Shown here in pieces: positions 1-64,000 of a DNA stretch of 64,000 nt. Source of the DNA: Thozetella sp. PMI_491 (lineage: Eukaryota > Ascomycota > Sordariomycetes > Chaetosphaeriales > Chaetosphaeriaceae); assembly GCA_021432635.1 (NCBI GenBank), contig MU270029.1, forward strand, positions 310,001 through 374,000, in the 5' to 3' direction. The position numbers and the translations under genes are program-made. Positions within the stretch are counted from its first letter, which is position 1; each line of letters starts with the position of its first letter. The notes under the pieces are model-generated. The model was not told the DNA's origin, ran no database searches, and saw only the letters and a list, made by a program, of their open reading frames with translations.

Positions 1-149
1 TCAGGACCCGGACGCATCCGCCGCAGCAGATCGACAACCTCGCCACGACCGACTCGAAAACTGGCACAATTCACACTCGCTGAATCCGGACACCTTCGCC
101 CGTACCCTCCACTGTTAGATTTCATATCCCATCTGTCCTCTTTCCCAGC

Positions 150-899
150 ATGTCTCAGACCGCAGTGGTAGCAACGGCAACCACGGCCGCTCTCGCGACC
201 GGCATCCTTGGTGAGTGAACTCATGCTGCTCGCTTCTTGGTGTTGCCAAGATGCATGGTGCGCAGGCCCTGACATCTCTTCTTCGCTAGCCTACGCGATC
301 TACTTTGACTACCGCCGCCGAAACAGCGCCGAGGTCCGACGGCAGCTGCGCCGGGAATTCAAGAAGCAGGCCCGGACCGAGAAGGACATCGCGGAGGCCG
401 ACGCCGTCGCCCAGCGGCAGCGCATCAAGATCGTGGTCGACGAGGCCAAGGCTGAAGGCTTCCCTACAGGAGAAGACAAGGAGCCCTACTTCTTGGAGCA
501 GGTCCAGCAGGCTGAGGGGCTCGCCTCTGACCGTGAGTAGTACCTGGCGAGCTAGGTTGTCGATTACGTTGCTAACCGCCCCCGACACCACAGCCTCGAA
601 GACTCTTGATGCGGCCCTGGCTTTCTACAAGGCCCTCAAGGTGTACCCCGTCCCCCGCGATCTGATTGAGATTTACGACCGCACCGTGTCCAAGGTGAGT
701 GCGCACACGAGCTCACACGACCTCGTCCAGCTCCTCTGCTCTGGGCCTCCTAACGCTTCTATAACAGCCCATCCTGGACCTCCTCGCCGAGATGATCGCA
801 TACGACGGCACAATCAAGCTCACCGGCGGCGGCGCCGGCCCGGATCTTGACGCTATAATGCGCGAGATGGGCGGCATCCCCGGCGTTGGCCTCGACTAA
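150..899 (+). CDS. TOM20: Mitochondrial import receptor subunit TOM20
   Basis: Outer-membrane receptor of the TOM complex that recognises mitochondrial presequences. Four exons are inferred: 150-210, 290-532, 594-694 and 768-899, all with GT..AG introns and matching phases, giving 178 residues, the usual length for fungal Tom20. The N-terminus has a short Ala/Thr-rich membrane anchor running into [11 protein letters not shown], followed by a charged, helical cytosolic segment ([17 protein letters not shown]). A TPR-like segment follows ([20 protein letters not shown]) and the protein ends GGIPGVGLD. The ATG at 150 is chosen because it opens directly into the anchor. The first 149 bases of the window are its 5' leader. 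An AATAAA lies at 1285-1290 downstream. It converges with the TYW1 gene. Confidence 0.93.
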
Positions 900-1388
900 G
901 TCGCTCTTCGCTCTTATACGAGACCCTAGCGACCCTCCACCTGGTCTCCATGCCTAAAAGGTCTCGGTTTGGACTACCCCAGGCACCATCTGCCGTGGGC
1001 GTGCGGCAGGTGGTGTCGTCCGGCTTGGTATGCCTGTCCAAGCCATTTGGGTCGATTTATACCCCCCTCAGCTCTCATTTCTTCCGCGCCGCGGGACTTT
1101 ACCCGATCTCATGTGGCGGATTGTGTTATTTGCTACTGTACGATAATATACGAGGGGGGCTACAACCGGGCTGCCACGGAAGGCAGGTGATGTTCATGTA
1201 CATAGACACGGGGTCCTTAGGCGACAGCATTTACGGTAGTTGGGTGCTCAGCTCTGAGCTCTGGGCTCTGGGCTCTGGGAGACAAATAAAACCCATGGCT
1301 TCTCACACAACACGCTGGTTCGCAGAGGTACGATGTGTTATTAGTCCAAACTGGATGCTAGATTGGCCTCTTTTTGGATCCAGCGAAG
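900..1388. other. Convergent intergenic region TOM20/TYW1
   Basis: This stretch holds the 3' ends of two convergent genes. AATAAA at 1285-1290 is a plausible TOM20 polyadenylation signal. A short CTCTGGG-type direct repeat lies at about 1255-1280. I see no coding or RNA gene here. Confidence 0.5.
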
Positions 1389-3743
1389 CTAGGAGGTGGC
1401 GATCGGCCGGCCCTTCCTGTCCACTTTGGTATCCCTGGGGTCGAACCCTCCATTTCCCCATGTCGCCCACTCAGGAGTCTCAGGCCCCATGTAGTCTTCT
1501 GGGGAGAAGTCGCCATCTGGCCCTTTCTCTTCTAGTAGCTCGAAGAAGCGATCATAGTCGATAATCGTGTGCCACTTGCCGTTGACACGGAACCTCTCGC
1601 TTGCCATCAGAATGCAACAGCTGTGCGCATGCTCGGCAGCAATCCCATAGCCCAACCCCCTCTTCGCAAGCGCGTCGTTTAGGGCCGTCACGAACTCACA
1701 CACTTCCTCATAGAATGGCACATTGCCCATCGTGAGGCCGGCGTTCCCTGCTGTCGACGTACCGCAGTATGTCACACCCTTGATCTCCACGAAGCACGGG
1801 AGACCCTTCTCAACCAGGTCGGCATAGCCCTCGACCTCGTCCTCGATGTTGAACCCCTTGACCAGCGTAAGCCGGAATACAGTGCGTTGCTGGAAGCGGC
1901 GCTCGCGCAAGATGTCTAAGCACCGCTGGAAGCGCTCCCAAAAGTCACGGTGCAAGGGGCGGTCGATCCGTCGCAGCGACTCGCGGTTGCTAGCGTCAAT
2001 GCTGACATATAGCTGGGTAACGTGGTTCAGCGCCGCTAGCTGGTCGGGGTGCTGCGCGTTGCACACCAGGAACGACGAAATGCGCTCGCGGTGCAGCATG
2101 GTAAGGAATTCGTTAATGTGCGGATAGAAGATCGGCTCGCCCACCAGGCTCAAGGCGCAGTGACGGATTCGCATGGCCTCAGCGAATCGCTCAGCGCGCA
2201 CTCCAGGCACACCGCGCATCATCTTGATCTTCTTGTAATGGTTCTCCTTCACCCCGTCAAAGATGAGCTGCGGCGGGTCCACGACCCAGCGCCAGGTCGT
2301 GCCGACGGGGTTGGTGCCGTGGCGCCAGCAAAAGACGCATTTGTTGGAGCACGAGAGCGAGGGAGTCGTCTCCATGCACTGGTGCGAGTGGATGCCGTAG
2401 AAAGAGAACTTGTAACACGAACCGCGGCCGCGAAGCGCCGACTTGGTCCAGCGGCAGATCTTCACGCCAGAGTGCGAGCCCACGATCGAGTAGCCCTGTT
2501 TCGTCAGGGCTGCGTAGGTCGGTGAGCTCTTGGGGACCATCTCTTTAGCTGGTGCCGAGGCTGTTTTCCTGGGCTTAGTCTTGCCATACGTGGTGAAGTC
2601 GACGGCGATTGGAGCACCCTTGGGCCGGCTGTTGACATCCTCGCCGTCACCTCGTGCTGATTCCATTATGCGGCCGAGGTCTTCCAAGTCCCCCAAGCTC
2701 CCGGAATTCTTCCTCCTCAGGGGCTTCGTTTCTGCAGACTCATCGAATAGCACTTCGCCGTCGTCTTCGGCGTCGGCCTCGCCATCGCTTTCCTCTGCGT
2801 CACCGGAGCCCGCAACTCCGTCTCCCAGGCTTCCCGTCCTGGCCAAGAGATCCAGCACCTCGACCAGCCCGAGGTGCCACTCATCTAGCCTTGCGGCCCC
2901 GTCTCTTTTCCAGTCTCCCATTCCAATAGGGTACGCCCTCTTGCGCCCGGTCAGCTTGGCCATCCATTTATCCACGGCCGTCGCCTGGAAACAGAAGCCC
3001 TCCTCTTCAGTGGGCCATCCTTCCTTGTCGCCAAATCCAAAGACCGAGTATCCAAGAAGGGATGTTAGAGGAGCGGTATCAATCCGGAAGTCATGGTGTG
3101 TCTCCTGGAGGTGCTCCAAGAAGGTGTCATTGATAGTATCAATATTGAAGCTCGGGATGAGGAAGAGATAGAACCACTCTACATTCTCGCCACCCTCGTT
3201 CGACAAGGTCGGTTTATTGAGGAAATAGTCGTCGTAGTCAACCTCAGCGAGATTCAGAAGTTTTGTTTTCAAGAAAGAGAGCTCCAGAGGTGTAGTGATC
3301 TCGGCGAGGGCAGCATCGAGCCTCTGCACGTAGTCCTGCGTACGTTTCTCGGTGGTACCGGTGATGGATGAATAGAAGACGGCAATTTGGATACGTGTAG
3401 ATCCCTCTTTTGCGATCAACTGGCTTCCGCTTGGCTTGCTGCGACTCCCCTTGATCCTGCGAGGCCCGCTGGCGACCGACGCCTTCGCAGCCTCCGGTTC
3501 ACTCACGGGCTTCTTTTCGCTCTTTACATCCTCCTGGGTCGCATTGGTGCCATAAATTTTCGGGAAAACCAGAAGCTCTCCCCTTTGTTCCTGTGTGTGG
3601 AGGTAGACTCGGAGGAGAATGAGGACGGCGAAGGCAGTCAGAAGGAAAGGTGTTCTGTACTCGTGCCAAAGCTGGACTGCTTCTTCTGCGCGTTCTCGGT
3701 TAGTTCGGAAATTGAATCTGGTCAGAGAGAGGGTATTCACCAT
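1389..3743 (-). CDS. TYW1: tRNA 4-demethylwyosine synthase (TYW1), flavodoxin plus radical SAM
   Basis: Catalyses the second step of wybutosine formation at G37 of tRNA-Phe, building the tricyclic 4-demethylwyosine from 1-methylguanosine and pyruvate. Single exon, 784 residues from the ATG at 3743; a TTG two codons upstream is not used as a start. An N-terminal hydrophobic helix (about residues 33-50) is the ER-type anchor seen in fungal TYW1. A flavodoxin domain follows (FYSSITGTTEKRTQDYV) and binds FMN. Then comes an acidic low-complexity linker, and a radical SAM domain with the cluster-binding CX3CX2C at C465, C469 and C472. Wybutosine-synthesis motifs are seen beyond this (ALSLVGEPIFYP, FVEIKGVTYCG). 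Length and domain order match the family. Confidence 0.96.
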   Translation of the reverse strand: MVNTLSLTRFNFRTNRERAEEAVQLWHEYRTPFLLTAFAVLILLRVYLHTQEQRGELLVFPKIYGTNATQEDVKSEKKPVSEPEAAKASVASGPRRIKGSRSKPSGSQLIAKEGSTRIQIAVFYSSITGTTEKRTQDYVQRLDAALAEITTPLELSFLKTKLLNLAEVDYDDYFLNKPTLSNEGGENVEWFYLFLIPSFNIDTINDTFLEHLQETHHDFRIDTAPLTSLLGYSVFGFGDKEGWPTEEEGFCFQATAVDKWMAKLTGRKRAYPIGMGDWKRDGAARLDEWHLGLVEVLDLLARTGSLGDGVAGSGDAEESDGEADAEDDGEVLFDESAETKPLRRKNSGSLGDLEDLGRIMESARGDGEDVNSRPKGAPIAVDFTTYGKTKPRKTASAPAKEMVPKSSPTYAALTKQGYSIVGSHSGVKICRWTKSALRGRGSCYKFSFYGIHSHQCMETTPSLSCSNKCVFCWRHGTNPVGTTWRWVVDPPQLIFDGVKENHYKKIKMMRGVPGVRAERFAEAMRIRHCALSLVGEPIFYPHINEFLTMLHRERISSFLVCNAQHPDQLAALNHVTQLYVSIDASNRESLRRIDRPLHRDFWERFQRCLDILRERRFQQRTVFRLTLVKGFNIEDEVEGYADLVEKGLPCFVEIKGVTYCGTSTAGNAGLTMGNVPFYEEVCEFVTALNDALAKRGLGYGIAAEHAHSCCILMASERFRVNGKWHTIIDYDRFFELLEEKGPDGDFSPEDYMGPETPEWATWGNGGFDPRDTKVDRKGRPIATS

Positions 3744-4283
3744 TGACAAGCCCCCTTACCCAAGGGATCGAGCCCCAGGCGTCTAGATCCATCACGGCTG
3801 CGAGATCGCTTGTTGCTGCGAGACGTTGCTGGTTTAGAGCCCGAGCACTGTCTCACCCCGCGGCGTCGAGAAAAAAAATGTGCCCCGCGATTTGCACTAC
3901 CTTATCGCGCTTATCGTGCCGTGGCTTTAGAGCTAAAACTATGGCCAAACCTTGCGACATTAGACTCCTTTCAGGCCTGGACGCTCCCGAGTACCAGCGG
4001 ATCCCTTATGTTCAAGAGGCCTAGTATGTCACTGGCCGCACTGAAAGCTCCATCCCAGGACGCTATAGATATTGATCCAGCTAGGAAAAATAAGTAGCGA
4101 TCAGATCACTATTGGTTCCCATTCAAGGGTCTTCCGCAGACATTGTCTATCTCAGGTGCGAATGGTGTTCATGCACCCACGAGCATCTATGGGATCTACC
4201 CAAGTACGTAGAGGGAATGAGTTCGAGCTCGAGCTAAATATGGGTATCAAAGGCAAAATGGTGAAGAAATCTCTCCTAAGCCA
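3744..4283. other. Intergenic region upstream of TYW1
   Basis: This holds the TYW1 promoter and the 3' flank of the TMEM42-like gene, both on the minus strand. No further gene or distinctive repeat is visible. Confidence 0.45.
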
Positions 4284-5766
4284 TCAAGTCTCATCCTCAA
4301 CCAATGCCCCGATGTCGGCTATGTCTTCGTCATCGTCTTTCTCCTCCCCAGGGACGGCAGCCGCCACGACCCCAGCTACTTGCGGGAGATGCTGTTGCGT
4401 GGCGGCATCTATTTCAGCGAGTGAGGTAGCGGATGCCGCATCGTTGTTAAAGTCGTTGCTGCTGCTCTCCTCTTCTGCTTTGCCCTCATCCTTGCGTCCG
4501 ATAATGACATTGCCAGCAACCAGGAGCGCCGCACCGAGCCACCAGAGCGGTGGTAATGACTCGGAGAAGATAGCGAATCCTAGGATGGCAGTAATGAAGA
4601 AGTTTGATGAGGTATTCATAATGGAGACTTGGGTGGTTGAGTTGCCCCTGGCTAGTGCTTGGGTGAATAGCGTCCACATCTACGGGAAGTTAGAAGCGGA
4701 TAGTACAGCCTGGGGAGGCCATCCCGGGCGGATCGGCGCAGGTCTCGCTGATAGAATGCGACGAGGCTCCAATGAGGGTTACTTACGATGCCATTGAAGA
4801 CGAGGTTGAGTCCAAAAAACATCTATCATATAGCAAGTTAGCCCTGGGATCACTGTAAAAAGAGCAGAAGTAGCTGCATATTTGACAGAACGTGGGGGGA
4901 TACAACAGCTCCTGGAGGCGCCTTTCAAGAGCAGCCGGGATCAGGTCACACTTACACATCGGACAACAAATTCGATGGCAGTTTCAATCGAACTGAGCCC
5001 GAGAAGGTGTGCGATCCCTTGGGCCAGGTTGGTAGTAAGCTCGTTCGTGGTTCTGTATCACGAGTCAGCGAGTCCGCCGTGAAACTTCGATGACCGGAAT
5101 GTCTGTAGCGCGAACATGGGCCGAGATAGGCCTGTAACCGGCAGCAACAACACATCCGATTGCAAGGAAGGAAAGAAAAATCAACTAGGCAAGCTCCAGA
5201 ATCCCAATAGATGATGCACCTAGCGTCAGATGATGATGGGGACGACCCGTAGGGTCAGGGCAAGTGGATAGCGGGGGAGGCCGCTGCAGATTCGTATACA
5301 GTGCCCCGAGTTGCAATCATTTTCATGACTGGAACGAATCCCGAGGATCAATGGGCGTCCACGGATGCCCAGCCCGGGGCGGGCATAGGAGGGCCGAGGG
5401 GGAAGAGCAGAAAGAGAGTCGGAAGCGAACTCACAGCTTGGCAAACATGCCGTTAAACGCAGCGCAGGCGCCGCTGGCAACGGCGAGGAGAATCCATTGG
5501 TTCCGACGACTCCAGGTCGCGGCATCGCCGCTTTGGCCCGCTGGTCCATCGCTGTGAAGGAGTGGGCGGCGCTCTTCATCCGGGGTATCGGCCATCTTCT
5601 CGGCGGCCAGCGAGTCGGGCTTCTTTGGCAGCCGCTTCTTGATGTGCGAGCGGAGCTGGGTAGGGGGCGGTTGAGCGACAGCGCGGGACTTGGGGCTAGA
5701 TGGGGGGTGAGAAGGGGGAGCAGAGCGGGCTGCGTCGGACGACAGGGCCTTGCGCTGGCGCGGCAT
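4284..5766 (-). CDS. TMEM42-like drug/metabolite-transporter-superfamily membrane protein
   Basis: Small multipass membrane protein of the EamA/DMT superfamily, TMEM42 type; substrate unknown. Four exons in transcription order, 5766-5435, 5052-4956, 4822-4787 and 4679-4284, give 286 residues in a continuous frame. Exon 3 is only 36 nt. The N-terminal ~90 residues are basic and Ser/Pro-rich and presumably cytosolic. Hydrophobic segments follow (WILLAVASGACAAFNGMFAKL; FFGLNLVFNGIMWTLFTQAL; FFITAILGFAIF; WWLGAALLVAGNVIIGRKD). The C-terminal tail is acidic. The segment NTSSNFFITAILGFAIFSE followed by the last helix is characteristic of TMEM42. The start is the first ATG of the open exon. Function is inferred from family only. 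Confidence 0.82.
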
Positions 5767-8208
5767 GGTGACGGGTTAGCTAATGAGCAGGAAGGCGGAC
5801 AGCGCTTTGTGTCAAATTCAGGCGGCGTGGGGGTGGGCGTTGGGTGCGAAGTGGAACAGGACCCGCGCGTGCCGGCTTTTTGCTTAGTTAAGGTGGTGCG
5901 AGCGTTCTTGGTCGGGATCTTTGGCTCGCCTCCCAAGTCAGCTACAAGCCTTGTGGCGCGCAGTGGCCAGCGTGTTTGGTGCGTGCACAAGTACTGTGCT
6001 GTTTCTTTGCTGGACAAGTTTCGCGGGCCTAGAGTCGCTCGCGCAGTGCTAAAATGTGTTAAGGTAAAGATTGGGCCTGGAATAACTATCCCAATGTTAG
6101 AAGAGGTAGTTACAGCAAATATAAATTGACATGGAAGGACAGCTACCGAGAAGCCAAGGTGTCGTACCTCTGGCGTCTAATTAGAGGGGATCAAACGACC
6201 CCCGCGCCGGGTCCATCCACAGCGGTGTGCTTCTGCCCCTGATTGCGCCACCCCTTTACTGCTGGATAGCTTGGGATCCCGCTTATGGCAGCGAGCTATA
6301 TAGGGCTATCTGGTGGGCAACTGTGCACAGCTGCGCTAAGCCGTTAGGCCACGCCTACACATATACAAGGTATACAGACCACGATCCAGTATCAACTACT
6401 TTTCAAGAGGCTCTCCCGCCGCTAGCAACTCTTTGAGCCGGAAATATCGTCGAGGATGAAGAGCAATCATTTTAGAGTTGCTGCCCTCCAGGATTTGTCT
6501 GCCAGAGTATTGACAGCGTAGATAGCTCTGGTCTCCCCCTTCGAAGCTGGGTAAAACGACATGAGTGAGCCATCATTTCGGTCTTTTGCAACGACTTGGA
6601 AAGCATTTAGTCTTCCCTGATCTTCCATGGCGGCATTAAGGGTATAGTCTTTACAATGTCGCACATCGGGTTCGAGGCGCGAGAGAAATATACCCCAGAG
6701 CGTAGCGAGGGGCACTATAATTTACAGTACAGTACTTCCCGAACATAGTTTTCAGCGCCTCTCTGAGCGTCTTCCCTTTACGAAGAATGCTTAGCTGAAT
6801 ACCACCAGGGCCACTCTCTCATTAAGCCACAGTGATCTCAACAGCTGACCAGCCGAAACCCATCATTTCTATGCTGCCCTTAATATTACAGTGCTGGGCC
6901 CGGCGGCCTCGGGATCGTGAGAACTATGACAATATCGAGTTTGAGCAAGGTACTTTCGTGTAGCTACAATACTGAGAATCATTTATAGCATGGTCACTTA
7001 GTCATCTATATGTCACAACATCTAACATTACAGACCGTACCGATAGCTTGTATGCACCATATCATCGTAACTCAGTGGCCGAGTTGATATAATCCAGTTA
7101 GGCTTGGGCTGGGAACTCGGTCTCGTTACATCCCCAAAAGAAGGAAGCTAGACATTGCGACGGGCCTTCCGGTCCGGAATCGAGGTAACAACGAGCCTTG
7201 TAATAGCTTGATTGGCAGCTCAGAGACGGGGTTGACTATTGTGCCAGCCATGAAGCATTGTGCCATTGCCCCCAAGGACCCTTGCTGCAGGTGTGGCACT
7301 GTTTATGGTGGACAAGGCTGGCAAATGTTGAGCATGGCATTTGGGACAAGTTTCCAAGCCTTCGCAGCGCCACATCACCACCTCCGGGCCGTTGCGCCGG
7401 ATGCATCCCTCGTGGCGCTCATGTCCGGCCAGCCTTGCCGTAAGAAAGTCTCGTGTAGAATACAATATAGATGCACTTCTATAGAAACCGCCACGCCACT
7501 TCTATCAAGGAACCAGGGTGCCCGCTTAAACGCTATGCCGAGTTTGGACAATGCCCTGCGTTTCTGGGAATTATGATGCTAACTCAGTGCTTTTCCTAGG
7601 CCCGTTCTGGAGATATTCAGAAAGACTCGCATTATCTTGCCCACATGGTGGTTCTTGCTTACCTCTTACCAAGGTGCTGGTCTTGTGGTACGCCAGTTCC
7701 AGAGACTAGCACAAAGTAAGCCCAATCGCGGTGCACTCGAACTTCTTTTGAAAAGGGGTTAGGCTCGAGAGCCAATAAGAGTTGAGTAAGGCCTTGGACA
7801 CAGAGAGACGCTATTGTGCGAATGATAGTATACGTATACGAAAGACCGCAGCGCAAGACAGAGCCTAAGTTACTTCCCCAGCTATATGGCATAAAAGGAA
7901 CGGCCCGTGCTTCAGATATTGCAAGGCTATCGACGCCACAACTGCGATAAATTGCCAGGATAAGCCTCATCTGCAGTCAAGCTTCGGAATCAACTTTATC
8001 TCTTCCGGTAAACGCTCCTGGCGGCAGCTGTGCCAGAACCAAGAAGTCAAACTTGAAGATATGCTCAAATTACCTCTATGGTCCATGTATAAGTATCGCG
8101 AGCGAGCCCCAGTGTGTAACTCAAAACTAAGTACCATATATCTATCAAACACTACGAGACCACCCTATCTAAATCTGCTCGAGAAATATTCTTGCCTTGT
8201 CATTGATC
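5767..8208. other. 2.4 kb gene-poor region
   Basis: Contains the promoter of the TMEM42-like gene (left end) and of the HETGH/CBM1 gene (right end). Base composition is more AT-rich than the flanking housekeeping block. Only short, unrelated reading frames are seen, with no protein motifs, no transposon ends and no clear repeat. Confidence 0.4.
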
Positions 8209-9481
8209 ATGAAAACTCAGTCTCTTCTCCCTACGGCCGTTCTCGCCTCGTTGGTAGCTGGGCAGAACGCATATCCCGCCTGCCATCTCGGTCCTGACGA
8301 CCAGCGCTGCATTAATGACGGACGCTTCTTGGTCCCCGAGCTCAACTTTTCCAACCCAGGGAGCCCGGGTGATCTTGCATATAGTACATACCTTCCAACT
8401 CATCCATACACACTATCTGCTTGGCCGAGCGGGGGAAATGACGCCAGGATCCCGAGGGTCTGTGGAATATATGGCCACAACTCGGACGGCTTTGATATGC
8501 GTGATTTCCAAGTCTATAACGTCACCTTCCCCGACCAATGCCCTGGTTCGCCGTGGGTGATCTGCCGTGACTATCGTTCAGGCCAGACGATAGATCAGCT
8601 CGCTACGGTATGCTCTCGACCTTACATGGATGTTACAAGCCCTCTGAGAGACCCGGACTAAGAGTTGTATAGGTTATTAGCAAGATCCCCGTCCGGATGC
8701 GCCAGGCAATGTCGTAAGAGCCATGACCTTCTCTCCCAGCGTACCGATATCGTGAGGACTAATACCAAAATGCTCAGTACGTACATGGTATATAGGGCAG
8801 AAACTAATGCCTACCACGGCGCCATAGGCACGCTTGCTGGCGATGGTCTTATCCTCGGGTTGAGCAGCTATTATTTCCCCACTGCTCTCGTTCATGAAAC
8901 GGGCCACGCCGTGGATTCTGAAATGAGGCTTCTGGGAACCTCTAATGGGAGTGCTTTCTCCGACACCGACGCGTGGAAAGCAGCCTACACAACTGATGGC
9001 TACGCTGTGAGTGCGTACGGCGCCGGCTCTTCCACTGAAGACTTTGCCGAGGCCGGCCGCGCGGTTCTTCTTGATATCATCTATCCGGGAGGTCTTGCAG
9101 TGTACGCTAACCACACCTCTAACTTGACCCATATTACCAACCAGGTCAACACGTTTAAGTCGGTGGCGGGGCAGTATTACACACCGGGTGGAAGCTGTGA
9201 CTTGTCGCTCAAGTTCCCCTTTCCGGAGTTGGTAGGCGGGCCTTATGCTCAGTGTAAGCCGTTTCTCTTCATGTCTCGTCACGCTGCATGTCCTCGGGTC
9301 ACTCGTGCTCACTCTTGGCATCTCAGGTGGCGGCCAAACCTATTCGGGGATCACAGAATGCGTGGCAGGTTACATCTGCACATTTTTAAGGTGAAATTTA
9401 CTCGAAGACCAGAATAAACGGTGACCTGCTAATGTCTTACGTAGCGCCTATTACTCGCAGTGTCTACCAGCTTCTACCTGA
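8209..9481 (+). CDS. Secreted zincin-like (HETGH) Con-13-type protein with C-terminal CBM1
   Basis: Probably a secreted zinc-peptidase-like protein anchored to cellulose. Five exons, 8209-8607, 8673-8713, 8796-9253, 9327-9390 and 9445-9481, sum to 999 nt (332 residues). Residues 1-18 form a signal peptide (MKTQSLLPTAVLASLVAG). The N-terminal half (GFDMRDFQVYNVTFPDQCPG; KIPVRMRQAMS) resembles fungal conidiation-specific protein 13. H180-E-T-G-H184 followed by AVDSE fits the HExxH zinc site of zincins. Residues 300-332 form a fungal CBM1: CGGQTYSG, C311, C317, then YYSQC with C327, i.e. the four cysteines and aromatic residues of the cellulose-binding fold. There is no Ser/Thr linker before the CBM. 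Neither the second intron nor the CBM exons are visible as one open frame. Catalytic activity is inferred, not shown. The con-13 match is from memory of the family. Confidence 0.8.
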
Positions 9482-10481
9482 GTATTCGAATGCTGAATAT
9501 GTGGCCCTGAGTATCCAACTTTACGGGCTGGATTTGCCAGTACTTGAAAAGACCTGCACTAGTGGCTGGATAACAAGCTAGTTTTCTATTCTTTCGTTTG
9601 GTCAAATTTATCAAGAATTGCCTCTGGACTTCATAAGTCCTTTTGTTGATTATGCCGAACGGCAGCGAGTAAGACAAACATGTGGAGAGCCCACGTGTAT
9701 TTCAGCCGAGACAAGTATACAGTATTCATGAATTGTCCACCAAGTCCCTCTAGCCACCCCTCCTTCAAATATTTATCACTTCCTCAAAGCATGCGACAAA
9801 CTGGCTTATGGAGAAAGGGTTCGTCGTTGAGGAAATATACTCACAGCGCTTTGGAATGCGTCACTTGAATGGTATCAACAAGTTTCGCCGGCTCAAGATA
9901 TATATGCAAAGGAAGACCCGCGCTCAAGGGCCTATTTGGAGAAAAACAAAGCAAAAAAAAAAAAAAACCTAGTTATTCTACTGTGATGAGCAAGCTGTCA
10001 CGACGTTAAAGTATATACAGTACATAGCCATTCTATAGGATGGTATTTAATCCTTGTCAGTGACACGGCGGGGGTTCAGCCTGCCATATGGACCGTGCCT
10101 GCTAGGCGCGCAGTGGGGGCTCTTTGGGTCTTGGCGCTCCGCTAGGTTGCATCACCTGGCCGCGGCGGCTGATAGCTCCGAAGCTCCCACCACCAACCTT
10201 CGAACTCTGACCGCGACGACGTCGACTCGACTAGTTCTGCCGCGCCCGACGTCGCGCACACGCGTTACACTGCAGCGCTGTCCTGAACCATCGTCCATCG
10301 TCCGTCACTCCGTGCGCATCATCGCCTCCGCCTCGACCGGCGCACTTCGATTTGAGCCGCCGAGCTCACCCTCGCGGGGCATAGCTCCGCCAAACATGCC
10401 CTTTCCCCAGGCCCACCGCCACAGGTAGCTGCTGCACGGTACGAGTCCCCGGAGCCCTGACGACGACTCAAGGCTGCCGCC
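9482..10481. other. Intergenic region upstream of VPS15
   Basis: Holds the 3' flank of the HETGH/CBM1 gene and the promoter/leader of VPS15. A poly-A tract of about 14-16 bases lies around 9952-9967. No gene-like frame is supported. Confidence 0.45.
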
Positions 10482-13400
10482 ATGGGTCAGGGCTTCTCCC
10501 TCGCGACGCCGCCCGCTGGCGCTGCGGGCATCGATGTTCCTGAGCTGGGCGATCTTATCTACGACAAGTCCATCGGGACCGCCCGCTTCATGAAGGCAGT
10601 TCGCGCGAGGCACCATGATGGCCCCGTGCTGGTGAAGGTGCTGATAAAACCTTATCCCATGTCGCTGGAGAAGTACAAGCAGAAAATCATTCGTACGTAC
10701 CATCTTTGGGCCACGGCAACCCGTGCTTTGCTGGACTGGGAAGACTGACGCAGACTGCACTCTCAGGCGAACGAAAGGCTTTGGCCGACATACCAAATGC
10801 GCTTGGCTACCAACGAATTCTCGAGACGGAGACGAACGGCTTTCTCGTCCGGTCGTTTCTCTTCAACTCTCTCTACGATCGCCTCTCGACGAGACCATTC
10901 CTCGAGGACATCGAGAAGAAATGGCTCGCTTTCCAACTGCTGTGCGCACTGCGCGATTGCCACAGTAGGGACATCTACCACGGAGACATCAAGGCGGAGA
11001 ATACACTGGTGACCTCGTGGAACTGGCTCTACTTGACCGACTTCTCTTCGTCGTATAAGCCCGTCATGCTGCCCGAGGACAACCCGTCCGACTTTTCTTA
11101 TTTCTTCGATACATCGGGCAGGAGAACCTGTTACCTAGCCCCGGAGCGCTTTCTGCCGGCCGGTGAGGTGGCAGAACCGACCGCGAAGATTAACTGGGCC
11201 ATGGATGTCTTCAGCGTGGGCTGCGTGATTGCCGAGCTCTTCTTGGAGACCCCAATCTTCAGCCTCAGCCAACTCTTCAAGTACCGAAAAGGCGAGTACG
11301 ATCCCGGCATCTTGCACCTCAGCCGCATCCCAGACAAGGAACTGCGAGACATGATCGCGCACATGATTCAGCTGGACCCTCAGAAGCGCTATTCGGCCGA
11401 GCAGTACCTGGAATTTTGGAAGGAGAAGGTCTTCCCGCAGTACTTCTACAACTTCCTCCACCAGTACATGAGCTTCATAACCGACATCTCGTCCAGCCAG
11501 TACCCATCGTCCGGGCCGCTCAAGATCTTCGGGGAGGCAGACCAGAGAATAGAGAGGGTCTATCTGGACTTCGACAAGATCTCGTACCTTCTAGGCTACC
11601 CTGCAGAAGCGGACGCATCCCCCCCTACCCCACGTACTCCCAGACTCGGGCTGGGCCACTTCCCAGTCCGACTCAACATCCCTAATAACGAGAGGCATAT
11701 CTCCGGGGGCAAGCCGCCTCCCGCTGATGATGGAACCCTCATATTCCTGACGCTGATCGTCTCGTCGATGCGGAACACGGCGCACGCAGCCGCGAGGATC
11801 CAGGCCTGCGATATCTTGCTTGCGTTCGCCGAGAGACTGACCGACGAGGCCAAGCTCGACCGCGTGCTGCCTTATTTAATGGCCTTGCTTAATGACAAGT
11901 CCGACATAGTGGTCGTCACTGCTGTGCGAGCGATCACGCAACTTTTGGAACTGGTTACCGTCATCACTCCTGTGAATTCCCATGTGTTCCTCGAGTATAT
12001 CCTGCCCAGGATGCAGGTTGCGTTGGTGGGCACTCGGCATACACCAAGCCCGATCGTCAGAGCCACCTACGCCTCGTGCCTCGGCACGTTAGCGACCGCA
12101 GCGGATCGGTTTCTAAAGATGGCTATTACCCTCCAAGCGGATGGCTCGGTGACGACGGCGGACCCCGAAGTTGAACCTGGCCACGGAGCCGAAGCCCCCT
12201 TCGGTACGCAATTCGACGGGGCTCAGCGTGAGCTCGTCGAGCTCTTTGAGACGCACACCAAGGCGCTCATCGAAGACTCGGATCCCTTCGTGAGGCGCGC
12301 CTTCTTGACGTCGGTTCCCGACCTCTGTCTCTTCTTTGGCCAGGCCGAGGCAAATGATATTCTTCTGTCCCACCTCAACACCTATTTGAATGATCGGGAT
12401 TGGATGTTGAAGTGTGCCTTCTTCGACACTATTGTGGGCATCGCGGCATTCCTCGGCAGCACTACGCTCGAGAAGTTCATTCTCCCCCTTATGAACCAAG
12501 CTGTCACGGACCCTGAAGAGTACGTTGTGCAGGGAGCTCTCCACGCGTTAGCAGAGCTCGCGAGCCTGGGCCTTTTGTCGGAGCCCACAATTTACGAGCT
12601 CATTGATGGGGTCGCGCGGTTCACAATGCATCCAAATATATGGATCCGAGAAGCCGCGGCCGAATTCCTCGCTGCTGGAATGCGATATCTGAGCCCCGCA
12701 TACATACAATGCATGGCCCTGCCGATCCTCCGCCCCTTTTTAAAGCCCGGCATTGCCCCAAACTTCTCCGAGATCGAGCTCCTCGACGCGCTGAAGAAAC
12801 CCCTATCGCGGTCGGTGTTCGACCAGGCGCTGGTCTGGGCCATGAAAGCGGATCGCGGAGGATTCTGGAAGCCGCTCAAGAAGCTACGCGACCTGACTTT
12901 TGGTGCATCGGCCGGCATTGGCCTGCCGTCGAAGGAGCTGAACGCGTCCGCACTCAGCAAAGTGGTGAAGAACGAGGAAGATGAGCAATGGCTCGCCAGG
13001 CTGCGGAACCTTGGCCTTGCGCCCGAGGACGAGCCGAAGCTCCTGGCCCTTCGCGAGTTCCTCTGGCGCCTTAGCCAGATCAAAGCAAGGGATTCTGCCG
13101 CCCACGACCTGGATCCCATGCCGGGCAAGCTTAATAGTATTATTCCACTCCGGAGCTTAGGGATCACTCCTCAGACAGTCTTATTCGATGAGGAGCCGCT
13201 CCGGCAGCCAGCGACGTCCGTTGACGAGGATGGGCCGCGCACCATTGCGGACGCTCTCTTGGATGCCTCGATGACCATTGATGACCCCGTCGGGAAGAAG
13301 CGCCGAGCAGCTTTAAACAGCCACAGGTCGCGCCTCAACAGTCGGGGGAACCTCTCGCCCATGTCCGCAGACGATAGGCGCCCTCTTGAGGAAGAACTCA

Positions 13401-15220
13401 TCGTCTCACCCAGCTCGGATTCGAGGGACGCATCCCGAAGATCATCGGCGGGCAAGGCGGTTGCGGGCCCTTCTCTTGAGCCTCCTTCCCCCATCCCGGA
13501 CTCACCTCACCCTACGAGAAAGCTCCGGCACCAGTCGAGTGCCATGAGCTTGCTGAACCGCAAGGATAGCGCCAAGTCAGGCCCCGAGACAGGGACGACG
13601 GAGACTAACGCGTTCGGAGAGGTGGAAGGACCGTTCTCCCCTTCTGCTCCAGCACGTGCTCTCTATGGTGAGGCCGATAACGACCCCCGGGCACGACTTC
13701 GGGCAAACCACAGCTATCAGGGCAACGACCCGAGCATCCTCAAGATGCTAGACTCGATGTACATCGATAACTACCCACACGACATTGCTGAGTTCGGCCC
13801 TCTCGTGGCCCCTGTTACCCGCCGCAAGCCGACCAAGTCAACGAGTCACCCCCCCGAAGAAGTCTGGAAGCCATCTGGAAAGCTTGTCGCGACCTTTTCT
13901 GAGCACACCGGGGCTATCAACCGCATTGTCGTGTCTCCAGACCACATGTTCTTCCTGACAGGGGGTGATGACGGCTGCGTCAAGGTGTGGGATACGGCCC
14001 GGCTCGAACGGAACATCGCAAATCGGTCTCGGCAGACACACAGGCATGCGGTGGGTGCCAAAGTTCTCGCGTTGTGTTTCATTGAGAACACGCACTGCTT
14101 CATCAGCTGTGCGAGCGACGGCAGCGTCCACGTCGTCAAAGTTGAAACTACACTTGCTACCGGTGCCATCCGCTACACCAGACTCCGCCTCTTGCGCGAG
14201 TACCAGCTGGTGGACGGCGAGTTTGCCGTCTGGTGCGAGCACTTCAAGCAAGAATCTAACTCGGTCTTGGTCATCGCCACCAACAAGTCTCGGGTGCTGG
14301 GAATCGACCTCCGGACCATGATGCTGCTCTTCGTGCTGGACAACCCAGTCCATCACGGAACGCCTACATGCTTCTGTATCGACCGAAAGCGAAACTGGCT
14401 CTGCTTAGCTACCTCGCACGGCGTGCTCGATCTTTGGGATCTGCGCTTCAAGATGCGCCTCAAGGGCTGGGGCGTGCCCGGCAAGAGCGCCATCTACCGT
14501 GTCGCCATTCACCCAACCAAGGGCCGCGGCCGCTGGGTGTGCGTCGCTGGCGGCACGGGACAGGGAGAAGTGACGGTATGGGACCTGGAGAGAACGCTCT
14601 GCCGGGAGATATACCGCGTGGGCGGCAATAAGGAAGGCCCGCGGGGATATGATGCTTGGGATGTCGATACGGACAAACCCGAGGGTATGCTGGGACGCTT
14701 CGCCACCAACATTGAGACCTTCTCTAGTCTCACAGGGGACCGCGGCGTTAAGGCTATGGTAACCGGGACGAGCGCCACTGAGGACCAGCGCGACGTGCGG
14801 CATGCATTCATGATCACGGCCGGGAGTGACAAGAAGCTACGGTTCTGGGATTTCGCACGGATAGAAGGCAGCGTCGTCTTCAGCGGCTTGCAGGTTGACG
14901 AAGGCCGCCCGACCTTCAGCGCGAGTCATCCCACGGCGGCGATGACGCTAAATACCGAGCGGCTCCCACGGCAGAGCAACGCCAACGGCGGTGCGGCAGG
15001 CGGCAGCAGCGCGGGCGGGTCGTCAGCCGGGGCTAAGGACCGTGACAGGGACAGGGACAAGGGTAAGAATCGCCCGCCCAGGTCGACCGTCATCAGCCTC
15101 GAGCAGCAAGCACTTCTGAGGAGCCACCTCGATGCCATCATGGACGTGGTGGTGCTGGAAAGTCCATACATGATGACGGTCAGCGTAGACCGGAGCGGCG
15201 TTGTGTTTGTATTTCAATAA
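10482..15220 (+). CDS. VPS15: VPS15 serine/threonine protein kinase, PI3-kinase regulatory subunit
   Basis: Regulatory subunit of the Vps34 PI3-kinase complexes in endosomal sorting and autophagy. Two exons, 10482-10692 and 10767-15220, give 1554 residues. The start MGQG is an N-myristoylation signal, as in known Vps15 proteins. Kinase domain: the catalytic loop is H142-G-D144-IKAEN, and the DFG position reads D162-F-S-S, the usual Vps15 departure from DFG. The middle is HEAT-repeat helices (about 370-700). A disordered Ser/Pro-rich linker follows (about 880-1010). The C-terminal third is a WD40 propeller, with repeats such as GGDDGCVKVWDTARLE and SDKKLRFWDFARIE, ending in VDRSGVVFVFQ. Domain order and size match the family. 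The stop TAA sits within an AATAAA. Confidence 0.97.
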
Positions 15221-15795
15221 ACGAGCCTTCCGGGCAGACAGAATACATGCTAGCATAGGTAGACATTCCTATGCATAGGTGGAATCCGGCGTCTGGATGG
15301 ATGGGCGGAGGCATTGGTCGCCCGGCTGTGCAACCTGCCGGGTCGCTTTAGAGAGGCAGTGGTACCCTTCTAGAATATGCAGTGCCAAGATACCTATTGC
15401 GAACCGCCAGACCACGTCTGTACCTATATCGTGCCCTCTTGAGGAGGAAATTTGTCCCAGTCACGGTAGTATTCTGAGGCGGCCTAAGGCGCAGAGTGCA
15501 GCTCCTTCGCTGCAATATTTGTTCCCTTCAGGCCCATCTCCCCTACTAAATAGTACCTTTCTCCCCTAGTCAAGAGAGAGGGTTAGGGTTGTAATTGGGC
15601 CGACTTGGCTAGGCAGGTGGGGTCAGGGAATTTTTCTGGAGCCTCCAGCCTCGTGGGTAAACACTATCGCTGCACGACCTCCAAACGATTTTGAGAGCAA
15701 GGCGCCGGACCCCGCGAGCGTCCTCGTCCCGAGCACCGCTTCACCCTCCCCCTCCGCCACCTCAACCTCAAACCCGAAGGTATCCGTTAGCCAAG
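15221..15795. other. Tandem intergenic region VPS15 to LEA1
   Basis: 3' flank of VPS15 and promoter of the downstream same-strand gene. The leader just before 15796 is pyrimidine-rich. Nothing else is seen. Confidence 0.45.
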
Positions 15796-16771
15796 ATGAG
15801 GCTGACACCGGAGCTGCTCAAATCGTCGCTCTCCTACCTCAACCCCCTCAAGGAGCGCGAGATTGATCTCCGAGGTGCGTTTTCCCTTAGAACAGATACT
15901 ACACTTTGAGACTAGAGCAGAATTGATATCGAGTCCTCCTTCGGGTGCCAACAGGTCACAGAATACCCGCGATCGAGAACTTGGGTGTAGCCGGCGTGAG
16001 TAGCCCTTCCCGCCCCTGCTCTGTGCTGCCCTGCCTCACGCGACCACTTGCGGACGAGGAAACTGACACTAGCTAACGCGACGCCAGGAGCACGATTGCT
16101 TCGATTTCACCGACAATGACATCCAAGTGCTGGGGAACTTCCCGAAATCGCAGCGCACGAGGTCTCTCCTCTTGGCGCGCAATCGCATCTCGTCGATCCA
16201 GCCAGACCTCTCCCTCGCCATCCCCTGCGTGAGGAATGCCGTCTTTACTTCCAACAAGCTGACCGAGCTGGCGGATCTGGACGAGCTTGGCCGGTTTCCG
16301 TACCTGACTCACCTGGTTCTGCTCGATAACCCGGTGACGAAGAAGGAGCACTACCGGTACTACGTCGTCTGGCGGTGCCAGAGCGTGCGTTTCTTGGACT
16401 ACGTCAAGGTCAAGGCTGTGGAGCGAGAGAAGGCACAGGAGCTTTTCGGGACGCGCGATGCGCCGACCGAGCTTGCTAAGAAGGTTTGGACCCTTTACCA
16501 ACCATGGTGACGTAACCTCAACTAGGATGCTAACTGGCCTGCCTAGATCATGGGCGTCAAGTCGACCAAGACATTCGACGTGGCCATCTCCAATGGCTCC
16601 GCGTCCGACTCGAAGTTCTCGCGGCTGAAGCTGACCGACAAGGAGAAGAAGAAGCTCCAGGAGATGATTAAGCAGGCCGACAGCCTAGAGGAGATTATCC
16701 GGTTGGAGAAGGCGCTGAACGAGGGCAAACTCCCGCCAGGCATCATTCTCGACGACGCCATGGAGGAGTGA
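15796..16771 (+). CDS. LEA1: U2 small nuclear ribonucleoprotein A' (Lea1)
   Basis: Leucine-rich-repeat protein of the U2 snRNP; with U2B'' it binds stem-loop IV of U2 snRNA in the spliceosome. Four exons, 15796-15874, 15955-15995, 16088-16483 and 16547-16771, give 246 residues. It starts MRLTPELLKSSLSYLNPLKE, typical of the family. LRRs include IPAIENLGVAG, FDFTDNDIQVLGNFP and LLARNRISSIQ. The LRR cap reads VWRCQSVRFLDYVKVKAVER. The C-terminus is a charged helix (DKEKKKLQEMIKQADSLEEI). The third intron uses the weak donor GTTTGG; read-through would add VWTLYQPW and stop. The branch site GCTAAC lies before its acceptor. Confidence 0.95.
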
Positions 16772-17079
16772 GTGCTGGTCTTGGGTCAATCAGCAGCCAG
16801 TTGCGCAAAGTGCTTCTGGACTTGTCTCCAGCTAGGAGCGGTTGGAGAATGCAGTGAGGGCAGAGATACCCGGAAATGGTTGGGCCGTTAATGTCGAGAA
16901 AAAGTGCATTTCACAAACGGAGTCCGGTCTCAGGGAGCTAAATAAAAGCGCCGAGGTTGGATCACAACTATAGGCGATGTCTAGTCATCAATCATTACAC
17001 TTGCCCTTATCACTCGCTCGCGTGAAGCTTTGCTATACATCCGCAACGAAATATCGGGTTGTCTATCCCCGAGGCCGTA
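16772..17079. other. Convergent 3' flanks LEA1/histone-fold gene
   Basis: Short convergent spacer with an AATAAA-like AAATAAAAG near 16939, likely the LEA1 polyadenylation region. No gene. Confidence 0.4.
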
Positions 17080-17773
17080 TTAGCCCGTCATCTCCACATC
17101 GTCATCGTCTCCCTGCGCCTTTTGTGCCTGCCTCATCTCCAGCTCGAGCTGCGCACTCGGATCCTCAGAGTCGGTATGAGAAGCGCGAGCAGACGACGTG
17201 CCGCCGTTTGTCTCAGCCGCCGTCCCGTTCAGGCTCGCCTTCTTCCCGTTGGGCCGCTGCTGACCCGCCAGCTTCCCTGCGTCGCCTCCCTTCAGGCCCT
17301 GGAGGCGCGCGCGGCGGGCGGCGGCCTGCTCCTTGATCTGCTTGTAAGGCTGCGCCTTGGGAATGGTGTCCTCAAGGAACTCGAGGTGGTCATGGTGCGT
17401 GACAGCGTTGGCCAGATCCTTGTATTGGATGTTGCGCCGCGGCTTGCGGTCTACTTTGGCCATGTTCTGGCCCTCCTGGGCTAAGTGTTGGATGAACAGC
17501 TCCTAAAGGGTCGTCTTAGAACAGGCAGGCGTCAACAACGCCGAGCGGCGAAAGGGGGGACTTACGGTTGCCAGTGTGATGACGAAGGCGGCATTGTTGG
17601 AGCAGATGCCGATGTCCTTGTCCACGTTGACGATCTTTTTGACCCTTGTGACTGCGGGCGCGGTTAGTCGTGGCCATATGGTGTCAGCTTTCGTGGAGTT
17701 GAGACTTACGGGGTAGCTGAGTCTGGCCGGTGGCCTCCTTCCGGGGAGGAATGGCGGTTGTGTTGTACGGCAT
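17080..17773 (-). CDS. Histone-fold protein, Dpb3/POLE4/CHRAC1 (NF-YC-like) family
   Basis: Nuclear histone-fold subunit of the kind that pairs with a Dpb4-like partner in DNA polymerase epsilon and/or the CHRAC chromatin remodeller. Three exons in transcription order, 17773-17710, 17651-17566 and 17502-17080, give 190 residues with matching phases. The fold occupies residues ~20-100: LTRVKKIVNVDKDIGICSNN, then AAFVITLATELFIQHLAQEG and NIQYKDLANAVTHHDHLEFL. The C-terminal ~80 residues are Ala/Gly/Asp-rich and disordered, ending DDDDVEMTG. The LPLTRVKKI start of helix 1 and the AAFVITLATELFI helix favour Dpb3/CHRAC1 over NF-YC proper, but the exact orthologue cannot be fixed by eye. It diverges from the CLC gene. 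Confidence 0.85.
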
Positions 17774-18438
17774 GGCGCACTTGAGTTGGGATCCCGAGGC
17801 TCAGAGGCGCTGGATGAACTTGGAGTAGAGCAAAGCCAGCGGGCAAGGCGCGAAAGGACCGCCTTCACTCTCGTGGCGTTGGAGGGGTCTCGTGATTTAC
17901 ACGACCTGCAGGTATCGCCTGGGCTGGGAGCTATCCTGTACTACTCGCAAGTGCCTAGTTTGTGTCTCGGTTGGTGGGACAATAAGGGAGTGCCCGGTTG
18001 AGGTGGGATTTCAGCGTCGGATATCGAACAAGTGGTACTTCATCTATTTTACGCGTCTTGGGCGCGTGCGGGTCGAGTTCCAGGCCGCCGCAATGCCATT
18101 AAAAGGCCTGCAGGCCAACATGGACCCCACATCGTGCACGGTGCACCTTCCGCTCCCTTGGGGTTGAGGGACGTTGCTTCCCTGGCTTGCGTGCGTGCTT
18201 GGCCCACTTGGCATGCTTGGCAGCCTTTTCTCAGCGCCGCATTTGCTGGCTGGTATCGTCATCAGCCTCGCAGCCACGCTAGCCCTTCGCTCCGAAGACA
18301 AGCTCCAAACCACCATTGACGGCCGTGGAGGAGCGCTCCCTGAACGAGCCAAAATAAGAGCATCAACGAAACGCAGACGCACACCTCTTCTCGCACGGAG
18401 CGCATGCGATAGAGGACAATGAGCATCGGGGCAGTGCA
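17774..18438. promoter_or_regulatory. Divergent promoter region, histone-fold gene / CLC gene
   Basis: 665 bp between two head-to-head starts, so it must hold both promoters. I recognise no specific transcription-factor sites. Confidence 0.45.
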
Positions 18439-21240
18439 ATGAATTCCCATTCGCGATCCACATCCTTCGCCTCCATCCACTCACTCCCCAGCCGTCGCGC
18501 GTCGGGGCTCGCCTTCGCTGCAAACTCCGCCGAGCGCGGTGAGACCCAGACCGGCGCCGGCCTCGCCGCCGAGCAACAGATTGAGGAGGAGATCGCAGAG
18601 ATCAAGAGATATGAGGTATAGGCCCCAAGCCTGAGGACGCCCCACCCGATAGGACGGGATTGCTAATGCCAAGCTATGTAGGACTTCTCGACGATAGGTG
18701 CGAACTAGACCCTCCTCTTCCTCTCCTGTCTTCGGAGTGTCGATGCTATGCGTACTCGTCGATTTCCCCTCGGTACTGACCGCGCGTGCAATAGACTGGG
18801 TGCAAGATGCGGCGCGGGAGCAGCTCCGCAGGAAGGCCCGGCGGAAGCGTAACATTGGTCTGTTCGACAGCGGGCAGCTCGACTGGAGGCATAGGATACG
18901 GGAGTCGTACGACGCTGCTCAAGGATGGATTGTGGTCACCATCATCGGTGCCGCCATCGGCCTGAATGCCGCCTTCCTCAACATCATCACAGAATGGTTG
19001 TCCGACATCAAGCTGGGCTACTGCAGCACTGCCTTCTATCTGAACGAGAACTTTTGCTGCTGGGGGGAAGATAACGGTATGCTGGTGCTCGCAGATGGAG
19101 TCGGAGAGGAATAGTCAGACTAACTCTGCCCTAGGATGCGAAGACTGGCACCACTGGACGGGGTTTGGGATCCTCAACTACTTCCTCTATATCAGCTTTG
19201 CGGTGAGTTTGCGCCCGAGCCCGTGCCATCGCGGCCTTGTTGCTGATACCTTTTTCGCCGCAGACCGTTTTTGCATTCACCTCCGCAACGCTCGTCAAGT
19301 CATACGCCCCATACGCAGCCGGATCGGGTATATCCGAGATCAAATGCATCATCGCGGGCTTCGTGATGAAGGGATTCTTGGGGTTCCAGACTCTGGTCAT
19401 TAAGTCCTTCGCCATGCCTCTCTCTATCTCGTCCGGGTTGTCGGTCGGAAAGGAGGGGCCTAGCGTGCATTACGCTGTTTGCACTGGCAATGTGATTTCG
19501 AGGCTGTTTGAGAAGTACAGGAGAAATGCCTCGAAGACGCGTGAGGTCCTCACGGCTTGCGCTGCAGCGGGTGTGGCAGTCGCCTTCGGAAGCCCCATTG
19601 GAGGCGTGCTTTTCTCTCTTGAGGAGATGTCCACGCACTTTCCACTCAAGACGATGTGGCGGAGTTACTTCTGCGCCCTGGTCGCAACCGCGGTGTTGGC
19701 CGCCATGAACCCCTTCCGAACGGGCCAGCTCGTCATGTTCCAAGTCAAGTACGACCGGTCATGGCACTTCTTCGAGGTCGTTTTCTACATCATCATCGGC
19801 GTGTTCGGTGGTCTCTATGGCGCTTTCGTCATCAAGTGGAACTTGAGGGTGCAGGCGTTCCGCAAGAAGTATCTCGTCAACTACGCTATCCTCGAGGCGA
19901 CGGTGCTCGCGTTTGCGACCGCCATCGTCTGCTACCCTAACGCTTTCTTGAGGATCGACATGACCGAGAGTATGGAGATTCTGTTCCTCGAGTGCGAAGG
20001 CACCGAGGATTACCAGGGACTGTGCGAGGCCGACCACCGCTGGAAGAACATCTTCTTGCTCTTGCTAGCTACGGTTGTCCGGACCTTCTTCGTCATCATC
20101 TCGTATGGTTGCAAGGTGCCGGCTGGCATCTTCGTGCCGTCCATGGCCATTGGCGCATCTTTCGGACGAACGGTGGGGATCGTCGTCCAAGCGCTTCACG
20201 ACCACTATCCAAGCAGCGTCTTTTTTTCCTCTTGCGCGCCCGACGTACCATGCATCACACCAGGGACATATGCTTTCCTTGGCGCTGCCGCCGCACTCAG
20301 CGGCATCATGCATATCACCGTGTCTGTCGTCGTCATCATGTTTGAGCTGACGGGTGCGCTCACCTACATCCTGCCCACCATGATCGTGGTGGGCGTCACC
20401 AAGGCCGTCAGTGATCTCTTCAGCAAGGGCGGCATCGCTGACCGCATGATCTGGTTCAGCGGCTTCCCCTTCCTCGACAACAAGGAGGACCACAACTTCG
20501 GTGTGCCGGTGTCGCAGTGCATGAACACCAGCCTCGTCTCCATCCCTACACGCGGCATGACGCTCGACGTGATCGAGCAGCTGCTCGCCAAGGACAACTA
20601 CCAAGGATTCCCCATCGTCGAAGATGATACCTCCAAGATCTTGGTAGGATACATCGGCCGCACCGAGCTGCGGTACGCCATCGACCGCGTAAAGCGCGAA
20701 CGGGCCGTCAACCCTAATGCGAAGTGCACGTTTGCGCCCCCCGCGGTCGGCCTCAGCGCGACCACGCCGGTCACACCGACTGCGGCATTCAATCCAGACA
20801 TCATGTCATCTACATCGGTTGATTTCAGTCGCTACGTCGACACCACACCTGTAACGGCACACCCTCGGCTCCCTCTAGAGACGGTCATGGAGTTGTTCCG
20901 GAAAATCGGACCAAGGGTTGTCCTGATCGAATACCATGGGCAGCTAACGGGACTGGTGACGGTAAAGGACTGTCTCAAGTACCAGTTCAAGGTCGAGGCG
21001 GCCGAGAACCCGCGGGATGATCACCGCCTGCAGGAGGGCCAGGAACGACTATGGGACGCGCTCAAGGGCGCGGCAGGCTGGGTGTCGGGCAAGGTTTCGC
21101 ATATGTCTGGCGGAAGAATTCGCCTGGGCGATTCATTCGACGAGATACGGAGTCCGCAGAGGGCAGGCGGAGGTGGGCACATTCTCGAAGGCACTGAGGA
21201 CATGGACGACGACGAAGCTGTAGAGTTGGAAAATAGGTAG
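18439..21240 (+). CDS. CLC-type chloride channel/antiporter (GEF1-like)
   Basis: Voltage-gated-type chloride transporter of intracellular membranes, closest in layout to yeast Gef1, which supports vesicle acidification and copper loading. Five exons, 18439-18615, 18682-18697, 18795-19076, 19135-19202 and 19264-21240, give 839 residues. Exon 2 is only 16 nt. Selectivity motifs are GSGISE (201-206), GKEGPSVH with gating Glu245, and VPAGIFVPSM. A second glutamate in SLEEMS fits the proton-coupling position of CLC antiporters. About ten hydrophobic helices are followed by two CBS domains (VSQCMNTSLVSIP; VTAHPRLPLETVM ... LTGLVTVKDCLKY). The second residue after GSGI is Ser-Glu rather than the common Pro-Glu. 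The C-terminal tail is acidic. Confidence 0.95.
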
Positions 21241-21584
21241 ACGAGCTACCGCATTTGTTGCCAATACTACTTCATGGGTCGATCTTGCCTAGAGCTAAGT
21301 GCCTAAAGCGGTCAGGTCTTGTCACGCAGTGCCCGCTCCACTAGACAGTGCCCGCTCCTAGAACGCCTTGAGCTACGTTCAGACTGGGACAGACTGTGAG
21401 CGACAAAGTTGCTTTCGCCTTAGGGGCTTCAGACCGAGACCTTGACTCTAGTTACAGGATGCTCTTGCAGCTGATTGCTCGCATTTGTCCTGCAGGACCC
21501 CTCCAAGAAGTCACATAAAGATATCTCATCCTCATCCAGGGTTCGTAGTGTACAAAGATGAGCATCAGTGACCAGAATACATAA
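21241..21584. other. Convergent spacer with 13-bp direct repeat
   Basis: Spacer between the convergent CLC and protease-like genes. CAGTGCCCGCTCC occurs twice, at 21327-21339 and 21346-21358. Nothing else is seen. Confidence 0.45.
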
Positions 21585-23197
21585 TCAGTCGAGCCAAGAC
21601 AGCTCGAAGTTATCCTTTCCATACTCCGCCTCCAGGACGTTAGTCAAGTGCGTGGCCACGGCGTTAATAGGAGTGTAAAAGCATATCCCAGAAACGTCAA
21701 TATTGCAACCAGGGGTTGCCTTGAGGGTACACGAGACAAGGCCGACGGGGACAGAGCTCCCATTCAACGGCCATATCATGGATCCCTCGTCGCCGGCGCA
21801 TGCGAACCCGTCGCTTTGTTCGTCGTCTGGGATCGATATAATTGCGAAATGCAGGGCCTGGATATCCTTGGGGTCGTGGGCGCTATATAAGCGACAGATG
21901 GTCTTGGGCGCGTTCGCTGTGCCCACAGTCGTGCCGGTAGAGCGGCCCGTTTTGAACACGGACGCCTTGTCCGGACCCTCGCCTACCCACCCGGTAAGAT
22001 ACTCCACAGCCGACTGGGATAGAGACTGGAGAGGAGTCAGTAGCGAGTTTGAAAATTGATATAGACTGAATGTCTCACATTCGTTAGGTTTCTTCCCGCG
22101 TCCGGGCCTAGATCGACTACTCCGTAGTCCATGCGATATCTCTCTTCTTTATCGAGCACCCGGAACGTCGAGGTAGGGCCCGATGTGGTGAAGAGAGTCC
22201 CGATGGTGCGGGGGAACTCCTCGGCCGTCTCTATCCAGATGCTATCCCCCGGGGTATTCGATACGTTGTCTTCATCCATTGCATCCTCGTCAACCTGAGC
22301 ATCCCGCTCCCCTTGGAGGAAGTCGATCCATGTCGCATGATCGCTGGGCGAAGGACTCTCGATCACCACCCTAAGTGCCCTCGCTTTTCCGATGGATACC
22401 GGGCCGGGGATTCCTAAGAAGAGGTCAGACTTAACGGCAGTTAGCCATCTCCTTACGGGGGCATACCGGGTGCAATGGCATGGGATACGGTAAGCCCAAG
22501 AAGCTTCTCTTCGTGCGTGTTTCGTAAGGTGAGTCTGGCAACGTACCCCAAGGTCGCGGTGTGTGCTGACGTGGTCGACCCGACGCTCGACCCGGTGGTC
22601 GGGGAGGAATATGTATTGACAAAGCTGGCGGAAACACCCGGTATGTACGCCTTGTTGCTCTCGGCACTTTCATGCCGACCTATGGTGCCCTCGATAATCT
22701 CGATCGCCACCGAAGAGAGGAAGTCATGACTGCACAATCGATTAGCTGCCGCTCCAAAACTCAGATAGTGACGATTGTTACCGCTCAAGAATGTCGAAAA
22801 ACGTCCGGACGACATCACCTGCACTTGCCGGTGAGACTGTGCCAGGTTCGACCACCACCAGGATCGTGGTCACGACATTAGGGCCGGCGCCCCTAACGCT
22901 CCAGGGACCGTCGAAACTGCCGACGGCGCCGATGCCGAAGAGGCCGAGGATGTTGAATCTCACCCCTCTGCCGTCCAGTATATATATAATCTCCCTGGAG
23001 AAGAATGTATTCTCCCAGAGACCCACGAGGGGGTGGCTCCTGGGGCCTAATGCGACCACAATTCTTGGGGCCGGCTTATGCCATGACTGTCGCTCTTCCC
23101 AGCTGATGATGGCCCGGGACGGGGAATACCGGGCAAGGAAGCCATCCGTATTATTTGTTGCTATGGCGATGTTGTTGAAGTAATCGCCGTCTGCCAT
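21585..23197 (-). CDS. Trypsin-like (PA-clan) protease-like protein with altered active site
   Basis: Unknown function; cytosolic by sequence, with no signal peptide. Four exons in transcription order, 23197-22782, 22729-22467, 22413-22079 and 22025-21585, give 484 residues. The first intron is 52 nt with branch GCTAATC. A protease-like layout is visible: GLTVSHA (His222, where trypsin-like proteins have their catalytic His) and an Asp-containing MDYGVVDLG segment. Then G416-D-E418-G-S420 followed by MIWPLNGSSVPVGLV stands where GDSGS and the hydrophobic strand are expected. The nucleophile Ser position is Glu. If the alignment is right, the protein is a pseudoprotease or uses the next Ser. 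The N-terminal ~140 residues form a separate unrecognised domain. The family assignment is my inference from these motifs. Confidence 0.65.
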
Positions 23198-23468
23198 TGT
23201 CTATTGTGTACAAGTATGTGCGCGAGATCCTGATGTTTTGATGACCAAGATCAAGGCTAAAAATATGTGAAATGCGAAAAAAAAAAAATAGTCCTGGTAT
23301 TTACGGCCCTCCCCAAATTCTCATCTGCCGGCTGGGGAAGAGCTCTTTCCCCGCGGGGAATTCGCGATTCCATCAGCCTGGCTAGCTTTCTTGCTGGTCA
23401 CTTTCCCAATTGCGATATGCTCTTTCTGTATATAGGTATTTCCCAGCCAGATTTCCATCGCGAGTTAC

Positions 23469-24995
23469 CTAGCGGTTTGAATGGTGCTGACTCTCCTTGG
23501 GCCTCAGATCTTTCAAGCAAGGGGCATGGAACATTTCGCCCGTGATGACTTGAAGGAGAGTCCTTGTGGCAACCAGCAACCAGAGTGCAACTACAGACAG
23601 GGAGAAGATCTGCTAACGCATGAATATTTCTGATGTCCTGGACGCTATTGCATCTTTGGGGGGGGGGGGGGGTATTCTTTAACTCACCATTGTCAAGACC
23701 TTCAAGAAGGTACTGTCCAGCTCACCTGCCAACAGCCCGGTGCACGTAGTGAAAACGCCCAGCGGAAAGGTGAATCCCCACCATCCCATGTTGAACGGGA
23801 AGTTCTTGGTAGTAGCAATGGTGACGAGCGCGATTGTCAGCCAGACGAACCCAGCACCCCACATCACAATCGCCAGAAAGATGCCGACGGCGTAGAAAGT
23901 CTCGCCAATCCTAGCGGGATCGACTTGGACCGTAGCGGTGCCGAAGGCCCCGGTGACGGGAAAGTTGCTGAGTGCCACGCGGCCCAACTGCTGGATCGCA
24001 AAGCCGCCCTGTCCTAGCGGGCCGACCGGCAGGAACACGGAAACGATGGCTTCTTTAGGTGGTAGGCTGTGGAGGCACAGACGTTGGAAGTACATACCCA
24101 GAACAACTACGCTGAAGGCCTGACCGATGCCCCAGAGAACATAGCTGACTATCAGCGTCACCAGGGCATGGTTTGGATCCTGCAAAGCGCCGGCGAGGAG
24201 GCCCCCCGAGCCAGAGGCCACGACGCACGGGACGAAGGGGAAGAGGAGCGCAGCCGTCACGTTCTTGAGGTCCAGGTGGTGCGAACGTATAATGGGGAAG
24301 ACAAGGAAGAGGCTGGCGATAGAGAGAGCGACATCCAGCCACCAGAACGACCAGGCGAGCGTGATGGTCCACGAGCCCCAGCGGTCGAGGGTGAGGGTAA
24401 TCATGGATATAATTGCTAGCATTTATTAGCAATTCGGTGCCACATGGTGGGTCGAGTCGAGCATAACAAGCAACTACTCACTCGAGAAACCCATAGGGAA
24501 GCAGCCGAGGAACAACGACTGGGCCGGGTGTCTGACCATGACGCTCCAGATCTCTGGGTACAGGGTATACCGCAAGACCGTAATAACGGTGAAGGAGGTA
24601 AATAAGACGATATTGAGCACAAAGAATATGTCTGCGATATACTCAACCCACGGGGCGCTGTACGGAAGGCTGTGGACCAGGACCGACACAATGCCGGTAC
24701 CCATGTTGACAGCAAACCAACTGAATCAGGCCGTCAGCATTCGCGGTGTCCCCTCAGGGCCGAAACAACGGCTGACTCACGAGGGAGTAAAGTTCCTCAC
24801 AATCCTCCTCCACCCAACGTCCTCCTTGGCTGGCCGGCATGGCGCTTCGGTCGGGAGCTGGGAGGAACCAACGACATCGTGGGACGTGGAGGACCCGAAG
24901 CCCAGGCCAGACGAGGGACCGGTCGGAACTGACTTGAGCCTAACCTCGTTTTCTAACTGCCGTGGTGCTACCACGGTCGTTGTTGTACCGGCCAT
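23469..24995 (-). CDS. SSU1: Sulfite efflux pump SSU1 (TDT family)
   Basis: Plasma-membrane exporter of sulfite with the ten-helix TDT (tellurite-resistance/dicarboxylate) fold. Four exons in transcription order, 24995-24781, 24720-24482, 24415-23688 and 23609-23469, give 440 residues. The last exon is not obvious: exon 3 would read into a stop just past GTGAGT at 23687. Splicing to 23609 restores a typical Ssu1 ending (IFSLSVVALWLLVATRT, then FHAPCLKDL). Core motifs are WFAVNMGTGIVSVL at the start of helix 1, PVGPLGQGGFAIQQLG, and NMGWWGFTFPLGVF. The N-terminal ~65 residues are hydrophilic. The last intron contains a 15-base C tract (G on the plus strand). The gene is head-to-head with cysteine dioxygenase, fitting disposal of sulfite from cysteine. 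Confidence 0.93.
23658..23672. repeat. 15-base G homopolymer (C in SSU1 sense) inside the last SSU1 intron
   Basis: Uninterrupted run of 15 G on the plus strand. It lies 16 nt beyond the SSU1 exon-3 donor, in what is the transcript's intron 3. Homopolymers of this length are prone to length change and sequencing error. Confidence 0.85.
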
Positions 24996-26086
24996 AACTG
25001 CTGTGAAAGGGACTGTGCCCGTTGTCTATACGCAGGTTGCCAGGGCAAAACGGATTGGTGAGACAAAAGCCGGCTACTGAGGGAGGCGGGCGATTGAAAC
25101 GTTTAAAACGTTGGCGACGGCTACTTTGATGCTCGCACGGTGGGACCTGTGATGTTACAAGGAGGAGGTGAGAAAGAAAAGAGAAAGAAATCTTTGAGAG
25201 AACATGACTGAGAGCCACACGCCACCCGGGGAGGTGGCCGAAGCGGGTCCGGAGACCCGTGCCAAGGCCGGCTAACAAATAAAACGGCTAAGCCGACTTT
25301 CCCCGGTTTTCCAGCGCCCCGTAAGCTGGTGGGTATCATATCCCCCTCCAAGACACAGGCCGCAAAACTTGCCCCTCCGAAAGTGATTTGAGGACAAAGA
25401 GAAAAAAAACTACTGGGGCTGAGTCATTGCCTTGATGCTTGCGTGCGATTTTGGCCAAGCAAGAAAGCGCGCGCGGCGAGCACGGAAAATGTGGTCAAGC
25501 ACCAGCGCATTTTACCTAGTCCAAAGGGAATTGACTGATGTTCCGTGCCTACAACTTCCACTGGACTTCCGTCCCGGGTTTCTCGAGTTTCTGAGTGACG
25601 TAAAGCCGGTTTCTCTCTCATATTCCGACCGTGGTTTCCTCCCAGATCGCCAAGAGCCATCTCGAGCAATGATCCGCTCGCCGGCCGGTGAGCTCCGCAC
25701 TTGTCGAAGATAAGGGACCCTCGTCGAGGACAGCGTCCAGGTGACCAAGACCCGCTAGCCGAAATCGGGCGCAGCACCAAAGACCGTGCTGGCTCCTGCC
25801 CTTCCCGACACGAGGAGATAGGAGAGGAGGTTGCCAACCCGACACCGCCATTTCTGCTCCACGATAACGCTGTGGTCGAGTTGATCTTGCCCACCCTCTC
25901 TTCATCGTCAATTATTGAACGACATTGTCTCGCCGACAGAAAACCACCGTCTTCCTAGACCACCTCTCCTGTCATCCAAACTAAATCGCAGCCGGATCTT
26001 TGTTCTTGTCGTTCCGAGCCGCCGTAGCCGACCGAACAGCAACCCCTCTTTGCCACGTAGCCCAAAGACACATCGACACCGTAGCC
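24996..26086. promoter_or_regulatory. Divergent promoter region SSU1 / cysteine dioxygenase
   Basis: 1.09 kb between two head-to-head start codons, so regulatory elements of both genes are expected here. I found no perfect ATGRYRYCAT (CYS3/MetR-type) site by eye. A bZIP-like TGACGTAA occurs near 25594-25601. Confidence 0.5.
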
Positions 26087-26800
26087 ATGGCAATCGACAC
26101 CATCCAGCAGATCGCTGTCCACTCATCGGTGATGGGCCGGAATCAGGTCCAGCTCAAGTTGAACCAATTCGACGAGCTCGTCCTGGCCCTCAAGCACGCG
26201 CTGGGGCCGTCGTCGGGCCTGACATCGGATGACGTCGACATCGCAGAGCTCACTCGGCTGATGGAGGAATACACGACCACTGAGGCCGAGTGGTCGAGGT
26301 ACGCCATGGGTGACGAGAGCCGAGGCTACACGCGGAACCTGGTTGACGAAGGAAATGGGAAGAGCAACCTGGTGAGCAAGCAGCATCACCCACCATTGAC
26401 GTGCATCCCCGGCTAACAAAGACAGCTCGTCCTCGTGTGGTCTCCTGGCAAGGGCAGCCCCATCCATGATCACGGCAATGCTCACTGCTTGATGAAGATC
26501 CTCAAGGGCAACTTGACCGAGACGCGGTACGCCTTCCCGGGCGAGTCGGGGTCGGGGGGCCCCATGCGGGTGATATCTGAGAAGACGTATAAGGAGGACC
26601 GCGTGGCGTACATGGCCGACGAGCTCGGAGTGCATCGCGTGTGGAACCGGGGCAGCGACTTCGCTGTCTCCCTACACTTGTACACGCCGCCCAATGTCGC
26701 CAGGGGAGGCTGTCACATCTTCGACGCCAACACGGGCAAGAAGAGCCATGTGAGCAAGTGCGGGTACTACTCCGCGTACGGGCAGCGTGTGAAAGAGTAA
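26087..26800 (+). CDS. CDO1: Cysteine dioxygenase type I
   Basis: Iron-dependent cupin enzyme that oxidises L-cysteine to cysteine sulfinate, the entry to sulfite and taurine/hypotaurine metabolism. Two exons, 26087-26371 and 26426-26800, give 219 residues. Metal ligands are visible: H109 and H111 in [10 protein letters not shown], and H179 in [10 protein letters not shown]116 lies five residues after H111, the spacing of the cysteine that forms the Cys-Tyr cofactor in mammalian CDO. The signature continues CHIFDANTG. Length fits eukaryotic CDO (~200). The start ATG is in a favourable context (GCCATGG). It diverges from SSU1. In dermatophytes CDO and SSU1 jointly handle excess cysteine, so the arrangement supports joint function here. 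Confidence 0.95.
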
Positions 26801-27350
26801 AGGAAAGGGGAATGGGCGGGCGAGGATGGCTAGCATGTTGTTTAGCGGTTGCGAGTGTGTAGCTCCGGCCGGCGTGAAGCCGCAAGGGGCCGGTGGGCCG
26901 GTGGCCGAGCCCAACGGGTCGCCCCTGAACCCCTGAGTTTTGTTTTGTTTGGAAATCGGACTGGCGGAGGCGTTAGGTATTGCTAGGTATTGCCATCTCG
27001 GCGGAGCATGCGCGGGCTGCCATGTGGATAGGAGAGGTGGTCACGATGATGAGATTTCGCGCCTTCAACAGGACAAGAATGAAACTCCAGTACAAACCAT
27101 AACCTCTCGACCGGCGAGAAGGACTCCTGATGCACGGTGAACTGTGAAAAAGTCGGTAACAGAGGAAAGAGAGAGAGGGAGAACAGGTTCGTCGACGTCG
27201 CATGAGGGCTTGCTCTTGCTAGACTGCTACTTTGGGACTAGCGCGGATTGCACCATATTCTGCCAATCGAGAGAGCCTCTACGAAAGATGCCAACGAGTC
27301 CACCATTGCCAAGACCCACGGACCCTCCAGCGTTTTCTCCCCGTGATAAC

Positions 27351-27406
27351 TCACGTGATATTTCACGTGATATTTCACGTGATATTTCACGTGATATCTC
27401 ACGTGA
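27351..27406. repeat. Five TCACGTGA palindromes at exact 12-bp period
   Basis: TCACGTGA starts at 27351, 27363, 27375, 27387 and 27399, separated by TATT or TATC. A degenerate copy (CCCGTGA) precedes the array and a further CACGTG lies at 27415-27420. CACGTG is the E-box bound by bHLH factors, and TCACGTGA is the preferred form for Cbf1/USF-type proteins. The array could be a binding platform or simply a minisatellite. It lies about 0.55 kb past the CDO stop. Confidence 0.85.
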
Positions 27407-27867
27407 TGGGCCAGCACGTGGGATGCTAGGCGTTGCCAAGATAGATTTTCTCCGTCATCCCTGGACCCTGGAGATGAGAAATGAAGAAGCCGCCAAGCCG
27501 CAAACGAGATCGTGAAGAGCGACGACCGAGCGCCACAAAAACTGCGAGTAATAAACACCCATGTTCTTGCGCCGATCCAAGCTCTCGGTTTAATCTTCCA
27601 GAGCACAAGGCTACCACCATCCAGAGGCTGAGCCAGACCTGGATAAAATTTCTTCACGTCATTGTTTCCCAGTTTCGCCGAGCCCTTTGTCGTTTCTGCC
27701 AGCTCTATTTCGAGATCAGAATCTCGCCTCAGGCCAGTGTCTATGCCAAGGGAGCTCGTACCCGCAAGACAGGGTAGGGCAGCAATGCCTTTGTTTCTTG
27801 AGCAGTCCTATAGCTTGCCAATGTATAGGCTGCCGTGCCCCTTGGATTTCCGTCTTAGACGGGGGGA

Positions 27868-27883
27868 GGGGGGGGGGGGGGGG
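27868..27883 (+). repeat. G16 homopolymer, extended G-rich tract
   Basis: GGGGGGA at 27861-27867 followed by sixteen G and then AGGCGG. It could form a G-quadruplex. No gene context. Confidence 0.7.
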
Positions 27884-29686
27884 AGGCGGAAGGGCTCCGC
27901 CAACCGAGAGTGCCATTCGCTTCAAATGGTTTCCAAGGGCCTGGGGCCGGCTCTCCCAGGACCATGTTACACACCTTGAAGAATCGCATGACCTTACCGA
28001 AAAGAGACACAGCACTATAATAGTCTGGCAGAAGGCAACCTCAGCATTTCTCTCATTTCTCTCGGCACCATGATCCAGGCCATGCAGCTTGGGAGGGGAG
28101 AGGTTATGGATGAGACATGCGGGTAGCATCCTAGATAGGGCGATCGATAGAACCCCTGCGAGCCAGAGAGGTCTGATCTCGAGGGTCATGATTCACGACA
28201 TATCAGACGGCCGTGCCGGATGGTCTGCGTCGTGCACGTCGTCGATACGCGAGGGCGGCACGACCGTCTCCATTCGTTGTTTGGTCCGAAGGCGTGGGCG
28301 GCCCCCCGCTCCCTATTGCCTCCCTCTATGGTTGCGGTACGTCTCCTGTGTACAGTACGAGCGGTATACCTAACAAATAGGTTCGAGGGTTGATGCGCTA
28401 TGCAGTGGCTGTCAAACTGGCAGCTGCCCCTCCCCCCTGCTGGCAACCAACTGCCTACCCTAGGGTACTATTGTGCACTCGGTCAGCGCCCCGGGTAGGC
28501 TATCCAGAGCGAGCACCCTAGCAGGCCAGGTGCGGAGAAGGCTGAATCGGGTCTAGGCCTGGCATGTTGGTGTCAAAGCGGTTCATGCCACGAGGCATCA
28601 CGGCCAATCCCAACCCCCTCCCGGTGCTGCAAGGCCCTTAGCGGGGCCGTCTCCGAGCCCACTGTACTACCGAGCTAGGAGATTCGCGAGCGGGATCGCC
28701 TCGCACGGCGGCGATAGAGTTTTTGTCCTGGCGAGCACAGGATCCATCAACTGGAGACAGGTCCGGCATGCAGACCTATGCATGGGAGGGGGCGACGAGG
28801 TCAATTCCGCTTTCGAGTCAGAAACGCCGCGCCGGGTGGTGGCCACGAGGCCGGCAGGGCGCACGGGCGCAGCGAGGCATGCGTTTTTTTAGCACCACTT
28901 TCGTTTAGTAGGCAGGTACCTAGTAGCCCCGGGGTGCAGGGGCGGTTTTGGGGTATTTGGATTACACACACACGCAGCATTCATTCGCTCTAAAGTTCAG
29001 CCGCACTGACTGGCGGGCGAGTCAGACATGGCCGTCCGCTAGCAGACGCCTAGAACCCCCTCAATGGCTTCGCGAAGCTGGCCATCTTTCCGATCTCAGC
29101 TGTCATCTCAGATGCTCACAAGGGCCAGCGAAGCCACAAAAGCCACCCGCAACGGTTCGTCGGAGTACGGGTGACAGAAAGGAAGCTAAAAGGCGTTTTA
29201 GAGCCGCAGCCATCCATCTGATCTGGCAGTTTGCGTTTATCCCCCCCACGTCGTACAGTAAACTCCCCTCCAACAAAGTGCCGGCATGGCAGTATCGCAT
29301 CATGGCACCACCTAGTCCTGTCGCACTGCAAGACGTGCGGAACGCTGTTCTCTGCAGCACTTTCGCCGCGGCAGTGCATCGCTCCCTAGTAGCAGTTCCC
29401 AACGACACAGATCGTGCCGCACACGGACAGGGGAGAGCCCAATCGGGGGAACAATTCGGCCCCCATGTGCCCTCAAACCAGCTGAATTCTGGGGGGTTAC
29501 ATCGGTATTTTGAGAGGGGATGGCGGACATGGGTTCTGAAGATCCGCGGGAGGCTAGCACTCAAAGTTTATTCGCCCGGGAACGGACCCGTCTCCTGAGT
29601 CTGACGTCCCGTCATCCAGCCCAACAACATCCAGGCCGTCCACCTTCGTTTTCCTCCTCCAAAGGGCGTTGCAAGGCGCCGCCTCT

Positions 29687-29745
29687 CACCCCCTCACCCC
29701 CTCACCTTGTCACCTTGTCACCTTGTCACATTGTGTGTGTGTATA
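29687..29745 (+). repeat. 8-bp tandem repeats (CTCACCCC, then CACCTTGT) and GT run
   Basis: CTCACCCC-type units are followed by CACCTTGT at 29703, 29711 and 29719, a variant CACATTGT at 29727, then alternating GT. This is a small microsatellite cluster. Confidence 0.75.
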
Positions 29746-31123
29746 ATTATGTGTGGTCGCGGCAACCGTTGCCAAGCCCACCCACACTATCCTAGGCTTT
29801 TTAATACACGCACGAGTTTCGTTGGTGGCTTTTTATCTGATTTTTTCCCTCTCTTCCCTTGTACCTTTTCGGAGGGATATGCAAGCCTCGCTGCCGACCC
29901 CGCCTTCCTTCCAAATGCTGAAGACACCTGGCGCAGCGCCCCCTGTGCCCACGAGTCGCCAGGATGACGGTGCGGCACAGTCTTCAGCCGAGTCTCCAGG
30001 GCGTGCACTGGATTGCCGGGGAGGTAATTAGTGGGCGGTCGCTTTTGGACTCGGAAAACCGAGCAGAGGGCAGACCAGACGATCGCTAGGGGCCTTCGAA
30101 ACGGGCCGTGGCCGAGTCTCACAGCCCAAGGGACAAAGTCGTCTCTCCGAGCTAGAGAGCGCTGGCATGGCCTCCCCGGTCGTGATATCCTCCGGGCAAT
30201 GGTCCTTTTGGGCGAACGGCCGTTCTAGCCGGAAGTTTGTCCAGTCCTCAAGCGCTGCATCGGGGAAGGATTGGCGTGAGCAGCCACGAGACGCAGTCTT
30301 GTCAGAGACGGCTCAGTGTGGCGTCTTCTAGCGCCGGTTTAGTTTGCTTCAGAACGCGATTTAGAGCACGCCGGTGCGGAACAAAGCACCGAGGGCGCCC
30401 GTAATTCCAACGTTACAAGTCTAGTACTGTAGGCCAAGGCACCGCCCAACTCACCCGAGCCACCCAGGTACCACACCAATGAACGGTGAGAAATGCACGG
30501 TCCTAGCCTGTAGGTAATCGTCTCACAGGGACTGGCATATGGCATGGCCAATTGGGTTGCACTCGCCTGTTGTCTGGACAGTGGATTCGCTGGCTTGGTT
30601 CACAGGTCAGCCCGGGAGCCTCATTGAAGTCTTTCCGGGGGGAGGTTGAAGGGGGTTAGAGGGGGGACCCAGACCGACACCCGGCTCACTTCTTTTTTTT
30701 CTACGTACTAGCATGTTTACCCAACTCGGCGTGCCTGCCTGCGTGCCTACCCCCCTCCCCCCTCCCCTCTTGGAGCCCTGCTCGGCAAGCAGGTTCGCCA
30801 AGCGCCCTCGCATCGGTGCGCCCTTGCACCCGACCGTCCACCACGTCAGGTACGTACCGAAGCAGGGTCACCCCTTCATTGCACTTTTGATTGCTCCCCT
30901 TGTGCACCGGCTTCCCCTTGTCAACCATCTTCGATCCGACTTAGATAGTAGTCCCCTCCCTCTACGCCCGACGCCTCCCTGACGACGCCATGCCGTGGCA
31001 TACATAGGTGGCTGACTTCCCCATGCCCTCTCAGCCAAGTCCGTGAGACCACAACCCCGGGCTGCTGGGTCTTTCATCCACGTTGACAGGCCGCCACCAA
31101 CTGAGCCCAATCTCTAGCCAACC

Positions 31124-32792
31124 ATGGACAGCACGTCACAGGCGGTGCTCGCCGCCGACAGCGACACGCTGTCGCCGCTGCCTGATGTCCTTCACCAAGG
31201 CCTCACCGTCGTCGCCGTCTTGGCCTGCTTGTCGTTCGCCGCCACGACCCTCACCCTCTTCTACCTCACCTACAAGCTCATCCGGTGGCACATCAAGTCG
31301 TGGCGGGCCTCCCGGCGCGCCCAGGCCCAACTAGCGCGGACGCCCACCGTCGACCTCAACCTTGGGCTCGCTGAGCAGCACTTCGGAGGCAACGGCCAGA
31401 GGGGTGCGGGCTACAAGAAAAAGTCTCCCAACCAGTTCCTAGTACTTATCTACAACCTCCTCATCGCCGATATCCACCAGTCCATGGCTTTCCTGCTCAA
31501 TGCCGTCTGGGTGTCCAAGGACGCGATCGAGGTCGGCACCATGACCTGCAAGGCTCAGGGCTGGTTCGTCTCGACCGGCGACTTGGCGTCCAGCTGCTTC
31601 ATCCTCCTCATCGCCATTCACACCTACCTGACGGTCGTGTGGAAGCATAAGCCCCCTCAATGGGCCCTCTACACCGCCGTCGCCGGCGCTTGGATATTTG
31701 ACTACGCCATGGCCACCATAGGCATCGCGGCGACGGGCAATGGCAGAACCTATGGCGGCTTCTACGTCCGCGCTGCCGCTTGGGTAAGTGAAGAAGCCGC
31801 ACCACTCTCCATCAACACACGCCAGGCGAGGCCGAAGAAAGTGACATACCTAACCTGGCTTGTAGTGCTGGATCAACGTGTCCTACGAGAACCTGCGTCT
31901 CGTCACACACTATCTGTTTATCTTCATCGCCCTCGCCGTGACGAGCGTGCTCTACACCCTGATTTTCCTCAACCTGAAACGCGGCGAGCAGCAAACCAAC
32001 GCCCAAGAGATTGCACCACGGACCAAGCCCAGTCCTAGCTTCGACTTCCGCCCTCCGTCTGTCGTCGACGGCAACAACTCCAACGCCGCACCGGCCAACC
32101 CCACCATCTCCAAGGTCGATGCCCACTCCGGCGGCCGCCACCCAGCCTTCCTCCTCTACCCCATCATCTACGTCGTCTGCACCGCCCCTCTTGCCCTTGG
32201 TCGTGTCGCCACCATGGCCGGCGCCAAGGTCCCGCTGTCCTATTTCTGCGTGGCCGGCGCTCTCATCACCAGCAACGGCTGGCTCGATGTGCTCCTGTGG
32301 GGCTGGACCCGCGGCGAGCTCCTCTTCACCGCCGAGGTCGACACCGAGGACGTTGGCATCGAGACCTTCGCCTTCATGCGCACCCCACACGGCCGCCAGT
32401 TTGGAAACATGGTGTGGGTCGAGGGCGGTGGCCGCGGCGAGGTGGACCAGGACGAGTTGAGAAGCCGCCGCAAGAGCACCGGCAGTGGGCTCGGCGGCTG
32501 GCTGCAGGAGAGGATGGGCTGGCGCAGGCTCGGCCGCGGAAACAACGGTTCTGACGAGGTCAGGAGAGGCCGGCTGTCCGGGCAGGCCCGCAGCATCAGC
32601 CAGGAGTCCCTCCGAGGGGCCGCCAGCCGAAACGACATGGCCATCCAGATGGACATGGTCACGTCTGTCGTGGTCGAGGTCGACCCCCAAAAGCACCACG
32701 AGCGCGACCCGCGGACGAGGTTCCGGCAGCCATCCGAGGCATCGCTCTCCGTGAACAGCGCTGAGAAAGACCTCGGTCCCAGCCGGCACTAG
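31124..32792 (+). CDS. Git3/Gpa2-type seven-transmembrane G-protein-coupled receptor
   Basis: Putative nutrient-sensing GPCR of the fungal Git3 (glucose receptor) type, acting through a G-alpha on cAMP signalling. Two exons, 31124-31783 and 31866-32792, give 528 residues. Seven hydrophobic segments are seen: TM1 at about 27-50 (VVAVLACLSFAATTLTLFYL), TM2-TM5 between ~105 and 255, then a ~65-residue polar third loop. TM6 (YPIIYVVCTAPLALGRVATM) and TM7 (CVAGALITSNGWLDVLLWGW) have the look of the GPR_Gpa2_C domain. Cys in MTCKAQGW and in the loop before TM5 (CWINVSYEN) could form the usual extracellular disulfide. The long cytoplasmic tail (~150 residues) is Arg/Ser-rich. The ligand cannot be told from sequence. 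Confidence 0.78.
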
Positions 32793-33771
32793 GCCCAACT
32801 TCTTCTTTGTGTGTGCGGGCTCGGGTCAGGCAGGTCAGGGGCGGGGAAGGATGGATGTGCAGCATATGGAACGGCAGGGTGGATGGATGGGGGGGGGGCA
32901 CGAATGATGAACGCTCTCGTGGGCCGGGCGGCCGCAAAATTCACCACTTAGAAGCGGCCGCATATGTATAATAAGAACAGAAAGGGGCACAGATTTGGAA
33001 CCATGCTAGACGGTGGTTATACCCCAGGGGCGGTTACATGGTTTTATCAGCATAGCATACAGCATCAGCATTATTTCTCTAGTCCACTTCTCTAGTCCAC
33101 AAAGTTACTCTTTTGATCATACACCTCGGCCTCTGCTCTGAAAATCACAAGAACATGTCATGCAGGGTGAGTCGGCGGTGCCTCAATTCTGTTGTTATCT
33201 GTCGCTCTCTGTCGCTCTACGCCGGAAAAGTCATGGCCTCATGCAACCTCCTCGTTTCATCTCGTGGTGTACATCCGGACGTGCAACCACCTTTGTCCAC
33301 AACTGGGCCCCACAACCACATTCTCCGACCCTCGGTTTCTAGTGACTGCCGATTGTCACCTACAGTCCGCTCTGTCCGTCCATGTCGTCTAACTGCCGCT
33401 CCACTCGCCACATGGTTCCAAAGTACCGACCATGCCAGTGAGCACCGTGCCGCTTGCTGCGCCGCCGACTACTCCAAGTCCAGCAGCAAATCCATCTACG
33501 GTGCCGTTTCCTCGCGGGCGGTGGGTACCGGCCTCGTCTCATCATCAAGGCGGCACCGCTCAAGACGCTGCACCATCTCGGCGTCGGCAAGGGCCTCATT
33601 TTCACGGTTCGTCCTGATCAGCGTTGTCAGCCATTTGGAAATAGACACCCTCCTTTTCACAGTCCGACCGAGAACGACGTCCCCGCTTTCGTCAGCGCCT
33701 AGGGCATCCCTGTCAAAGAATTGCCGTACCGCATCGTTCGCCCGGCATCCTTTGTATAGACGAGAGAATAG
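32793..33771. other. Intergenic region downstream of the GPCR gene
   Basis: 3' flank of the GPCR gene with a G10 run at 32889-32898, followed by DNA without a recognisable gene. A long frame on the plus strand across 33113-33952 has no motif and overlaps the APH-like pseudogene antisense. Confidence 0.4.
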
Positions 33772-34790
33772 CTACTTGAAGTATAGGTACGAGAAACGCC
33801 GATGGTTCAACATGACCTCCGGGAGCCACAGGTCGACAGAGGCGGTTGGGTCGTCTCCTCGCCACCAATCAGGCCTCCCCGGGTGCTCAGGCCTGGCGGA
33901 GCGCGACGGAAAGTCTTCTCGGTGTCCATCCCAAGTCGGATTTGGGAGATGAAAAATCGGCGAAAAGCCGCACAAGCAAGCGCTCAACTGATGACCCTGA
34001 ATTCAGAGATCCTTGGAGATTAGGATATTTCTCGGTCGCAGATTGCCGTGAGTTAGGATAAATAGATCGGGGTCGTCTACCCAGATGTCTGAGAGATCCA
34101 CCAGCTGGCCTTTGATGCCTTTGAGGCCAAAGATCTCGTGCCTGACGTCCATCGTCCCCGAACGCTCCGTACACTGTTCCAGCCCTTTAGATAGAATTTG
34201 GTGGACAGCAACCATAAAATCCTATTTCGACAAGAACTTCTCCTTCGTGAGAGTAAAAGGGACCTGAAAGAGTTTCAGGAAATTGAGATCTGGCGACCGG
34301 AGCGAGGTGGCCTCGAGCAAAGAGTCCTCTTTAAGAGGATGTGTGCTAGGCTCTGGTACGCCGAAAGATCTGCCCCGGTTGAATCGCTGTTTCTACATGA
34401 TATTCGAGATCCCAGCTAGGTCGTGTTAGAAGGAAGCTAGGACCTGTTCATCCGCGGCCAGGAGCTCTGGTATTTCAATAGGACGCCCGGGGATCTACTC
34501 GAGAATGATGACGGAGCAATGTAAGGAACTCCTTCGGGGTAACCCTCGCCACGGACTCCGCCTCGACCGTAGGATATGACTCTTGCAGTGGGGAGTCCGG
34601 TGATTCTTTCCAAGCGCCTGCAGAATTGTGAGTTAATTTGTTGCTGATTTTTGAGATTGGTGCGCTTACTTGAAGATTGCAGCCTCTCCTGAGATGTACT
34701 ACTCCGAGTGGCGCAATGAAGGCTCCATAGCGAACTTGATTCCAAGCTTTGGTGGTCGTCTTGGAAGGATACGAAGAATACGAACAACGC
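33772..34790 (-). pseudogene. Decayed aminoglycoside-phosphotransferase-like (APH family) kinase gene
   Basis: Remnant of a fungal APH/choline-kinase-fold phosphotransferase. Recognisable pieces appear in order on the minus strand but in different frames: SGEAAIFK, then, across a still-recognisable intron (GTAAGC...CTGCAG, about 34624-34675), ERITGLPTARVISYGRG. IPGRPIEIPELLAADEQV follows, then FGVPEPSTHP and the catalytic-loop relic FILTHGNLRPRNILISKD. The intact family would read HGDLxxxN, so the Asp is now Asn. At least four in-frame stops and two or more frame changes interrupt it. The stops look like ordinary drift rather than the C-to-T pattern of RIP. Boundaries are approximate; the N-terminus before ~34790 is not recognisable. 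The next gene to the right is a related APH-like gene on the same strand. Confidence 0.75.
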
Positions 34791-35745
34791 AGCAATCTCG
34801 GGGTCCTCGAAGATATGCATTCGTGGTCGTTGTTCATCCTGGAGGCAAGTTCCCGGACCTCTTTTTCCCGTCACAGAACATCCTTAATCCTAGACTCGCG
34901 CTCTTGGTCGATTTCCTATTTCTTCTCGACGAAAGATCGAGGATTCGCGTGACATGGATTCCTCAAATCAGCCTCTTTCGATCTGATTAAGAGATCAAAG
35001 GCAATATGACGCCCGCGGGGGTAGATGGATAAGGAGCGCTTCTGAACAAGTGTCGTTGGTTGATAGGGCGAATGCTGCCAAGGTACCTAGAGAAGAGGAT
35101 TTGCAAGGGAGAAATAGCGGGATTTTAGGGTTGTGGAATACTCCCTTGATAGTCAGTCAATGACGAAGAAGGTATCAAGAGAACACAACACTCACTCAAC
35201 TAGGTCAGACGCTGAGATTGTGGTTTGATCTTTGCGAGTGAGCGAGTTTGACAGAAGGCGATCAGAGGAGCAAAGGCAGCCTACAATAAATGATACACTA
35301 AGATTTCCACATGCCTCTCACACGGAGACATCTGTATGTTTGATTTATTGTTCCTCATTCATATACGCCAGGATTACAATCCAACTTCTGCCGGTTCGTT
35401 AGCTTGGTATGAGGCAGCGGCCAGCCGGATATCATGGCTTGAAAGCAAGTAAACAGCCCTGTAGGCTTTGTTATTGGCCCTCTCCAGGACCCTTCAGCTC
35501 TCTACTGGCCCTACAAGTTCCCTTGACACGGGTCAATTACTTTCTTATGACCGATGATAATTAGTGAATGTGAAGACAATGGCCTTTTAATTCCCAGGTT
35601 AATAAACACACAAGTGGTGTATTCTGTGATAAGATTTGGTCGATGGCAATGGGGATATATTCACATCTCACTACTGACAGTTCTAAGCCGGCCATAGAGG
35701 CCCAGTGGTGTGTTCATAAGCTAATTACTCGCAGTAGTGGCTCAC
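34791..35745. other. AT-rich intergenic region between APH-like pseudogene and gene
   Basis: AT-rich DNA, the 3' flank of the next minus-strand gene. No recognisable gene. It may contain a short terminal exon of the 35746-36870 gene (see that entry). Confidence 0.4.
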
Positions 35746-36870
35746 TTACCGAATAATAGATGTCAACGCAGAAGCTGGGTTAGTCACCCAATCATCGTAG
35801 CCAGCAAGTGGATTGCTCTGCGTCAGCCAAGTACGACGGGGCTTGGCGTCCATCTCAGGAGCTTCGCTAGCACTCCCCTCATACCCAATTATTGGCGTGT
35901 TGTGTGCCCGCCGCTTCTTGAGCACTCCACGACTGTGCTGCAGCGGGGGAAGTCCTTCGCAGGAACCGTTGTTGTATGCCATGGGGCAGACGACGGTGCG
36001 GACAACGCGTTCTGAGCCCATGGGGGACATACCGACAATTTGGAAACTGGTGACCCCAATGCCATGGGCCGTAACTACGACGCCCTCCGGAACGACGGCG
36101 ACATCCCCGAACTCAAGATTTTCTGCGGGGCCACGACCGCACTCGATACTTGCCTGTGGTAGAATACACACAAGTTCACGCGCAGCCCAGGTGTCCTGGA
36201 GGTGCTCGCGCACTAGCTGCTGACCTAGAGCGATACGCCGATCGACTTTCAGCTTCTCCTCCACCGTTAGTTCGTACACTTCGGACTCGGGATCCCCCTC
36301 TAGGTGAGGCAGGAAGTCACGAAGCCCCGTGTTCTGTGCAAATTCCTTCGTGGCGGCGGTCACCTCCTCGTCATAGCGATCCCGGAGGGTGTTCGACAAG
36401 GTGGGCCACATGGCCTCTAGCGGCTTGCCTGTAGGTGGGCAATGGATCATATAGGTCCGGCCGCGGCTTTGGTGCGCGTGTAGAAGCTTGGACACGCCGA
36501 AAGAGTAAGAGGACTCAGGTATGCAGGTCAGGGTCTTGCCGTTGGCATGTTCAGCATCATACGACGAGGAGTCGTCTCGGTTGCAAAGCACCCTGAAGTA
36601 TAGGTTGCCTATGTGCCAGACTGCAACGTCGGGGGTGTCCTCCACTAGCTTCATACCGCCGAGCGAATCGACTATCTCAGTATCGGCACTGGGCTGGGGC
36701 CCTATCTTGTGAACAGTATAGTAACCACTATCGTCAGCGAATATATGCCTACCTGGATTTTCAGCGACACGCTCGACGACAACATTGTCAAACCGCCAGC
36801 TGCTAGCAGTGATCAGCCGCATGTTCTCGCGGAGAGGATGACCTATCTTAGTGATTCGTCGAAGCGGCAT
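35746..36870 (-). CDS. APH-like protein lacking the catalytic motif (putative pseudokinase)
   Basis: Looks like a fungal APH-family phosphotransferase that has lost catalytic residues. 374 residues from the ATG at 36870, chosen because MPLRRITKIGHPL opens into conserved-looking sequence. An upstream in-frame ATG at 37173 would add 101 low-quality residues. N-lobe-like features are DVAVWHIGNLYFRV, a segment ending RGRTYMIHCPP, and KPLEAMWPTLSNTLRDRYDEE, which fits the family's hinge and linker. Where HxDLxPxN is expected the sequence reads ECGRGPAEN, and no IIDWE motif follows. The frame ends at CGG-TAA, which also reads as a splice donor (CG|GTAAGT). A short extra exon is therefore possible, for example via an AG near 35675. 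The assignment is inferred; no close match is claimed. Confidence 0.55.
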   Translation of the reverse strand: MPLRRITKIGHPLRENMRLITASSWRFDNVVVERVAENPGRHIFADDSGYYTVHKIGPQPSADTEIVDSLGGMKLVEDTPDVAVWHIGNLYFRVLCNRDDSSSYDAEHANGKTLTCIPESSYSFGVSKLLHAHQSRGRTYMIHCPPTGKPLEAMWPTLSNTLRDRYDEEVTAATKEFAQNTGLRDFLPHLEGDPESEVYELTVEEKLKVDRRIALGQQLVREHLQDTWAARELVCILPQASIECGRGPAENLEFGDVAVVPEGVVVTAHGIGVTSFQIVGMSPMGSERVVRTVVCPMAYNNGSCEGLPPLQHSRGVLKKRRAHNTPIIGYEGSASEAPEMDAKPRRTWLTQSNPLAGYDDWVTNPASALTSIIR

Positions 36871-39341
36871 GTTGCTGAGAAGTGATGGGCGAATAGGAGG
36901 TAGAAAGAAGCCAGAGGACAGCGAGGCGGAACACGGCAGTCTTCCTATCCGGTTCCTGAATGGGGGTGATGCGGGTGGGGGTTCAGGCTGGACAGAAGCT
37001 GGGGATGAAGCAAATATAGGGTGGACGAGAAGGCCGAGCACAAAAACATTGTCAGAAGGCGGGGCGATAAAGATAGTGCCTTTGTTGAAAGAATTGAACA
37101 AAGCTTTGAGAATTGTGGCCAAGCCACAAGCCTTGGGCAGTAATGGTGAAAGACTCGCATCATAAACAAGCATATTGCTGGCAAAATGGTTGCAGAGAAG
37201 AAAATGAAGGTAGAATTATGATTGTGACCCGGGCCATCAGAGCTATAATGATACTGATACAGGAGCTCTGCCCTGCACTAGGTGTCTGTCTCATGCCTTT
37301 GTTGACAGGTTCAGGGGCTGGTGGGTCGTGGCCGATGGAATGTGGGGGGTTAGGGTTATTTTTATGTGAAGAGTAATGGGGGGACGGGCTAGGCAAGCCG
37401 GGATACCGGGTTAGGGGCGCCGGCATGAACAGGTTACGGTCGATCGATCCGTGCGCACTGCCAGAGCCATGAAGCTGCCACGCACGGGCGGCTTCAGATA
37501 TTCACACCACATGTGCAATCACAGGCCGGATGGAAGGAGCGGAAGATATGGACGATCGCTTCCATGAGACTGAGGCTCGACCGGGTCGACGGGGATCACG
37601 CGCTCGCCGGCAGATTGTGCGACCGAACAGGTGCGATCCCGGGGGCGGCGGCGCGGACGGGAACAGGATATGGGACGAATGGTCGAGGTGGATTGTAATA
37701 ACATGTGGACGCTGTCTGCGGACGCTGTGGATGCTATGGACGCTGTGGATGCTGTCGGCGCGGCCACCCCTGATGGCTGCAGACGCGATTAGATTAAGAG
37801 GGAAGGCGTGGCGAAGGTCTAAAGTGTGAAACACCCCCGGCCAGCCCCTCTCATCTTCTAGAAGCCCCACCCTCTGTCCGGACCCTGGCCGCCCACGGTA
37901 TGCTTAAGCTTGAGTGCCGTGTGAAACACAAGCAGACGCTTGGAAACGTTCTGCAGAGCACTCACGAGATCTTGCCTGACCATACGGGAAACGGGAGGCT
38001 GAGCGAGGTCGAGGTCCCTGGGAGCATCCTCGTGGTCGAGGAACTTAGGGAAGCGAATGGCTCTGCGGTTGGCGAAGCAGGCTTCCACAGTTTCCAAAGA
38101 GGTGACCCAACACACGCAGGCGCCTCTTGACTGGCTGCCAAGTCTGATGTCACGGTGAGGGCGGCCCCTGCAGGCCCCAGCCGTTCCCGCCGGACGGATC
38201 CAATGGTCGACCTGAAATCTGGCGATAGCGAGGATCACGGTGGTTAATTTGGATCCTTGGGCCCGATGAGGCCCGAGCTACAAGACTTGGGCGACTCGAT
38301 CTCCCTCAATTTAGTTTTGGCAGCCCTGCCTACGGTCAATCTACGAAGTCGGCCCTCGCTCATTGCTAAAAGAGAGCGTTGTCCCTGGTCACCGTCTGTG
38401 TCTGTCGTTCCTACCTCTTTCTGCTTCTGCCTTTCTGCTCCTTCCCCCCACTCTCTTTCAAGACGGACTGCGTGCTTCTCGATCAGTTGGCTGAGCTACT
38501 GCCACGACACGCGACCGACCTCACGGAGCGGCCCTCCTCCATACCCACGCGACGTGTTGTGCCCTCTTCAGCCTCTGCGCCTCACGGCCATATTCGAACC
38601 CTTCGGTCCTGGTGTGCGGCACGTGGATTGGCCGAGCGACTCCTGCGAGCTTGGAACAAGGCCGAACTGGCTGATATCTTGTTGGACACCCATCATTGGA
38701 TGGGTCGTGACGTCGGCGACCGACCCGAGTAGGCACAACAACAACAACAGGCAGGTTCCGCATCCTCGCAAGATCTGGCCGCAAACGTGAGTGCACATCA
38801 ACAAAAAACACCCCACGGTCGGCAAGCCGGTAGAGTGCTTGCTGCGACACATACCCTACCCACGCCTCCTATCATCCCAGTTATCCTGGTCTCTTGGTTT
38901 TGCTTAAACCACGGCCCCTCCTCCCCCCCCACCTATCCTCATTCTCGCATCCCTCTAGTTCATCCTCTTGATTTGGAGACCACCCTGCCCTCACTCGCTG
39001 CTTGCCAAAAGGAGGCCCAATTGCGACCGTGCAGCTGACGAGCCATTCTCGCCAGGCGACATAGTCGAAATTACGACCGAGATCACGGTCGGCGTCCGGA
39101 TATATCCAAAATTCATGCGTGCCACCCCCGCGACGATCTGACGCTGCCCCCCCCGGCCCCCCTCCCTCCATCCTCTCCACCCAGGATCCCGGCAATTTGG
39201 GCTGCCAGCACGGTCGCCGTCTGAGACCCGCCGAAGAGCCATCGTGCGAGCAGACCTTGCCCTAGGACACAGGGTGTCTGCTTTAACTTGTTTAGCGTTT
39301 TACCAGAGGTTGTTCCGGCACCCCTCGGCGCACGGCGCGAG
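36871..39341. other. 2.5 kb divergent intergenic region
   Basis: Holds the promoters of the APH-like gene (left) and the disordered-protein gene (right). A 9-bp repeat lies at 37720-37755. CT-rich and C-run tracts lie in the right half, consistent with a long leader for the 39342 gene. No recognisable protein. Confidence 0.4.
37720..37755 (+). repeat. 9-bp tandem repeat GGAYGCTRT
   Basis: Four consecutive units alternate GGACGCTGT and GGATGCTRT, with one more unit at 37707-37715. It is a small minisatellite outside any supported gene. Confidence 0.7.
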
Positions 39342-42319
39342 ATGCCCACTATGTGGGACAGGCTTAAGGCTGCCCCTCAAAAGCAGGGCGGCGGCCTGTT
39401 TGAGGACCCCAGAGACGCTGCTAGCAATAGGTTTGGCTACAACAGCAACAACGGATACAGCTATTCCATCAAGGGCGGTCCGCCGCCCCCGAGGCCACCT
39501 AGGGAGTACTACGACTCGCGGTTGTAAGTTTATTTTTTGGTTCCTTTGCTTCCTTTGTCCTCCCCCTTTTTCAGCCTGTCGTTTGCATGGCTTGGCGCAC
39601 TGTGACACAGGGTGTCAGTAGAGCTCTAAATCACTAGCGCCGCCTTGTACATTCGGAGGGTTTTGGTGCACGAGAGATGGAGTTGCGACGCGCAGGGGCG
39701 CAGCAAAGGAGGCGCATGGACAGCTCATTTACATCAGCACCCGAGGCACCAACAGAAGGGATACCAGCACGAGCTGAAAGCCAAACAAAAAAGAGAGTGT
39801 GTTTGCTGCGGCTTAGGCCGACGTCACCCATCTTTGAACTTCAGCTCCCCTCCAACGTTTGCAATAGCCTCACTCATCCCGCCGACGAGTCGAAGTCGCT
39901 TGTCCTTGCTACCCGACCCAGCGCCCGCAATTTCTTGCATCGCAGCCTTCAAACTACATTTCATTTTACCTCAAAGCTGACCACACGTGCCTGCTTTGCA
40001 GTGAGACTTCACCCGCTGTCCAGGAACCGCCGCCTCGAAATCCGAACCGAAACTTGTATCGCGACTCGACCTTGCGGCCAGCATCGTCGGTCTACTCAGA
40101 GCCCTCTCCCACTTACCCCCAGTTCCCCGCAAACGTGGCGTCCAGACGGCCCCCCCAGTACGGATACGGAGGAGTGCCGGCAGGCGACGGCATATCACCC
40201 CCCAGCTCACCAGAGCCTGAATACATACCGAGACAGCAGAGGTTAGTGCTGAGTCGGAAGAGGAGACCTGGACCCCCGGCGCGGATTGTGGAAAGAGAGC
40301 GGCACAAAGAAGATCGTCGGGTGTTGGAGGGTGCGGGACAGACATGATGTCAATGTCTCGCGCCGATGTCAGCGCGTTGAGGATCGCGATCTCGTGCATG
40401 TCATTCATGAGTCGACACGCGTCGGGGCGGCCCATGGTTTTCTCTCACTTGGCGACGAGTTGCTGACACTGTCTTTGCTTAGTGCTCCCCTCAAGCGTCC
40501 CTCCTCTGCGGACGTCTCCCCCATTGACGAGGAAGGACCCGACATGTCGCAGTTTGGCGGCTCCCGCCAAGGCGGCACCGCGGCAGCCATGGGGCAACAA
40601 ATAGGCGACCCCCCCCAGGGACGGACGAACATTCCTCAGATGCGACGAGCCCGCCGGAAGCAGTCCGACGCTGCACTGAGGGAAGCGCATTCGCGAGAAC
40701 GAATGAACCAACCCCAAGACCCTAAGGCCCAGGTCCTCTGGGATCCCATGACGGGGGAGAGGACAAATACAGAGCTTGGTCGGCCGTCCCAAGTGAACCC
40801 AGCCGAGTACGCCCATGGGCTGGGAATCAGCGATGCGACAAGAGCTCCTGCGCAGCAGAAGAAAAGCCCCACGGTTACAACCATGTTTGGCGAGAGGGTT
40901 CGCCGGTTAGCACAAGTTGCCAAACCCGACAGGTCTGAGAATGCCGCGGAGGACCGCAGCACGGACCCGGCCGCCGGTGCATTCAGCTCTAACCGACCGG
41001 GATGGCGCGGCGCCAGTGGCCGGACCGCGCTGGTTGATCCCGTCCGCGACACTCGCGACGTGGCACCATTGAAGCCTCCCCAAAGGAGCGAGAAGCGTAT
41101 CGTATCGCCCACGTCGGCGACAGCAAAGTCGGGTTTGTCGCTGGGCCTCTTCAAGAAGGGTCAGACCCCCCCCGTCAGCCCGCGTGGACCTGAAACACCG
41201 ACGGGGACCGGGCCCCGAGACACGATTAGGAAAGTGGTGCCCTCGTCCCAAATCTCGCCCTCTGCGACGAAAGGACCTGAAGCGGCGGGCCAGAGCTATC
41301 CTAGCCCGCCGCTTTCTGGGTCCTCGCCGGGGCCTGACGCGCCATCCATCGCGGCCAAGCAATTGCAGTCGCACATGGGAAGGGCCCTCCGCGATGATAT
41401 GGTTGCTGGCTCCCCGACCAGCCCTGACTTCCGCCAAAATTCGAGTAATCACGTCGACAAGACGCCTATTCGCAGGAAACCGCCGCCCCCAAGCGCCGAG
41501 CAGAACGTGAGGGAGTCGGTATCGTCTGTGTACTCGCAGCAGTCTTCGGCGCCTCCTCCTCCGCCGCCACACAATCCTAACGCGGGGTATCTCAACCCGA
41601 GCGACCCCTGGGAGCAGCCCCCGTCGCGTTTCAGCGTCACGACGTACGGAGAGACCCCGCGCGAGTCTTTTGACGACTTCAACCACGATCGACCTCCCGT
41701 CCCAGAGACGCCTGACCAGTTCCGCGCGAACCCCCAGACTATGCACGACTCGATTATGGACCGCGGCCGCCCTGTGGGTCTCGACCAAGGCTACGACTCG
41801 CCTCTCGGCACGCCCGTCGTCGTCTCACTGAAGGAACCATACATGTCGTCTCCCTACGGCAACAAGACTTCGCATGCCGCCATTGAGCGGAAGGCCGCCG
41901 CGACTGGTGCCAACGTCATCCGGGCGCGCACGACAGTCGAACGGCCCGTCTCAAGTGCCTCCAGCATCAACAAATCTCTGCCCGCCCCGCCGCCGGAGAC
42001 GTCGGCCAATGCCGCGCGCGACCGGGTCGGCTATCTCAATGCGCAGCTACAGTCGCTCGGCAACCGGCGAATCAACCTGACGCGGTCCATTAAGCAGATG
42101 ACGGAGCTAATGCCGACCGACAACTTGATGGCCAGCAACGAGGTGATCCGCAAGCGTGAGATTGAGAAGCGCAAGGTTGAGACCCTGCGGGAGGAGCTTT
42201 CCGACGTCCAGAGGGAGGAGTACGAGCTGGGCCTGAAGCTGCATCGCGCTTACAAGCGCATGGACCGTGACGCGGACTGGGAACCGACGACCTTGTGGGT
42301 GCGGCGTGTTACCGGCTAA
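39342..42319 (+). CDS. Fungal-specific proline-rich disordered protein with C-terminal coiled coil
   Basis: Unknown function. Three exons, 39342-39523, 40002-40241 and 40483-42319, give 752 residues in one continuous frame. The two introns are long for this window (478 and 241 nt). The N-terminus (MPTMWDRLKAAPQKQGGGLF) is short and conserved-looking. Residues ~60-620 are Pro/Ser/Arg-rich and probably disordered, with polyproline stretches (PPPPPPHNP) that could bind SH3 or WW domains. The last ~110 residues (RDRVGYLNAQLQSLGNRRIN ... EIEKRKVETLREELSDVQRE) form a coiled coil and end in EPTTLWVRRVTG. The composition suggests a scaffold, perhaps cytoskeletal or polarity-related, but nothing in the sequence proves it. 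Confidence 0.82.
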
Positions 42320-43098
42320 GCAACGCCGCATCCTGTCGGGACCAAGTCTGCGACGAGCTCCGACACCCACGCAATCCTCTTGATTTTCTCTGTTTATACT
42401 TTTTTTTTCCCCCACGAGCGAAGGAGTTGTGAGGACGCACTCTTCGGGCATGCACGCCCTGTTGCACTATGTGGCTTGAGGGTTTCCCTTTTTTAACCCT
42501 TTTTTTTCGTTGTTGAGATCATCGTTAGCGAAGGTCTTATTAAGTCTCCTCTAATCGACGGCACCGGACAAGAGCTACCGGACAAGAGCTACTGGGGCAC
42601 GTGTAGGTATGAAACCGGGGGAACGATGTACATGGATACGAGGAATAACGGAGGTTGGGGATGAGCGAAGGGGAAAGCGTCCATTATCTCGGTATATTGT
42701 ATGATGGGGCACCGCGTGTTGCTTAGAGATCTACCCGCCGTTCGCACTCACCGGGAACGATATCATTAGATGAATGAGAGAAGATGATACTCCTCTGATG
42801 GCCTATCATTTGTTACATAAGAACCTGGTCTGTAGTTGGTATTTTGGGCAGCACTCGCTGCCATAGAGGTCGGAGATGGCGTGGTAGTTGGTGTAGCCTC
42901 AAGGCTGCGTATCCACCTAGCTAGCCTTTTTATAACTACTATTAGCCTGTATGCGGTTTATATTGGGCGGTCTTTTGTGCAATCACAGGCGATGCCGAAC
43001 AGGTACTGCTGCCCGAGCTCATCGAGATTTGGTCCCCGAAGCTGCACTGGATCCGCCGGGCTAGTCGGGGGAAGCTCGAGCTACATCGGCGGCAACTA
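42320..43098. other. Convergent intergenic region
   Basis: 3' flanks of two convergent genes. T-rich tracts (about 42400-42410 and 42490-42510) suit a 3' UTR. The direct repeat CCGGACAAGAGCTA occurs twice near 42566-42592. No gene. Confidence 0.4.
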
Positions 43099-43795
43099 TC
43101 AACATGTCTCCCACTGATCGGTTTTCGCATGCCCCCCCGCGTTCGCCATCGCAAATGCACCTAGAAATATGCCGGCTAATACAGATAGGAAGTAGCCGAC
43201 GTTATAGGTCATGACAGCAAGCATGCTATGAGATGAAGCCAGCGATTAGAATGCTAGTAAGAGCAAGCTCGATCGGACGAACTCACAGAAGGTAGCCAAT
43301 CCCGGCTAGAAGCACCTCATACAGGGCGTGGCACGTCCGCCCGACCATTCGGACCCGCATTGCGGACTGCAAGGCAATCCGCAACCCCCGGCCGTTTGCT
43401 CTACGCCCTAGATCAGGACGTGGCGGCAGCACCCCGTCCTTGCTTGCCTGCTCCATCACAACCCGAGCTTCCTCTGCATCGCGGCCCGGAAGTAGCTGAT
43501 GCACGGAGGTGCCGGAGTTGAGTGGACCCTGCCGCCGGGCTTCATCCAGGAATGGCCGGAGAGCGATGAGAACCCGTAGCAGGGCGGCCATGGCGACGAG
43601 GAAGATGCAAGAAGCGGCGTAGCTTGCCGTGTTGGTGGGCTGCCACGAACGGGAGAAGAGCGGGGTGGTGATGGAGCTGAAGAAAGTCATGTCCATGCCC
43701 GAGGTAGAGGATGACATGTCCATAGTCGAGGACGAGGCGGCGGCGCTGGTAGTCATGGATGCCATGGTCATGGCTATGGCGGTGGTGGTTGCCAT
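43099..43795 (-). CDS. CTR-family high-affinity copper transporter
   Basis: Plasma-membrane Cu(I) importer that works as a trimer. Two exons in transcription order, 43795-43287 and 43225-43099, give 211 residues. The second exon supplies half of TM2 and all of TM3, so the first exon alone would be non-functional. The N-terminus is Met/Ser-rich with copper-collecting motifs (TMDMSSSTSGMDM). TM1 is YAASCIFLVAMAALLRVLIA. TM2 carries the diagnostic MxxxM (M171-L-A-V-M175). TM3 carries GxxxG (GIFLGAFAMANAG). A ~60-residue cytosolic loop separates TM1 and TM2. The C-terminus is short, with a terminal Cys (ETC). It is head-to-head with a metalloreductase, the usual partner that supplies Cu(I). Confidence 0.93.
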
Positions 43796-44994
43796 ATCTC
43801 GACTACTCGGCTGGGGAGACGTCCGAGCTAAGAGGCCGATAGCTGCGTGGCTGCTCTTGGATTGGGCACGTCGCTCGGGACTATAATCCTTCCGTGGTAC
43901 CGCTTTCCTGATCCAAAAGACGCTGTCGAGTCCTTATGATCCCATCTAACACGAGCTGGCCGTGGCTGCTACCTGCATGTTAGGGATACCAATGGCCCGG
44001 AAGCTGAGCCAGGTGGTGAGATGACAGGGCCGCCGCGCTGCGTTTCGAAGTCCGTTTGAACAAAGTTGAGAGACTTTGAGCCTCTTTTCTTTGAGTCTGG
44101 GGAACCGTCGTCCGGCTGGGCCGCCAATATGAAAGACTCGGCACTGGGATTGTTCAGCACGGGGAGCAACAGGGGTGATGACATTTCTAAATTACGACCC
44201 ATGCAACCGAGCATCGCAATGACCCAAAGTCCTCGTTTCCTCTTATTGTCAGGTCGCATTTCGGTTCGTATTACTTCTGCATTGCGCAGGCTGACCGGGC
44301 CTGCAATCTTCATCCTTTTCTCTCCTTCTAATGCTCCGCCGCGGGCTCTTGGTTCTTAGTGTGAGTGGTGCCTTCCTATTGTGGGCGCGCGAGCTTATTT
44401 GAGAAGGTTTTCTGAGGTCTTGGCCTGCCATGTCGCTCCTAAACCCCTCTCACCCGCCTTCAGCCCACCTGGACGGGCTCCATTTTTACGGGATGGTCGC
44501 GTTGCTTGATACGCTTCAATTGGGACGCCCTTGGCTGTCTCCGGGCTCGCTAGGCGGGTTCTAGCACTCGAGAGCCCACGAGGTTGGTACCTTGGTGGCT
44601 GCCAATGGCGCCAGATGGTCCCAAGCCATCAGGGGTTCCTTTCAGCACCGATACCCCACCAGACAATGCGCTCAATCTAGTGGCTTGGTCTACCACGTCT
44701 TCAGCCCGCCATAGCTCAGGGGAAGTCTCGACCAGCTGCGTGCAGGCGACAGTACTTCTGTGAGGGCGTGCCCCGGTCGCGCGGGATCGCTACTGTTAAT
44801 CGATCCTGGCACGCGCGGGTGTCTGCTCTCGTGAATCTGAGCCCGAGGGACTATGAGGACAATCCTTGGTCAAGCGGAACAGGCAACGTGAAGCTCGAGG
44901 TGCTACTGAGACCACGGGTTTCCACCAGCTCCTGCTGGTAATCATCTCAACGAATCTAAGCCCGCCTACCGCCAAGTCTCGCCGCGAACACAGT
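43796..44994. promoter_or_regulatory. Divergent promoter region CTR / metalloreductase
   Basis: 1.2 kb between head-to-head starts of two metal-uptake genes. I could not find a convincing Mac1/Cuf1-like copper element or clustered GATA sites by eye. Confidence 0.45.
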
Positions 44995-47232
44995 ATGGAG
45001 CGCCACGAAGGACACCACGGCGGTCACGGATCCGTGAGCAATGGGCTGATCACGGCCATCTTCTGGTATTCTATCGCAACGGTAGTTGGGCTGCTTGGAT
45101 TGCAGAATCTGGTCAGGTGGGCACATAGGTGAGGCCACTCTCCCCGGCTTAACTATATCTCCCGCCACGCACATCTGACATTTACTAGGACTACTCGCAA
45201 GCAGACAGAATGGTCCGCACTTGGCACCACACAACCCTCCAACCGTGTTTCGCTTGAATACCGTGCTGCTGTATTTCTGAGAAGACACTTGCAGAGCCGG
45301 CTAGAGTTCGAGGGCTTTGCGCAGTGGCTCGCGCCTCCCCCAGTGGGCAAGACCGTTATTCTGGTACTTTACCTGGCTGCCTGCGTCGTCCTGTCGATCT
45401 ACGGCATCCAATTCTCGGGCCCCACCTACCTTGACAGCACGGCTCTCCGGACAGGATGGATAGCCCTCACCCAGGTCCCACTGATCATCCTGCTGAGCGC
45501 GCGCGGCGCGAATCCACTCTCCGGTCTCACAGGTGTATCGTACGAACAGATACGCTGGGCACACCGCTGGGTTGGACAGATAGTCTTAGTCGTCTCAGCC
45601 ATTCACGGTATCTTCTTCGCCGTGGAGTGGTCGCGCGCGGGGCTTTTCTGGGTGCAATGGAACATGATGTCTCACGCCAAGCATGGGCTCTTCGCGACAC
45701 TTGTGCTGCTCTGGATGGGGGTGAGCTCCTTGCTGCCCCTACGCCGATGGTCTCATGAGTTGTTCGTGCAGCAGCACCGCGTCTCGGCCGTGGTTTTCCT
45801 TACCTTTCTGAACTGGCACCTCCCACAGCACCACAAGCTGCTGGTCATCGTCTCAGCCGCCACGCTCGGAACCGTCACTATTCTCGACTGGGCATCTTTC
45901 TTCGTGGTGCCGGTCTTGCGACGACAGTATAGTTGGAGGAAGGGGCGGTGTTCCTCGTCGAGTTGCCCAACTCCCTGGCGAGCCACTTGCCAAGCAACAT
46001 TGACGGCAGTTGGCAAGGAACTAACCGTGGTTGAGATTAATGGATACCATTCCACCTGGTTCAGTGGACAGCATGTCTACCTCTGGGTTCCATGTCTCTG
46101 GTGGCAAACTGCACACCCCTTCACTATCACCAACCACTCCGAGAGCAGCCAGCGGGTAGCATGTCAAAGCATCCAACTGATCCTACGGACCAAGACGGGG
46201 TTCACTCAAGCATTGAACCGATTGGCGGTGAGACATGAGCAAAAGACGATGCAGGTTTTCGTTTCAGAACCCTATGGCCAACCACCGAAACTAGATGGCT
46301 TCGAAACGGTGGTGCTTCTAGCGGCTTCGACCGGGGCATCCTTCATCTTACCAATACTAGAGGATATTATGCATGCCTCCGTACCATCTATCCGGAAGGT
46401 CTATGTGCTGCTCGCGGCCAGAGATAAGAGCCACATCGAGGTGTACAAAAGGAGAGTTCTGGCACTCAGAGGTGCCTCGAATGCCTCCGTAGATCTTGAA
46501 GTGTGCGTCTTTCATTCAGGATCACAGGGAGTCGCGACGACGGGTGAAACAGATGGAGAGCTGGTCAGAATGGGACCGGAGGACGAGACGAATCGCTTGA
46601 TGCAAGGAGACGCTGCATTCTGTGTTGACGATTCCGACGACGAGAGCCATGAGCTTCCAGTCCAGTACCCTCATGCAAGGGAAGGGGGGGAGGAGACCAA
46701 CTTGTCTGACGAGGGAACTATGCTTGGAACGGAGACACCTGGATTCCTCGCCACCAGAACACGACGGAACACCATACAGAAGGTCCCTGGGCCGATCAAT
46801 GCCTTGCATCTGCTAGAAGGTATTGCCACCGGACAATCCCTGACTGGTCGGACGATTGCGGCCGACGACGAGCTAGCCGAGGACAAGCTCAAGGCCTTTT
46901 CGGTAGGAAGAGCCAGCACCGATTCTGGTTTACAATCGGATCGACGACGGAGTACAGAAGAGACCGTGTGCGGGTCGGTGTCGGGGTTGGACGAAGAAGA
47001 GAAGATCGCTCTCGAGGGCGATGACTTTGCTGCTGGTTCGTTCGAGCTCCACGAGGTACTGGGTAGGCCGGATTTAAACAGCTATATAGACACGATTGTC
47101 TCCTCCAGGAGGAGCAAGGTTGGCATGATCGCCTGCGGCGGCAAGGAGTTCATCCGGGGGTTACGAACAGCACAAGGCCGAGCTCGAGGCGGAGACCTTA
47201 TCTGGTTTCATGCTGAGGAGTTCGAGGGGTAG
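44995..47232 (+). CDS. FRE-type ferric/cupric reductase
   Basis: Plasma-membrane metalloreductase that moves electrons from NADPH through FAD and two hemes to Fe(III) or Cu(II) outside the cell. Two exons, 44995-45128 and 45189-47232, give 725 residues. The N-terminus is His-rich (MERHEGHHGGHG) and is followed by ~7 transmembrane helices. Paired heme histidines are visible: AHRWVGQIVLVVSAIHG in one helix, and QQHRV followed by LNWHL in the next. FAD binding is at HPFTITNHS. NADPH binding is at STGASFILPILEDI, and the terminal motif is GMIACGGKEFI. A ~140-residue acidic insertion lies between the NAD-binding strands. It is divergent from the CTR gene. Whether iron or copper is the physiological substrate is undecided; the neighbour favours copper. 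Confidence 0.93.
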
Positions 47233-47805
47233 CAGGAGAAAAAAGTTGGATATACAAAGAGAGACCTGATTGAGTAGGCAACTGATACGCCAAGCCAAAT
47301 AAATAAACTGAGCTCCATGCTTGTAAGGGTATAATACTGCGGCATTGTTGCCTCCCTGCTCGAGACCATCATAGCAATCCTAAGAAACCTCAAATATCAC
47401 GACTCCGAGAGCCGCTGTTAGTCCCTTGCGCTTTCCGGCGAGAAACCCAATCACGAGGGGCAAAGGCTCATATATCGGGCCCCCCTCGCGAGCCATTAGC
47501 AGCCGCGATGAACACCCAAGATGCGTGAAGCGAAAGCATTCCCCAACGCCCCGAGAAGGTGTTCAGCTTATTGACCTCAAGTGTGGTAACAGCCAAACTA
47601 TGAGCGGCCAGATTAGTTGCTAGCGCAGCCCATTACCCCCATTCAAGTCACCTCCTGGCCTGTCCTTTTGTCCCCCCCTTCCAATCCTCGTAGTGACCTT
47701 GCCCTTACCCCATCCCAAAACCCATATATATAAGCCGCTATACAGCTTTCCCAGGCCTCCCCCGGTTTATCACATGCGTCGAGCACTCGTGCGATACACT
47801 CGCGC
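47233..47805. other. Convergent intergenic region
   Basis: 3' flanks of the reductase and the zinc-knuckle gene. AAATAAATAAAC near 47298-47309 is a likely polyadenylation signal for the reductase. No gene. Confidence 0.45.
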
Positions 47806-50800
47806 CTAGGAAGCGGATTGCACGAGAGTCTGCCTGATGTGAGATGGAAGCGTGGCCGGGATGTCTTCTATCTCCGAATCTGAGTCGGGATCGGTTGCCT
47901 GGGTATCCTCCTCCTTAACTGAGGGACGCGAGGGAGCCGCCGAGGCATCTTTCAAACTGACCGGTGGGCTGAGTTCCGGCCGAGGGTGCTCGATATTTTC
48001 ACCTGCGTGCGCGCTCGACTGCGGCGGACGGGGCGGCGGCAGGGGAGGATCCCGCAGGGGCGCTGCCACAGGCGCAGCTGCAGCGCTGCTGGTTGAAATG
48101 GCAGACATCGACGGGACCTTGCGCGGAAGCTCCTCGATCTGGGGCGTCCCGTGCGTGCTGGCAGCGCTTGCGCCGGTCTCATCCAGGCGACGCCGCTTGG
48201 CCCCGTTCTCTTGTAAGGTGGATGGCTGCGTCGGAGGGGTGATGTTCGCGGCTGTCCAACCAGAGCGAGATGGGGTCGTGGTGGCGCCGGTGGTGGCGGG
48301 AGTGGTGGTAGGAGGCTTAGGTGGTGCCGACTCGTTCTGTCCGATGCCCATGCGGGCCTTCTCCGCCGCAATTTCGGCCTTGGTGCGGCGCTCGCGGAGC
48401 CGGACGCCGTACTTCTTGCGGATCATGGATTGCTTTGTGCCGAAGCTGTTCTTCAGGCCGTCCAACTTGACGCGCCGTTCGTCCGGGTCCGGGATGCGCT
48501 CTGCCTCTTGGAACCTGCCAGCAAACTTTTGCTCAGCCTCACGGAGCTCCTGGTTCATGCTCGTCATGGCCTCGGGTGTGAGGTGGGCGTAGGGATCGCC
48601 TGGTATCGGGGATGGAGCTGGCGAGGACTCGTGCGCCGGGCTCGGCTTGATGGCCGCCACGATCTTGTGCACAGAGCCTCGGAAGTCCGGGGTCGAGGGA
48701 GGATTGCTGTTTGTGGGGAAAATACTGGCAACCCCGGGGAGAGAAGCAGGAGGCCCGGCTGGTGGCGACACCGATGGCGCGTTAAGGCACACCTTGTTGG
48801 CCGCATGCTGAGAAAACAAGGGATTAGGATGAGCGCGAAGCAGCCAGGGAACGGTGTAAAAAGAACTTACATAGTGAAGACCACCGGCTGTGGCGAATGG
48901 AGCACCACAAAGATCACATGCCCATCTATAACCACCGGCCGAGGGTGGCAGCCGAGTGCAGACATTCTTCTCAATGTGCTGTACAGAGTTAGATGGGCCA
49001 TCTATGGATTGGACCAAATAGGATACTCACATGCTGGTAGGCTGCCACGTAGACAAACGTTCGGTAGCAGCGGACACACTGCATCACTTCCCGGCCCTTG
49101 CTGTCCTTGCCCTCCAGTTCCGGTGACTGCTGCGGCGGCGCAGGGATAGCTGGGTGAGCGGCGCCTACTGGTGCATGTTGCACAGGTGTGCTGGGTGGGT
49201 AGGCAGGCGGTGGTGCCGAATGGGAGGGCGGAGGCGGAGGCGGCGGCACGGGGCTGGGGAAGGAAGAAGGGAAAGGGCCTTGCCTGGCCTGGTGGCCCGG
49301 ATATGGGATGACCTGCTCCTGCTGGCTCTTGAGGTCGATGATGTCGCTCTGCTCGTAGCCCAGCCGCTCGGCCCTTGCGAGGGCGTTGATGAGAGGTTTG
49401 GCCTCGATGGTCAGCAGCCGCTTCTCGAGGCATTTGTCGAGGAAAGCTTCGCTGGCCATGCTAACGACATAGTCGGCGACGGCATCGAGATCCGAGGTAT
49501 TGAAGTGGCGGATCACATCGTCCCGGCAGTCCGAGACCATCTTTTTGCCGAAGTCGGCGACTGCCCGACGGGTGATGGACGGGGATGAGTGGTGGATGGC
49601 TGCGTTGAGCTACAAGGACGTTGGTTAGCTCTATGCTGCTCGAGGGCTGATCAAAAGTGAAACATGGCCGCAAGGGAAACAAGGGTGAGGGACAGGTCTG
49701 TCCAAAGCGCAAAGCACCTCGAGTTACGGGCGCAATGGGATGAGCGAAGTGCCTGAGGAAGGAAGGAGGAGTGGTGCACAGATGGTTGTGGTCTGAGGGC
49801 CGAGCCAGAGTAGCAACCAGTCTATTGAGACGACAGTGACGCAGAGGTCTGAAGATTCAGTGCAGACTGAGTGTAGACTGACAACGCTCGATGGTGAGAA
49901 GGAAGCTGTGCCGGTAGAAGTAAAAGAGAGATAGAGACGAGAGCCATAACAGGAATAGAACTGATAGGTCTAACAAGTGTACCATATCTCGGCCAATGAG
50001 CTTCGGAACCCTTTGCGGGTAGTTCACAAAGGCGGCTAGGAGACGCAACGGGAAAACACAAAGGAAAGCAGTCTCTTACAATGAAAGCTTGGTGAAAGTC
50101 GGATCCGAGTAGACACTTCTCCCAGTTGTCGCGCAGTATCCTCCGAACAGCCTCCGGCACACTCTGCTGAACGGCGAAATTTAATCGGGTGCAGTCATCG
50201 ACGAATTTGGTGCTCTCCCGGGCATAGTCTCGAGTCGGGGAGGCGAAGCCCGCTGCTGGCCCGTTCGTAGGCGGGGGCCGGTTCCGCACGCTGGGAGGAT
50301 CCATGATGATTGGCTTTGAAGGTGACTGGCCTAAGTAGGGCGGCGGCTTCTGGTACGGGAACTGCTGGGCCGGGGCGGGAGGCGGCGGTGGTGGTGGCGG
50401 CGGTGGAGGGGCTTGTAGCCCGCCTGGATAGCGCGCATGGGAGGGCTGGTGGCCTGAGCCTGGGGTGCTGCCGCGGCCAGTGGCCTCGGGTCCAGAATGG
50501 GGAGGAGATATGTACTGGCTCTGCGTGTTGCTGCCGAACTGTGAGTACGACGGGGTGGCATGGGTCGAGTGTGCGGGACCAGGGGCGGGACCGCCGGGTG
50601 TCGCGTACTGGAGGGTCTGCGGTTCGCGCCACCGCAAGTTGATCGGATGTGCCTGGCGGGCCTGTACGCTCTCCACTGTTGGAGTCGAGGACCGAGAGGC
50701 GATATGGGGGCTGCTGCCCTTAGAAGCTGGCTGGGAGGTAGATCCCGACCGAGGACCCGCGCCGGGGCTGACGGTGGAATGCGGCGGAGCGTGGATGATG

Positions 50801-51057
50801 CCATTTACCGTCCCGGCGGCAGGGCCGGGCTGGACATCGGAAACCACGCGCGGCGGGAGGTCAACAGAGGAGCCCAGAGGAGGCAGCGGCCCATGGGAGG
50901 AGAGTACAGGGCCGGGCCTGTGGTCGACCGACGGCTCAGGCAGGTCCGACGTCACCAATCGTGCCAGGTCGCCGTTGAGCCTGGGACTAACGTGCGGATT
51001 TGGTGCCGGCTGAGTGCCGACGGCCGCCAGAGGACGAACGACCTCTGCCTCCGCCAT
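47806..51057 (-). CDS. Pro-rich protein with tandem exon-duplicated C2HC zinc knuckles
   Basis: Unknown function, probably nuclear. Four exons in transcription order, 51057-50080, 49609-49031, 48978-48871 and 48807-47806, give 888 residues, all phase 0. Residues 1-280 are Pro/Ser-rich, with a run of 11 prolines. A helical region (~290-410) is split by a 470-nt intron and reads DDCTRLNFAVQQSVPEAVRR, later ADYVVSMASEAFLDKCLEKR. Two zinc knuckles follow: C504-x2-C507-x12-H520-x5-C526 and C540-x2-C543-x12-H556-x5-C562. They are exactly 36 residues apart, the length of exon 3. The C-terminal 320 residues are charged and low-complexity, with a basic helix (SMIRKKYGVRLRERRTKAEI) and an acidic end (DPDSDSEIEDIP) that could be a SUMO-interacting type motif. 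The start is the first ATG in the frame. Confidence 0.8.
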
Positions 51058-53352
51058 AGCGATGGCGGCCGAAGCAATGGACGATAAGTGAGTGGATGGC
51101 GTTGTGAAGGCTGTCACAGGGGTTAGCAAACAAATCTGTGCCACACGCCAACGCCAAGGCTTGGTTCTGGTACCTGGTCGGAGCCTGCTGCGCGACCGAC
51201 AATTCCTACCAACCAGCAGGCGAAATGGAATCCGAAGTACCTATTTGTGGATGCAGCAGCTGGCTGCAAAAATTAAGAAATAAAAATAAAAACAGCTCAT
51301 GGGAAGCAGACGAAGCCGCTCGCCGGGTATCTCGTTGTTGTGGCTTTTTTACTCGACAAAGCAAAGAAAAGGGTAAAAGAAAAAATCTAGTCGGGAAGGG
51401 AACAATTGTACCATCTGGCTGCTTTTACTCGCCTTTCAGAGCAATGCGATAGAAGGGGAAGGGGGGGGGGGGCGGGGGGCAGGGCGCAGAAGCGAGCAGG
51501 GTAGGTACTAAAGTAGTATCGCTTCCCAGAAACATCAGTGGAATTCTTTTAAAGTTTGGGCCTTTTGCCATCGGCGGAATATGCATGGCTTTAGTAAAAG
51601 TTATATAACTTAATGACGCTAGTGCCAGATATAGCTAGGTGACAGGCATTATCACTGTTATAAGATACCAAGAGTTACATGGCAGCGCTGAAGGTGGGGG
51701 GGAGGCGCTCAGCTTAGGAATGTTGCAAGCCTTGATTTATGGATTACGACACGCTACTGCAGTGCCTCGTACCGCCACGTCGCGTCCCATTGTCCACCGA
51801 TAATTGATTACCGGGACCACGCGAGGCCTGGAAAGGGATGGACTTTTTGGTTTGGCGAGGGCCACATATGCAACCCGCTACTACCTACTACTCCGGAGCA
51901 AGGGTACCATTGCACATATTGGGTCGACGACAGCCGAACACTTTTTGTTTTTTTGACTGACTGGGCGTATCACACCGCACGCACACCGGACGCAGCGCGC
52001 CATCCATCATCTATCATCATCATCCATCATGGCGACGCTGTTTCTCCTTGGTGCTGACGCGGCCGTATTTCCCGGCGTATCATGGGCACCGCGTGAGAAA
52101 CAGTGAGAAGCTCTCGCGGCCGCCTTCCCTCACGCCCACCTCATTGCCTCCCCATTAACCCCCCCCATTAAGAGAGCCCTTTTCAGCCAGTGGCTTGCCT
52201 GGGTGGCTTTTTTATGTCTTCCTCTGGCATCCCCTGTTGGCTTGCATTTGGCACTTAATCCGAGCGTGGCCCAAAGTCTCTTTCGCAAGTTCGTCTGGCG
52301 CTAGGTGGATACGGTACCCCGCAGGTACCGGCAATCGGCCAACGCAGCCAAATATAAAACAATATGTAACCTGAGTTGTAACACATATAACTTTTGCGCC
52401 GAATGACACATTACTCCAGACACCGCAATATATTGGGGGCCCTCGCTATTATTAATAAGGGAGTCCGGCCACACAGGTTGCGAATGCTATACCTGGCATG
52501 AAGCCCGCTGACTGGCGGCGCCGCCTCGGGGCATGGCGCACCTTCATCTACTTGGTTCAACCGCAAGTGGCCATCTGGAACCTGGGCCCCGTGCGACCGA
52601 GGTCGGGTAGCAGCGTGTTCGGTCGGGGTACTGCAGTAATTTAGGTAATTACAGAACAGAGCGGTGTACGGAACCATGTACGGGGGAAGTATTATGTGCG
52701 GGAGAGTAATACGGCACAAAGGAGCTGACACTGCCAATCTGCATACCATACTAGCAGCAGTGCCGGGTTCAGGGGGGATCATGGAGGAAGAAAAGAGGGA
52801 GGAGAGGAGGGGGGGCATTGATGGACACAAATCTGATTAGCCGCATTTCCGTGCGCGCGCGCGCTGACTATCTCCATTGGTCGTCTTAGGTATCTGTAGG
52901 CAGCTATCTTACTTCGCCCTAAAGGGCGCCTAGCTCCAGCAAAGTACAGCAAGTTGGTGCAACCTTAGGCCCACGGGGGCTTGCCAAGGCCTGCTAAAAT
53001 GTAAACCGTTTCGCACAATGGCCCGGAAAGGGATGCGGCATTCGTATGGGATGCCAAATAATGTCCGGCTAGAGCAAACCCAATTTCCCCGCCGCTTATC
53101 CCACCCTCCCCTCCCTCGACACTTGTCGAAGGTGTGTGCCTCGAAACTGGAAGAAAGACTGGTGGGCAGGCCCCTTGCAAGAGATATGGGCAGTTAGCCG
53201 ATCGCCTTGCTCTCATTGGCACACTCGCCTGTGCTGGCTGCCCAATCCGCTCCCGTCGGTCAAAATTTGCCATGTGGGTTGTGGGCGTGTCTTGCCTGTC
53301 GGTCTGGCTTCCCCGACGCCCCCTGGACGTTCAAAGACGTCCATCTCCGGCC
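51058..53352. other. 2.3 kb intergenic region
   Basis: Promoter and leader of the zinc-knuckle gene (left) and 3' flank of the annexin gene (right). G12 and G6 runs lie at 51461-51479. TCATC-type repeats lie near 52006-52030. A GC dinucleotide run lies near 52853-52863. No recognisable gene. Confidence 0.4.
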
Positions 53353-55290
53353 TTAATGGCCCAGGCGACCCGGCTCTCGCAAAACGTCCTTGCCGGTGGT
53401 GGGCGGCGCCGGAGGAGGGACGCGGTACAGATGAAAGTCCCACGACGCCGCAGCGCCGATGTTGCCGGGGGCTCTGTGTTCGTCCGGGTGCGGCCACGCC
53501 TCCGCCGAGAGATCTGACGCCGGCGACGCCGGTGGCTCCTCAGAGATCGGCAGCGCTCCAATGCAGCCCAGGAGCAGTCTTCGGTATGCCTCCTGGGGCT
53601 CGCGCGACAGTTGCTTGGACAGGCTCCGGCGGTAGAGGTTGTCGAACGCGGCACGCACGGCTCTCATGTCGTTGGGGTTCCAGTGGTAGCGCACGATGCG
53701 GCTGATGAGCAGCTGTTCCTGAAAGTCCCAGTCGGCCTCGATGGCCTCGATGGCCTCGGCGAGCAGCATGGCGCGGTGCACGGGCTTGTTCATGGCATGG
53801 CGCAGCTGGAAGAGCAGTGCAGCCTGCAGGCTACCCTGGAAATGCTATGTACGGCACGGTGGTCAGTAGTTGCTGAGGGCCGGGGTCGACAGGGCCACAC
53901 ATCTCACTTACCTTCTCGAAGAGATCCTCCAGGGTGCGCGCGTGCAGCTGGCGGTAGCGTTCGGCAATGGCCCGGATCTGGCTATCGTTGCGCTGGCTCA
54001 TGATGATGGAGATGGGGGTGCGATCTGGCTTCGGTCGCTCCTCGGCCTTGCGTAACGTGACGTAGGCGTCCTCGTCCTCGTCCCCGTCTTCATCCGAGTC
54101 AATGCGGTACGCTCCATCAGTGACGTCGTAGATGGCTTGGACGTCGCGCTCGACAGACGTCTCGAGGACGGGCTCGCTCTCTTCGGCTCGCTTGGCGCCG
54201 AGGACAATCTTGAAATGAGCGCCAGCGTCGAAGAACTGACTGGAGAGTAGGACATCTTCCAGGGTCTGGTTGAAGGCCTGCTGGAATGCGCGCTTGATCG
54301 CCCGCAGGTCGGCATTGGACCGTCCAAGCAGCACATCGTTCATGACCTTGGCCTTGGCGCGTGGCTGGTCCTTCATATCGTCCAGAAGCTGTACGTCGTT
54401 GTCAAGGGGGCCGCGGATGAGCGCCAGCAGGCCGTTGGCGAAGCCACCCTCGGTCTCGGTGTTGATGTCGAATTCCACGCTGCGTCGGTACAGGTAGATG
54501 AAAGACTCGCGAATCTGGGCCACCTGGAAGGGGTCTTTGTCGATCAGGGTGCGCATTAGGGCCTCGGCATCTGCTCCTCCGCCCATCATGGCGTGACGAA
54601 GAACAATGGCGCCGCGCTCGCCACTGCGGTTGAGAGCCTCGGGCGGTCCGTATCCGGGCGACGGGCCCGCCGGGATGGGCAGCGGGCACTCATCGCTGGT
54701 GGTGGTGAAATTGCGCATGACGGGATGCAGATGGGGCTGGAAATAATGCATAGCCCGGGCCTGAGGACCGTACGGTCCCGGGAAAGGTGCTCCAGGGGCG
54801 GGCGGCATGGCGTAATAACCTGGCGGGACGTGGATCGGATAACCAGCAGGGATCGGATGGCCCAAGGGGTGGGGGACGAGAGGGACAGGCACAAACTGGC
54901 CTGGCGGAACTGGATATCGACGGATGGGATATCGGTAGATGGGGTTTGGCGGAGTGGAAGGCGCAGCAGCTGGAGGCGGCAACGGGTTGTCCTGAGTTTT
55001 GATGAACAAATTCGGTCTGTCTGGGCGCTGAGTGCTCGATGTCCAGAAGTCCTCCTCCTCTTTGGGTGGAGGCTTGTTGAGCGGCGGCCCTGGCTTGGTC
55101 AATATCGTCGCAAGTCGAGGTGAGGAGATCGAAGAGGCTTTGTGTGAGATGAAAGAGAAGGATTCTCGTGAGAAGAAAGGGAAAGGCTTGTGTGAAGAAA
55201 TCGAGAAATATCCGCGTGGGGAGATCAAGAAGGGCGCGCGGTTAGGGCAGGGTTCGACTTACGGGCGCCGGGGGTAGGAGAGTACTCCAT
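53353..55290 (-). CDS. Atypical annexin (fungal annexin XIV/ANXC4-like)
   Basis: Annexin-fold protein with weak or absent calcium sites, resembling the divergent fungal ANXC4 group. Three exons in transcription order, 55290-55263, 55089-53912 and 53844-53353, give 565 residues. The first coding exon is 28 nt (MEYSPTPGA), chosen because the main frame has no ATG at its start. The acceptor CCAG at 55090 gives a continuous frame. Residues ~20-150 are Pro/Tyr-rich (YPIHVPPGYYAMPP), as in several fungal annexins. Annexin repeats are recognisable by the DLRAI-type helix: DPFQVAQIRESFIYLYRRSV, RSNADLRAIKRAFQQAFNQT, RNDSQIRAIAERYRQLHART, and NPNDMRAVRAAFDNLYRRSL. I see no GxGT-(38)-D/E calcium motif. 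An acidic insert (DSDEDGDEDED) interrupts the third repeat. Confidence 0.8.
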
Positions 55291-56830
55291 CGTGAAAGAG
55301 CGGGACTCGTGATAAAACGAAGAGATCGTATTAGATCCTTGTCGGCGCCGACGCGATATCTCGTCGGCGGGATGGGATGGGACGAGGTGCTGCGGTTCGC
55401 GATGCGAGATTGTGGGGTGAGCGAAGTGTGGCGATCGCAGGGTCTGAGGAGAGAATTTTTAAGAGCCCGAGAGGGAAATGCCAAATTTGATCCACGCGAG
55501 GGACAAAGTTTCACTCTCTGGTGAAGTGGATGGGGTGTTGCTGCAAGCCCGTGTGTTGTTGTTGACCCGGCCGCTCACGTCGAGCTTCCAATGCGAACTC
55601 CCCACCCCAAACACAGACAATGCAGCCCCTCTCTGTAAAAGCCACTGGCCTAGATACAGGGAGCCAAATAGGCCAGCAGAGAGCCAAATTGGCCAGCAGA
55701 GAGCCAAATAGGCCATCAAGCCCATCCAGCTGGCCTCTGTCTCCAACCAAGCTAACAACCATAGAAGGGAGGAATTTGTACTTGCGCTACACCTATCAAA
55801 CACTACGGCATCAATGGCAAGGGAAAAAGATCAATGTATTATCCATGACCATAGTCTACAATTCTTGAGATTCACATCCTACAACCCCGGTTATGGTATA
55901 GAGGATCGAGGCTGTCTTTCCGTTTGGCTGACAGGGGCCATGTCAACAATCCACTTTGTCTGCCCCTCTCTACTCTGCCGAATGGCATTGGTGAGGCACG
56001 CGAAACACTTCTACACTCGTATGAGACTGTGCAGATGTTCACTGAAGAAGCACATGACCTCCCTGAGCTGTTTGCCCAGAGATGCGATATGCATGCAGTT
56101 CGGATGTTGAGCATTGGTCGCTGTCGAGTCCCCCTGCCAATCTGCAAGGGCTGGAGGCGACGTGCGGCCGCCCCCCTGGTTTGCCCCGGATTTTAGCGTG
56201 TGCCCTCGTGGCCGTCCACCTCGCCAAAAAATCTCCGAGCGCACGGCAGCTTTGATCTAGATGCAGGACTTGCTGACCGGGAAAAATCAGGGGGCAAAAA
56301 AACAAAATAGCAAAGATGATAAAAATAAATGAAGTGTAATCGGTCATCATGTCTTTCATTTACGGCATTGTCGCACGATTACGGAATACTTTGTAGAGCA
56401 TTGCCAAACGCAACACCTCTCTCGTTGGTCCACTGCCATTGCAAGGTATTACAAGTGGCTGGGGGCGGGTCCATAAGGAATTGACGTGCAGCGCCGCGCC
56501 TGCGTCAACCACCCGAATTTCAAACGTTAGCGCTAGCGCTGCAGAACACCAGCCATCGACATTTGCTGCCACCGCCAAATAAGAGCCCTCGAGTGTCTGA
56601 TCCCCGATCTCGTTGATCTTTTCTCCTCTAATCCTCTCTCGCAACGCGCTACCGCTGCTTGCACGTCAATCTGCAAGGTCAAGGCCTGTGCCCTTGGCTT
56701 TCCCTCTGGGGCTTGTTTTTTTTAGTCTGCTTGTCAGTTGCGCTTCCCTCGTCTACACTGCGTTCTGTCAAGCGACTTTCCCTGCCAAACATCAACACGA
56801 GCTGCCCCAGCCATCCGTGCACCTGCCAAG
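55291..56830. promoter_or_regulatory. Divergent intergenic region, annexin / mucin-like gene
   Basis: 1.5 kb between head-to-head starts. It holds three perfect-period 20-bp repeats (55661-55720). The sequence before 56831 is pyrimidine-rich. No gene-like frame is supported. Confidence 0.45.
55661..55720. repeat. Three 20-bp tandem repeats
   Basis: Units GAGCCAAATAGGCCAGCAGA, a copy with one change (T for A at position 10), and a third diverging only in its last bases, each exactly 20 bp. The middle copy contains a CCAAT box on the minus strand within GGCCAATTTGGC. It lies ~370 bp upstream of the annexin start. Confidence 0.88.
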
Positions 56831-57583
56831 ATGCGCTTCCCTCTTTTAGCGCTGCCTGCTTTTCTTGCTGCAGTTTCTCGGGCCTTGCCGCTCGATGAAC
56901 AGATAGTCCCCCAGCCGGTCTTGCTGGCGCCGAGGGCCACTTACTCGGTGGTGCCGATCGACGGCGGAGGTGGAGGCTCCGATCCGGACGGCTCAGGCTC
57001 GGCGCCCACCGGGACCTCCGGGCCAGGGTCTGGATCTAAGCCCACCTCTACTGCTTCCGACCCTGCCACAGTTACTGTGGTGCAGACCGTGGTTGAGACC
57101 CAACCTCCCAAGACGGTCACCGCATCGTCGGTACTCGTCATCACATCCATCTCTATCGTGGATATTCAGGAGACAACCACCCCGTCAACAGAGGTGGCAA
57201 CCACGACCTCGACCTCTAGCTCGCACGCTGTGCCCACTCCTTCAAAATCAACCACATCAACCTCGCCTAAGGCCTCGCCTTCGACAACAAGAACAACCAA
57301 GACCGCGCCGCCTCCATCCTTCACCACCGAGGCTGCCACCCCCTCGCCCACTCTTTCAACCTCGACTTCTTGCACAGAGACTGAAACCACGCCCGTCGAG
57401 ACCACTCCAGCCACGTCAACCACTAGGCAAGGCTTCACCACTGTCACCATCCCCTTGTCCACCTCGTTGATCAGTAGCCTCGGGAGTTCCTCCAGCTCTA
57501 CGCGGACCTACGACAACGGCCAGTGGCATACCACGTATCCTGCCTGGAACGGCACAATTGCCCGCCGGTTCCAGCGACCTTAG
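56831..57583 (+). CDS. Secreted Ser/Thr-rich mucin-like cell-surface protein
   Basis: Single exon, 250 residues. The N-terminal signal peptide MRFPLLALPAFLAAVSRA gives clear entry to the secretory pathway. A Gly/Ser-rich spacer (DGGGGGSDPDGSGS) is followed by a long Ser/Thr/Pro region that would be heavily O-mannosylated. It includes the motif TVTVVQTVVETQPPKTVTAS found in many fungal cell-wall proteins. The C-terminal end (YDNGQWHTTYPAWNGTIARR) has one NxT glycosylation site. No hydrophobic GPI-anchor signal is visible at the C-terminus, so it is secreted or wall-trapped rather than GPI-linked. Function is unknown. Confidence 0.75.
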   Translation: MRFPLLALPAFLAAVSRALPLDEQIVPQPVLLAPRATYSVVPIDGGGGGSDPDGSGSAPTGTSGPGSGSKPTSTASDPATVTVVQTVVETQPPKTVTASSVLVITSISIVDIQETTTPSTEVATTTSTSSSHAVPTPSKSTTSTSPKASPSTTRTTKTAPPPSFTTEAATPSPTLSTSTSCTETETTPVETTPATSTTRQGFTTVTIPLSTSLISSLGSSSSSTRTYDNGQWHTTYPAWNGTIARRFQRP

Positions 57584-57971
57584 AGAACGAACGATCACCA
57601 CGCCAGGCGACCCGCCCGCGTGGAGCTTTTATGATGCATGCCGGATGCCGTCCACATGACCTAAGATGCTCTGATGATCACAACGACCCCAGATTCCCCG
57701 GATGAGGATGTAATACCTAATTTCCATATCACGTGTATAAAACACAAGACCTCCCTTTTAGATAGACCAAGACGGTGCGGCTGCCGACGCATACCAAGAG
57801 CTGGAAAGCGTTGAGTCGCTGCAGATACTTCGCGGCACAGGTGCCTCGACTAGATAGAGCCCCAATGGGCATTCCTCTAATCCAATATCATCATAAAATA
57901 AGGAAAAGGCGTCCAATTGTTGTATCCGTTACGAGGCAGTTGCTACGTAGGACGCATGAGCGTCTCAGTCC
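57584..57971. other. Convergent 3' flanks
   Basis: Spacer between the mucin-like gene and the CobW-type gene. It contains CACGTG near 57731 and AATAAGG near 57897. No gene. Confidence 0.35.
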
Positions 57972-59260
57972 TCAGTGCTTGTGGCCATCATGACCATGGC
58001 CCTCGTGGCTTGCATCAGGCCAGTCCTCAAACCCATCCTCGAAGAGCTCGGCAAGCCTCCTGGCCGGATCGTCCGATTCCATGGCGGCCTCCCATTGAGC
58101 GAACTCGTCTTCGTCGAGCAGGCAGTCATCGAGAGCCTTCCGCAGCCGTGCCTCGCCGCCCGATCGCATCTGCTGGCCAATGAAGACGAGCTCCTGCCTG
58201 CGGTCCTCCCACTTGCCCTCAAAGTCGCGCGTGATAGCGCGGACGACGTCCGGATCCGTGGGCCATTCCTCTTTGGGCACCTCGCAGCGCCACCGGTCAC
58301 CTCCTGAGATGGTGAGCATGACACCAGCCTGGGACCACTCTCCAAACTACACCGTGTCAGCACAGCGGTCATGACCGCACACCAAGGACGTCACGCTTAC
58401 CATGACGGGTCGTGATGCGAGCCAGAGGAATCCCTTCGAGCGCAGAAGGGGCCCAAAGGTCGGGTCAGCCATTTTGGCCGCTAACCTCGCCTTGGGGTTC
58501 AGCTGTGGCTGCTCGTCGTCGTCGTCGACCTCTATGTCGTCGTCTTCTTCTTGCCCGTCTTCGTCGATTTCCATATCGTCTTCGCTGACCCACTCAGTCT
58601 GGTGGACGACAAGAAAGTCTGCTGTGTTGAAATTTTGCATGAAGTTGACGGCGTCTACTAGGGTGACGCAAGTGTCGAGACGGGCGACCCGGGACAAGCC
58701 CCCGGCCTTTAGGATGGCAGCGAGCCGCTTGTTGGCCTCGATGTCGCCTTGGTCCTCGGTCTCGAGGTCGTGTCCGGCGGCAATGTGCATCTCGGCGAAT
58801 CTGCTTCATCAGCATGTGCCCGCTGCTCGTGGAAAGAGAGGGGGGGCCGTTACTCTTCTGAGAATGTCTCGGCTACCTGCATGGGCTCGCTGACGCCTGA
58901 ACTTTCGATGACCAGGTACTCGACTCGGCCTTCTTGGGCCAGACGGGCGACCTCCTCTAAGAGATCCCCACGCAGAGTGCAGCAGATGCAGCCGTTCTGC
59001 ATGGCGACGACCTGCTCATCTTTACGAGTGACATCGTGGGTGGAGAGCAGGGCGGCATCGATGTTGAGAGCCCCTACATCGTTCACAATAACGCCAATAC
59101 GCAGACCATGGTCCGGAGATGTGAGGATGTTTTCGAGGAGCGTCGTTTTGCCAGAGCCCAAGAAGCCGCTTAGGAGGGTCACGGGAAGCCGGCTGTCTGT
59201 CTTCTTGGTGGGTACGTGATGTGGCACATCCGTGTTGTCAAGTAGCGCTCCAGGGGCCAT
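57972..59260 (-). CDS. CobW/COG0523-family GTPase, internally shortened
   Basis: Family of G3E GTPases acting as metal (mainly zinc) chaperones. Three exons in transcription order, 59260-58854, 58800-58401 and 58346-57972, give 393 residues. The P-loop is G32-FLGSGKTT. The metal-binding CxCC is C91-I-C-C94 in [21 protein letters not shown] (Walker B region) is at ~120-126. The C-terminal CobW_C part is intact ([26 protein letters not shown]) and ends in a His-rich tail ([11 protein letters not shown]). Between NTADFLV (~residue 200) and the acidic [10 protein letters not shown] segment the usual ~150 residues are missing. That includes the NKxD guanine-specificity motif and the start of the C-terminal domain. 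Genomic exon 2 is continuous there, so no intron hides the segment. Confidence 0.88.
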
Positions 59261-60665
59261 TTTGGGATACGGGGGACCCGATACTAGGATCTTCCAATAC
59301 GAAATTTCCGAGATTATTCGTGAACATTTGAATTACTGGCTGGTGGTAATCTGGGGCCCGGCCTTCTTATAGGAACCAAACACGACAGCAACGTACCAGG
59401 TAAGCGTGTACGTTGTCACTACTGATACAACAAGACAGTCTCTTACGCTCAAGTCAACTCATCATGGTCATGCGTGCGCTAACAAGCGAAACATTGCTCA
59501 CATCGCGTGTCTAAGCTAGGGAGTCTGAAATTGACACCCTGATGGCCACCCGCGACTTTTTGCTGAGATTCCCTCTTCTTTTGATTGGACGTGGGATAGC
59601 GGAGCTCAGTCTATCTTGCACGATCCGTACCGAGCTCTAGCACCTTGATGGCCCTTTAGCTCAATTGTATCATGCCATCGATGGATTTGATATGCCGAAT
59701 TCCTGTACGCCTGGCGATGAGCGTAGAGGGTCACTAGCCCTAGGATGAGGAGGCCACTGGGGGGGGGGCTGACAATTTGTGCGATTGAAGAAGGAGGAGC
59801 TTAGAGGGGGCATCTGGCGCCGCAATGATGTCTTTGGATGTTTAGAGTTGGTGTAGCTGGTAGTTACACATCACGGTCTTTTACCTGGTACCACGTGATA
59901 AATAAACGGAGTTGGCGCATTTACTGCCCCTTCAGAGTACCAAATTAGAAGGATCCATCCTTATCCTAGTGACATGAAGGCGTATCTTATTCGGATCGCA
60001 GCTTGTGTGATTGATGCATGGAGAGAGACTACATATGTTAACTGTTTTTGGTAGAGTAGATAATAATACCACTCAGGTCCTTCTCAAACCAGGATAACCC
60101 GCTGCTGCTTCCTGCCGATAAAGAAATCTGGAGTTAATTGCTATTTTGTACGCGTTACTAGATCTCGACCCCAATCGGTGGCCGAGATCTCTGCGCAACG
60201 TGCATAAGCCTGCTCTCTGCCTTGACTGAGTTAGCATACACTTCGCACGTTAACTGGCAGGCTTGTCAATCCACACCCTAAACTCTTCTCAAAGAAGTTG
60301 AAAACAAGACGTTACATTCGCCCAGAGCTTTCTTCCTATCGGGTTTCGCCGCACTAGAACTTCGCATCCTGCTCCCCAAAGATCATGCGAGCTCGGCTTC
60401 CTCATCTATTATTTATCGCGTTCTAGCCGACCAAATCTCTCCCCCCCTTCCAACTTCAATCTAATATCTTGGATCTTTTAGTTCTCACATGGATTTTGAC
60501 CTCTTGAGGCCACCCGGTACGTCGCACTCCCCCGCGTCGAGTTTAGTTGCATGCAACGGTCCTAGGAGAGTTAGCTCACTCACTTCACAACGTCGCCCGG
60601 CAAGCTACCAAAAGTCTTTCCTTTCTTCCATCGACCCATCGTCCTAAAATCTAGTCGTTGCCAAC
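59261..60665. other. 1.4 kb divergent intergenic region
   Basis: Promoters of the CobW-type gene and the coiled-coil gene, with a G10 run at 59759-59768. At 60489 an ATG opens MDFDLLRPP and is followed by a GTACGT donor; this may be the true first exon of the next gene. Otherwise nothing is seen. Confidence 0.4.
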
Positions 60666-62225
60666 ATGGTGCAGGACGGTTCATGTCTTCCAGAAATTGT
60701 CGTTGCTGGTACCAGTCGCCGTGATAACCACACTCGAGTCAACGCTGCGCACGCCGGAAGCGCTCACATTTCTCTTCCGATGGAAGATGCTAAGGATCGA
60801 GATCCTATTCTTCCCAACCTGAGGACCAACGAACCAGGTTCGAATACACTTCTCGGAGCACAGAAGAGTGGAGGAGATGCCGCGACGGTCCCTATGTTGG
60901 GGAGACGTGACAGCACAGAAGATTGCATGCAGGCGGCCCAGCTCCTACGCGACTGGACGAGAGAGCAATTTCATGGAAAATGGTCATTCGGAGTCTCCCA
61001 AAGAGCAGTTATTGGGGAACTGATTCGATCTGCCCCGTTGTGCATACGCTCTGAACATCGGGCCTCGAGACACTTTGCTAATGCGTCAAAGAAATTTCTG
61101 GATCTTTGGCGGAAGCGTGACCCAAAAGCGCATGCTGGCTGGAGAAAGACGTGTTTTAGAGCTTTTCCGACACTTGAGCTCATGATTGCCGTGAGCGTGC
61201 TGGGAAGAGGCACGCCTTGGTCGCCGAAGGTCTCGACCTTCTTGGGAGAAGTCGAAGCGGCATTCGTGCTCGACTTCGAGAGCCCCAAGAAGACGGCATG
61301 GTGGTCGGGCTTTGACATCACCAGTTCTACAGACGCCGACGTCGGCAGGATGCTTATCGGCGTATCAAAAACTAACATGAGCCAGATTTCATTCAAGCTG
61401 ACGAACCTTGACGAGTATCTTAGAGGTGAATCCCAGTCTTTGACCCTGATCGATAAAGACGCGGCAATCCTGTCGGTGCAGCCAACGTCCTCGGCAGAGC
61501 ATCCGGCACAGCAAGAACAGCATGAGAGAGGCGAGGAAGGAGTCTCACGACGCCTTGAGGATATAGAGCGTAACATCCTTAAGCTGAACGAGGCCATAAC
61601 TCGAAGAGAGACGACGCGCGATGATAAGTTTCGAAGTCTAGAAGACTCTCTGGGACGGATGTCAAAGGTGGTCGAGGAATTACAGACTGCTAAGAAGACC
61701 CCGATCGATGCCGACGGAGAGTGCAGGATGATGCAGGCGGTCTTGTTGACAATGTCCGGTACCGCAAGCCACATGACCAAGGTCAACACCCAGTTGGCGC
61801 AGCTCCACGATACCGTTGCAGCCACAAATGATGCCGTCTCAGAACTTTCGAAGGAGCTACGAGAGCATTACAAGCTCCCAGGTAGACAGGAGGCATCCAC
61901 GACTGTTATACCTGCACCCATCCCGATCCTCACGGTGCCCATGCATGCCCAAGAGAGACCTGCCCGCGTCACATTCACCCAAGATTTGTCTTCTGAAAGC
62001 CGGGGACAGCAGCAAAACGAGCTAAATGCGAAAGCCGCTGGCGTGTCGGCACAGCTGCCGGACGAAGAGGAAGAGGATGAGCGGCCAAATATCAAGACCG
62101 AGAATCCCTGGCCAAAGAACATTGCCGAAATTTCCAGCGAGGATGAGAATGACTTCAAGCAGAAGTGGTCGCGCAAACACGCGAGATCACCATCAGTAGA
62201 GGGTCCGAACAAGCGCCAGAAGTAA
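60666..62225 (+). CDS. Hypothetical protein with central coiled coil
   Basis: Not recognised. 519 residues from the ATG at 60666. Residues ~80-230 look like a folded helical domain (AAQLLRDWTREQFHGKW ... WRKTCFRAFPTLELMIAV). Residues ~285-410 form a coiled coil (SRRLEDIERNILKLNEAITR; EELQTAKKTP). The tail is acidic then basic (DEEEEDERPNIKTEN ... KQKWSRKHARSPSVEGPNKR), suggesting nuclear localisation and chromatin or DNA association. An upstream exon at 60489-60516 joined at 60655 would extend the frame in phase by MDFDLLRPPVVAN. The codon mix is less GC-rich than in the housekeeping genes. It is followed on the same strand by a P450. Confidence 0.7.
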   Translation: MVQDGSCLPEIVVAGTSRRDNHTRVNAAHAGSAHISLPMEDAKDRDPILPNLRTNEPGSNTLLGAQKSGGDAATVPMLGRRDSTEDCMQAAQLLRDWTREQFHGKWSFGVSQRAVIGELIRSAPLCIRSEHRASRHFANASKKFLDLWRKRDPKAHAGWRKTCFRAFPTLELMIAVSVLGRGTPWSPKVSTFLGEVEAAFVLDFESPKKTAWWSGFDITSSTDADVGRMLIGVSKTNMSQISFKLTNLDEYLRGESQSLTLIDKDAAILSVQPTSSAEHPAQQEQHERGEEGVSRRLEDIERNILKLNEAITRRETTRDDKFRSLEDSLGRMSKVVEELQTAKKTPIDADGECRMMQAVLLTMSGTASHMTKVNTQLAQLHDTVAATNDAVSELSKELREHYKLPGRQEASTTVIPAPIPILTVPMHAQERPARVTFTQDLSSESRGQQQNELNAKAAGVSAQLPDEEEEDERPNIKTENPWPKNIAEISSEDENDFKQKWSRKHARSPSVEGPNKRQK

Positions 62226-62763
62226 TCGATTCGGACGACACGCGTTCGATAGCGACCACCCCCAGCCAACATGGCCTGGACCGGCGACAGAAGGCAAATC
62301 TGCAACGCTGCTGACTAGCTGCACCGGTATCTGTCTGGCATGGTGCAGAATTCATATGGTTGATAGGGTTTGGCCACCAAGGCCTGGAGACAAGACCTTG
62401 TGAATGGCTTCACGTTGGATTTGGGGACCGATATTTCTTTCAAGGCAGGCATGCTGCATAGGGACCTACTAGGTCCTTTCACCACATCCTTGGCCCTTGT
62501 CAGTCTAGCTTTTCCCTTAGACAATCCAAATACCAGAGCTGCCCTGTTTCTTCTTGTGTCCCGGTTCGTGGTTGGTTCCACGCCGTGGCTTACATTGACT
62601 GCCGACTTGGGTTAGATTGACGGACTGCGCCGCAAATTGGGGTGGCACATCAGCGCACTAGCCCCCCACTCACTCTTCCTGGATTGCTTACTTGACAGAG
62701 ATATTCAGCCACTAGGTATTCTTGCCATTTTCTTCAATTTTATTAGGATTCTGCATTTGCAGC
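62226..62763. other. Intergenic region before the P450 gene
   Basis: 3' flank of the coiled-coil gene and promoter of the P450. An 81-codon open frame (62370-62615) has no motif and I do not call it. Nothing else is seen. Confidence 0.4.
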
Positions 62764-64000
62764 ATGTCTATGACCTCAATACCCGGCCTGCCGACAGCCT
62801 TTGTCGCTGTCGGCATATCTGCATTGGCATATCTCTTTGCAAGCTTCTACGCCGCGCGCCGCTCGGTATGGAAGTTGAAAAGCGCCGGCTTGGTCAGTCC
62901 CTATAGCTTCAGCCTCGGAACCCTCGCTTACCACCCTAGCAGCCAATGCCGGAGATCAATCCCCTGGCCGGTCACCTCCTGGCCTTGAAAGAGAGCGTAG
63001 AGAAGATGCCGCCAAATACTGTCATGCACAACGTCTTTCACCACATCTCCAAGCAGTTCCCCAGTGGCATCTTCTACGTCAACCTCTGGCCCTTCAGCAG
63101 GACTCTCTTGGTTGTCACAACGCCGTCGGCAGCTTCTCAGGTCGAGTCGTTTAACCTGAGGGCAGGGTCCGACATCGTCATTCCCATCGAGACCATCACC
63201 GGTGGGCCGAGCCTCATGACGCTCCCCATCGGGCCCGAGTGGAAGAAGTGGCGCCGCATGTTCAGTGTCGGCTTTAGCACAGGCTACATGCTCGAACTAG
63301 CGCCTTCCATTGCCGACCAAGTCGCCGTATTTCGCAAGCTTCTCCTGGAGCGGTGCTCGAGCGGCACCTCTGACATATTCCAACTGGAGGAGCTAACACT
63401 AAAGATGACGTTCGACATTATTGGATCTGTAGCATTGTAAGTGACGGGATCGTCAGTTTTACGCAATCCTAGCCATATCAGGTACTCACACTCGCGCCAG
63501 GGATGCCAAGTTACATTACCAGATACAGGATAACCCACTAGCCAGGTCGATGCGTACCCAAATAGAATGGACCTCTTTTGGAACGACCCTGAATCCATTC
63601 AAGAGGTACCTCACAATTCGACCTATTGTGCAGTGGATCAATAGTAAGCGGATGGACAGGTATATCTCGGAAGAAATCGATAAGAGGTTCGCCGAACGCA
63701 AGAATGGATCGCCCCCTTCAAAGTCTATTATCTCTCTTCTGATGGATGAGCTTCTCCAGGAAGAAGGGGGGGATAACGCCAGTCGGACTCAAGACACGAT
63801 GAGGAAGACAATGGCACCCCAACTGCGTGCTTTTTTGTTTGCAGGCCATGATACCACAAGTAGCACGCTCCTCTACTGTTATCATCTGCTCTCAGCCCAC
63901 CCGGAGGTTCTTAACCGTGTGTTGGCCGAGCACGACGAGGTGTTTGGTACCGACGCGACCGCCACACACAGCATCATTAGTCAGGATCCCCAGAGGCTTA
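62764..64000 (+). CDS. Cytochrome P450 monooxygenase (5' part; runs off the window)
   Basis: ER-anchored heme-thiolate oxygenase; only the N-terminal ~370 residues are in the window, so the heme-binding Cys motif is not seen. Exons are 62764-62892, 62943-63436 and 63501 to the edge. The first intron (50 nt, donor GTCAGT) joins KLKSAGL to PMPEINPLAGHLL, giving the proline-rich hinge that follows the membrane anchor (TAFVAVGISALAYLFASFYA). The C-helix WxxxR reads WKKWRRMFS. The I-helix oxygen-activation motif is FAGHDTTSSTL, followed by HLLSAHPEVLNRVLAEHDEV. The I-helix region resembles CYP59-type (StcS/VerA-like) enzymes of polyketide pathways, but this is family resemblance only. The substrate is unknown. 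Confidence 0.92.

Follow-up and report, generated by a model that had tools for sequence, protein, structure and literature searches.

Introduction

Fungal cellulose-binding modules mostly direct enzymes to polysaccharide. Eukaryotic proteases rarely carry a joined non-catalytic domain, and one combination that brings the two together has been described in the oomycete Aphanomyces euteiches, in which papain-like C1A proteases bear a C-terminal CBM1 (PMC10084794). These C1A:CBM1 proteins are among the proteases detected in the pea apoplast, and the same source describes the combination as restricted to Aphanomyces (PMC10084794). In Piriformospora indica, 67 CBM1 proteins have been reported, 15 of them with unnamed "other catalytic enzymes", and a LysM is joined to an M36 metallopeptidase in the same organism (PMC3192844).

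Here we describe a gene of Thozetella sp. PMI_491 that lies in a window of 64,000 nucleotides, by which we mean the whole stretch of DNA that was analysed. An earlier note, made from the letters alone, had read its product as a Con-13-like, zincin-like secreted domain fused to a CBM1 and had named no characterised example of such a protein. For a CBM1 metallopeptidase of this kind that statement stands, since no CBM1-bearing protein of M34-like or Con-13-like type was found in the literature that we searched, mostly outside subscription journals. For proteases generally it does not stand, because the C1A:CBM1 proteases of Aphanomyces make a protease with a CBM1 an already known kind of protein (PMC10084794). 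The predicted Thozetella protein resembles them as a putative secreted protease with a C-terminal CBM1; it differs in that they belong to the papain-like cysteine class, come from an oomycete and commonly have a disordered interdomain linker (PMC10084794). As for the Con-13 label, Con-13 is the conidiation-expressed NCU07324 of Neurospora (PMC6468284), and a protein named Con-13 is among the genes that are up at 24 h in a study of Trichoderma mycoparasitism (PMC4004048).

Results

Gene structure

The gene occupies positions 8209-9481 of the window on the + strand, as do all of its features given below, and is modelled with five exons and four introns that yield a product of 338 residues, in agreement with the coordinates of the earlier note. 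The spliced reading frame of 1017 nt is open throughout and ends with TGA. All four introns (65, 64, 73 and 54 nt) have GT-AG borders, and a spliced-alignment script that was given the 338-residue protein returned identical exon borders. Exon 1 (8209-8607) encodes residues 1-133, the N-terminal part with C85, C111 and C119, and includes what looks by eye like a signal peptide at the N terminus. Intron 1 (8608-8672) has an alignment place that is shared with the modelled paralogues L011, L013 and L014. Exon 2 (8673-8713; residues 134-146 and part of 147) is followed by intron 2 (8714-8777), and exon 3 (8778-9253) runs from the remainder of residue 147 to the first base of codon 306, with the catalytic-type core followed by the beginning of the CBM1. 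Intron 3 (9254-9326) interrupts the codon of C306, the first CBM1 cysteine. The middle of the module, with C317 and C323, is encoded by exon 4 (9327-9390), and its end (Y329, Y330, Q332 and C333) by exon 5 (9445-9481), which then reads PAST and the stop codon. Between these two exons lies intron 4 (9391-9444), which, like intron 2, has a CTAAT branch-like site as judged by eye. The joins 9253/9327 and 9390/9445 had been proposed beforehand, and they are correct as a sequence-level GT-AG splice model. The residue numbering that accompanied them was 6 too low: the HETGH motif was present as described but spans residues 186-190 (8893-8907), and the four cysteines of the CBM1 prove to be C306, C317, C323 and C333.

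Ten other frames of the window were scanned. Their matches were TYW1-like, VPS15-like, a chloride channel, a SLAC1-type channel, a weakly GPCR-like protein, a copper transporter and a ferric reductase, and three frames had no match; no cluster of wall-degrading genes was seen among these ten. The copper transporter (Ctr; 43283-43933, - strand) and the ferric reductase (45133-47232, + strand) are arranged head to head, which resembles metal-uptake gene pairs.

A complete CBM1 split over three exons

The window protein matches PF00734 at residues 302-330 with an E value of 7.1e-10 and a score of 39.1 bits, above the curated cut-off of 20.6, and the match covers model positions 1-29 of 29. A search of PDB sequences aligned solved CBM1 chains, including one from an exoglucanase, to residues 302-334. 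Y303, Y329, Y330 and Q332 are in place with respect to the solved exoglucanase module, and we take these positions to be the ones that bind cellulose in CBM1. The first piece of the module, residues 302-306 with Y303, is encoded at 9241-9253 of exon 3. When a generic CBM1 string was aligned with splicing to 9150-9600, it scored 101.8, versus a mean of 26.8 and a maximum of 44.0 for 300 dinucleotide shuffles of the same stretch. Thus the claim of a complete CBM1 fused to the zincin-like body holds, as does the claim that the module is spread over three exons (exons 3, 4 and 5).

The source assembly (72.3 Mb in 157 contigs) was searched as the organism's own genome. A six-frame PF00734 search of it listed 28 places, and the window module is absent from that list. 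The prediction that frame-based searches would overlook this CBM1 is therefore borne out for one such search, and since the module is missed on account of its introns, searches that ignore splicing can undercount CBM1 modules.

There are 14 residues between C287 and residue 302, and Ser, Thr, Pro, Gly and Ala make up 40% of the 40 residues that precede the CBM1, in keeping with the near-absence of a linker noted earlier. The CBM1 enzymes of the same genome share the module with the window protein; they differ in that most have a flank rich in these five residues, which the window protein lacks. A flank (up to 40 residues) with at least 65% Ser, Thr, Pro, Gly and Ala was found in 19 of the 28 other CBM1 frames, and five of the remaining nine are short frames. 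Ten of the 28 were scanned with Pfam. Carbohydrate-related families (GH7, GH10, GH11, GH18, GH30, GH64 and GMC oxidoreductase) were found beside the CBM1 in seven of these ten, one gave a weak match below the cut-off and two gave none; a peptidase family accompanied the CBM1 in 0 of the 10.

Two loci, L056 and L058, have CBM1-like modules that come after a GMC-oxidoreductase-like C-terminal sequence with no Ser/Thr-rich linker, an arrangement that resembles cellobiose dehydrogenase. The assignment is by a PF05199 match for L056 and by eye for L058. Two other CBM1 genes, L040 and L041, have a modelled intron only a few bases from the codon of the first cysteine of the module. Compared with intron 3 of the window gene, these introns are displaced by one base and by a few bases, so that exon shuffling with a shared origin, which was considered, receives no support from them.

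The body belongs to a family with an HExxH site invariant in the aligned members

A search of the genome with the body gave 24 matches at E values up to 10. Of these, 21 fall in 15 modelled genes, the window gene included, and hence there are 14 further genes of the family; three weak matches (E 0.074 to 0.18) lie outside this set. Thirteen of the 15 modelled genes were aligned for conservation. L024 was left out because it stops within its match and the Tyr stretch is lost in its model, and L028 because one of its models ends ahead of the Tyr; its other model has Ser at the Glu place, behind a doubtful intron. These two omitted genes may count against full invariance of the site. Partial models were kept, among them L015, L020, L021, L022 and L027, and those of L022 and L027 terminate at the site Glu itself. 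In this alignment C85, D109, C111, C119, P139, R143, H186, E187, H190, D193, D220, Y227 and E234 do not vary among the 13 members, with the proviso that the paralogue models lean towards likeness because they were built by aligning to the window protein and to each other. A row-by-row check of the seven site positions likewise gave H, E, H, D, D, Y and E in every one of the 13. In the matches to L013 and L024 the aligned stretch is interrupted by stop codons; decay or unusual introns may affect some members of the family.

Resemblance to M34-type zinc peptidases

The body belongs to no Pfam or NCBIfam family that we could detect; the scan of the window protein with Pfam gave CBM1 alone, and ATLF did not match it at E values up to 1. 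When members of the family were compared with Pfam singly, eight families appeared at E values of 0.0012 to 0.27, the best two being Peptidase_Mx1 and ATLF. The ATLF match came from one of the 13 aligned members (E 0.0042, listed with no cut-off score).

A profile of the 13 sequences was compared with PDB sequences and yielded 12 distinct matches with E values of 10 or less. Lethal factor sequences account for seven of them (E 6.6e-6 to 0.0072), the best of which is the peptidase domain, and PPEP-2 for one (Pro-Pro endopeptidase 2; E 0.021, which is weak taken alone). Of the remaining four, 4l7a (0.36) is uncharacterised, 9urd (0.93) is a zinc metallohydrolase lipoprotein and two are unrelated. 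A query with the single window protein gave lethal factor at an E value of 0.067 at best. The matches cover profile positions 108-167 for lethal factor and 105-170 for PPEP-2, and H186, Y227 and E234, which correspond to positions 112, 150 and 157 of the 207 in the profile, fall inside both ranges.

In the window protein H186 precedes Y227 (9016-9018) by 41 residues, and Y227 precedes E234 (9037-9039; in the sequence STEDFAE) by 7. The published sites consist of His137, Glu138, His141, Tyr174 and Glu181 in PPEP-2 (PMC9147577) and of His153, Glu154, His157, Tyr190 and Glu197 in PPEP-3 (PMC12828418), so that in both the first His and the Tyr are 37 residues apart and the Tyr and the Glu 7 apart. 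Given the invariance of the two residues, the profile match to M34-type peptidases and the Tyr-Glu spacing of 7, E234 is likely the third zinc ligand and Y227 likely the oxyanion tyrosine. The earlier note had asked for a third ligand, a place that E234 would fill. The earlier description of the body as zincin-like is thereby both upheld and sharpened, and a peptidase-type identity now appears better supported than it was at that time.

The body may thus be called M34-like, which is short of a proven member of M34, because the Pfam ATLF model does not recognize it and a fold model of exon 3, made from that exon alone with two clostridial sequences as its alignment, had a pLDDT of 39, too low for a fold with the active-site helix between two subdomains, or a common site for the predicted residues, to be read from it. 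Like the bacterial M34 peptidases PPEP-1, -2 and -3, the window protein has an HExxH helix, by its sequence, and a Tyr 7 residues ahead of the predicted Glu ligand. The PPEPs are secreted, as the window protein would be to judge by eye. It differs from them in being fungal, in its conserved cysteines, in its HExxH-to-Tyr distance (41 versus 37) and in the added CBM1. The lethal factor peptidase domain (Pfam ATLF) is the top match among solved structures, over 60 profile positions at an E value of 6.6e-6; however, the match of lethal factor to the window family is confined to the catalytic stretch, and the data examined for the window gene contain no pointer to a toxin role. Assignment to the M43/metzincin class was rejected. 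The motif of that class is HExxHxxGxxH, and it is absent from the sequence, which reads HETGHAVDSEM.

Outside the organism's own genome, the catalytic patterns matched 376 stretches in bacterial genomes, two of which (L037 and L038, both from a Clostridia MAG of goat rectum) are relatives. The N-terminal pattern matched nine bacterial stretches with no relative among them, and 142 pattern matches in viral contigs likewise included none. The two clostridial sequences resemble the window protein in a VHELGH motif and a YGxxNSTEDFAE stretch, and the L038 protein is identical to it at 26 of 60 positions (pairwise E 6e-9). They differ in being bacterial and in lacking a Pfam CBM1 match, and L037 has a long N-terminal part. 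The MAG encodes long proteins, two adjoining on L037 (2087-4294 and 4224 onwards) and one at 50-1069 of L038, and the zincin stretch is in the complete L037 protein and in the L038 protein. Pfam gave no match for L037 2087-4294 and Peptidase_M91, below the cut-off (E 0.09), for L038.

Origin of the fusion

The closest paralogue, L011, has the same body and is 47% identical to the window protein. Its tail reads KFPYPPTLVSV and then runs into stop codons; at that place the window protein reads KFPFPELVGGPYAQCGG. Since L011 ends where the CBM1 of the window protein begins, the CBM1 appears to have been gained at the natural C terminus of the family body.

The window gene is the only one of the 15 modelled family genes that has a CBM1. 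Spliced alignment of the generic CBM1 string to the paralogues, over each locus from base 1500 onwards, found the module in 0 of 14. The scores of L011, L020 and L028 (41.0, 38.4 and 35.4) exceed the maxima of their own five shuffles (33.4, 36.6 and 34.4); they are nevertheless lower than the largest shuffle score of another locus (44.6) and far lower than the 97.8 of the window gene. The stretch concerned in L011 is beyond the stop codons and has no CGG core. When the CBM1 string of the window protein was used instead, unshuffled, the paralogues scored 24.8 to 39.4 versus 184.8 for the window. The same fusion may well occur in other fungi, as the fungal comparison covered the organism's own genome alone.

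Discussion

We consider it probable, at roughly 0.6, that the gene encodes a secreted M34-like zinc metallopeptidase that has gained a C-terminal CBM1 and is anchored by it to cellulose. The sequence itself supplies a spliced gene model, a complete CBM1, a set of invariant residues and a profile match; that the protein is secreted, binds zinc and cellulose, acts as a peptidase and has a particular class of substrates is what we infer from these. In the mechanism that we propose, the zinc would be coordinated by H186, H190 and E234, while E187 would serve to activate water and Y227 to stabilize the oxyanion. Through Y303, Y329 and Y330 the CBM1 would keep the enzyme on crystalline cellulose almost without a linker, and the substrates of the enzyme would be proteins located at plant cell walls or others that are bound to cellulose. 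A peptidase that works on plant biomass or in an interaction with plants, as first suggested, is a plausible inference. A narrower version, which we hold to be speculative and improbable, places the protein in a lineage of fungal M34-like proline-directed metallopeptidases, of which this cellulose-anchored member would cut proline-rich proteins or linkers on cellulose. Wall proteins of the extensin-like or proline-rich sort would be its targets, or else the linkers, rich in Pro and Thr, that competing cellulases carry.

The zincin-like domain might instead no longer be an enzyme, in which case the gene would encode a secreted protein with a CBM1 and a structural or lectin-like role, for example in the spore or wall. 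There is a precedent in CD1597 of C. difficile, a PPEP-like protein that showed no proteolysis when tested and is located in spores (PMC11460543), and the Con-13 label, if right, would point to a conidiation-expressed gene (NCU07324; PMC6468284). The predicted site residues are, however, invariant in all 13 aligned members with the window gene among them, which would be unusual after a loss of catalysis, and we regard this explanation as unlikely. Less probable still is that the protein is an unrecognised carbohydrate-active enzyme whose zinc site acts on a carbohydrate or ester bond in plant walls. That would suit the company that CBM1 keeps in this genome, where seven of the ten other frames scanned (of 28) carry carbohydrate-related families and none of the ten a peptidase. 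It would fit poorly with the best-scoring solved relatives, which are peptidases, and with the 14 of 15 modelled family members that have no CBM1.

The CBM1 exons could also lie outside the transcript, the gene stopping after exon 3 much as L011 ends after KFPYPPTLVSV. We find this very unlikely. Read without splicing, the frame of exon 3 passes 9253 and continues to a stop at 9417 through residues that are unlike CBM1, whereas exons 4 and 5 are bordered by GT-AG introns and complete a module with a score of 101.8, where the best of 300 shuffles reached 44.0.

The cellulose-anchored M34-like metallopeptidase that we favour would be one member of a secreted-looking fungal zincin family for which we modelled 14 more genes in this genome and which lies beyond the version of Pfam that we searched. 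If this reading is true, fungi would also direct proteolysis at the plant wall by means of a metallopeptidase-type domain borne on cellulose, with a bearing on the breakdown of the protein fraction of plant walls and on the removal of apoplastic proteins.
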